This document shows, one piece after another, positions 1 through 64,000 of a stretch of DNA of 64,000 nt. The notes beneath the pieces are model-generated. The model was not told the DNA's origin. It worked only from the letters and a program-made list of their open reading frames with translations, and ran no database searches. Each line of letters starts with the position of its first letter. Within the stretch, counting starts at the first letter, position 1. The translations under genes and the position numbers were made by a program. This DNA comes from Cyanosarcina radialis HA8281-LM2 (lineage in GTDB: Bacteria > Cyanobacteriota > Cyanobacteriia > Cyanobacteriales > CCAP-1448). The DNA lies in assembly GCA_019359615.1 (NCBI GenBank), contig JAHHHA010000022.1:1-64000 (forward strand), in the 5' to 3' direction.

Positions 1-571
1 TTTTTGATAACAAGTAAAAACCGTAACATATGGTAAATTCAACAGTGTATCTAGGTGAAAATCCATTTTGAAATCGTGGTAAAATGTAGCTTAAGCTACA
101 TTTTACCACGCGATGTCCGAAGAGCCGGGATTTGGTTTCATATTGACTTGCGGCATAGATTCTTTGGGTTAAAAACTCATTGCTGGCAGCCAGCCAAATA
201 GCAGCAATGTTGTCAAAGTTTAAAGTAATTACCAACTCAGGTAATAGCGCCGAGCCTTCCATGACTAATTTTTCTGATGAGGGATCGGTGGCGTGGAAAG
301 TGACAATATCTTCGATAAGCGGCCAGACATTTTTTCTGTAGTGCGCTAGGACATCCTCAATCAGTTCGTCTGCTGAGAGCGATCGATAATGGTCGGCTAC
401 GCGTTCGGGAATATCCTGGGGTTTGGCTCGCCACGGACATCCAGGATGTCGAGCTAGTTTATCTGTCGAACAGTAATCCCTTTTGAGATGAGATGCCAGA
501 GATCGGGCAAGAGTTGATTTGCCCACATGAGAGGAGCCTCCGATGAGTAAAACTCTGCGATCGCCAAGCAT
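1..571 (-). CDS. P-loop kinase-like ATPase, partial
   Basis: Reading leftward from an ATG at 571 the frame is open to the window edge. The N-terminus has a Walker A motif (GGSSHVGKST) preceded by a hydrophobic strand (RVLLI), followed by a conserved-looking stretch with STDKLARHPG, so it resembles small AAA/kinase-fold proteins related to 2-phosphoglycerate or nucleoside kinases; the substrate is unknown. Up to about residue 150 (SQYETKS) it reads as a normal soluble domain. After that the frame passes through a 34-bp perfect palindrome at 76-109 and becomes an unlikely sequence, so the true C-terminus may be lost to an insertion or deletion. Preceding DNA shows no strong ribosome site. Kinase fold is likely; function is not recognised. 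Confidence 0.6.
   Translation of the reverse strand, partial: MLGDRRVLLIGGSSHVGKSTLARSLASHLKRDYCSTDKLARHPGCPWRAKPQDIPERVADHYRSLSADELIEDVLAHYRKNVWPLIEDIVTFHATDPSSEKLVMEGSALLPELVITLNFDNIAAIWLAASNEFLTQRIYAASQYETKSRLFGHRVVKCSLSYILPRFQNGFSPRYTVEFTICYGFYLLSK
76..109. repeat. 34-bp perfect palindrome
   Basis: The two 17-base arms (GTGGTAAAATGTAGCTT and its complement) meet without a loop. It lies in the 3' part of the partial kinase frame and could be an element end, a recombination scar or the terminator-like end of the gene. Confidence 0.8.
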
Positions 572-912
572 ATATTTTGGATGATTTTGTGCGCCTAACT
601 ATTGTATCGATCGCAGTGGTTATTTACCCAATCGTGTTAAGCACTATCGCTATACGGACTTTTTTTGTATAGCTACAAATACCCTGCGGTAAGGTTTGCG
701 CCTACATTCCCCATGGCTTAACAGCATCGGATTGGCGATCGATGGTGAATTAAATTGCCATCTGACTTTTTCTGACTTTTTGTAACTATAGCTCTTGAAA
801 GTCGATTGAAAACTAATAACTTTTCCTGACTTTTTCAGGCTGCAAAATCCAAAAACATATCGGAAGATGAAAACATCAACTCAACCAATCCAATGAATTA
901 GGAAAATTAAAA
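572..912. other. Intergenic region upstream of the repeat-protein gene
   Basis: About 340 bases without a gene, between two divergently transcribed genes. It holds short direct repeats of CTGACTTTTT (near 765-785 and 825-836) and an AT-rich stretch before the 913 start. Promoters for both genes must lie here, but no confident -10/-35 pair can be named. Confidence 0.5.
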
Positions 913-2301
913 ATGTTCGGGCATCCTCATTTTGGCACTTTCAAAAAGTTAGTTTTAGGAGGCGCGATCGCTTCTCTCATGGGTCATAGCTTACCCGCTA
1001 TGGCGCAAACTGGTTGGCAGTTTAACCCGTCTACTATTGTCAATATCAATGGCACGTTATACTTTAGTGCTTTTACACCAGGCACTGGCTGGGAGTTGTG
1101 GAAGAGTAACGGCACCAAAGCTGGCACGGTTCTGGTCAAAGACATCAATCCTGGAAGCGGTAGTTCTTTTCCTCAAGGTCTCACCAATGTCAATGGGACG
1201 GTGTTCTTTAGTGCCGATAACGGCATAACAGGAGGAGAACTGTGGAAGAGTAACGGCACCGCCGCTGGCACGGTTCTGGTCAAAGACATTTTTCCTGGAT
1301 TCGGTAGTTCTTTTACTCAATTTCTCACCAATGTCAATGGCACGGCATTCTTTAGGGCTACTAATGGCGCTCAGGGAGTTGAACTGTGGAAGAGTAACGG
1401 TACCACCGCTGGCACTGTTGTTGTCAAAGACATCAATCTTGGAGGCGGTAATTCTAGTCCTGAAGATCTCACCAATGTCAATGGCACGGCGTTCTTTAGT
1501 GCCACTAATAGCACAGCAGGAACGGAACTGTGGATTAGTAACGGTACCGAGGCTGGCACGGTTCTGGTCAAAGACATCCTTCCTGGAAGCGGTAGTTCTA
1601 TTCCTCAAGATCTCACCGATGTCAATGGCACGGTGTTCTTTACGGCCGCTAATAACACTCAGGGAGTTGAACTGTGGAAGAGTAACGGTACCACCGCTGG
1701 CACGGTTCTGGTCAGAGACATCCTTCCTGGAAGCAGTGGTTCTTCCCCATCCAATCTCACCAATGTCAATGGCACGCTGTTCTTTACTGCCACTAATAGC
1801 ACAGCGGGACGGGAACTGTGGAAGAGCAACGGCACCGCCGCTGGCACCGTTCTGCTCAAAGACATCAATCCTGGAAGTAATAGTTCTAACCTGTTCGCTC
1901 TCACCAATGCCAATGGGAAGTTGCTCTTTACTGCCAATAATGGCACAGCAGGAATAGAACTATGGATGAGTAACGGTATCGGCACGGTTCTGCTCAAAGA
2001 CATCAATCCTGGAAGTAATAGTTCTAACCCAAACAATCTCACCAATGTCAATGGCACGGTGTTTTTTAGTGCCGATAATGGCACAGCAGGAAGGGAACTG
2101 TGGAAGAGCAACGGTACCGTCGCTGGCACGGTTCCGGTCAAAGACATCAGTCCTGGAAGCGGTAGTTCTTTTCCTCAAGGTCTCACCAATGTCAATGGCA
2201 CGTTGTTCTTTGGGGCTAACAGCGATGGCACATCCAGCTTGCCGCAGGAACTGTGGAAGAGTAATGGTACTGCCGCTAGCACAGTCAAGGTTTTCCCCTA
2301 G
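913..2301 (+). CDS. Exported ELWxxDGT-repeat protein
   Basis: This 462-residue protein starts with a Sec-type signal (basic start, hydrophobic core ending SLPAMAQ near residue 32), so it is exported. The rest is tandem copies of a 48-residue unit with the core ELWKSNGTTAGTVLVKDI, a linker of the type NPGSGSS, and LTNVNGT. This is the ELWxxDGT repeat family of bacterial surface proteins, with N in place of the first D in most copies. The units probably form a beta-propeller or beta-solenoid; the role is unknown. There is no PEP-CTERM, LPXTG or type I secretion tail. One unit is two residues shorter (SNGIGTVLL). Two hairpin terminators follow. Family assignment is firm, function unknown. Confidence 0.85.
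   Translation: MFGHPHFGTFKKLVLGGAIASLMGHSLPAMAQTGWQFNPSTIVNINGTLYFSAFTPGTGWELWKSNGTKAGTVLVKDINPGSGSSFPQGLTNVNGTVFFSADNGITGGELWKSNGTAAGTVLVKDIFPGFGSSFTQFLTNVNGTAFFRATNGAQGVELWKSNGTTAGTVVVKDINLGGGNSSPEDLTNVNGTAFFSATNSTAGTELWISNGTEAGTVLVKDILPGSGSSIPQDLTDVNGTVFFTAANNTQGVELWKSNGTTAGTVLVRDILPGSSGSSPSNLTNVNGTLFFTATNSTAGRELWKSNGTAAGTVLLKDINPGSNSSNLFALTNANGKLLFTANNGTAGIELWMSNGIGTVLLKDINPGSNSSNPNNLTNVNGTVFFSADNGTAGRELWKSNGTVAGTVPVKDISPGSGSSFPQGLTNVNGTLFFGANSDGTSSLPQELWKSNGTAASTVKVFP
1039..2283 (+). repeat. 144-bp coding tandem repeats
   Basis: The marker ACCAATGTCAATGG or a close variant recurs at about 1183, 1327, 1471, 1615, 1759, 1903, 2041 and 2185. The spacing is exactly 144 bases except for one 138-base interval, a 6-base in-frame deletion. 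The strong nucleotide identity implies recent amplification or gene conversion. Confidence 0.9.
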
Positions 2302-2359
2302 TTCGAGGTAATGGGTAGCTCAGTTCTCAGTTGGAGGGGCTACACTTCGACCTCTCACC

Positions 2360-2388
2360 AAACCCCTACCCTGCAAGGGTAGGGGTTT
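2360..2388 (+). terminator. Hairpin after the repeat-protein gene
   Basis: A perfect 13-base stem (AAACCCCTACCCT and its complement) with a GCA loop, followed by GAGTTTT. It lies 58 bases after the stop at 2301. It is plausible as a terminator, although the same sequence type is a dispersed cyanobacterial repeat. Confidence 0.55.
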
Positions 2389-2407
2389 GAGTTTTCCCCA
2401 TTACCAG

Positions 2408-2466
2408 CCCAAGGCGATCGCTTTGGAAAATTTGCCACCAGCAATAGCGATCGCCTTGGGTTTTTT
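2408..2466 (+). terminator. HIP1-based Rho-independent terminator
   Basis: A perfect 15-base stem (CCCAAGGCGATCGCT at 2408-2422 and its complement at 2446-2460) is followed directly by TTTTTT. Both arms contain a HIP1 core. It ends the 913-2301 transcription unit before the dehydrogenase gene. Confidence 0.75.
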
Positions 2467-2542
2467 AGATGGGGGCGTAAGGCTTTGCGCCCCTACAGGG
2501 CATCTATGATGTATTTGAACAACGAACGAGCGACAACGAACG

Positions 2543-3298
2543 ATGAACGATCGACAAATCGTGCTAATTAGCGGTGCTAGCAGCGGAATTGGGGCTGCTT
2601 GCGCGAAAGTTTTTGCCCGTGCTGGTGCAAAACTGATTTTATTAGCCAGACGGCAGGAACGATTAGAACAATTAGCTATGGAACTTGCCTGTGAGACGTA
2701 TTTGTTAGCTCTCGACGTGCGCGATCGCCAGCAAGTAGAATCGGCTCTATCATCTCTTCCCACACCGTGGTCTGAAGTCGATATTTTAATTAATAATGCT
2801 GGTCTTTCTAGAGGTTTAGATAAGCTGGATCGAGGCGACATCCAAGATTGGGAAGAAATGATCGATACCAACATTAAAGGGTTGCTGTATATGACGCGAT
2901 CGCTTTTGCCGGGAATGGTGAATCGCGATCGAGGACATATCATCAATATCGGTTCGATCGCCGGACATCAAGCCTATCCTGGCGGTAATGTTTATTGTGG
3001 GTCTAAAGCCGCCGTCAGAATAATTTCAGAAGGTTTGAAACAAGATCTTTTAGGCACTTCTGTACGGGTAAGTTGCATCGATCCTGGAATGGTAGAAACA
3101 GAGTTTAGCCAAGTGAGATTTCACGGCGATACAGAACGCGCCCAAAAAGTTTACCAGGGCTTAACCCCCTTAACCCCAGAAGATGTGGCTGATGTAGTAT
3201 TTTTCTGTGCCACCAGACCGCCGCACGTTAATATCAGCGAAGTCCTCCTAGTCCCGACCGCTCAAGCTACTGCTACCCTAGTGCATCGACAAGTTTGA
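2543..3298 (+). CDS. Short-chain dehydrogenase/reductase (YdfG-like)
   Basis: A 251-residue cytoplasmic NAD(P)-dependent oxidoreductase of the classical SDR type. Visible motifs in order: nucleotide-binding GASSGIG at residues 11-17, NNAG at 84-87, catalytic Ser138 in NIGSIAG, and catalytic Tyr151/Lys155 in YCGSK. The basic ARR after the second beta strand favours NADPH. The C-terminal pattern (ISEVLLVPT) resembles E. coli YdfG, which oxidises L-allo-threonine and 3-hydroxy acids; the actual substrate cannot be read from sequence. Length is normal. It stands alone, with a strong terminator just upstream and a divergent neighbour downstream. Confidence 0.9.
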   Translation: MNDRQIVLISGASSGIGAACAKVFARAGAKLILLARRQERLEQLAMELACETYLLALDVRDRQQVESALSSLPTPWSEVDILINNAGLSRGLDKLDRGDIQDWEEMIDTNIKGLLYMTRSLLPGMVNRDRGHIINIGSIAGHQAYPGGNVYCGSKAAVRIISEGLKQDLLGTSVRVSCIDPGMVETEFSQVRFHGDTERAQKVYQGLTPLTPEDVADVVFFCATRPPHVNISEVLLVPTAQATATLVHRQV

Positions 3299-3402
3299 GT
3301 CTAGAAGAGAGAGCATAGAAGGCAGAAGAGCAGCCCTTCGACAACGCTCGGGGCAAGAGGGGCAGAGGGAAAAATTAACAACTGACAACTGAACTCTCGT
3401 AC

Positions 3403-3422
3403 AGACGTAGCATACTACGTCT
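3403..3422. repeat. Short palindromic repeat AGACGTAG...CTACGTCT
   Basis: An 8-base stem with a CATA loop in the gap between two convergent genes. It belongs to a family of AGACGNGA-like palindromes also seen near 11107 and inside nrdJ at 42393. Confidence 0.5.
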
Positions 3423-3448
3423 CTACTCCTGAACTCTTGTATTCTGAT

Positions 3449-3985
3449 TTAAAATCTCCAGCCAATGCCGCCTTGAACTGAGATTGCCGTACCGCCGCCA
3501 TCTTGGTAGGCATTGGGAGCGATGATGGCATTACCAAAGATCACTGCTTTGCTGTTGGGCAGAGCGTAATCGATTCCAGGTTGCAAAGCTAAACCAGTCT
3601 TGTTACCTACAGGTGTTGGCTCGTCTCCAGCCGCAAACACTACTCCCGCGCCTAAGTAAGCATCAGTTTGCCAGCTAAGGGGAAAGTCGTAAGAAATGGT
3701 AGGGACGATCGCTTGATTGGAGCCAATGAGAGCCTGGGTTCGCAATGAAAATGGGGCTTCTAAAAACTTGTAACGGACGCTAATCGTTCCCCCAGGAGAA
3801 GTGCTTTCACCATTTCCACTCTCGCTCACGCCCATATTAGCCCCGACTCCGACATAACTGCCATAAGCAGCTTGAGCCAAAGCCGAACTAGGAGCGATCG
3901 TTAAACCCACAGATGCAGTAATTATTCCTAGCGCCGCTACTCTCGATCCCGACCACACACCATTCAGACGCTTCATTTCCTTCAC
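3449..3985 (-). CDS. Small outer-membrane beta-barrel protein
   Basis: A 178-residue protein with a signal peptide (hydrophobic segment ending SSALAQA near residue 39), followed by alternating polar/hydrophobic strands (YVGVGANMGV, TISVRYKF, SVQGGIGWRF). It ends in Phe, the outer-membrane barrel insertion signature. The size fits an eight-stranded barrel of the OmpW/OmpA-barrel type. Function is unknown; a narrow pore or lipid-binding role is possible. It is divergent from rpsP, with about 217 bases between them that must hold both promoters. Confidence 0.75.
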   Translation of the reverse strand: MKEMKRLNGVWSGSRVAALGIITASVGLTIAPSSALAQAAYGSYVGVGANMGVSESGNGESTSPGGTISVRYKFLEAPFSLRTQALIGSNQAIVPTISYDFPLSWQTDAYLGAGVVFAAGDEPTPVGNKTGLALQPGIDYALPNSKAVIFGNAIIAPNAYQDGGGTAISVQGGIGWRF

Positions 3986-4202
3986 TCCTCAATTTCTCTC
4001 TAGATGCCGATCGCCTCCAGCTTAACTCACCCCGAACCAGAAATCATCACCCAACTTGCCTATTAAAACCTGCGATTTTCCTCTTGCTATATAAAGAGCC
4101 ATCTGGCCTACTAGCACTAGAGAAATTTACCTCGCTCGACTCATGCGATCGGAAAATTCTGCTGGAATGACGTAAAATCAGACAGGAGATTTATTTTTCA
4201 AC

Positions 4203-4451
4203 ATGGTCAAACTTAGATTAAAACGATTCGGAAAGAAGCGAGAAGCCAGCTACCGTATAGTAGCGATTTCATCTCTGTCTCGCCGCGAAGCTCTACCTTT
4301 GGAAGAACTAGGATTCTACAATCCCAGAACTCACGAAACTCGCTTAGACGTACCGGGAATAGTCCGGCGGCTACAACAAGGGGCACAGCCTACTAGCACC
4401 GTGCGCCGCATTCTCGAAAAAGCTAACGTTTTTGAACAAGTCCGTGCCTGA
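4203..4451 (+). CDS. rpsP: 30S ribosomal protein S16
   Basis: An 82-residue protein with the hallmark start [18 protein letters not shown] and the [11 protein letters not shown] block, full length for bacterial S16. S16 is an assembly protein of the small subunit body. An AGGAG site (CAGGAGATTT) precedes the ATG. It is followed closely by khpA and then phoH, a conserved cyanobacterial order that ties ribosome assembly to RNA handling. Confidence 0.98.
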
Positions 4452-4455
4452 ATCC

Positions 4456-4857
4456 ATGGTAGCGTCTTCTCCTTTGCCCGCCTCTAGCCCCAATTATGTT
4501 GAATTGGTGCGCTTTCTCGTACAACCATTTTTAGACGCACCAGATTCGCTGATCGTAGACTGCGAAATGCTACCATCTAAGTCGCGAATCTGGATTCGGC
4601 TGGCTTTTGAAGGTACGGACAAGGGACGGGTTTACGGTCGTGGCGGTCGCAATCTTCAGGCCATTCGGGCCGTGCTGGCAGCTTCTGCCCAAGCAGCGGG
4701 TCAATCTGTATATTTAGATATATACGGTAGCAATGCTGCGCACTCGGAAAAAGACAATAACTCCGGTGGAGAGGAAGGCAGTCGCCGCTCTCGGCCGATG
4801 GGGAGAAATGGCGGTAATAGAAGATCTCCACCTCCGAGAACTCGTCCCCGAAATTAG
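4456..4857 (+). CDS. khpA: KH-domain RNA-binding protein KhpA
   Basis: A 133-residue protein when read from the ATG at 4456; the frame also opens at a TTG (4432) and GTG (4444) overlapping the rpsP end, and the ATG start is preferred because it gives the usual N-terminus. The single KH domain (LIVDCEML to YLDIYGS) holds the RNA-binding GRGG loop (RVYGRGGRNLQAIR). In other bacteria KhpA pairs with KhpB to bind many transcripts. The C-terminal tail is unusually long, basic and Gly/Arg-rich (SRRSRPMGRNGGNRRS), which may add RNA affinity. The start is 4 bases past the rpsP stop, so translation is probably coupled. Confidence 0.93.
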   Translation: MVASSPLPASSPNYVELVRFLVQPFLDAPDSLIVDCEMLPSKSRIWIRLAFEGTDKGRVYGRGGRNLQAIRAVLAASAQAAGQSVYLDIYGSNAAHSEKDNNSGGEEGSRRSRPMGRNGGNRRSPPPRTRPRN

Positions 4858-5041
4858 TCATTAACAAGTCAAAAGTCAAAATCTGGTTTTTGGAGGCAGC
4901 TTGAACTTCCACCAAAAACCATCGTTTTTTAGTGTTGCTACAGATATTGAAGTCATCTCTGGTGTTGGCAGTTAAAAGCAATTGTTATGGATCGAGATTT
5001 AGAATTAAAGTCAGAAAACCACAGCGATCGCCATAGAGATA

Positions 5042-5986
5042 TTGAAAACATTTCAGTTACCAAGTAGTGAAAGCGCGATCGCTCTAGCAGGCAGTCGCGA
5101 AGAAAACATCAAAATTCTATCCCAGCAAACGGGTGCGGCTGTAGTCTTGCGAGGGCAAGAATTGCTGATTTCTGGCACGCCCAAACAAGAAGAAAGAACT
5201 TTCGAGATCGTGCGATCGCTCAAACCTATATGGCAAGCAGGCAAGCCGATCTCCAAAGTCGATATTCGCACCGCCGCGCAAGCTCTCGATACGGGCCGTC
5301 AAGAATTACTTCAAGCCATGCAAGAGCGAATCTTGGGGCGAACCCGTCGCGGCGAAGACATTCGAGCCAAAACCCTAGCTCAGTGGCAGTATATCGAGTC
5401 GATTCGTACCAAAGATCTGACTTTTTGCATCGGCCCTTCTGGCACTGGCAAGACATTTCTAGCAGCAACAATTGCCGCTCAGGCTTTACTCAAAGACGAA
5501 TACGAACGATTGATACTAACTCGTCCGGCGGTTGAGGCTGGAGAAAAATTAGGTTTTCTCCCAGGCGACTTGCAGCAAAAAGTCAATCCTTTTTTGCGCC
5601 CTCTATACGATGCCTTGTACGAATTCATCGAACCGGAGAGGATTCCCAACTTGATGGAACGAGGGGTAATTGAAGTCGCTCCCCTAGCTTATATGCGGGG
5701 TCGCACTCTCAGTAATGCTTTCGTCATCGTCGATGAAGCCCAAAATACTACACCTGCCCAGATCAAAATGGTGCTAACTCGCCTCGGTTTTGGTTCGCGG
5801 ATGGTAGTCACTGGCGACGTTACCCAAACCGACTTGCCGATGCACCAAGAATCTGGATTAGCGATCGCCCAAAAAATCCTGCAAAATGTGGAAGGGATTG
5901 CCTTTTGTCATCTAACTAAAGCCGATGTCGTTCGCCACCCCCTAGTCGAACGAATTGTTGCCGCCTACGAGAAGCACGAACAATAA
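5042..5986 (+). CDS. phoH: PhoH-family RNA-associated ATPase
   Basis: A 314-residue protein with an N-terminal KH-like segment (residues 5-65) and a PhoH ATPase domain: Walker A GPSGTGKT at 131-138 and Walker B VIVDEAQN at 228-235. PhoH-like proteins are thought to act in RNA processing and 16S rRNA maturation. The start is odd: the frame opens at a TTG with no clear ribosome site and no in-frame ATG upstream before a stop at 5006. A short frame in another register from ATG 4987 (MDRDLELKSENHS...) ends at 5067 within this gene's start, so the N-terminus may have been altered by a frameshift, or TTG is used. The rest is intact. Confidence 0.93.
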   Translation: MKTFQLPSSESAIALAGSREENIKILSQQTGAAVVLRGQELLISGTPKQEERTFEIVRSLKPIWQAGKPISKVDIRTAAQALDTGRQELLQAMQERILGRTRRGEDIRAKTLAQWQYIESIRTKDLTFCIGPSGTGKTFLAATIAAQALLKDEYERLILTRPAVEAGEKLGFLPGDLQQKVNPFLRPLYDALYEFIEPERIPNLMERGVIEVAPLAYMRGRTLSNAFVIVDEAQNTTPAQIKMVLTRLGFGSRMVVTGDVTQTDLPMHQESGLAIAQKILQNVEGIAFCHLTKADVVRHPLVERIVAAYEKHEQ

Positions 5987-6010
5987 ACTACAAACAACGA
6001 TCGATTACTT

Positions 6011-6418
6011 ATGACTGCAACTGTCAAAGAATTTTTAGAAGCTTGCGAAAATCTGGGCACATTACGTTTAATTGTCACCAGTAGTGGTGCCGTCTTAGAA
6101 GCCCGTGGTGGGATTAGCAAGCTCTTTTATGCCGAATTACCGAAAGGCAAATATGCCAATATGCACACCGAAGGATTCGAGTTTCACTTGAATATGGATG
6201 CGATTAAAAAGGTGAAATTTGAAACTGGTGAAGCCAAACGAGGCAATTTTACTACTTACGCTATTCGCTTTTTAGATGCCAATGAGGAACCAGCATTAAG
6301 TTTGTTTTTGCAGTGGGGCAAACCAGGAGAATACGAACCGGGACAAGTCGAGGCCTGGCAGAGCCTGAAGGATAAATATGGAGAAATTTGGGAACCCGTT
6401 CCTGTAGAAGCGATTTGA
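6011..6418 (+). CDS. ChuX/HutX-like heme-utilisation family protein
   Basis: A 135-residue soluble protein, no signal peptide or membrane segment. The pattern (VKEFLEACENLGTLR, YANMHTEGFEFHL, LFLQWGKPGEYEPGQ) matches the cyanobacterial branch of the ChuX/HutX cytosolic heme-carrier family as I recall it; members bind heme or related tetrapyrroles and pass them to oxygenases. No heme-ligand residue can be assigned with certainty, so heme binding is inference. It follows phoH by 24 bases on the same strand and may share its transcript. Confidence 0.6.
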   Translation: MTATVKEFLEACENLGTLRLIVTSSGAVLEARGGISKLFYAELPKGKYANMHTEGFEFHLNMDAIKKVKFETGEAKRGNFTTYAIRFLDANEEPALSLFLQWGKPGEYEPGQVEAWQSLKDKYGEIWEPVPVEAI

Positions 6419-6446
6419 GGGAGGGGGGAGAAGGGGAGAGAGAATT

Positions 6447-6540
6447 CTTAACTCAACACTTAACACTCAACACTTCTCACTTCTTAAACTCCTGAACTCC
6501 TATAACTCAACACTCAACACTTAACACTCAACACTTCCTA
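6447..6540 (+). repeat. CAACACTTAACACT-type short tandem repeats
   Basis: Multiple imperfect copies of CAACACT/TTAACACT upstream of the riboswitch. The complementary motif GTGTTGAGTGTTGAG occurs at 32227-32260, so this is a dispersed simple-repeat family. Confidence 0.7.
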
Positions 6541-6566
6541 AAAGCAGTGATAGAATCTACACATAG

Positions 6567-6643
6567 CTAGGGGTGCCTGCTGTTTCAGGCTGAGATTACA
6601 CCCTGAGAACCTGAGTCCGGATAATACTGGCGGAGGGAAGCTG
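6567..6643 (+). promoter_or_regulatory. TPP riboswitch (THI element)
   Basis: The conserved blocks are all present: AGGGGTGCC, GGCTGAGATTACACCC, GAACCTGA and GGATAATACTGGCGGAGGGA. This is the thiamine pyrophosphate aptamer. It ends 22 bases before the thiC start, so ligand binding most likely hides the ribosome site and blocks thiC translation when TPP is plentiful. Confidence 0.95.
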
Positions 6644-6647
6644 ATAG

Positions 6648-8033
<1,386 letters not shown>

Positions 8034-8122
8034 AGGATGAATGATGAATGATGAAGGGCAAAGGGCATCGTTTATTCTCTGCCTCTCCCTTCTCCCCTCT
8101 CCGTGTCCCCCCTCTCCCCTCT

Positions 8123-9184
8123 CTACTCCTGGGGTGGATGAGTGAGGAAGGGCAGATCGACAATTTCACCGTCAACTTCTCCTACTTTGACTTGCAATCC
8201 CACGCCGCCAGCTTTAGTGCGGATGTATGCCAATCCTAAATGACCGCGATCGCTTGTCGTAAAACTGGTAAGTTTGCCTACCTTTTCCTCTCCGACAGTG
8301 ACGGCGGTTCCTGGCTCAACAGGGGCACTCAGTCGCACCCCCCAAAGGTGTTGCTTCACGCCCTTGTAGGTGTTGAGGCGGGCAATGGTTTCCTGCCCGA
8401 TGTAGCAGCCTTTTTCAAACGAAATTGTCTGCCACAAGCCCGCCTCTAAGGGATTGTAATCTTCTGTCAGTTCGCGATCGGGAACTGGTCTTCCTTGTTC
8501 GATTCGCAGTTGCTCCCAACGGTTTTCCCCTAAAGGTACTGCTCCTGCTGCCGCTAGTTGGATCCACAGGCTAGCAGCCCGATCGGCTGGGATAATAAAG
8601 GTATATCCTGGTAATGCCAAACCGCTACCCACAGCTATCTGGAATGTTAGATCTCCGATCGCCACTTGTTGGTGAGTAGCGTGGGGTTGGCCGATAATTT
8701 CTCCAATCCCTAACTTAAGGAGTAGTTCGTCGCTATTCGGTCCGATTAAGCTAAAAGTAGCAGTTTCTGCGGTAATATCCGTCAATTTGACCTTATCGGC
8801 AAAAAAGATGTAGCGATCGAGCCAGTCGATCAGTTGCTGGCGACGATGGGGAGAAACTAGCAATAAGACGCTATCTTCCATCAGATAAGCCGTAGCTAAA
8901 TCGATCGTCCTAGCAGTGGAAGTGACAAAAACCGTATCGCAGCCTTGTCCTGGTTTGAGACTTTGGAAATCGTTGGTACTCTGGTTGTGCAAAAATCGCA
9001 GTCGATCGGAGTCTGAAACTTGAATCCGTCCCCAATGAGAGCGATCGCTCAAGGCTACACCTGTCTTAGCAGCATTAATGGCAGCGATATCGTTACCAAA
9101 ACTGGCTGGTACGGCAATTTTGTTATCTGATGGCTCGAAGATCGCTCCGGCTAGAGTTTGAGCATCATGCAATTTTGACATCAT
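8123..9184 (-). CDS. ygfZ: YgfZ/GcvT-family folate-binding protein
   Basis: A 353-residue soluble protein of the aminomethyltransferase fold. The YgfZ signature KGCYIGQE is present near residue 264, with upstream LHNQSTNDFQ and LIGPNS blocks. YgfZ uses tetrahydrofolate to support repair or assembly of certain iron-sulfur enzymes, including MiaB-type tRNA modification. The signature cysteine argues against true glycine-cleavage GcvT. It is convergent with thiC and they are separated by a pyrimidine-rich stretch (CTCTCCCTTCTCCCC type, 8085-8125). Confidence 0.88.
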   Translation of the reverse strand: MMSKLHDAQTLAGAIFEPSDNKIAVPASFGNDIAAINAAKTGVALSDRSHWGRIQVSDSDRLRFLHNQSTNDFQSLKPGQGCDTVFVTSTARTIDLATAYLMEDSVLLLVSPHRRQQLIDWLDRYIFFADKVKLTDITAETATFSLIGPNSDELLLKLGIGEIIGQPHATHQQVAIGDLTFQIAVGSGLALPGYTFIIPADRAASLWIQLAAAGAVPLGENRWEQLRIEQGRPVPDRELTEDYNPLEAGLWQTISFEKGCYIGQETIARLNTYKGVKQHLWGVRLSAPVEPGTAVTVGEEKVGKLTSFTTSDRGHLGLAYIRTKAGGVGLQVKVGEVDGEIVDLPFLTHPPQE

Positions 9185-9332
9185 TGGAATTATGAATTTA
9201 TGAAGTCTAAAATTACGATACTTCTAAACCTACGGGATGTTTGTGTTTTTTAGACGCGATCGCCTTCTTATTATGGTTGTTCAACTGGATTCGATACGAT
9301 CCTAAATTTGGTTTCCAAAAACCCCTCTGGCT

Positions 9333-9355
9333 CCCCTCTCCTTGCAGGAGAGGGG
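9333..9355 (-). terminator. Hairpin after the double-linker gene
   Basis: A 10-base stem (CCCCTCTCCT with its complement, loop TGC). On the minus strand it lies 18 bases after the linker stop and a TTTTT tract follows about a dozen bases later. It may terminate the cpe cluster, though CCCCTCTCC hairpins are also a dispersed repeat here (52225, 56407). Confidence 0.45.
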
Positions 9356-9372
9356 CTGGGGGGTGAGGTTAG

Positions 9373-11067
9373 CTAACGAGAAAAGGTCCGATTGCGCCAT
9401 TTGTTCAACCGATAGTCAGCGACGCTAGATAAAGCCCTGGCTTCGGCAATTTGTGCTTGCAACTGGGCAATTCGATCGGTTGGCTGTTGTCCTTGAGAGC
9501 CAGCCGCACTATAGGAACTGCTATTGACAATGGCCGCGCCTACACCAGCGGTCGATCGCAACTGAGCTAGTTGTTTTTCCAGCGCCGCGACCTGCTGCTC
9601 TTGCTCGGTCGTCACTGGTGCGGGTACGGGTGCGATCGGAGTAGATGGAGCCGGAACGGACTCTGGGGCTGTTTGGGACGGTCTTTTGAACAAATCTGCC
9701 AGAATTTGACTGACATCAGTAAGCTGGCTCTTACCAGCGGGAAGTTTGCCGATTAAAGCTTTTGTCAGTACGGGCCGATTGTTAGTCTCTAGATTTTTGT
9801 CGCTGCTAGAAGCACTCCGCAACAAGTCGAACATATTAGTAAACCCAAGTAGAGACTGTCCCGGCTGGGTTTGGTTGCCTCGATAGAATGGCACTCGGTT
9901 CTCTCCAAAGGCCTTCTGATATTCTTCGCTGTCTAAATAGGAGTCGATTTCCCCTTCATATCCGCAGTTATCCAAAATCGTGCTGTGGGAGCGCATTTCC
10001 TCAAAGCTATCGGGAGCGCGTCCCAACAAGTGTTTGAAATTAAGTTCGATCGCTCGATAGCGGTAGCAGTTGTCGAAAAAGCGAGAGCGATATAACTCAG
10101 ATTGGGCGATTTTGCGGATGAATTCCCGCACGCCGATCTCGCGTCGTTTCAATTGAGATTCTGCCACCACCAGGCGCTCGCTCTCCATGACATGAGCGTT
10201 ACCCAACACTTGCCGATACGCTGCCCGAATTACTACATCGACTTCGGCTTCAGAAAACCCAGGTCGGAGTTCGACTGGCTCTGTCTCTTTAAATGGTCGG
10301 TATGCCTCGTAAAATTGACGTTGCCGTGCTGCTGGAGAACCATCAGCAGCAGCCTGGATGGGTGCTGGTGCGGGACTGGCTGCCGGACTTGGGGAACTCG
10401 GACGAGTATATTGCGGCAACGAAGCTACGCTCGTAACCGGCCAGATCTGAGTAGGTGCGTTTTTGAGAATCGCTCGCTGCAATCGGAAGGGATCGCCCTT
10501 GACTAAATTGCGATCGCTGCTAGACGCTCCCCGCAGTAAATCAAACATATGGGTGAATCCCACCATTTTTTTCCCAGTTTGAGTTTTGTAGCCCCGATAG
10601 TAGGGAACGATATCTTCACCAAATGCTTCCTCGTACTCTTCGCTATCGATATAAGAATCGATATCAGCCTCATAGCCAGAGCGATCTAACAACTGGCTGT
10701 GTTGCGTCATTTCTTCATAGCTTTCGGGAGCGCGTCCCAGTAAGTGCTTGAAGTTCAATTCGATCGCTCGGTATCGGGGGCAATCTTCAAAAAATCGCGA
10801 TCGATACAATTCCGATTTTGCTACCTGGCGCACGAATTCTCGGATGCTAATTTCACCTTGCTTGAGTTGAGATTCTGGCACCGATAGCCGTTCGCTCTCC
10901 ATGACGTGGGCATTACCCAACACTTGTCGATAGACGGCTCTAATCGCAATTTCGACATCTTCTAGCGCCGGATTAGGCCACAACCGCACTGGATCGGCAT
11001 CATCAAACGGTCGAACTGCCAATTTCGCATCGGGATTAACAACTGGATTGACAAAAGTTATAGTCAT
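9373..11067 (-). CDS. Double-domain phycobilisome linker polypeptide
   Basis: A 564-residue protein with two phycobilisome linker domains (about residues 35-185 and 265-415), each with the [17 protein letters not shown] and [14 protein letters not shown] blocks. A Pro/Ala-rich spacer joins them. The tail after residue 470 is Pro-rich then coiled-coil (QEQQVAALEKQLAQLRS) and lacks the CpcD-type capping domain of the cpeC/D/E products. ApcE also has repeated linker domains but has a chromophore domain, absent here. Multi-linker proteins that bundle rods are known in Gloeobacter; a similar bridging role is inferred. A good AAGGAG site precedes ATG 11067. It is last in the minus-strand cpe cluster. 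Confidence 0.88.
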   Translation of the reverse strand: MTITFVNPVVNPDAKLAVRPFDDADPVRLWPNPALEDVEIAIRAVYRQVLGNAHVMESERLSVPESQLKQGEISIREFVRQVAKSELYRSRFFEDCPRYRAIELNFKHLLGRAPESYEEMTQHSQLLDRSGYEADIDSYIDSEEYEEAFGEDIVPYYRGYKTQTGKKMVGFTHMFDLLRGASSSDRNLVKGDPFRLQRAILKNAPTQIWPVTSVASLPQYTRPSSPSPAASPAPAPIQAAADGSPAARQRQFYEAYRPFKETEPVELRPGFSEAEVDVVIRAAYRQVLGNAHVMESERLVVAESQLKRREIGVREFIRKIAQSELYRSRFFDNCYRYRAIELNFKHLLGRAPDSFEEMRSHSTILDNCGYEGEIDSYLDSEEYQKAFGENRVPFYRGNQTQPGQSLLGFTNMFDLLRSASSSDKNLETNNRPVLTKALIGKLPAGKSQLTDVSQILADLFKRPSQTAPESVPAPSTPIAPVPAPVTTEQEQQVAALEKQLAQLRSTAGVGAAIVNSSSYSAAGSQGQQPTDRIAQLQAQIAEARALSSVADYRLNKWRNRTFSR

Positions 11068-11106
11068 TTTAAAAGTCTCCTTTTTAACAGAAATTTAGGA
11101 GTTGTA

Positions 11107-11171
11107 GAGACGCGAGATCTCGCGTCTTTACAAAAGTTCAGCAGTAGGGGCGCAAAGCTTTGCGCCCCTAC
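11107..11171. repeat. Two palindromic repeats between cpeT and the linker gene
   Basis: A perfect 20-base palindrome (AGACGCGAGA and complement, 11107-11126) is followed by a perfect 28-base palindrome (arms GTAGGGGCGCAAAG, 11144-11171). Both are copies of dispersed families also seen near 2475, 42393 and 46432. They could attenuate or stabilise the cpe transcript. Confidence 0.75.
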
Positions 11172-11207
11172 AGAGCGTGGAGTTAAAGAATTTTCTCCCT
11201 CTCTTCC

Positions 11208-11792
11208 CTAATTCGGTAATTCATCGGCAAAGCTTTGGCATTTTTCAAAGCGCAAAGGGCCGAACTCCGAACCCCATACTTGTTCGTGAGTATCTGGATT
11301 CAGGCCTCGATCGAGGCTTACCCAAGTTTTTTCGGTAATTTCTACCTCGCTCACTAGATAAGTTTGGTTGCCATCGCGTCCGACTAGGCAAAGATTTCCT
11401 GGCTCTACGCCGCCCAAAAAACGATTGCCATCGCGCTGAAATACCATCGAACAGCCATTACGTCGCTCGATGCTATCGGAGGTAATAGTTCTAAGGATCG
11501 ACAATTCTCGCGCGGCCCCAGCGTAGAGGAGAGCCTCTTTCAAAGAGTAATTCTCGATGTAGATGCGATCGCCTAAATCGACTAACCTATGGACTCCCTG
11601 ACGATAGGGATTCCACAAATCGTAGTCGTAAACCTGCTCGGAATAAAAGCCAATGCCAGCAAAAAATTCAACTGGTAAGGGCCGGAAGAAGACGCGAATA
11701 TGAGCGAACATCCGAGGCTCGGCGGCGGCTTGTTGGTAGTTACTAAAACCTCCTGCCATCCACGTTGCTAGGGTAATTAAATCGTCATTCAT
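11208..11792 (-). CDS. cpeT: Phycobiliprotein chromophore lyase CpeT
   Basis: A 194-residue lipocalin-like protein of the CpcT/CpeT family, recognised by LATWMAGGFSNYQQAAAEP, FAHIRVFFRPLP and the FYSEQVYDYDLWNPYRQG block. The family attaches or chaperones phycoerythrobilin/phycocyanobilin at Cys-153-type sites on beta subunits. CpeT rather than CpcT is chosen because it sits directly after cpeS and cpeE on the minus strand, 10 bases past cpeS, in an order that matches the cpeCDEST operon of phycoerythrin producers. Confidence 0.88.
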   Translation of the reverse strand: MNDDLITLATWMAGGFSNYQQAAAEPRMFAHIRVFFRPLPVEFFAGIGFYSEQVYDYDLWNPYRQGVHRLVDLGDRIYIENYSLKEALLYAGAARELSILRTITSDSIERRNGCSMVFQRDGNRFLGGVEPGNLCLVGRDGNQTYLVSEVEITEKTWVSLDRGLNPDTHEQVWGSEFGPLRFEKCQSFADELPN

Positions 11793-11802
11793 AATTCATC
11801 AT

Positions 11803-12339
11803 TCATCCTTCAGAATTCAGCGAGCGGATTTCTGAGGCAAATGAAGCCGTCACCACGCCAGTACCATCGCTAGTTTTGATCGTCGATACGCGAAACCGCA
11901 AATTTGGATTGACAAACCAAATCTTTTCTTCGGCAGCGGCGCGATCGTACTCTGTGAGCAAGACGAAAGTACCATCATCGGTTATATGATAGTTGCCGAC
12001 AGCGGGGATGGTTTCAGCATAGCCGCGATCGCGCAGCAGTTTCCCCCGATTTTTCGCCTCTCGATCTGGAATTGGGACTAAAACCGTACTTCCTGCCATC
12101 ACTTCGTTGTCATCCCAATCCGATTCTCCTTCCCAACTCATGCGAAAGGGCGAGTCAGCAGTTTGCGGATCGATGCCATAACTTTGGCAAAGTTCCACCA
12201 CGGCTGAGTCTTCCAGACTGAGGGGCGCAATCTCGATCTCCGATCGCACTGCTTCAAAGTGAGCGAAAATTAAATGGTGGGCGCTGCGCTGCGATCGCCA
12301 TTTGCCTATAGATTGCTTTACAAACTCGGTAATATCCAT
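11803..12339 (-). CDS. cpeS: Phycobiliprotein chromophore lyase CpeS
   Basis: A 178-residue CpcS/CpeS-family lyase (lipocalin fold). The start at ATG 12339 gives the usual MDITEFVKQSIGKWRSQRS beginning; the longer frame to 12372 adds residues not expected in the family. The block WRSQRSAHHLIF and the C-terminal ITDDGTFVLLTEYD and EKIWFVNPNLRFR are typical. CpeS attaches phycoerythrobilin to Cys-82-type sites of CpeA/CpeB. It lies between cpeE and cpeT, which supports the assignment. Confidence 0.88.
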   Translation of the reverse strand: MDITEFVKQSIGKWRSQRSAHHLIFAHFEAVRSEIEIAPLSLEDSAVVELCQSYGIDPQTADSPFRMSWEGESDWDDNEVMAGSTVLVPIPDREAKNRGKLLRDRGYAETIPAVGNYHITDDGTFVLLTEYDRAAAEEKIWFVNPNLRFRVSTIKTSDGTGVVTASFASEIRSLNSEG

Positions 12340-12364
12340 CACCAACTTTTTACTAGAAACCCAA

Positions 12365-12410
12365 GACAACACGAGCGTTGGGTTTCGCTCTCGCTCAACC
12401 CAACCTACAT
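12365..12410. repeat. Dispersed TTGGGTTGAGC/GAAACCCAAC repeat
   Basis: The stretch has GTTGGGTTTCG and GCTCAACCCAACCTAC. The same words occur in reverse order at 26976-27012 (GTAGGTTGGGTTGAGC then GAAACCCAACAC). It sits in the cpeE-cpeS gap. Confidence 0.65.
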
Positions 12411-12464
12411 TATGAACGATCGACCGGATTCGATCTCACCTTGCGAATTGCAAATTGCGAATTG

Positions 12465-13223
12465 CTATATTTCGGTGATGCTGAGGATTTTCCCCCCCGT
12501 CTTCTGGATGTTTTGAATCTTGGCCGACAACTGCGCGTAACCGACTTCAAAAGTAGTTACGCCTTGATTCATGCGAGAACCAAAACTAGATTTAGCTACC
12601 GATACTCGGAACCGCTTGCTCGTACTGCTAGAAGCTCCGGCTCCTCTGGCTGGCGATGAAATCTTGGTGGCACGGTTGCCAGCTAGATCGCCAATCAAGG
12701 CTGCGGATCTGCCACTATCGCTGGTAGCATATCCCCGCATCAGGGCAAAGGTGCGGTTGAAACCGACATTTTTAATGCCAGTTTGGGTGCGGCTTCCTCG
12801 GTAGTAAGGCACTGTATTTTCGCCAAAGTTGGCGGCGTACTCTTCACTGTCGATATAGGAATCGATCTCAGCACTATATCCTTTAGTAATACAGGTTTGG
12901 ACGTGTTCTGAGATTTCTGATTGATCTATCGGTGCGCGGCCGAAAAGGTGTTTGAAGTTGAGTTCGATGAACCGATAGGGAGAAGAAGTTTCAAAAAACA
13001 GCGAACGATAAAGATCTGACTGAGCTACGGCTCTGACGAATCCCCTGACGGTGATATCGCCGTTGCGCAGCGCCGATTCAGCACTGGTGAGGCGTTCGCT
13101 TTCCATGACGTGAGCGTTTCCCAACACTTGTTTGTAAACTGCTCGGATCGCAGTTTGTAAATCGTCTTCCGTCGGATTACGACGTAATTCGACTGTTTCG
13201 GCATCGGCAATCCAAAGGGCCAT
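12465..13223 (-). CDS. cpeE: Phycoerythrin-associated rod linker CpeE
   Basis: A 252-residue rod linker: an N-terminal linker domain (residues 10-170; [49 protein letters not shown]) joined by a Ser/Ala-rich spacer to a C-terminal CpcD-like domain (residues 195-252; [12 protein letters not shown] to [10 protein letters not shown]). Such linkers fit in phycoerythrin hexamers and set their order in the rod. CpeE rather than CpeD is inferred from order, since the two are close paralogues. A strong AGGAGGA site precedes ATG 13223. It precedes cpeS on the minus strand. Confidence 0.85.
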
Positions 13224-13547
13224 TTAGCCATCCTCCTAATTTTTTTTGCAGTTATATACAACTGGCGATCGCCTGCAACGATTTAGTTGCAGATGACACC
13301 ACGGAATTGAGAATTCAACGATTTCCACCCAAAGCTCGATCTCAACAAACTTTTGAGATGAACCAACCTACCCCAGAGTTTGAGTAGTTTCGGGGGCGAT
13401 CGCTTTCATTGGTTTTTTTAAATCTTTGGCTAGGCTCTTAACATCTTGCTCAATAGCAATTGTCTGTCAAGAATGGATCGCCAACCGTCAATATTTGTAA
13501 ACTTTGCCAACCAAAAATTAACAATCCCGGATTTATCCACACTGGCG
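13224..13547. other. Leader region between cpeR and cpeE
   Basis: About 320 bases without a gene. It holds two HIP1-type sites (near 13266 and 13399) and the ribosome site of cpeE at its left end. No terminator was recognised, so cpeE may be transcribed both from its own promoter here and by read-through from cpeR. Confidence 0.45.
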
Positions 13548-13916
13548 TTAATTAGTTTTAGCGTTGGCGTTAGCCTGTGGGATAGAACGTATCGCCATCG
13601 ATTTTGCATCACCGATCTGCGAACTAAATCTGGTATAGAAGCTGCCATACTTAATCCAATATTGCTTTAAGTCATGGCAGGGAGTGTGCAAACTCGCTTT
13701 GACTTGATAGAGAATCACCTGACGGTGATTTCCCATCCAAATTTTGTCGATCGAATCGACAGAAATCACCGATCCTCCTAACGCATTAATACAATTAGCA
13801 AATCTTTCTAATGCGGCATAATCTACTGTTTGAAATATGAAAAAGTTACGAGAGCAAATCAGGTGACGGCTCCTGATCCAACATTGCATTTTCTTTTCGG
13901 CTTCTGGTGGCAACAT
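13548..13916 (-). CDS. cpeR: Phycoerythrin operon regulator CpeR
   Basis: The ATG at 13916 is chosen over 13964 because it gives the CpeR-like start MLPPEAEKKMQCWIRSRHLI and has a GGAAG site 7 bases upstream. The 122-residue product carries the blocks I associate with CpeR: FFIFQTVDYAALERF, IWMGNHRQVILYQV and HDLKQYWIKYGSFYTRF. CpeR is a small activator needed for cpeBA expression in green light in Fremyella. It is placed between cpeD and cpeE rather than after cpeT, the Fremyella position. No DNA-binding motif is evident; how CpeR acts is not settled from sequence. The tail (IPQANANAKTN) looks variable. Confidence 0.8.
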   Translation of the reverse strand: MLPPEAEKKMQCWIRSRHLICSRNFFIFQTVDYAALERFANCINALGGSVISVDSIDKIWMGNHRQVILYQVKASLHTPCHDLKQYWIKYGSFYTRFSSQIGDAKSMAIRSIPQANANAKTN

Positions 13917-14178
13917 AACTGCTTCCACCCTTTCTGTAAGGGATTCGCTCAATATCTGCATCAAACAGCGTTGGGAAGTTTTCGATTTGACAGCCCGATG
14001 TTTAATCGATCGATGTATTTGTAGTTTCAGCTAAGCTGTGGTGCATCTAATCTTTTAATTTGAGGCTGAGGAGAAGATTTTAAAGATTTTTGTTTCGCTC
14101 GCAAAAATCAAACTTAAAGGCGGTTTAGCTAACGATTTGCTAAAATGTGCGTTTGCTATAATTAGATAGGTAAAAGTT

Positions 14179-14220
14179 ATCGTCGTTGATGATAAAAATC
14201 GTTAATGACGATGGCTTTTT
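14179..14220 (+). terminator. Possible hairpin terminator near cpeD end
   Basis: Arms ATCGTCGTTGA and complementary TTAATGACGAT pair with G-T wobbles, followed on the plus strand by GGCTTTTTATTTTT. On the minus strand, where the genes lie, the T-run is weaker. Direction is uncertain. Confidence 0.35.
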
Positions 14221-14232
14221 ATTTTTCTGTTT

Positions 14233-14258
14233 CTTACCCCCCTAACAAGGGGGGTAAG
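14233..14258. repeat. CTTACCCCCC hairpin
   Basis: A perfect 10-base stem (CTTACCCCCC/GGGGGGTAAG) with loop TAACAA. This type recurs through cyanobacterial intergenic DNA. It may protect the 3' end of the cpeCD transcript, as it lies 80 bases after the cpeD stop on the minus strand. Confidence 0.6.
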
Positions 14259-14337
14259 GATCGAGTTTGTCTTCGATTAAGCTGAGAATTGCTATTAGTT
14301 CGATCGCTAATTTCTGCGATCGAAAAGTTAGCGATCG

Positions 14338-15105
14338 CTAGGCAATCTCAGTAATGCTGACAATCTTGCCGCTGGTACGATTGATCCGCTGAATTTGCGG
14401 TGTCATCTTACTGGCAGGGACGATGTATTCCGTGGTGCTGATGCGGCGAGGACTATCGAATTTAGAGCCTCTGACCACAATCTTGAACCGCTTCTCGGTG
14501 CCAGAACCGACAACCGTAGCCTTAGAAGGCTTAATCGCATTGGCAGTGTTGGCAGCGACAGCAGACACCAATTGAGAAGACTTGACCGCACTACTGACTT
14601 GAGCCGGTCCGCGATCGATCGCAAACAGTCGGTTGTAACCGACTTGGTTGCGGCCGGTTTCGCTGACTCGGCGATAAAATGGCACGGTATTCTCGCCAAA
14701 ATTGGCTTGGTATTCTGCACTATCGATATAGGAATCGATCTCGGCAGCATAGCCTTCTGCCACGCAGCGAACGATGTGTTCGGAGACTTCTGCTTGAGAC
14801 AAGGGAGCGCGTCCCAGGAAGTGCATGAAATTTAGCTCGACAAAGCGATAAGGCGAGCATTTTTCAAAGTACCGGCTCCGATAGAATTCAGATTGTCCGA
14901 TCGCTCTGACGAACTCGCGCACGGTAATCGTGCCGCTAGCTAATTGCGATTCTGCCTGTACCAGGCGTTCGCTCTCCATCACGTGGGGATTACCCAATAC
15001 TTGCTTGTACGCAGCCCGAATCGCCGTCTCCACGTCTTCAGACGAACGACTAGGCCACAACTCTACGCGGGTTTCCATAAGTGTTTTGTTCGCTTGGGTT
15101 TTCAA
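14338..15105 (-). CDS. cpeD: Phycoerythrin-associated rod linker CpeD
   Basis: A 255-residue rod linker with the same plan as CpeE: linker domain at residues 12-170 ([49 protein letters not shown]), spacer, then a CpcD-like capping domain (KRFKIVVRGSKFDSPRR to SGKIVSITEIA). The start at 15105 gives ten residues before the conserved VELWPS; the internal ATG at 15078 (METRVELWPS) is an alternative. It follows cpeC by about 100 bases. CpeD is proposed by position; swapping with CpeE would not change the role. Confidence 0.85.
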   Translation of the reverse strand: MKTQANKTLMETRVELWPSRSSEDVETAIRAAYKQVLGNPHVMESERLVQAESQLASGTITVREFVRAIGQSEFYRSRYFEKCSPYRFVELNFMHFLGRAPLSQAEVSEHIVRCVAEGYAAEIDSYIDSAEYQANFGENTVPFYRRVSETGRNQVGYNRLFAIDRGPAQVSSAVKSSQLVSAVAANTANAIKPSKATVVGSGTEKRFKIVVRGSKFDSPRRISTTEYIVPASKMTPQIQRINRTSGKIVSITEIA

Positions 15106-15208
15106 ATTGAAAGTTGTAATCGAGTTCGAGAGATGGCTTCCGAGGCCAAATCCCTCGAATCGGCCAACATCAAGAACTTTTTCAGGTCGGCTTGAGGTTG
15201 GCCGATCG

Positions 15209-16069
15209 CTAAACTGGGGTAATGCTAGCGATCACACCACCCTGTTTGTGAATGCGCTGGTAAGTCTCTGATAATTGCTCGAAAGGCACCAGTAAAACCT
15301 GGTTGCTGCGGCGGAACTGAGATACTCGATTCACAGTCTTGGCGCGATAGCCAGTGACTTCAATCCGATAAACTTTGCCGCCTTCGCTAGCTCCCACGCC
15401 CAAACGGGTACGAGCACTGCCAGAGGGATTGCGGAAGGTGGCTCCAGCACTACCAGGAGAAACGACGGGAGTAGGAATCGATTGAATTACCAACGAGTTC
15501 AATCTCGGACTCTTACCCGCTAAGTTGCCTTTCAAGCTGCTGCTAGAAGCACCCCGCACCATTTCAAATAGATGGGTGAACTGCACCATGCTTTGAGTCG
15601 CGTCAGTCCTCCAGCCGCGAATATAGGGCACTATATTTTCGCCGTAGGTAGATTGGTACTCATCGCTATCGAGGTAGGAATCGATATCCGCCTCGTAGCC
15701 TTGGGTATCGAGGATAGTGCTGTGCGATCGCATTTCTTCGAGATCCAGGGGAGTACGTCCTAGAAGGTGACGGAAATTGAGTTCGATCGCGCGATACCGA
15801 GGAACTTCGGTAAAAAACCGCGAGCGATACAAGTCTGACTTGGCCACCTGACGGACGAACTCGCGCACGCTGAGTTCGCCGAGCTTGAATTGCGATTCGG
15901 CAACTGAAAGCCGCTCGCTCTCCATCACGTAGGCATTACCTAACACTTGCCGATAGACTGCCCGAATAATGTTTTCTTTGTCCTCGTTAGAACTATCGGG
16001 AATCGACTCGATGGGAGGAGTAGAATCAAACAGGCTGACCCCCAAGCGGGAGGCTGGTCCAAATGCCAT
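15209..16069 (-). CDS. cpeC: Phycoerythrin-associated rod linker CpeC
   Basis: A 286-residue linker whose start MAFGPASRLGVSLFDST and core (VYRQVLGNAYVMESERLSV, MRSHSTILDTQGYEADIDS) match CpeC/CpcC-type linkers. The C-terminal CpcD-like domain is complete (KVYRIEVTGYRAKTVNRVS to QGGVIASITPV). CpeC joins phycoerythrin hexamers proximal to phycocyanin. A clear AGGAG site precedes ATG 16069. It is the first gene of the minus-strand cluster, so the regulated promoter should be in the region to its right. Confidence 0.88.
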   Translation of the reverse strand: MAFGPASRLGVSLFDSTPPIESIPDSSNEDKENIIRAVYRQVLGNAYVMESERLSVAESQFKLGELSVREFVRQVAKSDLYRSRFFTEVPRYRAIELNFRHLLGRTPLDLEEMRSHSTILDTQGYEADIDSYLDSDEYQSTYGENIVPYIRGWRTDATQSMVQFTHLFEMVRGASSSSLKGNLAGKSPRLNSLVIQSIPTPVVSPGSAGATFRNPSGSARTRLGVGASEGGKVYRIEVTGYRAKTVNRVSQFRRSNQVLLVPFEQLSETYQRIHKQGGVIASITPV

Positions 16070-16505
16070 TTAATGAAATCTCCTAATATAAAAACAGGCG
16101 TTAAGCCAGAGAATTCAAGATGTTAAGAGCCACCGATTTATTTTGCCACTGAAACTAGCTCGAAACCTCGATCGATACTTGAGTTCGACAGAACTCAGAA
16201 AATCCCAGTTTCCCTCTCAGAGCAAGGAGAGAGAGGGATAAGCTGGGGAAAAATCGAGTTTTTAAACCCAGATTCCTCGATCGAGGAGGGGTTCAGGGAG
16301 AAACCCACGCTGCCTGACTCAAGCACCTGAAAGGTTTTCCAGCTTCGATCGATGACAGATGGTATTTTATGGCACAGTTTTAAAGAAAATTTGAAGATTG
16401 CCAAGAATCTAGATTTTTTACAATAGAAGATTAAATTAGACATCTCCAACAATTCTTGCGAGGTAGTCATCGGAGCCTGCCTTTGAGTTTAATGTCTGGA
16501 GAGAT
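16070..16505. other. Upstream region of the cpe cluster
   Basis: About 430 bases between the histidine-kinase gene and cpeC. It has an imperfect CCCTCTC/GAGAGAGGG pairing near 16211-16238 and no convincing gene; a 91-codon frame inside it has no family resemblance. It should contain the cpeC promoter and any light-responsive operator, which I cannot pick out. Confidence 0.45.
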
Positions 16506-18728
16506 CTATGGGATTTCGGGCTGTCGCGCCAAATCGAAGACAGCCCGTACCAACTTCTCTAGCTCGACTGGCTTAGAAATATGTTCCTGAAAGCCTGCTG
16601 AAGCGGCTTTTTGTCGGTCTTCTTCTCTAGCATATGCCGTTAGAGCGATCGCCCGAATTTGTCCTCCTCGTTCCGGTGGCAGAGAGCGCACTCGCTTCAT
16701 TAAGGTATACCCATCCATCTCTGGCATCCCAATATCGCTCACCAAGATATGCGGTTGAAACGATTCCAGCAGGGTCAAACCTTCATTTCCTGAAGCCGCT
16801 GCCATCGACTCTGCTCCGTATTCCCGAAAGACGAAACTTAGCATCTGGCGGGTATCTGGTTCGTCATCCACTAGTAACACTCGGATACCTGTAAGGTCGA
16901 GTTTCCGAGCGAGCGAGTCTGGAGATCGATTGCTTTCATCGACAACAGCTACCAGCGGGAGTCTGACCGTGAAGGTCGCCCCTTGCCCTTCTCCACAACT
17001 AGCAGCCGCGATCGTACCTCCATGAGATTCTACTAAATAACGGACGATCGCCAGTCCCAAACCTAGCCCGCCGTGCTGGCGAGTGATGGAAGCATCCTCT
17101 TGACGAAAATACTCGAAAATATGGGGCAAGAACTCTCGACTAATGCCTTTACCCATATCCCTAACTGTAAGTTGACCATAGGGCATAGGGCATGGGGCAT
17201 GGGGCATAGGACATAGGGAATGCTCCTCTCCCCTGCTCCCCCTCTCCCCCTCTCCCCCTCTCCCTGCCTCCACACGTTCTAGCTCGATTTCCACTCGGCC
17301 GCCGCTGGGAGAGAATTTAATGGCATTAGAGAGCAGATTCCAGACGATTTGCTGCAAGCGAACGGCATCACCAGAGACTAGTCCGATATCGGGTAGTACC
17401 GCATGGAGCGCGATTGATTTGGCATCTGCCGAGGTTCTCACCGTCTCCATCGCCGACTCGACGATCGAACCTAAATTAACCGGAGCGGCATTTAAATTCA
17501 GCTTGCCTCGCAAGATCTTAGCGACATCGAGCAAGTCATCGATGAGTTGGGTTTGCAATTTGGCATTGCGTTCGATCGTATTTAGAGCTTCTTTAGTTTG
17601 AGCTTCATCTAATTGAGAGGTTTGCAGCAGTTTCACCCAGCCCAAGATCGGATTGAGAGGCGATCGCAACTCGTGGGAAAGCACTGCCAGAAACTCATCT
17701 TTGACTCGATTGGCCCGTTCGGCTTCTTCTCTGGCTGATTGCTCTTGGGCAAATAAGCGATCGCGTTCGATTTCGGTCTGCTGGCGCTCGGATAATTCAG
17801 CCCGTGCCTGCTGATAAAGTTCGGCTTGCTGGATAGCAATCCCCACCTGGGTACTCAATTGTTGGACTAGCTCAATCTCCAGGGGTTGCCACTGGCGAGG
17901 GGCCGCACATTGGTTGGCGACTAATAAGCCCCACAATCCTTCTCCATGCAAAATCGGCACTACCAAGTTAGCCGCGATCTGAAATTGGGAGAGCAAATCG
18001 ACATGACACTTACTTAAACCAGCCGCACGCACATCTGCCACTGCCTGAATGCGTCCCCGCCGATATTCTTCACCCCGCGTTTGCATGAAATAGCGGTCTT
18101 CCACCTGAACGTCTACTATCGACAACCAATTGTCACCGACAGACTCCACCACCACTATGCCGCTAAAGTCCGATCGAAAGCGATAAATAAAGACCCGATC
18201 GCATTGGAGAAACTGCCGCACTTCGTCTACAGTCGTCTGGAGAATTCGATCGAGTTTCAGCGATTGATGAATTTGCCGAGTCATCTGGGCCACCAATCGT
18301 TCGATTTCGATCCGCTGTTGCAGTTGAGCGCGTAACTGGACGGTGGCAATCGCCCCATTCACTGCCAGTTGCAGCCCTTCCGGGGTAATTTGTCCTTTGA
18401 CCAAATAATCCTGGGCCCCAGCTTTGATCGAACGGACGGCCAGCGCTTCGCTCCCCTGCCCTGTGACTACAATTACGGGCAAGCACGGCTGCTGCTTTTG
18501 GGTTGACATTCGATCGAGCCACTCCAGCCCATCTCCATCTGGCAGTCGGTAATCGAGCAACACCACATCCGGTTGGTGCTGCTGCCAGAGTTCTAACCCT
18601 TGCTGCCCCAATGTTGCTTCCAAGATGGTGTAGCGGTACTCGCAATCCCGCAGCAGATAGCGTCGATATAGCTCGCGATCTTCTGGGGAGTCATCAACAA
18701 TTAGGATCGTGCGCTGTTGCTCGCTCAT
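16506..18728 (-). CDS. Hybrid sensor histidine kinase (REC-GAF-HK-REC)
   Basis: A 740-residue soluble kinase. Domains in order: receiver (1-125, Asp59 in VVLLDYRLP), GAF (150-300, CDRVFIYRF), HisKA (345-410, His352 in SHELRSP), ATPase (455-590, N-box around NLLSNAIK, GLGLGL at 554-559) and a second receiver (615-735, Asp665 in VSDIGMPEMDG). The GAF has no cysteine at the usual bilin-attachment position, so light sensing is unproven. Residues about 487-517 are a low-complexity insert (GRGGEGERGSRGEE, CPMPHAPCPMPYG) that is a translated intergenic repeat. Both phospho-acceptor receivers and the kinase core look intact. No membrane segment. Confidence 0.92.
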   Translation of the reverse strand: MSEQQRTILIVDDSPEDRELYRRYLLRDCEYRYTILEATLGQQGLELWQQHQPDVVLLDYRLPDGDGLEWLDRMSTQKQQPCLPVIVVTGQGSEALAVRSIKAGAQDYLVKGQITPEGLQLAVNGAIATVQLRAQLQQRIEIERLVAQMTRQIHQSLKLDRILQTTVDEVRQFLQCDRVFIYRFRSDFSGIVVVESVGDNWLSIVDVQVEDRYFMQTRGEEYRRGRIQAVADVRAAGLSKCHVDLLSQFQIAANLVVPILHGEGLWGLLVANQCAAPRQWQPLEIELVQQLSTQVGIAIQQAELYQQARAELSERQQTEIERDRLFAQEQSAREEAERANRVKDEFLAVLSHELRSPLNPILGWVKLLQTSQLDEAQTKEALNTIERNAKLQTQLIDDLLDVAKILRGKLNLNAAPVNLGSIVESAMETVRTSADAKSIALHAVLPDIGLVSGDAVRLQQIVWNLLSNAIKFSPSGGRVEIELERVEAGRGGEGERGSRGEEHSLCPMPHAPCPMPYGQLTVRDMGKGISREFLPHIFEYFRQEDASITRQHGGLGLGLAIVRYLVESHGGTIAAASCGEGQGATFTVRLPLVAVVDESNRSPDSLARKLDLTGIRVLLVDDEPDTRQMLSFVFREYGAESMAAASGNEGLTLLESFQPHILVSDIGMPEMDGYTLMKRVRSLPPERGGQIRAIALTAYAREEDRQKAASAGFQEHISKPVELEKLVRAVFDLARQPEIP
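17175..17270 (-). repeat. Intergenic-type repeat inserted in frame in a kinase
   Basis: The stretch combines GGGCATAGGGCATGGGGCAT words (17178-17215) with CCCCTCTCCCCCTCTCC words (17225-17270). The same words lie outside genes at 21992-22028 and elsewhere. It adds about 31 codons between the N-box and G1-box of the ATPase domain without changing frame. Confidence 0.85.
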
Positions 18729-18829
18729 GGCTAGCTGTTATTGACGCGCTCTCGATTGAGAGGATTATTAGTGCTATTCTAAGCTGTCGATGCCAAGAGA
18801 TAGGTCAAAAAAAGTCAAAAGTCAAAAGT

Positions 18830-18975
18830 CAAAAAGCGGATGCGCTGCGCGGAGGTTTCCTCCGCAAGCAAGCGCACCAAGCAGCTTGCACCAAGCGGTT
18901 TTTGTCATCAGCTTGGCCCCAAGCGTAGCCGAAGGGTCAACTCCTCACGAGGAGAGGCTTGTATCCGCTTGTTTT
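18830..18975. repeat. REP-like dispersed element
   Basis: The stretch has AAAAGTCAAAAGTCAAAAGTC at its left and palindromic words GCGGATGCGCTGCGCGGAGG, TTTCCTCCGC, GCGCACCAAGCAGCTTGCAC and CGTAGCCGAAGGG. The core is repeated in inverted order at 37410-37515 inside the MITE. No gene is present between the two regulator genes here. Confidence 0.7.
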
Positions 18976-18978
18976 TAG

Positions 18979-19455
18979 TTAAATTGGCGATCGAGAATCT
19001 GGGAGGGTAGTGACATCAAACCAGTAATCCAAAATCGTTTGGATATTGCGTCTGAGTTGATTGAAATCAATTGGTTTGATGATGTAGCTGTTAGCTCCCT
19101 GTTGATAGCAAGTTTCAATATCTCTGGGGTTATTTGAGGTGGTAAAGACAACTACAGGAATGGTCTTCAAGTTGTCGTCTTCTTTAGTGCGGCGCAATAC
19201 TTCTCGTCCGTCGATGCCCGGTAAGTTCAAGTCGAGCAAAATCATCCCCGGACGAGGACTAGACTCAGGATTGTCGTCAACATCGGTACGGTAGAGAAAC
19301 GCTAATGCCTGTTCTCCCGTGACGCATCGTTCGATCGGGATAACCACGCCAGAGCGATGCAGAAATCGCAGAAAAGCTTCAAAATCCTCATCGCTATCTT
19401 CTACGATCAGTAAGGGTGGAGTTGGACTGAGTAGGGGTGCTGAAGTGCTGGTCAT
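18979..19455 (-). CDS. CheY-like single-domain response regulator (Rcp type)
   Basis: A 158-residue protein with one receiver domain: acidic pair in IVEDSDED, phospho-acceptor Asp75 in ILLDLNLPG, Thr in VFTTSNN, and Lys in YIIKPIDF. The extra segment RTDVDDNPESSPRPG before the acceptor is typical of phytochrome partner regulators such as Rcp1. There is no output domain. It lies about 200 bases after the bacteriophytochrome gene on the same strand, so it is the likely phosphate acceptor of that kinase. Confidence 0.9.
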   Translation of the reverse strand: MTSTSAPLLSPTPPLLIVEDSDEDFEAFLRFLHRSGVVIPIERCVTGEQALAFLYRTDVDDNPESSPRPGMILLDLNLPGIDGREVLRRTKEDDNLKTIPVVVFTTSNNPRDIETCYQQGANSYIIKPIDFNQLRRNIQTILDYWFDVTTLPDSRSPI

Positions 19456-19657
19456 CTGAATTATGAATTATGAATTATGAATTATGAAAACCCCATAGAT
19501 AAATCTAGTAGCTCTGACAATAACTAGCGTCCAGATTTTTTAGGCATATATTAATTTAGGGGCTAAAGCAGAGAATTTTTTGGTGGTTCGATTTTAGATT
19601 AACTTAAAAAAAGCAAAAAGAGATTTCGAGCTTATTCCACAATCGATCGCTCTTAGG

Positions 19658-21988
19658 TCATAAATGGGCCTCCCCTGGCAGAGTAAAGTAAAACGTACTG
19701 CCCTCACCAGGCATAGATTCTACCCAGATTTCGCCGCCGTGTCGTTCCACGATCTTGCGGGCAATGGTTAACCCGGCTCCAGTGCCACCGCCATATTCGT
19801 CGCGTCCGTGTAACCGCCGGAAGATCTGAAAAATTTTGTTTAAGTGCTGTTCGGGAATTCCGATACCGTTGTCGCGAACGTAGAAAGTATAAGTTTGGGG
19901 AAGTGGGAGAAGGCGAGAGGGGGAAGAGAGGGAAGAGAGGGTAGAGGTTCGACCTGAGCTTATTTCTGGAGGTGAAAAGCCAATTTCAACCGATTTTTGG
20001 GCTTTATTGTTGTATTTAATGGCGTTGCTAAGCAGATTGGTAAATAATTCGCTAACTTGAGCGCGATCGCATTCGATTACGGGTAGGGGTTGAGGGCAGT
20101 GAAACTCTACTGAATGCTGCGGTTGGCTCATCTTTAAGGTAGCGATCGCTTGTTGGAGTAAAACGTTCAAATCGACTCTTTGCCAAGCCAGTTCGGCGCG
20201 TCCCAAGCGAGAAAAATGCAGCAGCGAGTTGATTAAATCTTCCATGCGTTGGGTTAGCCGCACCAACGTTTGCAGCTTTCTGATGCCGTCCTCATTCAAT
20301 ACGTCGGCGTGGTCTTCCATCAAGAAGTTGGCATAGTTATGAATTCCCCGCAGTGGTTCTTTTAGATCGTGAGAGGCAATGTAGGCAAAAGAATCGAGTT
20401 CGTCGTTGCTGCGCTTTAGCTCGATATTCACCGCCGCCAGTTCGTCCGCTTGCTTGAGAATTACGCCTACCAGGAGGCTGCGCAGTTCGGCAACGGCTTC
20501 AATTTCCCAAGCCTTCCAGGGAAGAGAGCAACCGCTGACGGTTTCTTGCCATAAGGCAAAAGATTTTCGCGGCGATAGCCGCTGGCCGTTATCTGCTGAA
20601 ACTTCTACAGGTTTATGAGGATTGCCGCCCCAGTTAACCGTTTGTCTCACTTCGGGACGAAACCAGAGAATGTACGTGCGATGAACTTTAGAAATTTCTA
20701 AGGCTAACAAGCCACTGGCTACCTCTTTAAAATTCTCCGCCGCTGGATAAACCTCAGAAAGCGATCGAGTCTGAAACAAATTATCGGCTTGAATGTGCTG
20801 TTGGAGCCAATCGAGCAGAGCGGGGATAACCTCTAGTGGCAGCGTTTGTCCCAGAGTAATGAGGCGATCGTTGCCCCCGCTGACTACGGCTCCCGACGCA
20901 CCTGCTAGTTCTAGCAAATTCGATTGTAATCTCTCGATCCCATCTAAGAAGTATTCTGACTGGGATAGGGATTCGACAAACTTGGTGATTAGCGACTGCA
21001 AGCGCATTTTAGCTTCTAAGTCTTCATTGGCTTCCTTCGTCGCCAACTCCAACGACATCACTTGCCCGATAAATTCACAAGCTATTCGCACGCCGTAGGG
21101 CACGTAATTAGGTGATGAGTGATGGCAGACAATCATTCCCCATAACTTTTGGTCTTGAATCAATGAGATGGTTAGGGTTGCGGTTGCCCCCATGTTGCGA
21201 AGATACTCGATATGAATGGGCGAGACACTTCGCAATACGCACAGGCTCATATCCAAGGGTCGATCGCTTAAGGGGTTATTTGCTGGAGTTAACCCCGTCG
21301 GTTGGTAATTCACATCTGGAATTAACCGCAGCCAATTGAGCTTGTAAAGCTGTCGGGCTTGCTGGGGAATGTCTGTAGCTGGGTAACGCAAGTCTATATA
21401 GGGCGTTCCCCAATCGGATTTATCTTCAGCAATGACGCTGCCAGAGCCTTCAGGGTCGAACCGATATACCATTACTCGATCGAATCGAGCGATCCGGCGG
21501 ACTTCTTTGACGGCAATTTGGCACATTTCTACCAATGTCTGTGCCTTTTGGATTTTGGTAATTGTCCCTCTAACGTGCCGATAAAAATCAAAAAAGTCGG
21601 TCGGCTGTTGGGTCGTTTTCGGTTCCAGTTCTAGAACTATTGCCCCATCAGAGCGATGAACGATGCCATCAAACCGCAGGAATTCACCTGGACCATCGTT
21701 GGCTGCGGTAGCACGGATCGCAATATCTAAAGGGTTTGCGCTCTCAAAGTCTTCTGACAGACATTGCCAGATGGCCGCAATTCGATCGGCATCAAGCAAG
21801 TCTGACAGCGGTTGGCCCAGCAATTGTTGAGGATCGCGATCGAGCAAACTAAAAGTATTGTTGCTAACTTGTACGATTTCGAGTTCCGGCTCTTTGATAA
21901 CCAGCAGCACCCCGTGGGGCTGAATCAGTCCTGGAATGTGAATCGGTTCTCGATCGCAATTCGTTAAGTCAACTGTTGGCTCAATCAT
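19658..21988 (-). CDS. Bacteriophytochrome-type histidine kinase
   Basis: A 776-residue red/far-red photoreceptor kinase from ATG 21988. The frame extends 10 codons upstream, but these (MPYAPCPMPE) are only translated repeat. Domains: PAS (TNCDREPIHIPGLIQPHG), GAF (RYPATDIPQQAR), PHY and HisKA/ATPase (SHDLKEPL, NGIGIPEQ). The Cys in TNCDREPIHIPG is the biliverdin-binding site of BphP-type phytochromes. The Cph1-type GAF cysteine is absent (SVSPIHIEYL), so biliverdin rather than phycocyanobilin is expected. A purine-rich repeat encodes a Ser-rich insert (SSGRTSTLSSLSSPSRL) in the ATPase domain. The regulator at 18979 is its probable partner. Confidence 0.92.
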   Translation of the reverse strand: MIEPTVDLTNCDREPIHIPGLIQPHGVLLVIKEPELEIVQVSNNTFSLLDRDPQQLLGQPLSDLLDADRIAAIWQCLSEDFESANPLDIAIRATAANDGPGEFLRFDGIVHRSDGAIVLELEPKTTQQPTDFFDFYRHVRGTITKIQKAQTLVEMCQIAVKEVRRIARFDRVMVYRFDPEGSGSVIAEDKSDWGTPYIDLRYPATDIPQQARQLYKLNWLRLIPDVNYQPTGLTPANNPLSDRPLDMSLCVLRSVSPIHIEYLRNMGATATLTISLIQDQKLWGMIVCHHSSPNYVPYGVRIACEFIGQVMSLELATKEANEDLEAKMRLQSLITKFVESLSQSEYFLDGIERLQSNLLELAGASGAVVSGGNDRLITLGQTLPLEVIPALLDWLQQHIQADNLFQTRSLSEVYPAAENFKEVASGLLALEISKVHRTYILWFRPEVRQTVNWGGNPHKPVEVSADNGQRLSPRKSFALWQETVSGCSLPWKAWEIEAVAELRSLLVGVILKQADELAAVNIELKRSNDELDSFAYIASHDLKEPLRGIHNYANFLMEDHADVLNEDGIRKLQTLVRLTQRMEDLINSLLHFSRLGRAELAWQRVDLNVLLQQAIATLKMSQPQHSVEFHCPQPLPVIECDRAQVSELFTNLLSNAIKYNNKAQKSVEIGFSPPEISSGRTSTLSSLSSPSRLLPLPQTYTFYVRDNGIGIPEQHLNKIFQIFRRLHGRDEYGGGTGAGLTIARKIVERHGGEIWVESMPGEGSTFYFTLPGEAHL
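19896..19946 (-). repeat. Purine-rich intergenic-type repeat inside the phytochrome gene
   Basis: GGGAAGAGAGGGAAGAGAGGG-like words encode the SSLSSPSRL-type insert. It lies at the same loop (between N-box and G1-box) as the unrelated insert in the 16506-18728 kinase. Confidence 0.75.
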
Positions 21989-21991
21989 TTC

Positions 21992-22028
21992 GGGCATAGG
22001 GCATGGGGCATAGGGCATGGGGCATAGG
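21992..22028. repeat. GGGCATAGGGCATGGGGCAT short tandem repeat
   Basis: Alternating GGGCATA and GGGGCAT units directly upstream of the phytochrome start. The same unit type is found inside the kinase gene at 17178-17215. Confidence 0.85.
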
Positions 22029-22133
22029 AATAGTTATATAAAATTTATTCCGATCGCGTACCCGTACCCATTAATTAACAATTAAAAGATTTATTGAATT
22101 TCATTGTAAATTGCGAATTGAGAATTGTTTTGG

Positions 22134-22727
22134 TCAAGACCAAAAATCGATCGCATCGTATCCTAGCTGGCCGAGCATTTGGCGCAACAGGGGCAAACTC
22201 AAACCGATAACGTTACTGTGACAGCCTTCGATTTTTTCGACAAATAGCCCGCCGCGAAAATCCAGAGCAAAGCAGCCAGCACATTTCATAGGTTCGCCCG
22301 TAGCCACATAGGCTTCAATTTCGCGATCGCTGGCATTAGCAAAATACACCTTTGTAATCCCACATCGAACTAAAGTTTGCTGCTGTTGCTGGTCGATTAA
22401 AGCATGGCCCGTGTAGAGAATTCCCATATTTCCCCTCATCTGCTGCCAGCGGGCGATCGCTTCGGCGACTGATGGCGGTTTCCCATAAATCTTACCGCCT
22501 ACAGTCAGTAAGGAGTCGCACCCTAACACCAAAGAGTCAGAAAACTTTTTGGCAACTGTTTGGGCTTTGCATAGTGCCAATGTTTCTACTAGTTCCATCG
22601 GATCGCTCAGTTGGACTTGCGATTCGTCAAAATCGCCGATGGAAACAACTGGGACAATTCCCGCATTTTCCAGCAAGCTGCGACGCGCGGGAGAGGCGGA
22701 AGCGAGGACGAAGGTAGGTGCGTGCAT
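22134..22727 (-). CDS. maf: Maf-family nucleotide pyrophosphatase
   Basis: A 197-residue cytoplasmic enzyme. The Maf N-terminus [16 protein letters not shown], the central LGCDSLL, GKP and the TGHALI block are all present, with the C-terminal [12 protein letters not shown]. Maf proteins hydrolyse dTTP, UTP or modified nucleotides to monophosphates, a house-cleaning role, and are linked to division control. Length is normal. It is preceded by a run of GGGGAGAT repeats (22729-22770) and is on the same strand as psbP. Confidence 0.93.
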
Positions 22728-22728
22728 G

Positions 22729-22770
22729 AGGGGGAGATGGGGAGATGGGGAGATGGGGAGATGGGGAATA
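22729..22770. repeat. GGGGAGAT tandem repeats
   Basis: Four to five copies of a GGGGAGAT/GGGGAGATG unit in the maf-psbP gap, a simple repeat likely to vary in copy number. Confidence 0.85.
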
Positions 22771-22791
22771 AACTATGCCCTATGCCCTTTT

Positions 22792-23337
22792 TCAATCGAC
22801 CGTGAAGGAATTGACTACTTGTTTCAATGTGGCTTGAACTTTTTGCCAGCGGCTTTCTGTAGTTGAGGCGTTGAAGGTGAGGAGCTTGCCCCGACTGACG
22901 GCGACGCTAGCTAAATTGTGTCGTGCGCCATTGGGAAGTTTAACCGCATATTCGAGCAGGTAGTATTTCTTGGCGTTCTTTTCGCGGGCTTCGGCATTCA
23001 CTAATTCTGCCTGACGGTTAGAATTAGGGGGTGCGATCGCATTTTTCAACAGTTTGTATCCTACCTCCCCAGGCGTACCCAAATCTGTAAGGGTTTTGCC
23101 CTGAGCTACCGGACTGATAACGACGCTGATATTCTCGGTTTGCTCGATCAAATCGTGAAAGACTACATCCGGTCCGTCTTTGACTTTCACAGATAGCCAA
23201 CCATTAGGATAAAGAAATTTGTAGCCTTTAGTAGTATCTATATAAGGTTTGAGACTACTGGCAACTGCGGGAGCAACGCTTATCTGTAGGCTCAAACATA
23301 AGACTAACAGTAAGATTGCCGCGATTCGTTTCAACAT
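22792..23337 (-). CDS. psbP: PsbP-family protein (CyanoP)
   Basis: A 181-residue protein with an N-terminal hydrophobic export segment (ILLLVLCLSLQISVAPAVASS) and a PsbP domain: YIDTTKGYKFLYPNGWL, VVFHDLIEQTENISVVISP and the C-terminal VVNSFTVD. CyanoP is a lumenal factor that aids early photosystem II assembly. CyanoP is usually a lipoprotein; here the only cysteine in the signal (residue 14) lacks a good lipobox, so processing at the AVASS site by ordinary signal peptidase seems more likely. Confidence 0.9.
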   Translation of the reverse strand: MLKRIAAILLLVLCLSLQISVAPAVASSLKPYIDTTKGYKFLYPNGWLSVKVKDGPDVVFHDLIEQTENISVVISPVAQGKTLTDLGTPGEVGYKLLKNAIAPPNSNRQAELVNAEAREKNAKKYYLLEYAVKLPNGARHNLASVAVSRGKLLTFNASTTESRWQKVQATLKQVVNSFTVD

Positions 23338-23518
23338 TTGTTTTGTCCTTATAGCTATTCTTCACCCGATTACCCGCCGTTTTTCCAGCCAGGTTAAGAG
23401 TCATTCCAATCTTATATATTAAACTCTCAAGCATTTTTTTATAAAAGATTATTCAAAATTACTCTTGTAAAGCATTGCGTCCATCCAGTTGTCGTTAATT
23501 TGTTATCGGTTTTTAATT

Positions 23519-24316
23519 ATGACTTTTGTGAATACTTGGAAAGGCGATCGAATAACTTTAGATTTTCGTCCTGAAGTTTATCGAGAACTGCAAAATAAGT
23601 ACCGAGACATGAATTTGTTGGTCAGCGATCTGATCTTATCTCAGGAAAAGTTAAGCAAAAATATAGATCTATATAATATTAATCCTTATAAAGATGTAGT
23701 AGATAAAGGCGTATATATTTTGAGTGAAAATGACGAAAAATTAGAGATATTTCCAGAACGCCAATTGGCGTTGAAATGCTCGCGAGGACAAATTTGGGCA
23801 GAGAATCTTAGGAAACAATTTTATCGCAGCACTCAACTAGCCTATGACTTTGCCACTAAACTAAGCGATCGCGAACGACACTTATTAGAAGTCTGTCCGG
23901 TTTATCTTCATTTTCAAAGTCATCGATCGAGCGAGTTTTTCAAACAAGTCCTTTGGATGCCAAGATTAGAAGGATATATCGATCTAGGGCAAGAGCGAGA
24001 GGGTTTAAATGCTGAATTCTGTCAGGTTTTCAAGATTCCTAGCGTTGAAGAAATTTCTAGTAAGTCTCAATTTAAATTACATTTACTTTTAGATCGCGAT
24101 CGGCAACGCCAACTTTTAAAAATCCAAACCGTCTACTTATTTAAAAGATTGCACCAAAAAGGTATTAATATTTGCAGCTTGAATCAAAAAAACATTTTAG
24201 TCAGTCGGATCTCAAATAATAGCTATGCTAAATATATTCTCATAGATTTAACAACCGATTGGTTCCCGCCCATATCACCCCTATATAATGCTTTAAATTA
24301 CCTATTGTGTAACTAA
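23519..24316 (+). CDS. Kinase-fold-like protein with degenerate catalytic loop
   Basis: A 265-residue protein from ATG 23519; a TTG 30 bases upstream would add a doubtful extension. I do not recognise a named family. Between residues about 205 and 245 the pattern FKRLHQKGINICSLNQKNILV, then KYILIDLTTDW, has the spacing of a protein-kinase-like catalytic loop (HxxD....N) followed by a DFG-like Asp. The catalytic Asp position is Ser, while Asn and the later Asp are kept. This suggests a pseudokinase or a diverged phosphotransferase. The N-terminal half is rich in charged helices. Its codons are more AT-rich than neighbours (many ATA/TTA), possibly a sign of transfer. No partner gene is obvious. 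Confidence 0.5.
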   Translation: MTFVNTWKGDRITLDFRPEVYRELQNKYRDMNLLVSDLILSQEKLSKNIDLYNINPYKDVVDKGVYILSENDEKLEIFPERQLALKCSRGQIWAENLRKQFYRSTQLAYDFATKLSDRERHLLEVCPVYLHFQSHRSSEFFKQVLWMPRLEGYIDLGQEREGLNAEFCQVFKIPSVEEISSKSQFKLHLLLDRDRQRQLLKIQTVYLFKRLHQKGINICSLNQKNILVSRISNNSYAKYILIDLTTDWFPPISPLYNALNYLLCN

Positions 24317-24336
24317 TACCATTTCTGAAAAACGAA

Positions 24337-24577
24337 GGCTGGCTGCCATTGATGTCAAGTTAACGATCGAAACCTTCATCCGTCAGGGGTTGAAAACCCC
24401 TGCCTCATAGCTAAAGTCCTCTAAAGAGAACTAAAAGAGGACTAAACTGAAGTCAAGTTAGTCCATTTTAATGGACTTGTGCTTAAGCTGTGGGGTTTTG
24501 AACCCCTGGCGGTTGGCGCTGAAGATCGAGGCCCAAGAATGGTTCTAGCCTTAAGTTGATACCAATGGCTGGCTGCC
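24337..24577. repeat. Structured intergenic element with multiple hairpins
   Basis: The 11-base direct repeat GGCTGGCTGCC bounds the stretch (24337-24347 and 24567-24577). Inside are four hairpins: CAGGGGTT/AACCCCTG, AGTCCTCT/AGAGGACT, AGTCCATT/AATGGACT and GGGGTTTT/GAACCCC. No reading frame is present. This looks like a small non-autonomous mobile element or structured RNA copy. Confidence 0.6.
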
Positions 24578-24647
24578 CTCATCTCTTGTATCCTCGCTTA
24601 CCAAGGCTACTGCGTATATATCGGGAGGGGCTTTCCCCTAAATTAGC

Positions 24648-25160
24648 TTAAGGCAGCGATCGCCAAATTTCGATCGAGCCATCTTGCCGCGCTATAGCTA
24701 GGATTTTGTCATCAAGGCTCAAAGTTAAGGCAAAAACTGGCGACGTGCTGCTGGTTATGCTTTGTTCTAGCTTAGCTGAGGTCAAATTCCAAATTTTGGT
24801 GTTGCTGTTGCCACTTCCCGTGACTAAAAACTGTCGATGGCGACCGATCGCTAAACTGTTAATCGAAAATAGCTGACTAGCTGTTGGATCTTCAGTTTCA
24901 ATAGTTTTTTGTAATGTTCCTGTATTTAAGTCCCAAATTTTTATTTGGCGATCGCCCCCGCAACTAATTATAGTCTTACCATCTGGAGTAATAACTAGAT
25001 TGTAAACCGAGCCAGCCTGACTTTTAAATGCTCTTTGTTGGTAAAACTCGATCGCAGGATTATTGCTAGCAGTCGAGCGATCGTATTTGTTATAGCTACA
25101 AGCAGATACAAATAACAAAAGTAATCCAAAGCAAATATATATTTGTCCGATATAATTCAT
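24648..25160 (-). CDS. Lipoprotein with three WD40 repeats
   Basis: From ATG 25160 the 170-residue product starts with a signal segment and lipobox (FGLLLLFVSAC), so it should be lipidated at that Cys. Three WD40 units follow (VYNLVITPDGK to KIWDLNTG; INSLAIGRHRQ to KIWNLTS; VFALTLSLDDK to IEIWRSLP). A closed propeller needs about seven, so this either oligomerises or is a truncated copy of a longer gene. It starts 3 bases before the stop of the DUF3598 gene, implying one transcript. Confidence 0.75.
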   Translation of the reverse strand: MNYIGQIYICFGLLLLFVSACSYNKYDRSTASNNPAIEFYQQRAFKSQAGSVYNLVITPDGKTIISCGGDRQIKIWDLNTGTLQKTIETEDPTASQLFSINSLAIGRHRQFLVTGSGNSNTKIWNLTSAKLEQSITSSTSPVFALTLSLDDKILAIARQDGSIEIWRSLP

Positions 25161-25162
25161 GC

Positions 25163-25999
25163 TTACTCTTGTTTGCGTTCTGTAACTAAAGTCAAACTTA
25201 CCCATTCTCCTGTTTCGTTGTAACTGCGAATCATGCGTTGGCGTAAATTAGGTTGTAGCAACCAGCCTGCTTCGAGAAAAAAAGGAGTGCGCGAGTTAAT
25301 TTTGAATGGAAAAGTAGCAGATGCACCATCTGGCAACAACAATACTCGTACTGGTAAAGCGCCGCGATCGAAGTGTAATACCTTCCCGTCAATTTTTGCC
25401 TGAGAAGTAATGGTGCGAGTCGATGTGCCGCTACCAAATGTTAGCTCTTGGAGTAATTCTGCTCCTTCCTGACGTAATTTCATGTTTGTCGGATAAGTAT
25501 CAGGAGTTTGAGCGTCAGGATAAATAGTTATGGCTTCTCCTTGCCATTCTCCTAGTAAATCTTCCACCGTTAAAATTGGGCTTTCTGGTGTATTCGTACC
25601 AGCTAATTTTTCCCGAATCAGCGTTAGGTTTAACTGACTTTCTCGATCGAATAGTTGTACCAGACGCAACCGACGCGATCGATTGCGATCGACTAAAGCT
25701 AATTCTGCGCCAAATTGGGTAAACGGTGCCCACTGGAGAGAACCTTGAGAAAAAGCTCCTGTTTCAAAAAATAGCACCTTACGAGCCATCGAACTTGGAT
25801 TGTATTCGAGAACCATTTCGTTGACTTCGCCACCAGGAAATCGGCGTAAGGTCAGACGAGCATCTCGATCGTCGTTTAAACTTTCTAACAACAGAATGCT
25901 AGGAGTATCTTCTAAAATTTCGCCTTCCAAAGAAACGCGAGTAAAAGAACCGTGCCATTCTCCAATGTTGTTGAGAAAACATTCCCATTGAGGTTTCAT
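25163..25999 (-). CDS. DUF3598-family protein
   Basis: A 278-residue soluble protein with two similar halves, each starting with a lipocalin-like GEW motif (NNIGEWHGSFTRVS near residue 10 and LLGEWQGEAITIYPD near 150). This is the pattern of cyanobacterial DUF3598 proteins, structurally related to CpcS/CpcT lipocalin lyases. A pigment or lipophilic ligand is therefore possible, but unproven. Full length. It is followed immediately by the WD40 lipoprotein on the same strand and preceded by the DsbA-like gene's divergent-free gap of 18 bases. Confidence 0.75.
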   Translation of the reverse strand: MKPQWECFLNNIGEWHGSFTRVSLEGEILEDTPSILLLESLNDDRDARLTLRRFPGGEVNEMVLEYNPSSMARKVLFFETGAFSQGSLQWAPFTQFGAELALVDRNRSRRLRLVQLFDRESQLNLTLIREKLAGTNTPESPILTVEDLLGEWQGEAITIYPDAQTPDTYPTNMKLRQEGAELLQELTFGSGTSTRTITSQAKIDGKVLHFDRGALPVRVLLLPDGASATFPFKINSRTPFFLEAGWLLQPNLRQRMIRSYNETGEWVSLTLVTERKQE

Positions 26000-26017
26000 G
26001 CGTTTCCCTAAGTCTTT

Positions 26018-26845
26018 TTAACTTGCCGATGTTGTCGATGAGTTTTTCACCCTAGCTAAGATATTTTCCAGATCGGATGTTTTAACTAACCCAGAAAAAG
26101 ATGCTCCTTGGGCTGGAGGAGCGCCGACGGCTTGCATTGCAAAAAAAGGAGTGCCAGAAATTCCTATTTTTTCTCCAAGAGCGAGATCCTGGGCAATGGC
26201 GGTGCTAGCTTTTTCGCTGTTGCGATCGCGATCGAATTGCTCTAGATCTAAGTTGAGCTTTTTCGCAGTAGAAACATACAATGACTCGCCTAACTTATTT
26301 TGTTGGCCGAACAAAGTGTCATGAAATTGCCAAAACTTTCCTTGTTGGTTTGCTGCCCAAGCTGCTTTGGCGGCTAGCATGGCTTCACCGTGAATCTCGC
26401 TCAACGGGAAATTTTTATAAACTAAAGTAATTTCTTGCTGATGACTGTTGACAAACTGTTTGAGTTGCTGAGTTACCTTGCTGCAATACGGACATTGAAA
26501 ATCGGAAAATTCTAGCAGCACGATTTTAGGAGTTTCTGCTCCCAGAGTTGGAGATTGGGCAATTATTGCTGAAGGATTGGCACTAACTTCTTGTAAAAAA
26601 GCTTGCTGGGCTTTGAACTGTTGTTCGTATTCTCGTGCTTGATATACTGTGAGAGATTCGACGATCGCTTCTGGGTGCTGGCGGATAATTTGCAAAACTT
26701 GTTCTTCTAAACGCGAATCTACTGGTTTGCTGGCAGCGGCATAAGCTGGAGGCGACCAAATAAAATAGATCGAACACAACAGTAAAATTATTACTCTGCG
26801 GATAAATTTCTGGCGATCGAACCAAGATGAAATAGATATTTTCAT
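26018..26845 (-). CDS. DsbA-like thiol oxidoreductase
   Basis: A 275-residue exported protein: hydrophobic N-terminal segment (residues 17-35, VIILLLCSIYFIWSPPAYAA), a helical linker, then a thioredoxin-fold DsbA domain with the redox motif CPYC (Cys118, Cys121 in SDFQCPYCSKV) and a later cis-Pro loop (GISGTPFFAM). It probably forms or isomerises disulfides in the periplasm or lumen. Its stop lies 18 bases before the DUF3598 start on the same strand, so the three minus-strand genes may be cotranscribed. Confidence 0.9.
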   Translation of the reverse strand: MKISISSWFDRQKFIRRVIILLLCSIYFIWSPPAYAAASKPVDSRLEEQVLQIIRQHPEAIVESLTVYQAREYEQQFKAQQAFLQEVSANPSAIIAQSPTLGAETPKIVLLEFSDFQCPYCSKVTQQLKQFVNSHQQEITLVYKNFPLSEIHGEAMLAAKAAWAANQQGKFWQFHDTLFGQQNKLGESLYVSTAKKLNLDLEQFDRDRNSEKASTAIAQDLALGEKIGISGTPFFAMQAVGAPPAQGASFSGLVKTSDLENILARVKNSSTTSAS

Positions 26846-26975
26846 GGCGAGTTACGAGAAAAGGGTTAAGTTTATTCGAGATCGGTGTAGTTGTAAGGCA
26901 AGATTTGCCGTTCCTGCGTTATGGGTGAATGATATCGAATCTGGTTAAACACCCATAATAAGCCATAATTAAGAT

Positions 26976-27030
26976 CGGTTGTAGGTTGGGTTGAGCCTGC
27001 GAAACCCAACACCCGTGGTGTGTTGGATTC
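26976..27030. repeat. Dispersed GTAGGTTGGGTTGAGC repeat
   Basis: GTAGGTTGGGTTGAGC and GAAACCCAACAC form an imperfect hairpin, followed by GTGTTGGATTCC. A second copy lies in the cpeE-cpeS gap near 12365-12410. Confidence 0.65.
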
Positions 27031-27072
27031 CTGAAATAGTGGAGTTTCAGAAGAATATAAATCGCCTACAAT

Positions 27073-27783
27073 TTAGTAACTTGCTAACGGGGAACGATTG
27101 AGTTCGTCCTTATAAAACCGCCAATTGGGAAGAAATTTGTTCATCAAAGCCACAAAGCGATCGCCGTGATTTCTTTCTAGTAAATGCACCATTTCATGCA
27201 CGACAATATACTCCAAACACTGCGGCGATTTTTTCGCCAGTTCTAGATTCAACCAGATCCTTTGGGCTTGGGTGTTACAAGTACCCCATTTGGTTTTCAT
27301 TTGTTTGATCCCCCATTCTTTGACTCTAACGTTCATAATTACTTCCCATTTAGCAATTAAGAGGGGAATTTCTAGTTTGAGTTGCTCTCGATACCAAGAC
27401 ATCATCAACGATTTGCGTTTTGATTCGCTACTGCCTTCTTTAATATAGAGGTCGATACAGGTGTTGTTTCTAACATTAACTCTGGGATTTTCTTGGCTAT
27501 ATATCACGTTTAATAAGTAGCGCCTGCCCTGAAAGTAATGGCTTTCTCCAGAAACAAATTCGCGTTTTGATTGTCGTTCTTGGCTGATAAAATTGGCTTG
27601 ATGTTTTTTAATCCAACCGAGTTTAGAGATGGCAAACAAGCGCACGGCTTCGTCATCTATGTTGAGGGGCGTGGCGATGCGAACTCTGCCGTCGGGCGGG
27701 TAGACTGCCAGGTGCAGGTTTTTAATGTTCTTTCTAACAACATCGATTTGTTGTTCGCCAATTGTAATTTGGTACATCTTCAT
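27073..27783 (-). CDS. YgjP-like M48-type metallopeptidase
   Basis: A 236-residue zinc protease-like protein (DUF45/YgjP). The HExxH motif is intact (VVHEMVH, His196/Glu197/His200) with the third ligand His206 in RNHGDRF; KTKWGTCN upstream is typical. This family is frequently encoded next to type I restriction genes, and here it directly follows the hsdR remnant, so it is most likely the last gene of that locus. Unlike its neighbours it appears intact. Substrate unknown. Confidence 0.88.
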   Translation of the reverse strand: MKMYQITIGEQQIDVVRKNIKNLHLAVYPPDGRVRIATPLNIDDEAVRLFAISKLGWIKKHQANFISQERQSKREFVSGESHYFQGRRYLLNVIYSQENPRVNVRNNTCIDLYIKEGSSESKRKSLMMSWYREQLKLEIPLLIAKWEVIMNVRVKEWGIKQMKTKWGTCNTQAQRIWLNLELAKKSPQCLEYIVVHEMVHLLERNHGDRFVALMNKFLPNWRFYKDELNRSPLASY

Positions 27784-27798
27784 CGCCTGGAATTAGAG

Positions 27799-28494
27799 TT
27801 AGTATTCGTCTTGGCTTTTAACGATTTCAAAAATCCGATTAGCATCGGCTTCGGAGGGGAGATGAGTTTTAATGGCGTTTTTTACCTCTCTTTCTTTGAT
27901 TTTGTGACCGCGCCAACCATCTTTTTTGGTTTGGCGAATCGTTCGATCTAGGGCTAAGGCTAATTCAAGATCGCGATCGAGATTATCGTACAACGCTCTT
28001 TTGGCCGCACTATCGATCGCTGGGGGGTAGCGAGATGATTCTTTAGAATCGGCGACTTGCTCGCTCAATTTGACGATCTGTTCGATGTAGTCTTCGTAAG
28101 CTTGGCTTTCTTGCTTTCTAGCTTCAATTAACTCGTCGAGAAGAACAGACATTCGATCGAAGTATTTGGGATTGGTGGGTTGTTTGTCTACAATCAGTTT
28201 GCGGAGGTTATTTTCAATGGTTTCGGCTACGGCAGCGGGGTGTTCCCGAATGCTTTGAGGCAAGGAGGCGATCGCGTCTCGACCTCGTTGGACGATTAAA
28301 TCGATTAAGGTAAGGTCGTTAAAGTTGGAGATGACTTCGCTTGCTTCTGCGCCGATGTAGGTATTGATGATGCCGATAGGACTACGCAAAATTTCGTTGG
28401 TTTCGTCGGCAATTACAGTCTGGAGATTTGGAGATAGACGCGGATCTCCCAGAAGATACCAAAGCCAGATGTGGGTATCTAGTAAAAGTTTCAC
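27799..28494 (-). pseudogene. VapC-HsdR chimeric remnant
   Basis: The first 35 residues (MKLLLDTHIWLWYLLGDPRL) are the start of a PIN-domain VapC toxin. From about residue 38 (SPIGIINTYIGAE) the sequence becomes the helical C-terminus of a type I restriction R subunit (LIDLIVQRGRDAI, ENNLRKLIVD, NPKYFDRMSVLLDELIEARK). The join is near 28375-28392 and keeps the frame. A deletion thus removed most of vapC and the ATPase/nuclease part of hsdR. It retains the PIN N-terminal Asp but not the other acids, so neither toxin nor restriction activity is expected. It overlaps the antitoxin stop by four bases. Confidence 0.85.
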
Positions 28495-28727
28495 GAAAGT
28501 ACGTCCCAGGTGCTAAGGGGAACTGGAGGAGTAATTAAGTCGCCTAAAATTTCGCCCCTTCCTTTCATCGCTCCAAAGGCGGCACGTTTGGATTGGGTTT
28601 TAGCGGGAGAGATAATTACTAAGGGTTTACCCTCGCGAGTAACGGTTAGAGGGGTTTGAGTTCTTTCTACTTCTGTAAAAAGTTTCTGGAGATTTTCGGG
28701 GATTTCGTCGATCTTAATTTGTGACAT
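28491..28727 (-). CDS. Phd/YefM-type antitoxin
   Basis: A 78-residue protein with the N-terminal DNA-binding fold of Phd/YefM antitoxins (IDEIPENLQKLFTEVERTQ, LTVTREGKPLVIISP) and a C-terminal toxin-binding tail (ILGDLITPPVPLSTW). It overlaps the next gene by four bases, the usual arrangement of a toxin-antitoxin pair, but the toxin is the truncated VapC of the chimera. The antitoxin is therefore probably an orphan able to repress its own promoter. Confidence 0.85.
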   Translation of the reverse strand: MSQIKIDEIPENLQKLFTEVERTQTPLTVTREGKPLVIISPAKTQSKRAAFGAMKGRGEILGDLITPPVPLSTWDVLS

Positions 28728-28813
28728 TTTGGCTCCACCGAGCGCCGATTGCGTTTAGCTTTACAATTCAAATTTACACTTTTTGAAGGCGATCGAGGTG
28801 GTATTTCACCAGT

Positions 28814-29150
28814 TTAGCCCTCAATCAGTCTGGTTTTTCCGGTTAGTAGTTCTTGCATCATCCCCTGTTTGATGGCTTTGTATTTGTCTCGCTTCTTTTC
28901 TAAGCCGTCGATTTCTGCGTCTATGTCGCTGAGAATCTGGGCGATCGCTTTTTGTTCGGAGAGTAGGGGAAGCACAAGATAAAAAGACTTAATTTGACCA
29001 AAATTTAGCCCTTGTCTATTACTTCCAGCTTGAAAACTATAGTTTCCCCCAGCCTACATTTTGACTTCTGAGGAATGGTCTGCCTTGTTTTTGGTAAATT
29101 CTTGCGCCACCAGTAGGCGTTATTCCACTACCCACTTTAACTAACGCGGG
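28814..29150 (-). pseudogene. HsdS remnant (type I specificity subunit)
   Basis: Two frames carry HsdS pieces. The first (VKVGSGITPTGGARIYQK, PFLRSQNVGWGKL) is the start of a target-recognition domain and ends at a stop near 29048. The second, shifted, carries a C-terminal piece (SNRQGLNFGQIKSF, LPLLSEQKAIAQILSDIDAE, KQGMMQELLTGKTRLIEG). Most of both recognition domains is missing. It cannot specify a DNA target. Confidence 0.85.
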
Positions 29151-29655
29151 AAACCTCGGCTGGCGTGTAAAACTGTCCTTTACTTTTACCAGATTGCGTG
29201 GCAAAGTTCCGCATCAAATACTCGTAAGCATCCCCTAAAATATCGTCCCCATCGGCGCGGTTGCGACTGAAATTCAAAGCTGGGTTTTGAAAAATTCCCA
29301 CCAATTGGGTGAGTCGATCCTGCATTTCCTTACCCTTACCCAACTTGTCGCCAGCGTTAAAATCGGCAACCGTAATGATGCCAACCAAATCATTAGCTTC
29401 TGCTAGTTTGGCAATCGCTTTATTAATCCCATCGCCAATATCTTTATTACCTTTGAGCTTAACGATATCTTGAAAGCCTCCCCCTGCCGGAACTTCAATC
29501 GGCGCATCGGCAACGCCCGCATACTTATCCGAGACGTACTTCACAAACAATAAAACTAAAATATAGTCCTTATACTGCGAGGCATCCATCCCACCGCGCA
29601 ACTCGTCGCAGCTTTTCCACAAAGAACTGTAGAGTTCGCTCTTTTTAATTGCCAT
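29137..29655 (-). pseudogene. HsdM N-terminal fragment
   Basis: The 172-residue product matches the N-terminal helical domain of type I methyltransferase HsdM (AIKKSELYSSLWKSCDELRG, YILVLLFVKYVSDKY, LGDAYEYLMRNFA) and stops just after SGKSKGQFYTPAEVSRV, where SAM-binding begins. Full HsdM is about 500 residues, so the catalytic NPPF domain is gone. The DNA then enters hsdS out of frame. No methylation is expected from it. Confidence 0.9.
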
Positions 29656-29822
29656 CTCCCATTCCCTTCAAAACCTGCGCCCCGTCTTTACCATTCTTTC
29701 TCTATAGCAGTTGACATTCTGCCTTGAAAGTACCCCATTTGGCAAAGTAATATCAAATTTCGCTCCAGTACGACATCCATCATCTGTTAGCGATGACAAA
29801 TTAACGTACAACTCCTAATACT

Positions 29823-30866
29823 ATGTCAACACAGTACGATCGCCTGTTCGAGCAAATCTCAGAATTAGTCATGCACCACTCTCCCAGCGGCGTAGAGGGC
29901 GAAATCGATGAGTTGTTGATGCGCCAGTTTGCCGAATTGGGAGTGCAGGCTTGGTTGGATGCCGCTGGCAATGCGATCGCTTATTTGCCGGGAAAAGATT
30001 CCGAACGCCGCATCGCCATTACCGCCCATAAAGACGAAATTGGCTGTATCGTCAAAACCATCGGCGACGAGGGGCGAGTGGATGTCCGCAAGCTGGGCGG
30101 TTCGTTTCCTTGGGTTTATGGCGAGGGAGTGGTGGATTTATTGGGAGACAACCAAACCATTAGCGGCATTCTTTCGTTTGGTTCCCGCCACGTTTCTCAC
30201 GAATCTCCCCAAAAAGCTCAGCAGGAAGATAAGGTTTTACGCTGGGAAGATGCTTGGGTGGAAACTAAATGTTCGCCCGAAGAATTAGAAGCCGCAGGCA
30301 TTCGCCCCGGAACTCGCATGGTGGTGGGCAAACACCGCAAGCGTCCCTGTCGGTTGAAGGATTATATTGCCAGTTACACTCTAGATAACAAGGCATCGGT
30401 AGCAATTTTGTTGGGCTTAGCTGCTCGCTTAAAAACTCCAGCCATCGATACTTATTTGGTGGCTTCTGCTAAAGAGGAAGTTGGGGCTATAGGGGCGTTG
30501 TATTTTACTAACAACCAACGCTTAGAGGCGCTAATTGCTTTAGAAATTTGCCCTTTATCTAGTGAATATCCGATCTCTGATGGTGCTGCCCCAGTATTGC
30601 TCTCTCAAGATGGCTACGGCATTTACGATGAAGCCCTCAACCTGCAACTGCAACAGGCGGCTAAAAAGGCTAATATTCCAATCCAAATCGCAGCCATTAG
30701 CGGTTTTGGCAGCGATGGATCGATCGCGATGAAATTCGGTCACGTCCCTCGCGCTGCTTGCTTGGGGTTTCCCACCCAAAACACTCATGGTTATGAAATT
30801 GCCCATTTAGGAGCGATCGCAAATTGCCTCGATCTACTTGAAGCTTTTCTCAAAGAATCAAGCTAA
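29823..30866 (+). CDS. M42-family aminopeptidase
   Basis: A 347-residue cytoplasmic metalloaminopeptidase of the M42 (glutamyl aminopeptidase/cellulase M) type. Metal-site motifs are visible: AHKDEIG (His69, Asp71), TLDNKAS, AKEEVGAIGA with the catalytic Glu, ALEICP and the C-terminal NTHGYE. M42 enzymes usually form large tetrahedral complexes that trim peptides. Length is standard. It runs divergently from the hsdM fragment, with about 167 bases between. Confidence 0.92.
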   Translation: MSTQYDRLFEQISELVMHHSPSGVEGEIDELLMRQFAELGVQAWLDAAGNAIAYLPGKDSERRIAITAHKDEIGCIVKTIGDEGRVDVRKLGGSFPWVYGEGVVDLLGDNQTISGILSFGSRHVSHESPQKAQQEDKVLRWEDAWVETKCSPEELEAAGIRPGTRMVVGKHRKRPCRLKDYIASYTLDNKASVAILLGLAARLKTPAIDTYLVASAKEEVGAIGALYFTNNQRLEALIALEICPLSSEYPISDGAAPVLLSQDGYGIYDEALNLQLQQAAKKANIPIQIAAISGFGSDGSIAMKFGHVPRAACLGFPTQNTHGYEIAHLGAIANCLDLLEAFLKESS

Positions 30867-30950
30867 AGTAGCGCAGCTAGCTGGTCGGGTAAGATAGTGA
30901 AATCAGGGGAAACTGAAGCTTAATAGCGGTTCTCAAAAAAAGCGATCGCC

Positions 30951-31442
30951 ATGACAACCATTACCGAAAATGACATCCGAGATTTAAAAGACCTGATTAC
31001 TGGTCAGTTCAACGAGCTAGATAAGAAAGCAGAAGCTCGATTTAACGAGCTAGATAAGAAAGCAGAAGCTCGATTTAACGAGCTAGATAAGAAAGCAGAA
31101 GCTCGATTTAACGAGCTAGACAAGAAGGCAGAAGCTCGATTTAACGAGCTAGATAAGAAGGTAGAAATTAACAACGCTGTCGTTAATGAGAGGCTATCAT
31201 CCATCAACGGACGGTTAGACCTGATGCAAGCTAGCATCAACAAAGCGACTGAATTAAATGAGAAGCTATCGTCCATCAACGGACGCTTAGACCCCATGCA
31301 AGCTAGCGTTAGCAAAATCCCGGAATTAGCCGAAAAGGTAGGGGAACTCAAGAACTGGCGGCAAATCGCGATCGTCGCCATTACAGCAGTCATCAGTGCG
31401 AGCGTGACTTGGTTTGTTCGAGGGGGGAACTTGAAACCGTAG
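30951..31442 (+). CDS. Coiled-coil, tail-anchored protein with 11-residue repeats
   Basis: A 163-residue protein. Residues about 20-75 are five near-identical 11-residue units (ARFNELDKKAE), then two longer units with SSINGRLDxMQAS. These give a long coiled coil. The C-terminus has one membrane segment (IAIVAITAVISASVTWFV) with a short basic tail. Family not recognised; the shape resembles small coiled-coil membrane proteins such as XhlA/DUF1640 types. The repeats are almost identical at DNA level, so length probably varies between strains. Confidence 0.75.
   Translation: MTTITENDIRDLKDLITGQFNELDKKAEARFNELDKKAEARFNELDKKAEARFNELDKKAEARFNELDKKVEINNAVVNERLSSINGRLDLMQASINKATELNEKLSSINGRLDPMQASVSKIPELAEKVGELKNWRQIAIVAITAVISASVTWFVRGGNLKP
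31011..31166 (+). repeat. 33-bp coding tandem repeat
   Basis: Units start at 31011, 31044, 31077, 31110 and 31143 (AACGAGCTAGATAAGAAAGC start). Four are nearly identical and the fifth diverges. In-frame slippage would change coiled-coil length. Confidence 0.9.
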
Positions 31443-31518
31443 GTAATGTTGCGATCGTGTCTTTTGATAAAAAAGTTATAGTATTTTGGGAGAAAAGGAC
31501 TTTTAAATATCGCTCCGT

Positions 31519-32226
31519 ATGAAACACCGATTCCCACCAATCTGCCAGGTCAAAAAATACATTAGGTATTTACTCTTACCAATAGTGTCGATCGTTTTGG
31601 CAACTCAACTGCTAGCCCTACCTGCCAATGCCACTGGCGTATATGAAATACCGCCTTTGAGCGATAGCACTTGGCTGATCGATCGCGCTGAGGTTTTCAG
31701 TCCGATTAATGAAGGTAAAATTAACGGCACCCTAGAAAAGTTAGCCCAAGAAACTGGCAATCAAGTCAGGATGGTAGCTATCCGCCGTCTCGATTACGGA
31801 GAAACGATTCAAAGCTTTACAGACCAGCTATTCGAGCAATGGTTCTCTACCCCAGAGGCTCAAGCCCATCAAACCTTACTGGTCATCGATACTCTCACGC
31901 ACACGGCTGGAATTCGCACGGGTGAGGCAGTAAAAGCGATTATGCCAGATGAAGTGGCTAAGAGTGTTGCTAGCGAAACCGTACTAGTACCATTGCGATC
32001 TGATAAATACAATCAAGCCTTTGCCGATGCAAGCGATCGAATAGTTGCTGTATTAACTGGCAAACCCGATCCAGGCCCGCCTCAAGTAGCAAGCAATATT
32101 AGCGTCGAAAAGAACTTTACCAGCGCCGAAGAAGCTAATACTAGCAACTCCACTGTCTGGGTAGTTGGCTTGTTGATCGTGGCTACGATCGTGCCGATGG
32201 TAACTTACTACTGGTACGTCAAATGA
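31519..32226 (+). CDS. psb32: Psb32-like TPM-domain protein
   Basis: A 235-residue thylakoid protein: signal segment (YLLLPIVSIVLATQLLALPANA), TPM domain (WLIDRAEVFSPINEGKIN to RIVAVLTG) and a C-terminal membrane anchor (TVWVVGLLIVATIVPMVTYYWYV). This is the layout of Psb32, the cyanobacterial relative of plant TLP18.3, which protects and helps repair photosystem II. All parts are present at normal length. Confidence 0.9.
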   Translation: MKHRFPPICQVKKYIRYLLLPIVSIVLATQLLALPANATGVYEIPPLSDSTWLIDRAEVFSPINEGKINGTLEKLAQETGNQVRMVAIRRLDYGETIQSFTDQLFEQWFSTPEAQAHQTLLVIDTLTHTAGIRTGEAVKAIMPDEVAKSVASETVLVPLRSDKYNQAFADASDRIVAVLTGKPDPGPPQVASNISVEKNFTSAEEANTSNSTVWVVGLLIVATIVPMVTYYWYVK

Positions 32227-32262
32227 AGTGTTGAGTGTTGAGTGTTGAGTGTTGAGTTAATA
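32227..32262. repeat. GTGTTGA short tandem repeats
   Basis: Three copies of GTGTTGA directly after the psb32 stop, complementary to the 6447-6540 family. Confidence 0.7.
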
Positions 32263-32315
32263 AATTCTCTGCTCGCCCTCTCCGCTCTCTTCGCTCTCTC
32301 TGCCCTCTCTTTAAC

Positions 32316-32699
32316 CTAATCTTGAACGTACTCCTGAGAATTGGTTAAAGCGATCTGTGCCCTCATAAATTCGCGTCCGAGATAGGCAGCATGATCGAAC
32401 ATGGTGACGAGGCAAGGCTGGGTTTCCTCGAAAATCTGGACGCAAAGTTCCTTGGCGGTTCTGCCAGTAAATAATGTAGTTGGCGATCGCTCTACCTTAC
32501 CTTTGGCTGGGATAACTTTGCCCGTTTCTGGATCGGTAGCTAAACCTCGATCGTCGATCGCGTTGGTAAAATGCTTGGCACAAATTAGTCCTGCATCTCG
32601 ATCTAGGTAAATAATGAAATACCCGCCTGGATCTAGTTCGATGTGCCGATGAGAAAGTCGATCGTCAATTGCTGCTAAATTTTCAGCTATCTGATTCAT
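32316..32699 (-). CDS. DUF4346-family protein
   Basis: A 127-residue soluble protein resembling the cyanobacterial DUF4346 family (GGYFIIYLDRDAGLICAKHF, TGRTAKELCVQIFEE, FDHAAYLGREFMRAQIAL). I recall this family as similar to methyltransferase MtrA, but no cofactor site can be shown here. It is divergent from folK and convergent with psb32. Confidence 0.65.
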   Translation of the reverse strand: MNQIAENLAAIDDRLSHRHIELDPGGYFIIYLDRDAGLICAKHFTNAIDDRGLATDPETGKVIPAKGKVERSPTTLFTGRTAKELCVQIFEETQPCLVTMFDHAAYLGREFMRAQIALTNSQEYVQD

Positions 32700-32839
32700 G
32701 AAAATTGAAACTCTTCGGTGAATAGTTGACTGTCCCTATTCAACAGTCTAGATCGGGCTATGTGCGTTGTGCTACAAAAATTTCAATTCTCAGTTTCTTA
32801 TCAAAAACGTCGAATTTTTTTCCGCGTTCCCATACGATT

Positions 32840-33355
32840 ATGGAATTGGCAACAAGTGCGTTTGCGACCCATGCGCTGAGCGCGATCGCTTTAGGCAGCA
32901 ACCTCGGCGACTCTAAAACTATTCTCGAACAGGCGATTTCCACTCTAGATGAAACTCCTCAAATCGTCGTGCGATCGCTCTCCAGTTGGTATCAAACCAC
33001 AGCGGTAGGTCCCGTACAGCCAGATTACCTCAACGGTTGTGCGATTCTAGAAGTACAACTAACTCCAGAAGAACTGTTAGCAACCCTACTAAAAATTGAA
33101 GATCGATTCGATCGAACTCGCCACGAACGCTGGGGGCCGAGGACGCTAGACTTAGATTTGCTGCTATTTGACGATCTGATTTTAGACGCGCCCGCTTTAC
33201 AAATACCCCATCCCCGCATGACTCAAAGAGCTTTTGTCCTCGTACCTTTAGCAGAAATTGCTCCTGATTGGATAGAACCAATTTCCCAAAAAGCGATCGC
33301 AGAACTCGTCAAAACGGTAAACTGTTCTGGAGTCCGTCGATTGATAGCTACATAA
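32840..33355 (+). CDS. folK: Hydroxymethyldihydropterin pyrophosphokinase
   Basis: From ATG 32840 the product is 171 residues, typical for FolK; the frame extends upstream to 32726 but that part is unlike the family. Motifs: AIALGSNLGDS, SSWYQTTAVGP, NGCAILEVQL, and the signature RWGPRTLDLDLLLFDD. It transfers pyrophosphate from ATP to 6-hydroxymethyl-7,8-dihydropterin in folate synthesis. A Nudix gene follows 36 bases later on the same strand. Confidence 0.95.
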   Translation: MELATSAFATHALSAIALGSNLGDSKTILEQAISTLDETPQIVVRSLSSWYQTTAVGPVQPDYLNGCAILEVQLTPEELLATLLKIEDRFDRTRHERWGPRTLDLDLLLFDDLILDAPALQIPHPRMTQRAFVLVPLAEIAPDWIEPISQKAIAELVKTVNCSGVRRLIAT

Positions 33356-33391
33356 TCTTCTGACTTTTGACTTTTGACTTTTGACTTACTT

Positions 33392-33943
33392 ATGCCATTG
33401 GGTTACGAACCACCACAATTAATCAAACAACGCCTAGCTTACCAAGGGCGCAAGTTTCGTTTTGATGTCAACCATTTTCGCCTGCCCAACGGCACTGAGG
33501 GCGATTGGGAATGTATTCGTCACCCTGGAGGGGCGCTAGCAGTTCCAGTAACCTCAGAAGGGCAACTAGTGCTATTGCGGCAGTATCGGTTTGCTACCCA
33601 AGGGCGAATCTTAGAGTTTCCCGCTGGCACGATCGAACCCTTGGAAGATCCGGCTGATACTATTAAACGCGAGATTGAGGAAGAAACTGGTTATCGCGCT
33701 CATAAATGGGAAAAGTTAGGAGAGTTTTTTTTGGCTCCTGGTTATTCTGATGAGATTATTTATGCTTTTCTCGCCCAAGATTTAGAACTTCTAGAAAAAC
33801 CTCCTCATCAAGATGACGATGAAGATTTAGAAACGGTGTTGATGACTCCTGAAGAACTGGAAAAAGCAATTTTGACGGGAGAACCAGTAGATGCTAAGTC
33901 GATTTCTAGCTTTTTCTTGGCTCGTCCGTTTTTGAAGATTTAG
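33392..33943 (+). CDS. Nudix hydrolase (ADP-ribose pyrophosphatase-like)
   Basis: From ATG 33392 the product is 183 residues; the TTG at 33374 lies in a TTTTGACTTTTGAC repeat and is unlikely. The Nudix box is intact (GTIEPLEDPADTIKREIEEE then TGY). The N-terminal GDWECIRHPGGALAV, and PHQDDDEDLE after the box, resemble ADP-ribose pyrophosphatases. It probably hydrolyses ADP-ribose or related nucleotides. It sits behind folK and may be cotranscribed. Confidence 0.9.
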   Translation: MPLGYEPPQLIKQRLAYQGRKFRFDVNHFRLPNGTEGDWECIRHPGGALAVPVTSEGQLVLLRQYRFATQGRILEFPAGTIEPLEDPADTIKREIEEETGYRAHKWEKLGEFFLAPGYSDEIIYAFLAQDLELLEKPPHQDDDEDLETVLMTPEELEKAILTGEPVDAKSISSFFLARPFLKI

Positions 33944-34165
33944 AGGAAACGCAGAGGTGCGCAAAGGTTTACGCAAAGGTTCGCAGAGGTTCGAGGGATA
34001 CGATATTGGTAAAATTGTACGTTATCCCTCTTACATAAGTCGATAACTTGTCAGAAATATCTGCGTTTATCTGCTGCTCATCTGCGTTATAAATCGAAAA
34101 CTAAGATTTAGAAGATAAGTCTATTGTTTGTCAATTATTGTCGATAATCAATTCTCAACTCTTTT

Positions 34166-35596
34166 ATGTCAGATTTAATTCTATTTTGGCATCGTCGCGA
34201 TTTGCGGATTGCAGATAATATTGGGTTGTCCGCAGCGCGACAGATGAGTTCTAAAGTTGTTGGGATATTTTGTCTCGATCGCAATCTACTAAATCGAGAT
34301 GATATCGCACCAGCTAGAGTAAATTATCTGCTGGGATGCTTGGATGCACTCCAACAAAGTTATGCTGAAGTTGGCAGTCAGTTATTAATACTCAGTGGCG
34401 AACCAAGTCAAGCAATTCCAAGTTTGGCAGAAGCCTTGCAGGCTCGATCGGTATTTTGGAATTGGGATGTAGAGCCTTACTCTCAAGAACGCGATCGCGC
34501 TGTGTCTGAAGCCCTAAAAGAAAAAGGTATTTCCGTCCAAAACTTTTGGGATCAATTGTTGCATTCTCCAGAAGAAATTTATGCGGGTTCCCATCAACCA
34601 TACACGGTTTATACGCCGTTTTGGAAAAACTGGATCGGTAAATCTAAGTCTCAACCAGCAGAGAAGTTACAAAAGGCTGAAGGCTTGACTCAAAAAGAAC
34701 GAGAAAAAGCTAAAGTGGCAGGAGCGATCGCGCTACCGACAGCTAAAGATTTGGGATTTGTTTGGGATAACAAACTGGTAATCGAACCAGGTGAATTAGG
34801 CGCTCGATCGCAGCTAGAATTATTTTGCGAATCGGCTATTTTTAACTACCGAGAACAGCGAGATTTTCCTGGAATTGATGGCACATCGAGATTGAGTGCA
34901 GCACTTAAATTTGGGACGATCGGTATTCGCACGGTTTGGGCGGCTACAATTGCTGCTAAAGAACAAACCGATAGCGATGGAGCTAGGACGGCGATCGAAA
35001 CTTGGCAAAAAGAACTGGCATGGCGAGAGTTTTATCAACACGTTTTATATCATTTCCCTGAGTTAGCTGATGGGGCATATCGCGAACTGTTAAAAAGTTT
35101 TCCTTGGGATAACAATGAAGCTCATTTTCAAGCTTGGTGTGAAGGCAAAACAGGCTATCCAATTGTTGATGCTGCCATGCGACAGCTAAACGAAATCGGC
35201 TGGATGCACAATCGGTGTCGGATGATCGTGGCTAGTTTCCTCACTAAAGATTTAATAATTAATTGGCAGTGGGGAGAAAAATACTTTATGCAAAAGCTAA
35301 TTGATGGCGATTTATCGGCTAATAATGGCGGTTGGCAGTGGAGCGCTTCTAGCGGCATGGACCCCCAACCTTTGCGGATTTTCAATCCCTTCAGTCAAGC
35401 GCAAAAGTTCGATCCTAATGGAGACTATATTCGGCAATGGCTGCCAGAACTGCGATCGATCGATACCCAATCCCTGCTAACAGGCAATATTTCCCCCATA
35501 GAGCGCCAAGCCGTCGGTTATCCATCCCCAATCGTGGAACACAACCTACAGCAAAGACTATTTAAAGAACGCTACCAACAGCAAAAAAATAAGTAG
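34166..35596 (+). CDS. phr: Deoxyribodipyrimidine photolyase
   Basis: A 476-residue flavoprotein of the class I CPD photolyase/cryptochrome family. The N-terminal antenna domain starts LILFWHRRDLRIADNIGLS. The FAD domain holds GTSRLSAALKFGTI, WQKELAWREFYQHVLYHFPE, and the C-terminal GGWQWSASSGMDPQPLRIFNP. It repairs cyclobutane dimers with blue light. Length and motifs fit a working repair enzyme. No obvious regulatory site upstream. Confidence 0.95.
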   Translation: MSDLILFWHRRDLRIADNIGLSAARQMSSKVVGIFCLDRNLLNRDDIAPARVNYLLGCLDALQQSYAEVGSQLLILSGEPSQAIPSLAEALQARSVFWNWDVEPYSQERDRAVSEALKEKGISVQNFWDQLLHSPEEIYAGSHQPYTVYTPFWKNWIGKSKSQPAEKLQKAEGLTQKEREKAKVAGAIALPTAKDLGFVWDNKLVIEPGELGARSQLELFCESAIFNYREQRDFPGIDGTSRLSAALKFGTIGIRTVWAATIAAKEQTDSDGARTAIETWQKELAWREFYQHVLYHFPELADGAYRELLKSFPWDNNEAHFQAWCEGKTGYPIVDAAMRQLNEIGWMHNRCRMIVASFLTKDLIINWQWGEKYFMQKLIDGDLSANNGGWQWSASSGMDPQPLRIFNPFSQAQKFDPNGDYIRQWLPELRSIDTQSLLTGNISPIERQAVGYPSPIVEHNLQQRLFKERYQQQKNK

Positions 35597-35606
35597 GGTT
35601 TAGTCT

Positions 35607-35846
35607 TTACCAATTGTCGTCAGCATAGAGATCGATCTTGAGAGGCGATTTCCCCGCTGGTACGGCGCTGATGCAGGCGCAAATCAGATCTCCATTTTCT
35701 AGTTCTACCTCGCAGGCGTGACAAGAACCCATCAAGCAACCCGTGGGAATGAAAACTCCTGCCCGCTTTGCTACTTCTAGGAGGGGTTCTCCTACTTCGG
35801 CTTCGATCGTGACGTTATCGGGTGAAAAGTGGACGGAAATAGTCAT
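35607..35846 (-). CDS. Short [2Fe-2S] ferredoxin-like protein
   Basis: A 79-residue plant-type ferredoxin fold with ligands Cys37, Cys42 and Cys45 (GCLMGSCHACEVE); the fourth is Cys56 or Cys58 (LICACISAVP). It is shorter than photosynthetic ferredoxin (about 98 residues), so it is probably a specialised electron carrier rather than PetF. It ends 10 bases after the photolyase stop, convergent with it. Confidence 0.85.
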   Translation of the reverse strand: MTISVHFSPDNVTIEAEVGEPLLEVAKRAGVFIPTGCLMGSCHACEVELENGDLICACISAVPAGKSPLKIDLYADDNW

Positions 35847-36055
35847 TGCGATTTTGGATTTTGGATTTTAGATTTTGGATTTTCTCCACGAACGCTTCCC
35901 CGTTCTGTACATTATAGGAGCAATCTGTAGGAGCGGGTTTTGCCAGCTATGTTTGTCGCACACCGTCAATTTTTAATCGAACCCGCCTTGCCACACCGAT
36001 AACCCACAAGATATCTCATGTGAGATTTACACAGATCGCTACTCAGGTTAACTCC

Positions 36056-37084
36056 TCAATCGCTTAAGACTTTGAGGCGAATGACACGCTCGCCAGTTTC
36101 ATCCAGATGAACTTCGATCGTATCGCCAGAGAGGCGTTCTAAGCATCCTAAGAGCGATCGCAGTTGCGGAGTGCTAGCACCCGTATCGACATACAATCGA
36201 TCGGCTTGACTGCTGAGGCGCTTCCACAGCGTATAAAATCGGGCGACGGTTTGTTCTAATTGAGAGGCTTGTTTTACTAAGTCAGCGGCTAAGTTCAAAC
36301 ATCCCAAACGCAATGCCTCTTCTAGGGCTACTTCTAAGTCTAAAGATGTGTGTCTGAGGGCTTGCACTTGCCCTCCCGCTGTCAAATACTTAGCTAAGTT
36401 TTTAGCATCTGATGTCAGTTGTTTGACGGTATCGACATCGGGATTGGCCACTATTTCTTGTTGCAATGCCGTTTGATGAGATTCTGGCAGCTTTTCCATT
36501 TCTCGCACTAAAGGCGCGAGATAGCGAGTTGGCACCGAGCCAGTTTCAGCTTTTTCCTTGACTACATCTGGCAAGAGTTCCGAACTCATCGCCGTCCACT
36601 CGTCGGTTAGCTGGCGCACTTCTCGCCTGGTGATACGATCGCCTTTTTGGGCGGCATCTGTCACCATTTGTTGGACTTCTGGGAGGGCTTTAGCTGTTTC
36701 CACAAATGCCCGCTTGCTGAAGTTGTTAATCGTCTGCGGATCGAGATCTCCCTGTTCTAACAACTTGTCGGCGCTATTTGCTAGTTCGATCCAAGAATAA
36801 GCCTGACTCTTACTAATTTCGCGCTGTTTGAGCCAGTTGAGAAATCCTACTCCCCTGCCATCACCGCCATTTTTTTCTCGATCGCGCACTACTCGCAAAA
36901 TCCGTCCGCGCCAGATTTCGGTTTGCAAATCGAAGCGATCGCACACTACCCAAGCATTATCTATCTGCTGCCGAAACTCGAATTCGGGAAGCCCATCATC
37001 TTCTGGATCGGGCAGTTGGAAATTTAGATCGGCACCGATATCTAGAGCAGCAGCAATGTCAGTAGTAGAAGCTGATGATAGCAT
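36056..37084 (-). CDS. Conserved hypothetical protein, possibly DNA-binding
   Basis: A 342-residue soluble, mostly helical protein. I do not recognise a named family. The N-terminal part (FLNWLKQREISKSQAYSWIELAN) looks like a helix-turn-helix region of ParB/DUF3102-like proteins that bind DNA. The middle is charged and helical, and the C-terminal QLRSLLGCLERLSGDTIEVH ends with an Arg-rich strand. There is no signal peptide or membrane segment. The neighbouring gap on the right contains a broken DUF29 gene, so the context gives no help. Confidence 0.55.
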   Translation of the reverse strand: MLSSASTTDIAAALDIGADLNFQLPDPEDDGLPEFEFRQQIDNAWVVCDRFDLQTEIWRGRILRVVRDREKNGGDGRGVGFLNWLKQREISKSQAYSWIELANSADKLLEQGDLDPQTINNFSKRAFVETAKALPEVQQMVTDAAQKGDRITRREVRQLTDEWTAMSSELLPDVVKEKAETGSVPTRYLAPLVREMEKLPESHQTALQQEIVANPDVDTVKQLTSDAKNLAKYLTAGGQVQALRHTSLDLEVALEEALRLGCLNLAADLVKQASQLEQTVARFYTLWKRLSSQADRLYVDTGASTPQLRSLLGCLERLSGDTIEVHLDETGERVIRLKVLSD

Positions 37085-37185
37085 TTTGGCAAGTGCTAAG
37101 TGTTAAGTTAGGACAGAACACTAATTATCACATAATCTGACTAAAACGGTTCATCGCTTTCAGTTTCGAGAATTACTGGTAAGTA

Positions 37186-37776
37186 TTATAAGTCGATAAT
37201 TTCCGCAAAAGTAAAAGGAGATTCTGTCAGCAAATTATCTATCTGTAAATCAGTTTTAGCTAAGGCATCTTCTCTAGCATCTGCATAACAATTGGGCAAT
37301 ACTTCTAGTAAAAATGGCTGAGAGGATGTTTGAGAAGTCTTTTTGGCTACTTTTGAAGCTTGTAGATCCCCCTAAATCCCCCTTAAAAAGGGGGACTTTG
37401 AAGCTGTTCCCCCCTGCTTGGTGCAAGCTGTATGGCGAGGAAACCTCGCCACGCTTGCATCCGCTGCTTGGTGCGCTTGTATGCGGAGGGAACCTCCGCA
37501 CAGCGCATCCGCTTTTTAAGGGGGGCTAGGGGGGAGAGCGCAAAGCGCACGCTGCGCGAACGAGTGCAATGATTTTAACTTTTCAGATATCCTCTGAACG
37601 CTGGGACTATCAGCTAGCAATAACTTAATTTGTCTGCGTTGTTCTCTAATTGTATCTTGCCACCCTAACTCATCACTTTGTCTCGTTTTTAATTGTTTGA
37701 CTGTCGCTTCTATCCATAAATTAAAATCGCGATCGTATAGCTATTGAATGTTATTTTTGCTAAACCGAGTATTCAT
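37186..37776 (-). pseudogene. DUF29-family gene broken by stop codon and MITE
   Basis: Reading left from ATG 37776: eleven codons, a TAG at 37741-37743 where Gln is expected, then LYDRDFNLWIEATVKQLKTR and EQRRQIKLLLADSPSV. The frame is cut by an element at 37322-37594. After it comes PFLLEVLPNCYADARED to FTFAEIIDL and a TAA at 37186. Removing the element and one copy of its target duplication rejoins SPSVQPFLLEVLPNCY in frame, a DUF29 pattern. The middle, normally about 45 residues longer, is also missing. So the gene has a nonsense codon, an insertion and probably a deletion. Confidence 0.85.
37322..37594. mobile_element. 273-bp MITE with 3-bp target duplication
   Basis: The ends are inverted repeats: GAGGATGTTTGAGAAGT on the left and the complement of GAGGATATCTGAAAAGT on the right. 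Flanking TGA is duplicated (37319-37321 and 37595-37597). The interior has nested inverted blocks CCCCCTAAATCCCCC/GGGGGG and REP-like CGAGGAAACCTCG and GCGGAGGGAACCTCCGC hairpins. It encodes no transposase, so it depends on one elsewhere. It lies inside the DUF29 pseudogene. Confidence 0.85.
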
Positions 37777-37798
37777 AAAATTACAATTATGATGGCAA

Positions 37799-38293
37799 TT
37801 AGTTACCAGATACGAGCGCATCTAGCAAAAACTTGAAGATGGAAATACTGATGGCGGCAACGGCGATCGCAACTAAAAATAATACTCCAAGCAGCAAGGT
37901 TATAAACCACCAATCCGCTCTTTTACTAGCACGTCCAGAAGTTAGATGAGCTTCCAATAAAGCCATATTTTTAACGTTGGCTTTCCAAGCAAAATCGAAC
38001 CAGTCTCCCACAAAAGGAACCGTACCTACTAGAGTTTCTAAGAGAATGTTAGCTGCCATCCGTATTAAAGTAACTTTCGGCAATCCCATCAGTGCTGCTT
38101 CCAGAACTAGATAACCAGAAAAACTCATTCCTAAAAAGTCTCCCACCCCTGGAATAAAACCGATAAGAGGATCGATGCCAATTCGATAAGACGTGCCAGA
38201 AATGGGAATGGAGTTATCTAGGAGATAAGTTAGCATTCGGAGACGGTTGAGTCTGGCTGTTGCGATTTCTGTGGGTAGGGAAGATTTAGACAT
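37799..38293 (-). CDS. DUF4112 membrane protein
   Basis: From ATG 38293 the product is 164 residues. It matches DUF4112 (LLDNSIPISGTSYRIGIDPLI then GFIPGVGD; LVGTVPFVGDWFDFAWKAN) and ends with a membrane segment (WWFITLLLGVLFLVAIAVAAISISIF is hydrophobic over about 26 residues). Members are small membrane proteins of unknown role. The stop is 22 bases from the start of the DUF29 relic. Confidence 0.85.
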   Translation of the reverse strand: MSKSSLPTEIATARLNRLRMLTYLLDNSIPISGTSYRIGIDPLIGFIPGVGDFLGMSFSGYLVLEAALMGLPKVTLIRMAANILLETLVGTVPFVGDWFDFAWKANVKNMALLEAHLTSGRASKRADWWFITLLLGVLFLVAIAVAAISISIFKFLLDALVSGN

Positions 38294-38368
38294 TTCTAAA
38301 AGATAAAACAAGTCAGCCCTCGGCTTCTGGCCTTCGTTACCTAAAGAATGTGGGGTTTCGCTCGCGCT

Positions 38369-39481
38369 CTAAAATCCCATAGCTTGAGCCACTGATTCGA
38401 TCGTCGGCTCAATTCCCTGTTTAAAAGGGTTGTTGCTGTGTTGGATGGCAGTATCGGGATCTTTCAAACCGTTACCAGTCAGGACGCACACCACGGTAGC
38501 CTCAGCCGGAACTAGGTCTTTAACTTTCAGCAAACCAGCAACCGAAGCGGCGCTAGCAGGTTCGCAGAATACTCCTTCTTGGCTGGCTAACAGGCGATAG
38601 GCTTCTAAAATTTCGCTGTCGGTAACGGCATTAAACTGTCCTTGGCTAGATTGTTGGGCTGCTACTGCTTTTTCCCAGCTAGCGGGGTTGCCAATCCGAA
38701 TCGCTGTAGCGAGAGTTTCGGGATGGGCTACTGGTTTGCCCTGCACCAAGGGGGCTGCACCTGCGGCTTGAAAGCCCATCATTTGCGGGGTGCGATCGCA
38801 TTTACCTTGTTGGTGGTATTCGTTAAATCCCATCCAGTAAGCCGAGATATTGCCAGCATTGCCCACCGGGATGCATAACCAATCGGGGGCATTTCCCAGC
38901 ACATCGACAATTTCAAACGCTGCCGTTTTTTGTCCTTCTAAGCGGTAGGGATTGACCGAATTTACTAGAGTGACTGGGTAATTGACTGCCATCTGCTGCA
39001 CTATTTCTAAGCAAGAATCGAAATTCCCAGCGATCGCTAACACCTCGGCTCCGTAAACTAGAGCTTGAGCTAATTTTCCCAAAGCTACATAGCCTTCTGG
39101 AATTACTACGAATGCTCGCATTCCCGCACGTCTGGCATAGGCAGCAGCCGAGGCGGAAGTGTTGCCCGTACTAGCACAAATCACGGCTTGAGCGCCAGCT
39201 TCCTTGGCTTTAGAAATGGCTAAAGTCATGCCCCGATCTTTGAAACTACCAGTCGGGTTCAGACCGTCGTACTTGACGAATACCTGGACTCCTTTGCCTA
39301 CCAGCCCAGCAATAGTCGGTACGGGGATGAGAGGCGTATTGCCCTCCAACAAGGTGACTACAGGTGTAGATGGGGTCACTGGTAGTAGGGGCCGATAAGT
39401 CTCGATCAAACCGCGCCAGCCAGTAGCTTTGGAGAGGTCTTGAGTTGCAGGAGAGTTAGCAGGGAATAGGCTTGAAGTCAC
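38369..39481 (-). CDS. thrC: Threonine synthase
   Basis: A 370-residue PLP enzyme that converts O-phosphohomoserine to threonine. The PLP lysine is Lys81 in [14 protein letters not shown], with the phosphate-binding [12 protein letters not shown] near the end and the [20 protein letters not shown] block. The length and absence of an N-terminal SAM-regulatory extension fit the bacterial short form. It is isolated from other threonine genes. Confidence 0.95.
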
Positions 39482-39607
39482 AGGTTTAAGAAGTCGGATC
39501 TACAAATACTTACGCCACCAGTAGGTAGAGCGATCGAGAGCGCTTAACCTCAATGGGGCTAAACTTATATTCTCCCTTATTCTCGAAACTTCTAGCAAAA
39601 TCTCTTC

Positions 39608-39696
39608 AGGACTTACGCAATGCCTCTAAATGTAGGGTGTGTTAGCGGAGCGTAACGCACCTCCACCACCATAAATGGAGTGGTTGTGTAAGTCCT
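39608..39696. mobile_element. 89-bp MITE-like element
   Basis: Inverted ends AGGACTTACGCAA and TTGTGTAAGTCCT match at 12 of 13 positions. The core GTAGGGTGTGTTAGCGG...CGTAACGCACC is shared with a dispersed repeat at 48408-48460. It lies between thrC and the next gene. Confidence 0.7.
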
Positions 39697-39717
39697 ACTC
39701 TTGTCAGCTTAGGTACT

Positions 39718-40008
39718 CTAGATCGCTATTCGTTGCTCTAGGCAGGTGCGATCGTATGTTTCATTCAGGTCGATCGGCAGGCAAATCCCGCCCCGCAACC
39801 ATAACGGTAGAACTGGGAGATTGCTGCCTACCATCAGTGCTTCTGGCCAAATATCTAACTGCGATCGTCCCTGGCGATCGACTACTCGATAAGCGGTAGC
39901 ATCAAGTGCGGCCGTTTCGGCGGCAATATAAGTGGCCCAAGCATTATGAAAAGCGTGCCAGTGGCGACGAACGCTTAAGGGAGGATGGAAATGGTCTTGT
40001 AAGGGCAT
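39718..40008 (-). pseudogene. Internally deleted Uma2-like remnant
   Basis: The first 30 residues (MPLQDHFHPPLSVRRHWHAF) match the start of a longer cyanobacterial protein family of about 200 residues related to Uma2/DUF4058, and the last 50 (RSQLDIWPEALMVGSN, LPLWLRGGICLPIDLNETY) match its end. Only 96 codons remain, so the middle, which would carry the nuclease core, has been deleted in frame. Product probably inactive. Confidence 0.6.
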
Positions 40009-40102
40009 TGTGTGGAGAGAGGGGGAAGAGGGGGAAGAGGGGGAGACAAATTGACTACCCTATACCCTATATTCCCTCTTGCCTTTTGTCTCTTGCCTTT
40101 TG

Positions 40103-41515
40103 CTATAACTTTTTCAGTCCCATCAATTCGTGCTTGATCCGGCTGAGAATCGAATCTTCATCTAACGTCGAGAGAATGCGACGAACGACGGTTTTTGGTC
40201 CGTCTGGCCCCCAAGATGCCCCATTAGCCAAATAAGTCTTAGTTATCTGCCCGATCGCGTAGGAAGAAACCCCAGCTACTCCAGCTTGCGTCAGGGCTAC
40301 AGAAATGTAGGGCGCTAAGGATGCTCCTCCCGTCAGCGGTGCAGACAGCCCCAGTAAACTTTTTAGTGAACCCAAACCTAAAGTAGCTACCAGTTCGCTA
40401 GCACCGATTCCACCCATGCTCAGAGCGATTTTTTGCAACAGGTTTGCGGCTCCCAATTGGGTCATCGGGATGCCGTAGAGTCGAGATAAGGTCAAGATCG
40501 AGACGATATCGATCGCCGCCCCAGAAAAAACATCGAGAACGGTGACGGGGTTGAGCGCGATCGCAGTAGCTTTGGTAATCACTGCACTCCAAATTACTCG
40601 ATCGGCACTCTCGTCTCGAATTACCATCTTGCGCTGTACCAACCGTTCGTGAATGTCGTCGGCATAGAGCATCGTATTCAGCGCCACTAAAGATTTACCT
40701 TCGCGGTGCAAAATCTCTAGAATTTTTAGCTTGAGTTCCTCTACCTGCGGCTCGCCCTGACGCTTGACTACTCCCAGGCTGCCATCCTCGCGGCGGATGG
40801 CTTGGGCAACTAAGGGGGCAGCCGATACCATGACGATTTCGGCTGGGGATAGCAACTGTCGCACGCGATCGTCTTTAATTTTCTGATAAATTGCTTGGCG
40901 ATCGGCTTCGGGATATTGGTCGATCTTGTTAAAAACTAGCAGTATCGGTTTCCCGACTTCCCGCAACTGAGAAAGTGCTTGGTGTTCTACTTTAGTCATG
41001 TCGCCAGCAATGACAAACAAAATCAGATCGACTCTAGCCGCTACCTGACGGGCTAACAGTTCCCTTTCCTGGCCGTCGATCTCGTCAATTCCAGGAGTAT
41101 CGAGCAGTTCGACTTGGGAGTTGTTCGCATCTGAGAGCGTAACGCGCAGTACGTCCCCCTCTTCTTCATCGGTAGATACTTGCCAAGTAGCAGTTTGACT
41201 GGCGCGGGTGACACCGTGCAAAGGTCCGGTTTCAAACACGTTCTGACCTACCAAAGCGTTCAGAATCGAAGATTTCCCTCTACCTACCATCCCAAAGGCC
41301 GCAATCTGGATGACCGATCGCTCTAATTTGTCTAACATGGCAGTCAGACCGACGATTTGCGACTCTAAACCCGCACGTTCTTGGGGTTGCAAGTCGAGAT
41401 TTTTTACTAATTCTCGCAGTGCGTCTTGCGCTTGTTTGTAGTTTAGTTCTGCCTGAATTTTTTCAAAGCTGAAAATTGCACTTTCTAATTCCCGATCGAG
41501 ACGATTGGAACTCAT
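40103..41515 (-). CDS. DUF697/YcjF-type membrane GTPase
   Basis: A 470-residue protein. After a helical N-terminus the GTPase domain shows P-loop GMVGRGKSS (75-83), DTPG in LLDTPGIDE, and NKID (LVFNKIDQYP). From about residue 300 a DUF697-like hydrophobic helical bundle follows (AALNPVTVLDVFSGAAIDIVS with SMGGIGASELVATLG), which should associate with membrane. Such proteins are related to Era/dynamin-like GTPases of unknown role in cyanobacteria. The domain set is complete. Confidence 0.85.
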   Translation of the reverse strand: MSSNRLDRELESAIFSFEKIQAELNYKQAQDALRELVKNLDLQPQERAGLESQIVGLTAMLDKLERSVIQIAAFGMVGRGKSSILNALVGQNVFETGPLHGVTRASQTATWQVSTDEEEGDVLRVTLSDANNSQVELLDTPGIDEIDGQERELLARQVAARVDLILFVIAGDMTKVEHQALSQLREVGKPILLVFNKIDQYPEADRQAIYQKIKDDRVRQLLSPAEIVMVSAAPLVAQAIRREDGSLGVVKRQGEPQVEELKLKILEILHREGKSLVALNTMLYADDIHERLVQRKMVIRDESADRVIWSAVITKATAIALNPVTVLDVFSGAAIDIVSILTLSRLYGIPMTQLGAANLLQKIALSMGGIGASELVATLGLGSLKSLLGLSAPLTGGASLAPYISVALTQAGVAGVSSYAIGQITKTYLANGASWGPDGPKTVVRRILSTLDEDSILSRIKHELMGLKKL

Positions 41516-41759
41516 AGTCGGAGGATAACTGTACTATTTTCACTCTAACAACCTCGCGAGTCGCTTAAACAAAAACTCGATTCCCTTTCTCGCCGCTCTC
41601 ATCGCAGAGATATTTATACATGGTTAAACTCGATCGCTAAATAACGATCGCTCTATCCCTAGCGTCAATTTTTGCTTTTTTTTAACCTTTGACCCTAGAT
41701 GAGCGATCGCCTATAGTAATTATCTGTGCAAATACCCGTAACAAACAACAGCTTGACTT

Positions 41760-44700
41760 ATGGTTCGAGAACTCGATCGCTCCCATTCGGTAAGAACCGA
41801 AGAACTTCCCTCTGGGCAACAGTTTCCAGCCACCGCGCCTGCTGCTAATCCAGTATTTTTCAGGACTTACAGCCGCCGCACGGCATCGGGACGAGAGACA
41901 TGGGAACAAGTAGGCGATCGCACTCTTAGAGGTTTAATCGAACTCGGCAAGCTATCAAGTGAAGAAGCGGCGCTCATCCAGCGAATGCAGCAGAATATGA
42001 AAACTTTCCCTTCCGGGCGTTGGCTGTGGGTAGGCGGTATCCCCTGGTTAGAAAACCAGCAAAACTTCTCTGGCGGCTATAATTGCACCTCTACCAACGT
42101 CACCGACTGGCGGGCCTTTGGCTTAATGATGGATTTAGCCATGATGGGCTGCGGTACGGGTGCGATCCTCGAACCAAAATATATTAACCAACTGCCCCCC
42201 ATTTGCAACCGCCTGGTAGTAACTGTAGATAAAGAAATTGGCTCGACTTCAGCCGCCGAACGCCGGGAGCAGACGCAAATTAAGATTGCTGGAAATCGCG
42301 TCTCGATATCAGTAGGGGATAGTCGTTCTGGTTGGGTAAAGTCTTATCAAGCGTTATTGGAATTATCTACCGATCCGCAATTTGGCTCGAATGTAGAGAC
42401 GGGAGATCTCGCCTCTGTACAGGTAGCGATCGATCTGAGCCACGTTCGCCCAGCGGGAGAACCTTTAAAAGGTTTTGGCGGCGTTGCCAACCCGATCAAA
42501 TTACCAGGACTTTATCAGCGTTGTGCGGCAATTTTAAATAAAGCGATCGGACGGCAATTAAACTCAGTTGAATGCTGTTTGTTAATTGATGAAGCGGCTG
42601 TAGTCGTTGTTGCTGGCAATGTTCGCCGCTGTATCGCTTATGGGGAAATGGTTTCAGCAATTTCGGGAATGAAGCCGATTCAAGATATTGCTATCGGTGA
42701 ATTGGTGCTGACTTCTTCTGGAGAATACAAACCCGTTACCGATAAGTTTCTGCAAGGAGTACAAGATGTAGTTGAGATTCGGACTGCCGAAACTTCCATT
42801 CGCTGTACTGCCAACCATCGGGTTGCTGTTTACAACGGCCTGCAATCTTATAACTGGAAATATGCAGGTGAATTACGATCGGGCGATCGCCTAATTTCTG
42901 TTCCTCACCGCAAAGGAATGCCCTGTTCTACGGCTGATTATGCTTGGCTGGTGGGGTTCTTTATTGGTGACGGCAATGCAGATATTGCTTCTTCAAAGCG
43001 CCGTAACGGTGGCGGTGGATGCGTTGCTTTTGCCTTTTCTAAAGTGCGGATAAACGGCGTTCTCGGTCAAAAATGTCTCCGCATTCTCAAAAGTTTGGGT
43101 TATACCCCGTCCATCAGGATAGACGAGAATCAAGCCTGGATAAAAGTTCACCGCAAAGAATTGGCTGACGAACTCATTCAGTACAAACAGTCTTGGGGAA
43201 CTCCTGTAATTCCAGAATTTGTTTGGTTGGGAACTGAAGAAATTCGAGGTGCTTTTCTGGCGGGGTTAGCCGATGCCGATGCTGGCCCGTCGCGGAATGT
43301 TTTATTGCACTCCAACAAACTAGAATTTTTGCGGCAAATTCAACGGTTAGCTTTGTCTTTAGGAATTGCCACAACCTTACACGAACGCATTCAGAAAATG
43401 CTGAGAGGTCGCGATACTGTTTATGAGGGTTGTCATTGGCTAAAAATTCGAGGAATTCAGTCTCAAGTCAATGCAGTTGCTCTCGTAAACCCATACATGG
43501 AACGTGCAGGGTTCCAGATTTACGGACAGAAAAAAAACGGATTGAGTTTGCCCCATCAGTTCATTGAAGAAGCAATGGCTAGCGGTTGGGCAGCTACAAC
43601 TGTCAGCCAAACCAGATACCTCATCAGCCCCAGTAAAACAGGCAACCCAAAACGCGATGCCAACTGGGATACTTTGCTCTCTGAGGGTATTGTTAATCCT
43701 CATTGGCTACCCTTAAAGGTGCAATTAGTTGTACCCGCAGGACAAGCTGAAACTTTCGATATTGAAGTTGAGAGCGATCGCGAATTTATCGCTAGTGGTT
43801 TACTGGTCCATAACAGTGCCGGTATGCGTCAGGGCGCTAGCGACGATGAATTATTTGCTGATGCTAAAGGTAATCTTTGGCAACAAGATCGAAATGGCAA
43901 TTGGCGAATCGATCCCGATCGCGATGCCCTAAGAATGGCAAATCATACCCGCGTCTTTCACCGCAAACCTACTTTAGAAGAATGTATAGAAGCGGTTCGC
44001 AAGCAATATTATTCTGGTGAAGGTGCAATTCAATGGGCTGGTGAAGCTGTAGCTAGAGCTAACTGCGATTTACTCTCGACTCAAAGCCAGAAAACAGACT
44101 TTCTCCAAGCATACGATCGCGGCCAAGCCAAAGAATGGTTGCAACAACATCATCCCAATTTAGATGCTAATGAATTAGAGCATCGCTTGTCTCGTTACGG
44201 GTTAAATCCTTGTGTTACTGCCGATACTTGGATTCATACAGAAACAGGTGCCAGACAAGTAAAAGATTTAGTCGGCAAACAATCGGCTTTGTACGTAAAT
44301 GGGGAACTATTTAGCACTACTCCTAAAGGCTTTTGGCTGACGGGAGTTAAGCCTGTATATCGACTGAAAACTCAAGAAGGGTTTGAATTGCGTCTTACCA
44401 GCAATCATAAGCTGCTAAAAGTTACCGCTCAAACTCAAAAACAGCAATACGTTGAGTGGGTAGAATTGCAAGACTTAAAACCAGGCGATCGCATCTTACT
44501 TCACAACCATCGCGAAGTCCAACCTTGGGATGGTATTGGCACATTTGATGAAGGCTGGTTGCTAGGAAATTTAATTGGAGATGGCAGCTTAGCAGCAACT
44601 CAATGGGGACAAACAGCTTATCTACGATATTGGGAAGAATCCCAAGAGGAAATGGGAAGATATGCTGTGACGCTACTAAAAAATGCTGTTGGTTTTTCTG

Positions 44701-46385
44701 GCAATACTGAATCTGGATGTTACCATCACCAACTAAAACACCGAGCGATCGACTCACCGAAATTAGCTCGATTGACAGCAGATTACGGCATCACTATAGA
44801 AAGCAAAATGCCGACGGGAAAAGTCGAACAAGCTAGCTATGAGTTTAGTTGTGGCTTTTTACGGGGTTTATTTGATGCTGACGGTAGCGTACAAGGTTCT
44901 CAACAGAAAGGTGTCAGCATTAGACTAGCACAAAGCAATCTTGAAACGTTGAAGATCGTTCAAAGAATGCTAGCGCGACTGGGTATTATTTCAACTATTT
45001 ACCAAAATCGCCGTTCTGAAGATTACCGTTCCCTTCCAGATAGCAAACGCCAACCTGGGTTATATTTTTGCCAATCTCAACATGAGTTGATTATCTCCAA
45101 TGATAATATTTATTATTATCAGCAGATAATTGGCTTCCAAGAACCGCAAAAAACGACTCGTTTACAAGAACTATTGAGCGGTTACAAAAGAAAGGTTAAT
45201 CACGAACGATTTGCAGTCAAAATTAAAGAAATCGTTCCTGATGGAGTTGAGTCAGTTTATGATTGCACTGTACCAGGAGTATCTCGATTTGATGCCAACG
45301 GCATTGTCGCGCACAACTGCGGAGAAATAATTGGCGCTAATTTCCACTGTAACTTGGCAGAGGTTCATCTCAATCAAATTGCTCCAGAAAATACCCTCGA
45401 ACAAGAAGAAGCATTCGCTGCTGGTGGACTATCTGTAGCTACTTTGTTGAACCATCAATTTCTCGAACCGCGCTATCAATACAGTCGAGAATTAGATCCG
45501 ATCGTCGGGGTATCTTTTACTGGATTGTTTGACTTCTTCGTCACTGCTTTTGGAGTAGACTGGTTGCGATGGTGGGAAGCCGGACGACCCGAAACTTCCC
45601 AAGGAAAAGAATTTAAACTTAGAGAACAAGAATATCTCACCCGCTGGAAAGAGATCGTGCAAGGGGTAGTGTGGGATTATTGCGATCGCCATCAGATAAA
45701 ACGTCCCAATCGTTGTACTACATTGCAGCCAGCGGGGACAAAATCGCTATTAACTGGTGCATCTCCTGGTTGGCATCCACCTAAAGCCCAAAGATTTATC
45801 CGGCGGATTACTTTTGCCAAAAACGATCCAGTCGCTTTAGCTTGCATCGAATATGGTTACAATGTCGTTCCCGCTCAATCTGACAAAGATGAAAATGGCA
45901 ACTTGCTCGACGATCCGTTCGATCCTCGTTGCACTGAATGGCTAGTAGAAATTCCAGTAGAAGTACCTTGGGCAAATTTACCAGGCGCATCCGAAATTAA
46001 CATCAGTAAATTTTCTGCTTTAGCGCAGATGGATTTTTACTTACAAGTACAGCGTTATTGGACGACTCATAACTCTTCTGCCACGATCGAATTAACCGAT
46101 CCTGAAGTCGAACCTTTAGCCGAGAGAATTTATCAGGCGATTCGCGACGATGAAGGCTACATTTCTGCTGCCCTGTTAGCTAGGTTTGAAGACCATCAAT
46201 CTTTCCCCAGACTACCTTTTGAACCGATTACTAAAGAGGAATACGATCGCTTGAGTGCAGAGGTCATACAAAGACGAAAAACCGATGATTTTCAGGTAGC
46301 TTTGAACCGCTACGATCGCGGCGAATTAGCAGAAGCTGGCCCGGCTGGTTGCGATTCAGATAAGTGTATGTTTCCGACTCAGTAA
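41760..46385 (+). CDS. nrdJ: B12-dependent ribonucleotide reductase with two inteins
   Basis: The 1541-residue precursor contains two inteins (residues 291-685 and 818-1186); splicing leaves 777 residues, the size of class II monomeric ribonucleoside-triphosphate reductase. Extein motifs: GCGTGAILEPKYINQLPP, VVVAGNVRR/SAGMRQG, NP/CGEIIGANFHCNLAEV, LQPAGTKSLLTGASPGW and the C-terminal redox pair Cys1531-Cys1536 (GCDSDKCMFPTQ). It makes dNTPs using adenosylcobalamin, so it needs no oxygen or metal-radical subunit. Intein 2 sits directly before the active-site Cys. A repeat-derived segment (NVETGDLASV) is inserted near residue 215. No cobalamin riboswitch was seen upstream. Confidence 0.96.
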   Translation: MVRELDRSHSVRTEELPSGQQFPATAPAANPVFFRTYSRRTASGRETWEQVGDRTLRGLIELGKLSSEEAALIQRMQQNMKTFPSGRWLWVGGIPWLENQQNFSGGYNCTSTNVTDWRAFGLMMDLAMMGCGTGAILEPKYINQLPPICNRLVVTVDKEIGSTSAAERREQTQIKIAGNRVSISVGDSRSGWVKSYQALLELSTDPQFGSNVETGDLASVQVAIDLSHVRPAGEPLKGFGGVANPIKLPGLYQRCAAILNKAIGRQLNSVECCLLIDEAAVVVVAGNVRRCIAYGEMVSAISGMKPIQDIAIGELVLTSSGEYKPVTDKFLQGVQDVVEIRTAETSIRCTANHRVAVYNGLQSYNWKYAGELRSGDRLISVPHRKGMPCSTADYAWLVGFFIGDGNADIASSKRRNGGGGCVAFAFSKVRINGVLGQKCLRILKSLGYTPSIRIDENQAWIKVHRKELADELIQYKQSWGTPVIPEFVWLGTEEIRGAFLAGLADADAGPSRNVLLHSNKLEFLRQIQRLALSLGIATTLHERIQKMLRGRDTVYEGCHWLKIRGIQSQVNAVALVNPYMERAGFQIYGQKKNGLSLPHQFIEEAMASGWAATTVSQTRYLISPSKTGNPKRDANWDTLLSEGIVNPHWLPLKVQLVVPAGQAETFDIEVESDREFIASGLLVHNSAGMRQGASDDELFADAKGNLWQQDRNGNWRIDPDRDALRMANHTRVFHRKPTLEECIEAVRKQYYSGEGAIQWAGEAVARANCDLLSTQSQKTDFLQAYDRGQAKEWLQQHHPNLDANELEHRLSRYGLNPCVTADTWIHTETGARQVKDLVGKQSALYVNGELFSTTPKGFWLTGVKPVYRLKTQEGFELRLTSNHKLLKVTAQTQKQQYVEWVELQDLKPGDRILLHNHREVQPWDGIGTFDEGWLLGNLIGDGSLAATQWGQTAYLRYWEESQEEMGRYAVTLLKNAVGFSGNTESGCYHHQLKHRAIDSPKLARLTADYGITIESKMPTGKVEQASYEFSCGFLRGLFDADGSVQGSQQKGVSIRLAQSNLETLKIVQRMLARLGIISTIYQNRRSEDYRSLPDSKRQPGLYFCQSQHELIISNDNIYYYQQIIGFQEPQKTTRLQELLSGYKRKVNHERFAVKIKEIVPDGVESVYDCTVPGVSRFDANGIVAHNCGEIIGANFHCNLAEVHLNQIAPENTLEQEEAFAAGGLSVATLLNHQFLEPRYQYSRELDPIVGVSFTGLFDFFVTAFGVDWLRWWEAGRPETSQGKEFKLREQEYLTRWKEIVQGVVWDYCDRHQIKRPNRCTTLQPAGTKSLLTGASPGWHPPKAQRFIRRITFAKNDPVALACIEYGYNVVPAQSDKDENGNLLDDPFDPRCTEWLVEIPVEVPWANLPGASEINISKFSALAQMDFYLQVQRYWTTHNSSATIELTDPEVEPLAERIYQAIRDDEGYISAALLARFEDHQSFPRLPFEPITKEEYDRLSAEVIQRRKTDDFQVALNRYDRGELAEAGPAGCDSDKCMFPTQ
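42393..42420 (+). repeat. Palindromic GTAGAGACG repeat inside nrdJ
   Basis: The arms GTAGAGACGGGAGA and TCTCGCCTCTGTAC form an imperfect palindrome of the AGACGCGAGA family (see 11107-11126). It encodes about nine extra residues (VETGDLASV) in frame in the reductase N-terminal domain. Confidence 0.75.
42630..43814 (+). other. NrdJ intein 1 (395 residues)
   Basis: It begins at Cys291 (CIAYGEMVSAISGMKPI) and ends GLLVHN before Ser686 of the extein. The splicing blocks A (CIAYGE) and B (IRCTANHRVAV), and the final HN are intact. Two LAGLIDADG homing-endonuclease motifs are present: AWLVGFFIGDGNAD and RGAFLAGLADADAG. It should therefore be both splicing- and homing-competent. The insertion site (GNVRR/SAGMR) is a known conserved site in ribonucleotide reductases. 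Confidence 0.93.
44211..45317 (+). other. NrdJ intein 2 (369 residues)
   Basis: It begins at Cys818 (CVTADTWIHTETGARQVKDL) and ends GIVAHN before Cys1187. Block B (LRLTSNHKLLKVT) is intact. Endonuclease motifs are GWLLGNLIGDGSLA and CGFLRGLFDADGSVQ. The downstream residue is the extein Cys that also forms the thiyl radical in class II enzymes, so the enzyme cannot function before splicing. Confidence 0.93.
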
Positions 46386-46431
46386 GGGAAGAGATTCGAT
46401 CGCAGTATTCATAATGAGAAGTTCAGAATTA

Positions 46432-46485
46432 GGGGCGCAAAGCAATAGCCCTGGCGGGCATGGCTTCGCTAGTGCGCCCGTACAG
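46432..46485. repeat. GGGGCGCAAAGC...GTGCGCCC dispersed repeat
   Basis: Outer words GGGGCGCAAAGC and GTGCGCCCGTAC enclose GCCCTGGCGGGCATGGC. It is related to the 28-base palindrome at 11144-11171. It lies between the convergent nrdJ and ATP-grasp genes and may act as a bidirectional terminator. Confidence 0.6.
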
Positions 46486-46511
46486 GAGTTTAGGAGTTTA
46501 AGTAGTGAGAA

Positions 46512-48131
46512 TTAACCTGTATCTCCGCCACACCAGGAAATGGGAATACTAGGATGCGAGTAAGTTGAATTGGCTCCAGTAAATTTAGTTTCTTCATCTA
46601 GCACTTTAACGACTTTGTGATAAATTTGTTCTGCTTGCTGCATCGAATCACCTATGCTCGTTAATCCCAACTTGCCGAATTCAGAAAGTCCGCCCATGAG
46701 ATGAAAAACCGTGCCAGTTTCCGTACCCGTATCGAAGTGCAGGCGATGGGAAGCAATGATATCCATCAGATCGTTACATAGCAATCCTCGATAGCGTTCT
46801 TTTTGCAAATTATCAGTAGCAATGTAGTATTTCGGACGACCCTGCTGACTGTAAAATAATCCCGTAGAAAGATCGTAACGCCCTCTGGTTAAAAACTTCA
46901 GAGTCATGAATGGATGGGTAGTTCCACCTTTACGCAAATTAATTTCAATTGCCTGCATATCCCATTCTCGATCGCCACCACCATTAGATCGATCGACGGC
47001 AATAAAATCAACTCCAAAGCGTTCTAACGCACCCTTGGCAGCTAAATTGCGCCCGATCCGCAGTCCCATTTCTTGCAAGCGCAAGCGATAAGATTTATCT
47101 GCTGGAAAACGACAACCCAAGAAAATTTGATTGTTCGGCCCGCCAAGAATTTGATCGTGAGTCGAGAGAATTTCGACTTCCCCATCGGGAGTAATTCGAC
47201 CTTGCACGCTGGGCGATAGCTTGTATTCTCCTTCGACAAAAGCTTCAACCACTGCGCCTAATTCCCCAATCCGACCAGAAAAGTTTTCCCAAGTTTCAGT
47301 AGCAGCTTGAAATTGCAAATTGCAGAAGCGATCGCTAATTGCTTTAACTCGCCCTTCGTGAGAGGTAGTGCTAGAGATGGCTTCGGCGATCGGTTTTAGA
47401 TCTAAAATGGCATTTCCTTCTCCAGAAAACCCTTCGTTGAGTTTTACTACTAGCCGCTGCAAGGTGGGTTGGCGTTCCCATAATTCGGCTGCGGCTGCGG
47501 CTAAATCTGAGGCATTCCAAATCGGACTGTAGCTACCATCGGGATGGGGAACTCCACACTCAGCAAAAATTTTTCGACTGCCGCTTTTGGTTCCCCAGTA
47601 AAGTAAATCGGGATCGAGGGCGTAGAGGGGAATATTAAGCTTCAATGACAAGTCTCGCTCTAAAGGAGTGGAATTGAAGCAGATCGCAAAAGCCTTTTCC
47701 GATCGCAATGCTTGTTTGATTCTTTCGACTAAGCGAGGGCGTTCTAAAATCTTTTGAGTTAAAGGTTTGAGAGAAGAATCGTAGGTGGAAAATAATAGCA
47801 AGCGATCGCGGGCGTGAGAAAACGGAATTCCCGGTAAAAGCTGCAAGTAGTAATCGATAATAATCGGCGGGAGGGGCTGAGAAGTAACGTAAATCAGCCT
47901 GGTTCGCGGGTTCCACAGGCGAATTAAAGAAAACAGCAGCCGTTCTTCATAGTGAATGAAACCCTCGATTTTCAATAGTTCCCGCTGATCTACGCTCAAT
48001 GAGGGCACGACTAAAAGATCGACATCGCTTTGTTCCAACATTTCCATGCTGTACCAGCGATCGCGCAACTGCCCCTGAAGAGTCCGAAATAATTCTGTCT
48101 GCTCCGAATAAGAACGATCTAAAAGTGTCAT
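46512..48131 (-). CDS. ATP-grasp ligase, PGM1-related
   Basis: A 539-residue soluble protein with an ATP-grasp core: VVKLNEGFSGEGNAILDL (ATP-binding loop), EAFVEGEYKLSPSVQ, and metal-binding acids in FGVDFIAVDRS and MQAIEINLRKGGTTHPF. The C-terminal part (HFDTGTETGTVFHLMGGLSEFGKLGLTSIG) matches the family named after pheganomycin ligase PGM1. Such enzymes join carboxylates to amines, often in peptide natural products. No precursor peptide gene was found nearby, and the N-terminal domain (residues 1-190) is unlike known ligases. A partial copy lies at 52137-52372. Confidence 0.8.
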   Translation of the reverse strand: MTLLDRSYSEQTELFRTLQGQLRDRWYSMEMLEQSDVDLLVVPSLSVDQRELLKIEGFIHYEERLLFSLIRLWNPRTRLIYVTSQPLPPIIIDYYLQLLPGIPFSHARDRLLLFSTYDSSLKPLTQKILERPRLVERIKQALRSEKAFAICFNSTPLERDLSLKLNIPLYALDPDLLYWGTKSGSRKIFAECGVPHPDGSYSPIWNASDLAAAAAELWERQPTLQRLVVKLNEGFSGEGNAILDLKPIAEAISSTTSHEGRVKAISDRFCNLQFQAATETWENFSGRIGELGAVVEAFVEGEYKLSPSVQGRITPDGEVEILSTHDQILGGPNNQIFLGCRFPADKSYRLRLQEMGLRIGRNLAAKGALERFGVDFIAVDRSNGGGDREWDMQAIEINLRKGGTTHPFMTLKFLTRGRYDLSTGLFYSQQGRPKYYIATDNLQKERYRGLLCNDLMDIIASHRLHFDTGTETGTVFHLMGGLSEFGKLGLTSIGDSMQQAEQIYHKVVKVLDEETKFTGANSTYSHPSIPISWCGGDTG

Positions 48132-48519
48132 CTCACCTCATCTCATCTCGCATCGATCGCTACTACAGCGATTTTAGCTCTGGCTGAGATGGTACGGGGT
48201 AATATACTTTTCTCTTTAATTTGGCTCTGGATCTCAAAATTGGCTCGCGATCGCTTCTAACGCCGCCAATTAGCTCGATCGGTAGTGGATCGACAGAGCT
48301 TAAACGGTGAGTTACGACGGATTGTTGAATTTAAGTCATAGCAAAGATTATCGCCGTCTAACACACCCTACTCTAATGCCTTATTTTAGCTGTGTCGATC
48401 CAGTAGGGTGCGTATAGCCTGCGGCATGGCTACGCTAAAGCGCAGCGTAACGCACCACCACCATTAATGGTGTCGCTCTATCTTGCAAAAATTAAGATGG
48501 GTTTGCCTTAGCTAAATTC
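48132..48519. other. Repeat-bearing gap between ATP-grasp and LuxR genes
   Basis: About 390 bases without a gene. It holds a leader (48138-48192) repeated at 52317-52372, HIP1 sites near 48250, and a core (GTAGGGTGCG...CGTAACGCACC, 48408-48460) shared with the MITE at 39608. A possible HTH-regulator promoter is to the right of the LuxR gene, not here. Confidence 0.6.
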
Positions 48520-49653
48520 TTAGAGCAGTGGAGGTGAATTTAAACATCCACATTTTTCCAGCGCCACAGTCACCGCTTCACTTCGACTGTGCGCGTTCAG
48601 TTTGCGATAAATATTCTCTAAGTGTTTTCCTACCGTGCGATAGCGGATATTCATTTCTTGTGCGATCGCTGTATTGTCTTTACCTTGAATTGCCCAAAAC
48701 AAAATCTTAGCTTCTTGCTTGCTCAAGCCGATCGCTTCCAAAGAAGCTAACAAGGAAATTACTCGTTCTTCTGCTAATAGTAATAGATATTGTTCGCCCG
48801 GTTCGTCGATAACTAAACGAATCGTCAACTGTCGATCTCTCAGTTCCAGACAAAGTGGGAGACATGGAGAAGGAAGATTGCTATCTGTCTTTAATTGAGA
48901 GATTTGATGTCGAATCCACGAGTTCAATTGGTCTGGAAGTCGATCGAAAAGATAGGTGTAATTAAAGTAGTCTTCCAACCATCTAGCAGCTTGAGAAGTT
49001 ATTAGCTTTACTTGTCCGAGATCGTCCAAAAAAATAACCCCCGATCGATCGAGGGATTGCTGCAATTGAGTTAATTGTTTTTGAAGCGATTGGAAGCGAG
49101 TGACAGTTTGATAAGCTTGATTGAGATGAGGTTGAATTAAATTGAGAACCAAGCGATCGCGCTCTGTTAAACTTTCCCACGATTGTTGGTAGAAATAATA
49201 AGCAGTAATATACTCGTCTCCGCGAGGTCTTTTACTGGGATCTCCGCTATAAAGAGCCATCCCCGATATATCATCAACACCAATTCTCTTCATGATTTGT
49301 TGGTATGCCTCGGTTTGAAAAAACTCTTTGCGATTAACAAAGTCGGATACTTTGTGCGCTCCTAGCAAAGTTAAAGGCATATTTTGCACCAAAGGATTTT
49401 CATCGTTGTAGCGATAGCAAGTATCGCATAAGTCTTCTTTCATCAGACGCTCAAAATCCTGAGAAAGTGATTGCATTATCGTAGTTTCAGATCCATCGAC
49501 GCGACTAGCTACAAAAACTGATGCGTCTTGCGATACTAGTTGCTCCAAAATCGATAAGGTATCTGTGCCAAAAGTTTCTAAGTTCTGGAGAGTGTATACA
49601 GACTGAACCGCATTCAGGAGTTTGCGTACATCTCTGAGCGTTAATTGCTTCAT
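48520..49653 (-). CDS. LuxR-family transcriptional regulator
   Basis: A 377-residue regulator. The C-terminal 60 residues are a GerE/LuxR helix-turn-helix (LSKQEAKILFWAIQGKDNTA, RYRTVGKHLENIYRKLNAHS). The N-terminal 200 residues form a GAF-like sensory domain without a recognised ligand site; there is no receiver domain or kinase partner nearby. It probably senses a small molecule. Its own upstream region faces the secreted protease gene, so it may control that divergent gene. Confidence 0.85.
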   Translation of the reverse strand: MKQLTLRDVRKLLNAVQSVYTLQNLETFGTDTLSILEQLVSQDASVFVASRVDGSETTIMQSLSQDFERLMKEDLCDTCYRYNDENPLVQNMPLTLLGAHKVSDFVNRKEFFQTEAYQQIMKRIGVDDISGMALYSGDPSKRPRGDEYITAYYFYQQSWESLTERDRLVLNLIQPHLNQAYQTVTRFQSLQKQLTQLQQSLDRSGVIFLDDLGQVKLITSQAARWLEDYFNYTYLFDRLPDQLNSWIRHQISQLKTDSNLPSPCLPLCLELRDRQLTIRLVIDEPGEQYLLLLAEERVISLLASLEAIGLSKQEAKILFWAIQGKDNTAIAQEMNIRYRTVGKHLENIYRKLNAHSRSEAVTVALEKCGCLNSPPLL

Positions 49654-49907
49654 AGAACTACGTTTTACCTCTAACAGAGAGCAATAGCTAATTCAAGTTA
49701 TAAGGCAGATTAAACAGCATTAAGAGTAAATGTAAAGAAAAATTCATATTGGCATACGGCAAATGACGCATTGACGTTCAAATTTCTGAAGTATAGATTC
49801 GACATTAAGAGACATTGGTACAACAACTGATGAAAACCAAAATCACCAAAGAGGATAAGACTTGTTTAAAAAAATCTGTCCGCCTATGAGTTGGCAGGCG
49901 TTAAGAG
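49654..49907. promoter_or_regulatory. Divergent regulatory gap, LuxR regulator/protease
   Basis: About 250 bases between divergent genes. Direct inspection shows AT-rich DNA around 49730-49800 and an AAGAGGTG ribosome site before the protease start. No palindromic LuxR box was identified with confidence. Confidence 0.4.
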
Positions 49908-50846
49908 GTGAAAATGAGACGGATATACGTTCGTAATATTTCCTACAGCATTGCTCCCATTTTGACCGTAGGAGCATTGTTGTTTTTACCAAGTCGGGCT
50001 GAGGCGCAGACAGGTTGCCGAGATACGCCAGCAGGAAAAACTTGTCCTGCTCCAGCTATCATTAACGGCGATCTAGTTCCCGTTGAAACCCAAAGAAGCC
50101 TGGGGTTGGTCACAGTAGGCGGCGGATGTAGCGGTACGCTGCTCAATCGCTTTTGGGTGCTGACAGCCGACCATTGTTTAACTACTAGCGGGGGAATCGG
50201 AGGATCGTCGGCTGCGTTCGCCAACACTCAGATTACGGCTTCATGGTCAAGACGAATTGTAATCCCCACGCGATTCGTCCGCATTTGGTGGGGCAGCGGT
50301 CGGGATGTCGCCCTGATCTTCCTCGGTGCTGGCGATTTTGGAGCAGAATATACTGCAACCCAGCCTCTACAAAGAGTTTCGTCGATTACGCCGGGACGGT
50401 TAATGAGAAAGTATGGTCGAGGCATCAGCACCTTTGCTACTGGAACCAGTCCGGCAACCGCAGTGCCAGCGGTGAATGATGGTCGCTATCGAACGGCCCA
50501 GTTTGCTGCCAGTAATGATACCGTTCTCGGCTATCGCCTTAATATCAATGGCACCGGCCAAGTCGGTAGCGGTGGAGACAGTGGCGGTCCAGACATAGCC
50601 CTTGGACCTGGTGGTGTAAGTCTCGGCATTGCTGGCGTGCAGTCAACTTGCGCTCGCACAGGCGTAGTTCCAGGAATGCCAATAAATTGGACTTGGACGA
50701 CAGGGATCGCCTTTTGCACTAGTGCCAGGGTAGACACGATTAGTAACGATATCACCAGAATTATTCAAGAAGGCACAATCGCTTGTCCGGGGGTATCAGC
50801 AGGCTGCGCTGTGACCGAGCCATCTAGCCTTCTGCTGCTGAAGTGA
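49908..50846 (+). CDS. Secreted trypsin-like serine protease
   Basis: A 312-residue protein starting at GTG 49908 (an ATG follows two codons later). A signal peptide ends at SRAEAQTG near residue 35. The S1 triad is complete: His89 (LTADHC), Asp133 (GSGRDVALI) and Ser225 (GSGGDSGGPD). Six or more cysteines suggest disulfides, fitting export. The tail CAVTEPSSLLLLK resembles a PEP-CTERM signal cut off before its membrane segment. It is followed 176 bases later by a small secreted protein with its own ribosome site. Likely an extracellular protease under control of the divergent LuxR-type gene. Confidence 0.88.
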   Translation: MKMRRIYVRNISYSIAPILTVGALLFLPSRAEAQTGCRDTPAGKTCPAPAIINGDLVPVETQRSLGLVTVGGGCSGTLLNRFWVLTADHCLTTSGGIGGSSAAFANTQITASWSRRIVIPTRFVRIWWGSGRDVALIFLGAGDFGAEYTATQPLQRVSSITPGRLMRKYGRGISTFATGTSPATAVPAVNDGRYRTAQFAASNDTVLGYRLNINGTGQVGSGGDSGGPDIALGPGGVSLGIAGVQSTCARTGVVPGMPINWTWTTGIAFCTSARVDTISNDITRIIQEGTIACPGVSAGCAVTEPSSLLLLK

Positions 50847-51021
50847 ACGTTCGGCTTTACTGTCAAGCGATGAAAGGATTTTAGATTTTGGATGGCTCCG
50901 CTTTCAAAGGAAGCTCCAAATTCGACAATTTTTTTAGCGATTTCACTTTCAAGAGTAGTCTTGAAACCAATTTTTTTCGGTCATTTGTTCGCAATATTTA
51001 CCTTACAAGGAGATAGCAATT

Positions 51022-51390
51022 ATGGCTACCACATACCATCTCATCAGCCTATCGAAAAAAGCAGCACAAATTGCTGCAATAGTTGGGATAAGCACCACGA
51101 TCGCCAGCCCCACGTTGGCAGCAATAGCAGCTACTGAATGGGGTTCAGTCCGATCGATGACTGCGGGCTGGGTAGTAGACTCTATGGCAGTTTTCCACAG
51201 TGCCCCAGTAGTCAATCCCGATGGATGCCCAGTTACTACTGCTGGCTATGCGACCAATCCAGCCGATACTGGTCGCAGTCTATTTCACACCCTGCTTTTG
51301 AGCGCATTTATGAACCGGAAAGAAGTTCAATTACTCATTTCCGGCTGTGCTTATAGCAAGCCAAGAATTATTGCAGTTTCAGTTCGCTGA
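51022..51390 (+). CDS. Small secreted protein, unrecognised
   Basis: A 122-residue protein after a strong AAGGAG site. A signal peptide (IAAIVGISTTIASPTLAAIAA) is followed by about 85 mature residues with two cysteines (DGCPVTTAGYATNP and LLISGCAYSKPRIIAV) that could form one disulfide. I do not recognise the family. The compact mature domain and its position directly after a secreted protease make an accessory or binding role possible, but there is no proof. Compare it to small secreted B-subunit-like folds if structure prediction is done. Confidence 0.6.
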   Translation: MATTYHLISLSKKAAQIAAIVGISTTIASPTLAAIAATEWGSVRSMTAGWVVDSMAVFHSAPVVNPDGCPVTTAGYATNPADTGRSLFHTLLLSAFMNRKEVQLLISGCAYSKPRIIAVSVR

Positions 51391-51457
51391 TTGGCAGCAC
51401 CAGATTTATTGCGATCGCCTAAGCATTTTTTGCTAAGGGAAAACAGGCGATCGCCTC

Positions 51458-52090
51458 TTATTTTCCTATCTGAATTCTCACCCAATTTTGAAATGTCTTT
51501 ACTAACTCCAGATAATCCATAGTGTTGGCTTGCCGCAGCCAACTAGCAATGTTCGAAATCGGCAAATTTGCGAAAAATTGACTGGTTTGGGAGACGATAT
51601 AAACACCATTTTCTAACTGTTGGATAACCAGAGATTCCCCGTTATAAATCCAAACCTCTGCTACGCCTAAATCTGCATAAACCTGTAGGCGATTCTGGGA
51701 ACTGCTAGTAACGTCAATTTCTAAAACTAAATCTGGTGGAGGATCTTCAGTCAAGTCTAATCTTTTTTTCCCTTGCACGGCCGCAATCTTGCGAATGTAA
51801 AAACACTCATCTGGCTCCACGCCGCTTATTTGAGGGCGTTTGAAAGTAGTTGAACCCAAGGGATAAATCCGAACTTTTGTTTCTTCCGCTAAAGTTTCTA
51901 CAAAGCGACCGATGAGCTTTTTACTAAGTTCGTGTTCTGGAGAGGGAGCCATAATTTCTAGATTGCCACGATTATAGGCGAGGCGTAAATGGCGATCGCT
52001 CAGTTCCTCCAGTAAGGTTTCATAGGTTTTCCAGCTAATCCCCGATAGGTGAATAATTTCGTCGGGTGGTGCCAGTAGGGTTGCAGTCAT
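51458..52090 (-). CDS. Uma2-family nuclease-fold protein
   Basis: From ATG 52090 the product is 210 residues, typical of cyanobacterial Uma2 proteins; the longer frame to 52147 extends into relic DNA. Visible family marks are HELSKKLIGRFVETL, GVEPDECFYI, DLVLEIDVTSSS and LGVAEVWIYNG. The acidic residues in the EPDECF and PDLVLEID blocks fit a PD-(D/E)XK core. Role unknown; these are abundant paralogues with transposon-like spread. Confidence 0.85.
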   Translation of the reverse strand: MTATLLAPPDEIIHLSGISWKTYETLLEELSDRHLRLAYNRGNLEIMAPSPEHELSKKLIGRFVETLAEETKVRIYPLGSTTFKRPQISGVEPDECFYIRKIAAVQGKKRLDLTEDPPPDLVLEIDVTSSSQNRLQVYADLGVAEVWIYNGESLVIQQLENGVYIVSQTSQFFANLPISNIASWLRQANTMDYLELVKTFQNWVRIQIGK

Positions 52091-52136
52091 AGATTCAACT
52101 GAGATTGAATGCCTATATTTTAGAAGAATCTGAAGA

Positions 52137-52372
52137 GCGATCGCCAATTGCTTGCACCCGTTGCTGGTAAGGGGTAGTGCTAGAGATGGCTTCGACTCCC
52201 CTCTCCAGTAAAAAGAAACTTCCTTTTCCCTCTCCTCGTAGGAGAAGGTAGGGTGAGGTGGGAGAGGGGCTGGGGGTGAGGTCAGCGATTGGGGGTATGA
52301 GAACCGGATTTGGTATCACCTCATCTGGCATCGATCGCTACTATAGCGATTTTAGCTTTCGCTGAGATGGTT
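52137..52372 (-). pseudogene. Relic of an ATP-grasp (PGM1-like) gene copy
   Basis: A 52137-52195 piece encodes EAISSTTPYQQRVQAIGDRS, matching EAISSTTSHEGRVKAISDRF in the 46512-48131 gene. A second piece, 52317-52372, matches the leader DNA just upstream of that gene (48138-48192). Between them lies a 110-base repeat element. So only the leader and a central fragment of a duplicated gene remain. Confidence 0.65.
52192..52316. repeat. Left copy of ~110-bp repeat flanking the STAND gene
   Basis: It shares AGAAACTTCCTTTTCCCTCT, GGGTGAGGTGGGAGAGGGG and TATGAGAACCGGATTTG with 56385-56493 in the same orientation. The left inverted end seen in the 56328-56493 element is missing here, so it is a truncated copy. 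Confidence 0.8.
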
Positions 52373-52533
52373 AAGAAGTGGAATCTTTTATCTATAAGTA
52401 TTGTATAGTATAACTGATGAGGAATAAAACTAAAAATTCCGAATCTATGCCAATAAAGAGTTAGAACTGAGCTTTTCCATTACACTGCATCGATTAGAGC
52501 TTTATTTCGTGGAAATATTGGGGAGGCGTTAAC

Positions 52534-55500
52534 TTGGACGTTGAAGAAGCTCTGAAGATTATAGACATTGCTTTAGCACCAACTTCTCTAACTGATATTG
52601 AAGAACGTGTATTTCGAGGGGTGTGGGAAGGACAGATATACGAAGAAATAGCCGATCGCACTAACTACGAGGCTGAATACATCAGGCACATCGGCCCTCA
52701 GATTTGGCGGAAATTATCGCAATCTTTGGGCGAACGGGTAACGAGAAGCAATCTTCAGTCTGCTCTAAGGCGCAAAGCCGAGCAGATTTTGAAATCCACT
52801 GTATCGAACCCCATAGATAAAAATAGTCCCACCGCTCCATCAGATAATAATTCCTGCAAGCGCCACGATTGGGGAGAAGCAGTCAAGGCACCTTATTTTT
52901 ACGGACGGCTCGATGAAGCCAACAGGCTGGAACGATGGATTTTGCAGGAGCACTGTCCGTTAGTGGCATTGTTGGGGATGGGAGGTATTGGCAAAACGTC
53001 TTTGGCTCAGAGATTTGCTGAGGAAATTCACGATCGATTCGATTATTCGATCTGGCGATCGTTAAGGCAAGCCCCCCCGCTGGAAGAAATCCTCACGGCC
53101 ATTATCAAATTTATCGCCCCCGACCCAGATATCCGCCTGCCGGAGTCAGAAGCAGGACAACTAGCGCTGCTAGTGGAACTATTACAATCGTCTCGCTGCC
53201 TGCTCGTTCTCGACAATATGGAGTCGATTCTCTGCGGGGGAGATGCAGAGGAGACGACACCGCAACGCGCTGGGAATTATCGCCCAGGCTATGAAGGTTA
53301 TGGGAAGCTGCTTCAGTATGTGGGAGAGCGCCACCATCAAAGCTGTTTGATTGTGACCAGTCGGGAAAAACCGAAAGAAATTGCGACTTTAGAGAGTCAA
53401 GATGCACCAGTGCGATCGCTGATGCTCAGAGGCTTGGGCGCGACTGCCGCTCGTCCGATTTTGCAAACCAAGAATATTTATAGCACCGATGAAGAGTGCG
53501 ATCGCCTGATTCAGCTTTATGCAGGTAACCCTTTAGCCCTCAAAATTGTCACCAGTACGATTCAAGAATTGTTTGATGGCAAGGTGGCTGAATTTCTTAA
53601 AGAAGGAATTGCGTTTTTTGGAGATATCGGCGAACTCTTAGACGAACAGTTCGATCGCTTATCAAAACTAGAAAAACAAATTATGTTTTGGTTGGCGGTG
53701 AATCAAGAGTCGATGTCGCTGGCAGATTTAAGCGAAGACATGACCTCTTTTATCTCCAAACGGGAATTACTAGAAGCACTGGAATCGCTGGGTAGAAGGC
53801 CTTTAATTGAGAAATTGGGCAACCGTTTCAGCCAGCAGCCCGTGGTGATGGAGTATATGACCGAAAGGATAGTCGATCGAGTCGTTCGAGAAATAATTAC
53901 CAAAGAACTTTCGTTGCTAGCGAGTCATTCGCTCCTTAAAGCTACCGCCAAAGACTATATTCGAGAAAGTCAAATTCGCTTAATTTTAGAGCCGATTATC
54001 GAGAGAATAAAAGCTCATTTCAGATCGTTGAAACTAGCTGAAATTCAGTTAAAACAAGTTTTAAAAGATCTGCAACAATCCTCGTCTTCTTCATCGGAAT
54101 ATAGTGCTGGGAATCTAATTAACCTGCTGTGCGAACTCAAAGTAGACTTAACTGGATATGACTTTTCTCGCTTGACCATCCGCAATCCTTACCTGCGGAA
54201 TGTCGATTTACATCAGGTCAATTTTGCCTATGCTCACTTCGATTCTGCCGTATTTACAGAAACCTTTGGTGGCATTTTAAGCGTGGCCGTGAGTCCCGAT
54301 GGAGTATTTTTGGCAACCAGCGATACAGAGTGTGCGGTTCGCCTCTGGAGAATTGCCGACGGGAAGCAAATGTGGATCGGGCAGGGACATCGATCTTGGA
54401 TTTGGTCGGTGGCTTTTAGCCCTGATGGTATGCGGATCGCGACTGCCAGTTCTGATGCCACCATCAGGCTGTGGGATGCAGCTACAGGAGAATGCCTTCA
54501 AGTGTTGCAAGGCTCTTTTGATGCCCAAGCTGTGGCATTCAATCCCGATGGCAACCTCCTGATTGAAGGTGGGAAAGAAGGCGGAATTATTTGGGATCTC
54601 GATACTGGTTCCCGTTTTAGAACCTTGAAAGGTCATGCGAACAATCTCATTTGGGGCGTTGCTTTCAGCCCGCGCGATCGCATTGCGGTCACGGGGAGTT
54701 TAGATACTACCCTCAAAGTATGGAATATTGATACAGGTGATTGTCTGAGAACATTGTCAGGGCATTTAGCTCAAATCAGATCGGTAGCATTCCATCCTGA
54801 CGGTCAAATCGTTGCTAGCGGCAGTGTCGATCGCACCATCAAACTTTGGGATATCGATACTGGTGAATGCTGGCAAAGCCTCGCAGGTCATACAGATACT
54901 ATTTCGGCTCTGATGTTTAGCCCGGACGGAACGCTCTTAGCCAGCGGCAGCTACGATGGCACGGTTAAACTTTGGCAGGTGGATTCAGGTCAATGCCTGC
55001 AAACTTTGCTAGCGCATACTAACTTAGTCTGGACGATCGCTTTCTGCCCCGACGGACAAACGATCGTCAGTGGTGGAGACGACCATGCCGTCCGCTTTTG
55101 GGATGTTTGCTCTGGGAGGTGCATTAAAACCTGGCAGGGACATAAAAATGCGATGTTTGCCGTCAATTATCCCAGCAATTTTCCTGTGAAAGCTCAATTG
55201 CTACCCTCATCTACCGAGATGCCACCGAACGACGGACAATTATCTCCTTTGATGCAAAACACTGAATGGCTGCTGGCAAGCGGCAGCGAGGATCGGATGG
55301 TTCGGCTTTGGGACGTTAGCACAGGAAGTTGTTGCAAAACGCTGGAAGGCCATCAGGGTCGAATATTTGCCTTAGCGCACAGTCCAGACGATCGAACTTT
55401 ATTGAGCGGGAGTAGCGATCGCACGGCTAAATTATGGGATATTCAAACCGAACAGTGCTTGCAAACCTTTTACGGTCATGCCAGTTGGGTGTGGTCGGTC

Positions 55501-56214
55501 GCCTATAGCCCTGACGGTCAGACCTTGGCTACAGGTAGCGAAGATGCCACTGTCAGATTGTGGAATCCCCAGGGCCAATGCCTCAGAATGTTCCAAGAAC
55601 ACCAGGATTCTGTTTATACCGTTACTTTCAGTCCTGATGCCACAGTCTTAGTTAGTGGAGGGCTAGATTGCACGCTTAAACTCTGGAAGGTCGATGGCAG
55701 TGAGGAGAGTTTCAAAACCCTGCACGAACATACTAGTTCTGTATATACTGCGATCTTCACTCCAGACGGATGTAACCTCATCAGCAGTAGTAAGGATCGA
55801 ACGATTAAAATCTGGGATCTCTATTCAGGTGAATGCCTAAAAACCCTAGAGGGACATATCGGCGCGGTATGGACAATAGCATTGAGTCCAGACGGCCGCA
55901 TCCTGGCCAGCGGTGGTGAGGACAAGACCTTGAAAATATGGGATTTGGCATCCGGTGAATGCCTGAAAACTTTAACCGGACACCACAACCTGATCAAATC
56001 TATTACCTTCCATCCACAAGAGCCAATAGTAGTTAGTGGTAGCCTCGACGAAACGATGAAGGTCTGGGATATTGAAACCGGAGAATGCTTGCAAACCTTA
56101 CGGGTGGAAAGACCCTACGAAGGAATGAATATTACAGGCACTACAGGATTAACCGATGCCCAGAAAGCCACGCTCAAAGCCCTGGGAGCCGTTGAAGCTA
56201 ATGCAGATCGATGA
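52534..56214 (+). CDS. NB-ARC STAND ATPase with 14 WD40 repeats
   Basis: A 1226-residue cytoplasmic protein. TTG 52534 is supported by GGGAGG nine bases upstream. Domains: N-terminal helical domain common to cyanobacterial STAND proteins (residues 1-80, [20 protein letters not shown]); NB-ARC ATPase with P-loop GMGGIGKT (148-155) and Walker B LLVLDN (223-228); helical arm region (about 380-560); then 14 WD40 units from about residue 580, enough for two seven-bladed propellers. One unit has a 28-residue insertion ([17 protein letters not shown]). STAND proteins switch from ADP to ATP on ligand binding and oligomerise; WD40 propellers sense the ligand. No effector domain is fused, so a partner may supply output. 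Confidence 0.93.
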
Positions 56215-56568
56215 ATCGAGATCTTCCCCTCATCCCCTAGCCCCTTCTCCCACTAGAGGAGAAGTGGGACAAGATATGGTTAGCGATTCTAGCTTGATTG
56301 TTAGCTCTGGGTGAGGGTATGGAAGTTATATCAAATCCGGTTTACAAAACCGTCTTGACCTCAAGGAGCCTCCGGCTCCCCTCAGATAACAGAAACTTCC
56401 TTTTCCCTCTCCTACGAGGAGAGGGCAGGGTGAGGTGGGAGAGGGGTTGGGGGTGAGGGCAGCAATGGATGGTATGAGAACCGGATTTGATATTAAAGGA
56501 CTATGCAAGTGCGACCTACAATAAAAATGGTATGCGATCGCCAAATCTAATTTACCAGGTGTCTACCC
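56215..56568. other. Gap after the STAND gene
   Basis: About 350 bases. It opens with a CCCCTTCTCC/GGAGAAG pair near 56240-56265 that could end the STAND transcript, then contains the MITE-like element at 56328-56493 and the promoter for the next Uma2 gene. Confidence 0.5.
56328..56493. mobile_element. 166-bp MITE-like element after the STAND gene
   Basis: Perfect 15-base inverted ends (ATATCAAATCCGGTT at 56328-56342 and its complement at 56479-56493). The interior has a CCCTCTCCTACGAGGAGAGGG hairpin in two halves and GGGTGAGGTGGGAGAGGGG. A truncated copy is at 52192-52316. No transposase is encoded. Confidence 0.75.
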
Positions 56569-57246
56569 ATGACCCTCTCCTTAGAAAAATCTAGCCAGCC
56601 TTTCCCTCTGATTCAAAGGCGCGATGCCACTTGGGAAGATTATGTCAAAGTGCGGGACAGTGAAGATATCGATTGGCGGAAAATTGCTTTTCACCAGGGA
56701 TGGTTGTGGGTTGATATGGGGACAGAAGGGCCGAATCATGCTTCTTTCAACGACCTGATAACGATCGTCTTTGGATTTTGGGCATTTTTGCATCCTGAGC
56801 CTGCAATCCAATCGTTTGGGCGTTGCCTCATCGATCGGCCGGAAACCCATGCCTGTGCGCCTGATTTGGTTCTTTACAAAGGTGAAAATATCCCCAAGTG
56901 GCAACCGGGAGAGCCGCGCCGCATCGATTTAACCCGCCATCGATTGCCAGATCTAGTCGGGGAAATTGCCGATACCACGCTCAGCATCGACCTAGACGAG
57001 CAAAAGCAACTTTATGCCAGTTTGGGAATTGCCGAATATTGGGTCATCGATGTCAAAGGAATGCGCCTGTTTGCCTTCGGATTGAACTCTACAGGCGTGT
57101 ATGAAACCATTGAAGTTTCCCAGGTGCTAGCAGGTCTGTCGATTTTGCTGGTGGAGCAAGCGATCGAACGCCTCGCCCAAGAAACCAATACCGCCGCAGC
57201 TAATTGGTTGATGCAACAATTGCAAGCCGATTTTCCCCAACAATAA
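56569..57246 (+). CDS. Uma2-family nuclease-fold protein
   Basis: A 225-residue protein of the Uma2 family, PD-(D/E)XK-like core: HACAPDLVLYKGE (Asp), LPDLVGEIADTTLS with Glu, and DEQKQLYASLGIAEYWVID carrying the Lys-containing helix. Length is normal. Uma2 proteins are a large cyanobacterial paralogue family of unknown role. It shares no obvious operon with the STAND gene, as a MITE-like element separates them. Confidence 0.88.
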   Translation: MTLSLEKSSQPFPLIQRRDATWEDYVKVRDSEDIDWRKIAFHQGWLWVDMGTEGPNHASFNDLITIVFGFWAFLHPEPAIQSFGRCLIDRPETHACAPDLVLYKGENIPKWQPGEPRRIDLTRHRLPDLVGEIADTTLSIDLDEQKQLYASLGIAEYWVIDVKGMRLFAFGLNSTGVYETIEVSQVLAGLSILLVEQAIERLAQETNTAAANWLMQQLQADFPQQ

Positions 57247-57254
57247 TCTTTTCT

Positions 57255-57284
57255 AGTGAGTGGAGATCGAACGACTCACTTTTT
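57255..57284 (+). terminator. Rho-independent terminator after Uma2
   Basis: Stem AGTGAGT/ACTCACT (57255-57261 with 57274-57280) followed by TTTTCTC, nine bases after the Uma2 stop. It separates this gene from the downstream protease cluster. Confidence 0.7.
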
Positions 57285-57567
57285 CTCACTTTTGCGATCG
57301 CTTTTCACCACTTTTTATCATTGGCCACCACCTAATGCTCGGATATCTTAAGAGCATCAGTTACATAATTGATTTTGCCAAGACAACAGCGATACGTTGC
57401 TCCGCAACAGGCTGAGCCAACGCGAGATCGAAACCAACAAATTTAACAGATAAATCGATCGAATATTCATCAAAACTTTTAAACTTTCCTTGCAAGAGAC
57501 GCGCGATGCTCGATCGATATTTCCTGTCAACAATTAGTTGAACCAGCACAATCGTAGAGTATAAACC
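57285..57567. promoter_or_regulatory. Upstream region of the protease/catalase cassette
   Basis: About 280 bases with several CGATCG motifs and no gene. It must hold the promoter of the 57568 gene. No clear ribosome site stands before the ATG at 57568. Confidence 0.4.
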
Positions 57568-58590
57568 ATGAAAATCATCAAAGAACGATCGCAGATCGAG
57601 CCGATGACCCCTTTAGAACAAGCCAAACAGGAGCCGAAACTTGGAGTGCAAGATTGGTTCCGCTTGCGGCAAGAACGATATCCAGTTTTAGATTCAAAGC
57701 AACAGAAAGCTTTCGGTGGGGTTGTTCTATCTAGAGAAGAATTATTGAAAGAGAACAAAAAGATGGTTTCGCTGCCATCCTTCGTTCCAGATGAAGCACC
57801 AATTCTTCCAGGTGGACCGAGATCTATCGGTCGCCAGAGCCAAAAACCTTTGAGGCGCTTTTCTGGAGCCAAAGTGATTCCGGCCAACTTCACGCAAATT
57901 TATAACGGCGAGAGCCGGAGTATTTATTACGACACATCGTTTCCATGGGTTTGCATCGGCAGACTCAATAAGCCTGATGGCACTTGGGGAACGGCCTCAT
58001 TAGTCGGGAAAAATACCATCCTCACTGCTGCGCACGTAGTCTCAGGCTGGTGGTCCCCTGGCGGCCCAGTTACCGGAAACCTCACATTTATTCCAGCGAT
58101 GTTCGGTTCGGGATCGATCCTCGGTGCAACTTGGGTTGCCAATGTAATTGGTATCGCTGCCTGGGAAACTCCTACAGCAGTCGATGGATATGACATGGCC
58201 ATCTGCCAAATCGATCGACCAATGGGCGATTGGTTGGGTTACTTCGGATACCGAACTTACATTGATGATTGGGAGGATCTGTCCGTGTGGACGCACGCTG
58301 GTTATCCATACGATTTAAGTATGGGTGGTACCCAACCTAGCTACGAACTTGGGATTGCTGTTCGAGACGATGACAGCGATAGCTACGATACCCTGGAAGT
58401 CGAAACCCAAGCCGATATTGCTAGCGGGCAATCTGGCGGCCCTTTGTGGGGTGTATTTAATGACCAACGCCAAATTATTGGTACTCTGAGCGGCAGAGAA
58501 GATAATTTTGCCGAAGAGAAGAATAGTCTATTTGCTGGCGGTAACGGATTGGTAAGACTAATTGATTGGGGTCGTAATAACTGGGGTTAG
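57568..58590 (+). CDS. V8/trypsin-like serine peptidase without signal peptide
   Basis: A 340-residue S1-fold protease. There is a hydrophilic N-terminal extension of about 120 residues, possibly a propeptide, but no signal peptide. The triad is complete: His156 (ILTAAHVV), Asp209 (VDGYDMAICQI) and Ser289 (IASGQSGGPLW). The Ser region resembles V8/glutamyl endopeptidases. It is the first of four same-strand genes (protease, M6 protease, catalase-like, hydrolase) spaced by 74, 131 and 328 bases. Whether it acts inside the cell or is exported by another route is unknown. Confidence 0.85.
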   Translation: MKIIKERSQIEPMTPLEQAKQEPKLGVQDWFRLRQERYPVLDSKQQKAFGGVVLSREELLKENKKMVSLPSFVPDEAPILPGGPRSIGRQSQKPLRRFSGAKVIPANFTQIYNGESRSIYYDTSFPWVCIGRLNKPDGTWGTASLVGKNTILTAAHVVSGWWSPGGPVTGNLTFIPAMFGSGSILGATWVANVIGIAAWETPTAVDGYDMAICQIDRPMGDWLGYFGYRTYIDDWEDLSVWTHAGYPYDLSMGGTQPSYELGIAVRDDDSDSYDTLEVETQADIASGQSGGPLWGVFNDQRQIIGTLSGREDNFAEEKNSLFAGGNGLVRLIDWGRNNWG

Positions 58591-58664
58591 ATCGGCATTA
58601 CTTTTTAGGAAGCTACCTCTCTTAATTCTGTTTAAAGTATCGATCGCAAAAAGGAGAAATTTTT

Positions 58665-60197
58665 ATGTCAGTCCCTTTTTTTGGAAAAGAATTTACCTTT
58701 ATTCAGCCCGATGGAACTAAATTTCAAGTGCGAGGTTGGGGCAATCAATGGCAAGCAGTATTTGAAACTCTAGATGGTTTTACTGTGGTGAAAGACCCCA
58801 TAACTAACTTTTATCAATACGCCACGATTAGCGATAATGGCGAGGAGCTTTTGCCAACAGGATTTCAAGCAGAAATGGTAAATCCGTACAATCTCGGACT
58901 GACTCCAAGATTGCGAGCCAATCGCAGAGGTGCGGCAATTCCAACTTCTATGAGTTCCGGTTTACTGCCTAAAAAGACGCGTTGGGAAACCAGGCGCGAA
59001 GTCACCCGAATGCAACAACGCGCTGCCATGATGGCACCAACAGAAATAATGCCTGCTCCGCCACAACGACAGACCGTTGGAGATTTTGTCGGTTTGTGTC
59101 TCTTGGTTGATTTTCCTGACGTTCCTGCCACTATTTCCGAAGCTGAAGTCAAAGATTATTGCAACTTACAGGGATACAGTGGCTTTGGCAATAACGGCTC
59201 GGTTTACGATTATTTCTTCGATAATTCGGGCGGCAAATTGCGTTACACCAGTATCGTCGCTCCCTACTACACGGCTAAATACAATAGAGCTTATTACACC
59301 GATGAGACTCAGCCAGATGGAGTTAGAGCGCAGGAATTAATCCGAGAATGTTTGGATTATCTGCGAGCCGAAGGATTCGATTTCAGTCGTCTGACTGTCG
59401 ATAGTGGTAACTATGTCTATGCGACTAATATGTTTTATGCAGGCGATGTAGTTAACAACTGGTCGAAAGGACTATGGCCGCATTCTTGGCGTTTGTTTTC
59501 TGACTATAATTTAATGCCCGGTAAAATTGCTGCTGACTATCAAATTACTAACATCGGCAGGGAACTGACTCTTGGCACTTTCTGCCATGAAAACGGACAC
59601 ATGATTTGTGACTTTCCAGATTTGTACGACTATAGACGCGATGGGGTCAATTCCCACGGAGTCGGCGGTTTTTGCTTGATGTGTGCTGGTGCTAATATTA
59701 ATGAGAAAAACCCCACCCAGGTAGGTGCGTACCTCAAATACCGGGCTGGTTGGGCAGACAGCGTTACTTCAATTACACCCGGATTAAATGCCACCGTTCG
59801 CGCTGGTGTCAATCAATTTTTCATTCACTCGAAGAATCAGCGCGAGTATTTTATCATCGAAAATCGGCAGCAAACCGAACGCGATCGATCCCTACCCGGT
59901 TCGGGGCTAGCAATTTGGCATATTGATGAATTAGGAAACAACGAAAACCAAGGAATGTCTCCCAACTCTCATTACGAATGCTCGCTCGTACAAGCTGATG
60001 GCGAGTTCGATTTAGAACGTGGAGAATTTGGCGGTCAATATGGTGAGGCTAAAGACCTTTACTATGCTGGGGGCAATACTTACTTTGGTGCGTCTACTAA
60101 TCCTAATAGCCGCTGGTGGGATGGCACGCTATCAAGATTGGATGTTTCTAACATTAGCGCCAGTGGAACCTCAATGACATTTAAAGGTAATGTCTAG
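58665..60197 (+). CDS. M6-family metalloprotease (InhA-like)
   Basis: A 510-residue zinc protease. An AAGGAG site precedes the ATG. The N-terminal domain (residues 1-140) is hydrophilic; no signal peptide. The M6 catalytic region starts LCLLVDFPDVPATIS near 144, followed by VYDYFFDNSGGKLRYT, and the zinc motif HENGH (His308, Glu309, His312) with DFPDLYDY behind it. C-terminal blocks (FFIIENRQQTERDRSLPGSG pattern, GLAIWHIDE) are as in immune-inhibitor-A-like enzymes. Usual family members are secreted; the missing signal is notable. Confidence 0.9.
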   Translation: MSVPFFGKEFTFIQPDGTKFQVRGWGNQWQAVFETLDGFTVVKDPITNFYQYATISDNGEELLPTGFQAEMVNPYNLGLTPRLRANRRGAAIPTSMSSGLLPKKTRWETRREVTRMQQRAAMMAPTEIMPAPPQRQTVGDFVGLCLLVDFPDVPATISEAEVKDYCNLQGYSGFGNNGSVYDYFFDNSGGKLRYTSIVAPYYTAKYNRAYYTDETQPDGVRAQELIRECLDYLRAEGFDFSRLTVDSGNYVYATNMFYAGDVVNNWSKGLWPHSWRLFSDYNLMPGKIAADYQITNIGRELTLGTFCHENGHMICDFPDLYDYRRDGVNSHGVGGFCLMCAGANINEKNPTQVGAYLKYRAGWADSVTSITPGLNATVRAGVNQFFIHSKNQREYFIIENRQQTERDRSLPGSGLAIWHIDELGNNENQGMSPNSHYECSLVQADGEFDLERGEFGGQYGEAKDLYYAGGNTYFGASTNPNSRWWDGTLSRLDVSNISASGTSMTFKGNV

Positions 60198-60328
60198 CTA
60201 TTTGAGTAAATTATATACCTCCAACCATTTTTTTAAGGTAGCCATCCTGCCTGCCTTTGAGTTTAATTTTTGGAGATGTATAATGAAGCAAACAATAAAA
60301 ATTTAAATCAAAAGAGGTTAAAAGCATC

Positions 60329-61414
60329 ATGGCAGAAGAATCAAGTCCAGAACGCATACCACCAGAAGAAGAAGGACTAATCGAGCAATTGGTGCAATTT
60401 GGCAAGAAATCGATGGAGGGCAGCCCACCGATGCTCAGAGATCAACACCCGAAGAGTCATGGCTGCGTTAAAGGAAAGTTTATCGTCGAAGCGAATATTC
60501 CAGATGATATGAAAGTCGGTGTTTTTAAAGAACCGAAGAAAATCTATGATGTTTGGATTCGGTTTTCTAATAACAGCAATCTTCGCACTCCAGATGGCAA
60601 ACTTCAGCCCGATACAGAACCAGATGGGAAAGGAATGGCAATTAAGCTGATGAATGTTGAAGGTGAAAAAGTCCTTGACGATCCAGAGCATCAAGGAGAA
60701 CAGGATTTTGTTCTCCTCAATAGCCCTAATTTTTTCATTCGCGATCTGCAACAATACATCAACTTTTTTATGGTGGCCGCAGCCAGAAGGGCAGCCGCAG
60801 CTAAATTGATTCGGGAAGGAAAAACTGTCACGCCAGAAACACCGCTCGAAATTCCTAAAGATCTCCAAGAACCAGCTAAAGATTTAAAAGAAAATAAGGT
60901 TTTTGAACGGGTTATGAAAATAAGGATGAGCGCGAGCGCAAACTCACAAACTAATCCTTTAGAGATTACCTACTGGAGTTCGACTCCATATAAACTAGGC
61001 GATCGCGCCATGAAATTTTCTGCGGTTCCTATTTTTACGGGCGAAAAGTTCGATCCAGAGAAAGCTAGCAATAAAGATAATTATTTTCGAGAAGCAATGA
61101 GGAAACAATTGTCGGAGGGAGAGGCTGTTTTTGACTTTAAAATTCAGCTTCAAAAAGATGCAATTAAAATGCCGATCGAAGATTCTACTGTTGAATGGGA
61201 CGAAAAAGAATCTCCTTTTTTTAAAGTGGCAACCATTCGGATTCCAAGTCAAGAATTTGACACGCCAACAATGAATGACTTTGATGAAAAGCTAGCGTTT
61301 TCGCCTTGGAATACTCTGCCAGAACTTCAACCTTTAGGAGGAGTAAATCGCTCTCGGAAGCGAATTTATCAGGAACTAGCTCGGCTCAGAAATCAGACCG
61401 ATCGAGCTAAATAG
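60329..61414 (+). CDS. Catalase-family heme protein
   Basis: A 361-residue catalase-fold protein of the small type (shorter than typical 480-residue catalase). Family marks are DQHPKSHGCVKGKFIVEA, WIRFSNNSN, DGKGMAIKLM, DFVLLNSPNFFI and the C-terminal RSRKRIYQELARLR, whose Tyr is the likely heme ligand. The distal His (PKSHGC) is present. Relatives include catalase-like lipid-peroxide enzymes such as allene-oxide synthase, so the substrate may be H2O2 or a fatty-acid hydroperoxide. No signal peptide. Third gene of the cassette. Confidence 0.85.
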   Translation: MAEESSPERIPPEEEGLIEQLVQFGKKSMEGSPPMLRDQHPKSHGCVKGKFIVEANIPDDMKVGVFKEPKKIYDVWIRFSNNSNLRTPDGKLQPDTEPDGKGMAIKLMNVEGEKVLDDPEHQGEQDFVLLNSPNFFIRDLQQYINFFMVAAARRAAAAKLIREGKTVTPETPLEIPKDLQEPAKDLKENKVFERVMKIRMSASANSQTNPLEITYWSSTPYKLGDRAMKFSAVPIFTGEKFDPEKASNKDNYFREAMRKQLSEGEAVFDFKIQLQKDAIKMPIEDSTVEWDEKESPFFKVATIRIPSQEFDTPTMNDFDEKLAFSPWNTLPELQPLGGVNRSRKRIYQELARLRNQTDRAK

Positions 61415-61742
61415 AACTGTCAAACCAATTCGCAATTAATTCCATGCCTGTTGGCGCAGCCTGCCGCAGGCATAGCCAGTAGCTCTGAAATAACGAAGAA
61501 ATTGTTTTTATTTTCTCCTTGAAAGGATAGCTTGTACCCTAAATTGCAAATTGACAATTGTTTCGGTCATCCCAAATCTGCATCGATAATTAAAGCCACA
61601 GCCATAGAAACAAAATCTTTCTGGAGCCGACTACAAATAAAATGTTGGTTTTAAAAATCGGATTTGGGATCGAACATTATTATCGAATATTATTTATGAG
61701 AAAATAAAAAAGCCGTTAAGTTTTATCTAAACAGGAAAGATA
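61415..61742. other. Gap between catalase-like and hydrolase genes
   Basis: About 330 bases. It has a GCCTGCCGCAGGC palindrome near 61459 and an AATCGGATTTGGGAT remnant near 61656 like the end of the 56328 element. The hydrolase ribosome site (CAGGAAAG) precedes ATG 61743. Confidence 0.45.
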
Positions 61743-62690
61743 ATGCCTACAGACTACATTATATTCATGCATGGCGTAAACGTTCGAGATCGTCAAGGCT
61801 TTCAAACGCAGGCTAACGATATGTTTGAGGTCATTAAAAAGTCCGTCAGCGATAGATCGCGAACCCTAAAACCTGTAGTTTTATTTTGGGGAGATGTCGG
61901 AGAAGAGCGAATCAAGCAATTGCATGAAGGCTTTACCAAGTCTCCCCAATGGCATAAATTTTGGTTTCGCGACGAACTACGAACTAACCAAATTTTACCG
62001 TTTGTGGGCGATGCGGCTATGTATCTGAGCCGAACCATCAGTAAAAATATTGTCCGAGAGATTACCCAGCAAGCTATTAAGCAAATGGGGCCGCTTGAAA
62101 GCATAATACACCCTCCTGAAGGCGATCGCCTCCACCTCGTCACTCATAGCTGGGGTACCGTCATTTTATTTGATATCTTATTTGCCTCTCGTTGGGAAGA
62201 GTCTGTGTTGGATGATGAGACGCTCGAGCAAATTGAGAATATTCGCCGTGGCTTTTTTGGTATTGGTGCCAACGAAGAAGAAAAAAGCTATGGAATTCCT
62301 CTAGCCAGCATTCATACCATGGGTTCACCCATCTCTTTGTTTAGTTTAATCAACGTTGATGGGGCAAAATCTTTTAACCTCACACCAAAACTCAAGGAAT
62401 TCCTAGAAGCACGACAACAAAAAAAGCTAAAGCCCCTGGTCTGGAGAAACTACGCTCACCCCGGCGATCCAATTGCCTACCCATTAGAGGGAGTCATGCC
62501 GCTTCTCTTAGGTGGAGCAGGGGATCTGGTTGATATCAAAGATATTATGAGTCCCAGTAATTGGCTCTGGGGAGCATTCGGGGACACTATATTACCTATT
62601 CTTAATGGTGGAAACGCTCATGGTAGCTATTGGACGCAAAAAGAAATAGCCCAGGAGATCGGCAAAGCAATTGGCTCGAAATCAAAGTAA
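61743..62690 (+). CDS. Alpha/beta-hydrolase (lipase/esterase-like)
   Basis: A 315-residue soluble protein. The N-terminal strand YIIFMHGVN gives the oxyanion HG, and the nucleophile Ser136 sits in LVTHSWGTV, a variant of G-x-S-x-G with Thr at the first position. A later Asp (HPGDPIAYP) and His (NGGNAHGSYW) complete a likely triad. No signal peptide. It may hydrolyse a lipid or ester; next to a catalase-like protein, an oxidised-lipid substrate is one possibility. Fourth gene of the cassette, after a 328-base gap. Confidence 0.8.
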   Translation: MPTDYIIFMHGVNVRDRQGFQTQANDMFEVIKKSVSDRSRTLKPVVLFWGDVGEERIKQLHEGFTKSPQWHKFWFRDELRTNQILPFVGDAAMYLSRTISKNIVREITQQAIKQMGPLESIIHPPEGDRLHLVTHSWGTVILFDILFASRWEESVLDDETLEQIENIRRGFFGIGANEEEKSYGIPLASIHTMGSPISLFSLINVDGAKSFNLTPKLKEFLEARQQKKLKPLVWRNYAHPGDPIAYPLEGVMPLLLGGAGDLVDIKDIMSPSNWLWGAFGDTILPILNGGNAHGSYWTQKEIAQEIGKAIGSKSK

Positions 62691-62722
62691 AGTTTTTGAG
62701 ATTCGATTTAGAAAGATAAAAT

Positions 62723-63370
62723 TCATTTCATCTGTTTGCGATTTACATTTAAGTAATAATGCCAAAGTAACTGAGTGGCGATCGAACGCCAGGGTTGCCA
62801 AGCCGAAGCGATCGCTAACATTTCTTCTACGGTAGGACGTTCGGCCAATTTCTTTAGTTTTTGAACGGCGATCGCTACCGCTAAATCGCTTTTAGCAAAA
62901 ACATCTGGACGTTGCAGCGCCATTAATAGATATATATCTACCGTCCAATCGCCAATGCCTTTGATTTGTTTTAATTCGAGTCTGACGAGATCGTCTTTTT
63001 TTTGAGACAAACTATCGAGATCGAGTTGTTCAGTAGCGATCGCTTGCGATAAATTCCGCACGTATGAAGCTTTTTGCCGACTAAAACCGATCGCTTTTAA
63101 TTCCTCATCTTTAAGGGCGAGCAGATTTTCTGGTGCGATGCTAACAAAGTTGCCAAGGCGATCGAAAGTTGCTTTGGCAGAAGCCACAGAAACTTGTTGT
63201 TCTAGAATAATTTACACCAACGTAGCGAAGCCCGGTTCTCTTTGCCAAATTGGCGGCGGGCCAAATTCGAGCAAAATACCAGCCAAATCGCGATCGCGAC
63301 TGACTAAGCTTTCTAAGCCGCGATGGAAACTAGCATGAGTCATAGAAACAATTTCACTCAAATCACTCAT
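62723..63370 (-). pseudogene. AlkA-type DNA glycosylase with premature stop
   Basis: The frame from ATG 63370 reads MSDLSEIVSMTHASFHRGLE to PIWQREPGFATLV, then hits TAA at 63212-63214, and continues in the same frame as IILEQQVSVASAKATFDRLG to the end. The helix-hairpin-helix (LKQIKGIGDWTVDIYLLMAL) and catalytic Asp (FAKSDLAVAI) are intact. Gln (CAA) is expected at the stop, so one transition would explain it. The family removes 3-methyladenine. The remaining 154-codon downstream frame lacks the first part, so activity is doubtful. Confidence 0.85.
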
Positions 63371-63607
63371 AAATTAACCAAAACAGTTGTCAATTCGCAG
63401 TTCGCAATTCACAATTAAATGCAAAGATTCTCATTAATTGTTAATTAATGGGTTCAGAGCCAACACTGATTTAAAAATCAGTTGTCTTCAGTTAGTGGTG
63501 GGTCAGAGCAATCACTAACTGTAATTGTCAATTGCGAATTGGTAATTGCGAATTGCTTTGACTTCTAATTCCAATTTACAGCGCATCTTTTTCTAACAAC
63601 TTACTAA
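63371..63607. other. Gap with AATTCGCAATT-type short repeats
   Basis: No gene. It holds several copies of AATTCGCAATT and AATTGCGAATTG words, typical dispersed repeats that also occur near 12450 and 22100. Confidence 0.6.
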
Positions 63608-64000
63608 CTACACCAACAACAAAATTGTCGTATAAACTGCCGCCCCAGAAACAAAAGACCAAAAACAACTTTCCTGGCGTTCGGGAATTTCTCTAGTTAA
63701 GACACCCAGAATTACCCCACCAGCGAGAAAAGCTTTGAGAAAAGCGATCGCTACGCCTCCTACAGGCATAATTAATCGTAACGTCCAACCCAGCCACAGC
63801 GCCCCTATCAGCACCCAACGCCCAATTCGATCGTAAGCTACTTTTTGACTTCGCTGTAAGTTGCGATCGACTACCAAATAGTGGAGAGTCAAAGCTACAA
63901 ATAATAGCAAACAATCGAGGGTCTTTGCCGTATGGTTGAGCAAATAGCTAAATAAAACATTAGATATCGCCGACGAAGCGAGGTGCAGCCAAAAAGTTTT
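63608..64000 (-). CDS. Polytopic membrane protein, partial
   Basis: The frame continues to the right edge, so only the C-terminal 130 residues are seen; a TTG at 63943 is inside the gene, not its start. It has four to five hydrophobic segments (CLLLFVALTLHYLVV, WVLIGALWLGWTLRLIM, AFLKAFLAGGVILGVL, FVSGAAVYTTILLLV). The C-terminal LAGGVILGVLTREIPERQES and FWSFVSGAA blocks match a conserved cyanobacterial membrane protein of unknown role as I recall it. No transport motif is evident. Confidence 0.7.
   Translation of the reverse strand, partial: KTFWLHLASSAISNVLFSYLLNHTAKTLDCLLLFVALTLHYLVVDRNLQRSQKVAYDRIGRWVLIGALWLGWTLRLIMPVGGVAIAFLKAFLAGGVILGVLTREIPERQESCFWSFVSGAAVYTTILLLV

Follow-up and report, generated by a model that had tools for sequence, protein, structure and literature searches.

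An intein directly before the predicted radical cysteine of a cyanobacterial class II ribonucleotide reductase and its relatives in other reductase genes

The split intein NrdJ-1 originates from a class II ribonucleotide reductase. Its native flanks are NPC and SEI (PMC13123727), and, like the intein studied here (intein 2), it is a reductase intein at an NPC motif. Distinct from NrdJ-1, which is split in two at NPC/SEI, requires serine at position +1 and sits one residue after the cysteine of this motif, intein 2 is contiguous, with flanks reading NP/CGE in one continuous frame, and lies before the cysteine, which is its own +1 residue. The intein in the bnrdE gene of phage SPbeta can be aligned with intein 2 over the full length of both (28.9% identity, E 5e-25), yet it is found in a class I phage host gene, has leucine at position -1 and ends in Gly-Asn. 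The intein of the Aquifex aeolicus R2 protein shares with intein 2 a LAGLIDADG endonuclease, a location at a radical-generating centre and cysteine at +1 (PMC8772380), whereas its host is the small subunit, an unrelated protein, and the centre is a di-iron site. A precedent for the use of equivalent sites in different proteins comes from the haloarchaeal MCM inteins, one of which (MCM-a, as concluded by elimination) uses the Walker A position that archaeal VMA-b occupies in a different gene (PMC10643990); these inteins differ from intein 2 in that they belong to other genes and occupy an ATP-binding site instead of a radical cysteine. In cyanobacteria, inteins and group I introns of RIR (RTPR) genes, including a group I intron in the RIR gene of Nostoc punctiforme, were described by Meng et al. 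2007, as relayed by a 2025 review (PMC12702839). Intein 2 is therefore presented here as another case of a known kind. Among the best-ranked titles and abstract openings of the literature, a scope outside which older key papers fall, we found no statement of an intein family that precedes the radical cysteine across reductase classes.

The window, i.e., the whole 64,000-nucleotide stretch of DNA analysed here, carries a reductase gene with two inteins inside. Its 1541-aa product scores 718 bits, against a cut-off of 340, with TIGR02505 (adenosylcobalamin-dependent ribonucleoside-triphosphate reductase) and, judged by this equivalog profile, the gene is a monomeric class II, B12-dependent reductase (RTPR). 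The features of the gene, in positions of the window, are as follows.

41760-46385, forward strand: RTPR gene containing two inteins (1541 aa; spliced extein 777 aa), assigned by its TIGR02505 match
42630-43814, forward strand: intein 1 (395 aa), flanked by NVRR and SAGM, with a Hom_end endonuclease domain, assigned by domain match
44211-45317, forward strand: intein 2 (369 aa), NP/C...HN/C, delimited by NCBIfam termini and reading frame, with endonuclease inteins as best PDB fold matches
44211-44213, forward strand: Cys1 of intein 2, presumably the first splicing nucleophile, invariant in 23 of 23 window-like inteins
44559-44585, forward strand: first LAGLIDADG motif, LLGNLIGDG, a sequence motif
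44856-44885, forward strand: second LAGLIDADG motif, FLRGLFDADG, a sequence motif
45312-45317, forward strand: penultimate His and terminal Asn of intein 2, invariant in the same 23 inteins
45318-45320, forward strand: codon of the +1 Cys, aligned by phmmer to residue 408 of 1L1L

In the precursor, intein 2 extends from the Cys at residue 818 to the Asn at residue 1186, with the flanks GLNP/CGEI. NCBIfam intein_Nterm begins at residue 818 and intein_Cterm finishes at residue 1187, and Pfam recognises LAGLIDADG_3 and Intein_splicing within the insert. The original prediction, which had placed the intein at 44211-45320, gave the correct start, but its end lay one codon too far and took in the codon of the +1 Cys. 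In an alignment of 23 inteins, residues C1, T63, H66, H368 and N369 are invariant, and the +1 residue is Cys; intein 2 thus has the class 1 splicing residues, namely Cys1, the block B TxxH, the C-terminal His-Asn and a Cys, Ser or Thr at +1. An AlphaFold2 model with the 23 aligned inteins as input (mean pLDDT 86.9, pTM 0.87) has its best PDB fold matches in endonuclease inteins (TliVMA intein, PI-PfuI and PI-SceI). Together with the Pfam matches, the predicted model displays a Hint splicing fold into which a two-motif endonuclease is inserted; both endonuclease motifs are present, and cleavage activity is predicted from sequence. Taken together, residues, domains and predicted fold identify intein 2 as a class 1 LAGLIDADG intein. 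Endonuclease-type domains are found in both inteins of the gene, as had been claimed.

In a phmmer alignment with chain 1L1L_A, the RTPR of L. leichmannii, Cys1187 of the query falls on residue 408 and Cys1197 on residue 419, which we take to be the thiyl-radical Cys and one of the reducing Cys pair, respectively. The RTPR therefore has the equivalents of the radical Cys and of one reducing Cys, in an alignment that covered no other reducing Cys. The claim that intein 2 is inserted directly before the radical Cys is confirmed by this result, and the alignment places the radical Cys nowhere else. In class 1 intein chemistry, the +1 Cys takes the N-extein and is later freed as a normal residue. 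Combined with this chemistry, the alignment to residue 408 also upholds the idea that a single Cys serves both splicing and catalysis, i.e., that the +1 Cys would act as splicing nucleophile and radical residue alike. Because it receives the N-extein and is freed only later, the unspliced reductase precursor should be inactive.

A TIGR02505 profile search of the same genome has the gene at 41760-46385 as its sole match. Additionally, profile searches with PF02867, PF00268 and PF13597, which detected their families in 11, 7 and 6 of 14 control genomes, respectively, returned no match in this genome, i.e., no class I or III reductase. Since no other class matched and the genome is rated 100% complete, the RTPR gene is probably the only reductase of the genome among the families searched and, given the lack of a match to these three profiles, probably essential.

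For the distribution of the intein, 386 genomes of the phylum were searched, of which 144 have a reductase above the cut-off; among the matches listed, 74 are one-piece reductases, 59 of these in family f26 (hand count), and the f26 genomes among the matches listed have a single reductase match each. The sample used below comprises 75 loci, namely the window, 71 further loci from the phylum search and the three relatives G386, G406 and G411. It includes L084, which shows a frameshift only, and L016, which is also frameshifted and was scored as empty at the site of intein 2 (site 2, NP/C). Site 2 contains an intein in 30 of the 75 loci. In 23 of them it is window-like; the other 7 have a distant type with CH[AS]GDTL as its first residues, and one of these 7 inteins shares 30% identity with intein 2. 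The site 2 region carries a non-coding insert in 21 loci and is empty in 24, and intein and insert occur together in none of the 75. The site of intein 1 is filled in 35 of the 75 cyanobacterial loci. Three further boundaries, all empty in the window, are interrupted in relatives.

45323-45324, forward strand: Gly/Glu codon boundary, with a group I intron, as called below, in 21 of 75 loci
45347-45348, forward strand: site 3, before the 419-equivalent Cys, with another intein in 24 of 75 loci
45737-45738, forward strand: site 4, PAG/T boundary, with a further insert in 5 of 75 loci

L089 is the only locus whose ORF allows the site 4 insert to be read as an intein. The radical Cys or its immediate surroundings are occupied in many relatives, by this intein or by other inserts, so that the region of this residue is a hot spot for mobile elements.

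The 21 non-coding inserts lie between the Gly and Glu codons, 6 bases 3' of the intein site, and measure 246-506 nt in 20 loci and 1153 nt in one. A P1 helix can be formed in all 21 between the exon CGUGUGGU and GCCUCACG (GCUUCACG in one), with the exon end CGTGTGGT paired to the same intron sequence and a U.G pair at the cut. The P7 helix has 6 of 6 pairs and occurs in four versions; three of these pairs are fixed by the search pattern itself, and the three free pairs hold in every intron and co-vary. The G before the 3' exon is present in 21 of 21, as demanded by the search pattern, which all of them fitted. Rfam group I models gave no match to any of the 21 loci at the gathering score, nor to one of the introns at E up to 5. 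On the basis of P1, P7 and the terminal G, we call the 21 inserts group I introns. Mutual exclusion of intein and intron was also considered: none of 97 genes has both, but comparison of independent pairs gives a median p of 0.125, which leaves exclusion unproven. A HEARO RNA (L038, 2974-3200, reverse strand) is located near a reductase gene carrying a group I intron.

Turnover was assessed on an extein tree of 97 genes, from which L083 and L089 were left out, with insert regions masked and a quick search with SH-aLRT support; occupancy of the intein 1 site was entered by hand. The tree is enriched in interrupted genes, as it takes 24 uninterrupted genes of the 74 among the matches listed. Site 2 is empty in 47 of the 97 genes, and the window-like intein requires at least 19 state changes by parsimony, a count that merges gains and losses, versus a mean of 20.0 after shuffling (172 of 500 shuffles were as low); well supported branches force 9 of the 19 changes. 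Sites 1 and 3 show 25 and 22 changes, respectively, and the intron is somewhat clustered (16 changes versus a shuffled mean of 19.2, with 15 of 500 as low). Moreover, 6 of the 23 window-like inteins (L017, L018, L019, L037, L047 and L082) are shortened to 290-316 aa with their endonuclease motifs lost or altered, as expected of a homing cycle. These observations fit a homing element that enters a gene, degenerates and then disappears or gives way to another insert, and that would not be locked in. The original prediction had argued that two endonuclease-bearing inteins in one essential gene make loss difficult; the empty sites, the near-random number of changes and the shortened inteins all speak against this, and the intuition is to be corrected, since presence changes about as freely as chance on the 97-gene tree. 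Presence among relatives, which had been proposed as a check, is indeed common but patchy, and the claim that loss is difficult is not supported. The earlier observation is thus confirmed, and its interpretation is partly supported. Frequent loss has also been described for haloarchaeal MCM inteins (PMC10643990).

In line with homing, conservation of the 24 bp at site 2 exceeds that of 94.5% of 733 windows in 38 genes, which fits a conserved target. An extension of this relation to all four intein sites was rejected, as the other three rank only at the 58th to 67th percentile; it holds at site 2 alone.

A profile of the 23 inteins was further searched in two collections and identified 86 loci (73 from named genomes and 13 from viral contigs), of which 8 repeat inteins of the 75 loci, and some of the viral rows are mutually identical. 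In 84 of these 86 loci the intein is preceded by NP and followed by C[GSV]E, which indicates that placement before the Cys is more than chance. The two exceptions are L181, which is cut off upstream, and L200, which reads NPC/CEI. In the latter, a viral contig, the insert (2998-3504, 167 aa) lies one residue past the radical Cys, the offset of NrdJ-1.

Seven of the loci, from Thermosynechococcaceae, Acaryochloris, Gloeobacterales and Aphanocapsa, have exteins unlike those of the window. Their C-exteins have no BLAST match to that of the window better than E 0.94, and their inteins are 51-56% identical to intein 2. The four C-exteins that were scanned match TIGR02504 (NrdJ_Z) best, at 272-280 bits, below the cut-off of 400 for the whole protein, and TIGR02505 weakly (E 3e-7 to 3e-6), and the remaining three NrdJ-like loci have the same type of flank. 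In one NrdJ-type host, the first Cys aligns to residue 322 of 1XJE/1XJK. As divergence is much greater in the C-exteins than in the inteins, the comparison suggests transfer between paralogous genes, and the intein has most likely moved from a reductase gene of one family to a gene of another (RTPR and NrdJ-type). Less probably, as RTPR and NrdJ exteins are distant homologues by profile, both extein families would share an ancient intein. A nesting of the NrdJ-type inteins within the RTPR ones appeared in a quick tree (quick search with SH-aLRT support, without L181, L200 and three frameshifted loci) but was not retained, as an AU test with 81 rows did not reject a separate RTPR clade (p 0.49); the AU tree further excluded type B, inteins shorter than 330 aa and 17 named rows that were fast or nearly duplicated.

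Related inteins reach class I enzymes as well. The intein of SPbeta bnrdE, a class I gene, is inserted at SNL/CSEV, and the Cys that follows it in the phage NrdE is matched by the alignment to residue 382 of 6CGL. The large subunit of Rheinheimera phage Barba8S has an intein at SNL/CSEI (25.8%, E 4e-8 versus intein 2), and the match to 6DQW starts at the Cys after this intein, at residue 286. By these alignments, the SPbeta and Rheinheimera phage inteins precede the equivalent class I Cys.

Taken together, intein 2 is very probably a mobile class 1 LAGLIDADG intein that targets the radical-Cys codons, homes, has crossed reductase families and excises itself. The most likely recognition site of its endonuclease is the DNA around the Asn-Pro-Cys-Gly-Glu codons; as the radical Cys and the neighbouring Glu are encoded there, these codons can change little. 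The intein would copy itself into empty alleles and has most likely crossed at some time between reductase families having this motif in common. After translation, Cys1 would form a thioester with Pro(-1), the radical Cys (+1) would then accept the N-extein and Asn369 would cyclise, leaving a normal reductase with its Cys free. The most constrained residue of the reductase is hence the place where window-like inteins, other inteins and the group I intron insert or crowd, and, because one intein family spans exteins that have diverged far more than the inteins, a few conserved codons seem to be enough for a homing element to cross gene families.

A different role is conceivable, in which the intein is a regulated switch whose precursor locks the radical Cys (e.g., through a disulfide between Cys1 and Cys+1 or through misfolding) and by which the host gates the synthesis of DNA precursors. 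It is suggested by the identity of nucleophile and radical residue in the 1L1L alignment and by the lack of any class I or III reductase match in the genome, and there are precedents: di-iron ligands flank the Aquifex R2 intein, and an intein-bearing construct had more iron and twice the activity (PMC8772380), one paper deals with a DnaB intein and oxidative stress, and titles report a SufB intein as an oxidative sensor and a catalytic-Cys disulfide in a precursor. We nevertheless consider a switch unlikely, because near-random presence with so many empty genes argues against a conserved function, endonuclease decay with the splicing residues retained is the outcome of a parasite cycle, and the last three N-extein residues (LNP) contain no Cys, which limits one kind of disulfide trap. 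Somewhat less likely still is a broader reading. In it, splicing elements of diverse kinds share reductase radical sites as a landing pad, across class I, monomeric class II and NrdJ-type class II enzymes, and some hosts have converted the splicing role of the radical Cys into a control of redox state or folding, so that active reductase is set free only once this Cys is in reduced form. An ancient vertical fixture, unremovable since imprecise loss would kill an essential gene, would suit the presumed essentiality of the gene and the identical position in very distant hosts, but it is highly improbable in view of the tree changes, which are about as many as in shuffled data, and of inteins far closer than the C-exteins between RTPR and NrdJ-like hosts. 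Least credible of all is an insert that does not splice in a dying gene, for which we found no evidence, and against which stand a frame open across all 1541 aa, intact splicing residues and the status of the gene as the only reductase found within the families searched.

Several minor observations concern the architecture of related reductase genes. In two genomes of genus g62, G079 (L088/L089) and G235 (L090/L083), the reductase is divided into two separate genes, which are approximately 84 kb apart in G079 and approximately 720 kb apart in G235. The break lies about 20 residues before the radical Cys, and the C-terminal part has inteins of its own. Split inteins were considered for G079 and G235 and rejected, as the frames at the break show no intein half; the gene itself is split. 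Inserts of approximately 2-2.5 kb interrupt the reductase genes of L055, L061 and L076 (extein 131/132) and of L004 (extein 91/92), and in all four Rfam detects the ends of a group II intron at the interruption. The site 3 inteins (e.g., L026, L029, L031 and L034) form a second family that ends in Gly-Asn or Gly-Gln, not His-Asn, and in 12 of the 75 loci the two active-site cysteines, which lie 10 extein residues apart, are each accompanied by an intein. In L087 (G314), a single reductase gene has six breaks over approximately 13 kb, among them inteins at sites 2 and 3, with inserts also present at sites 1 and 4.
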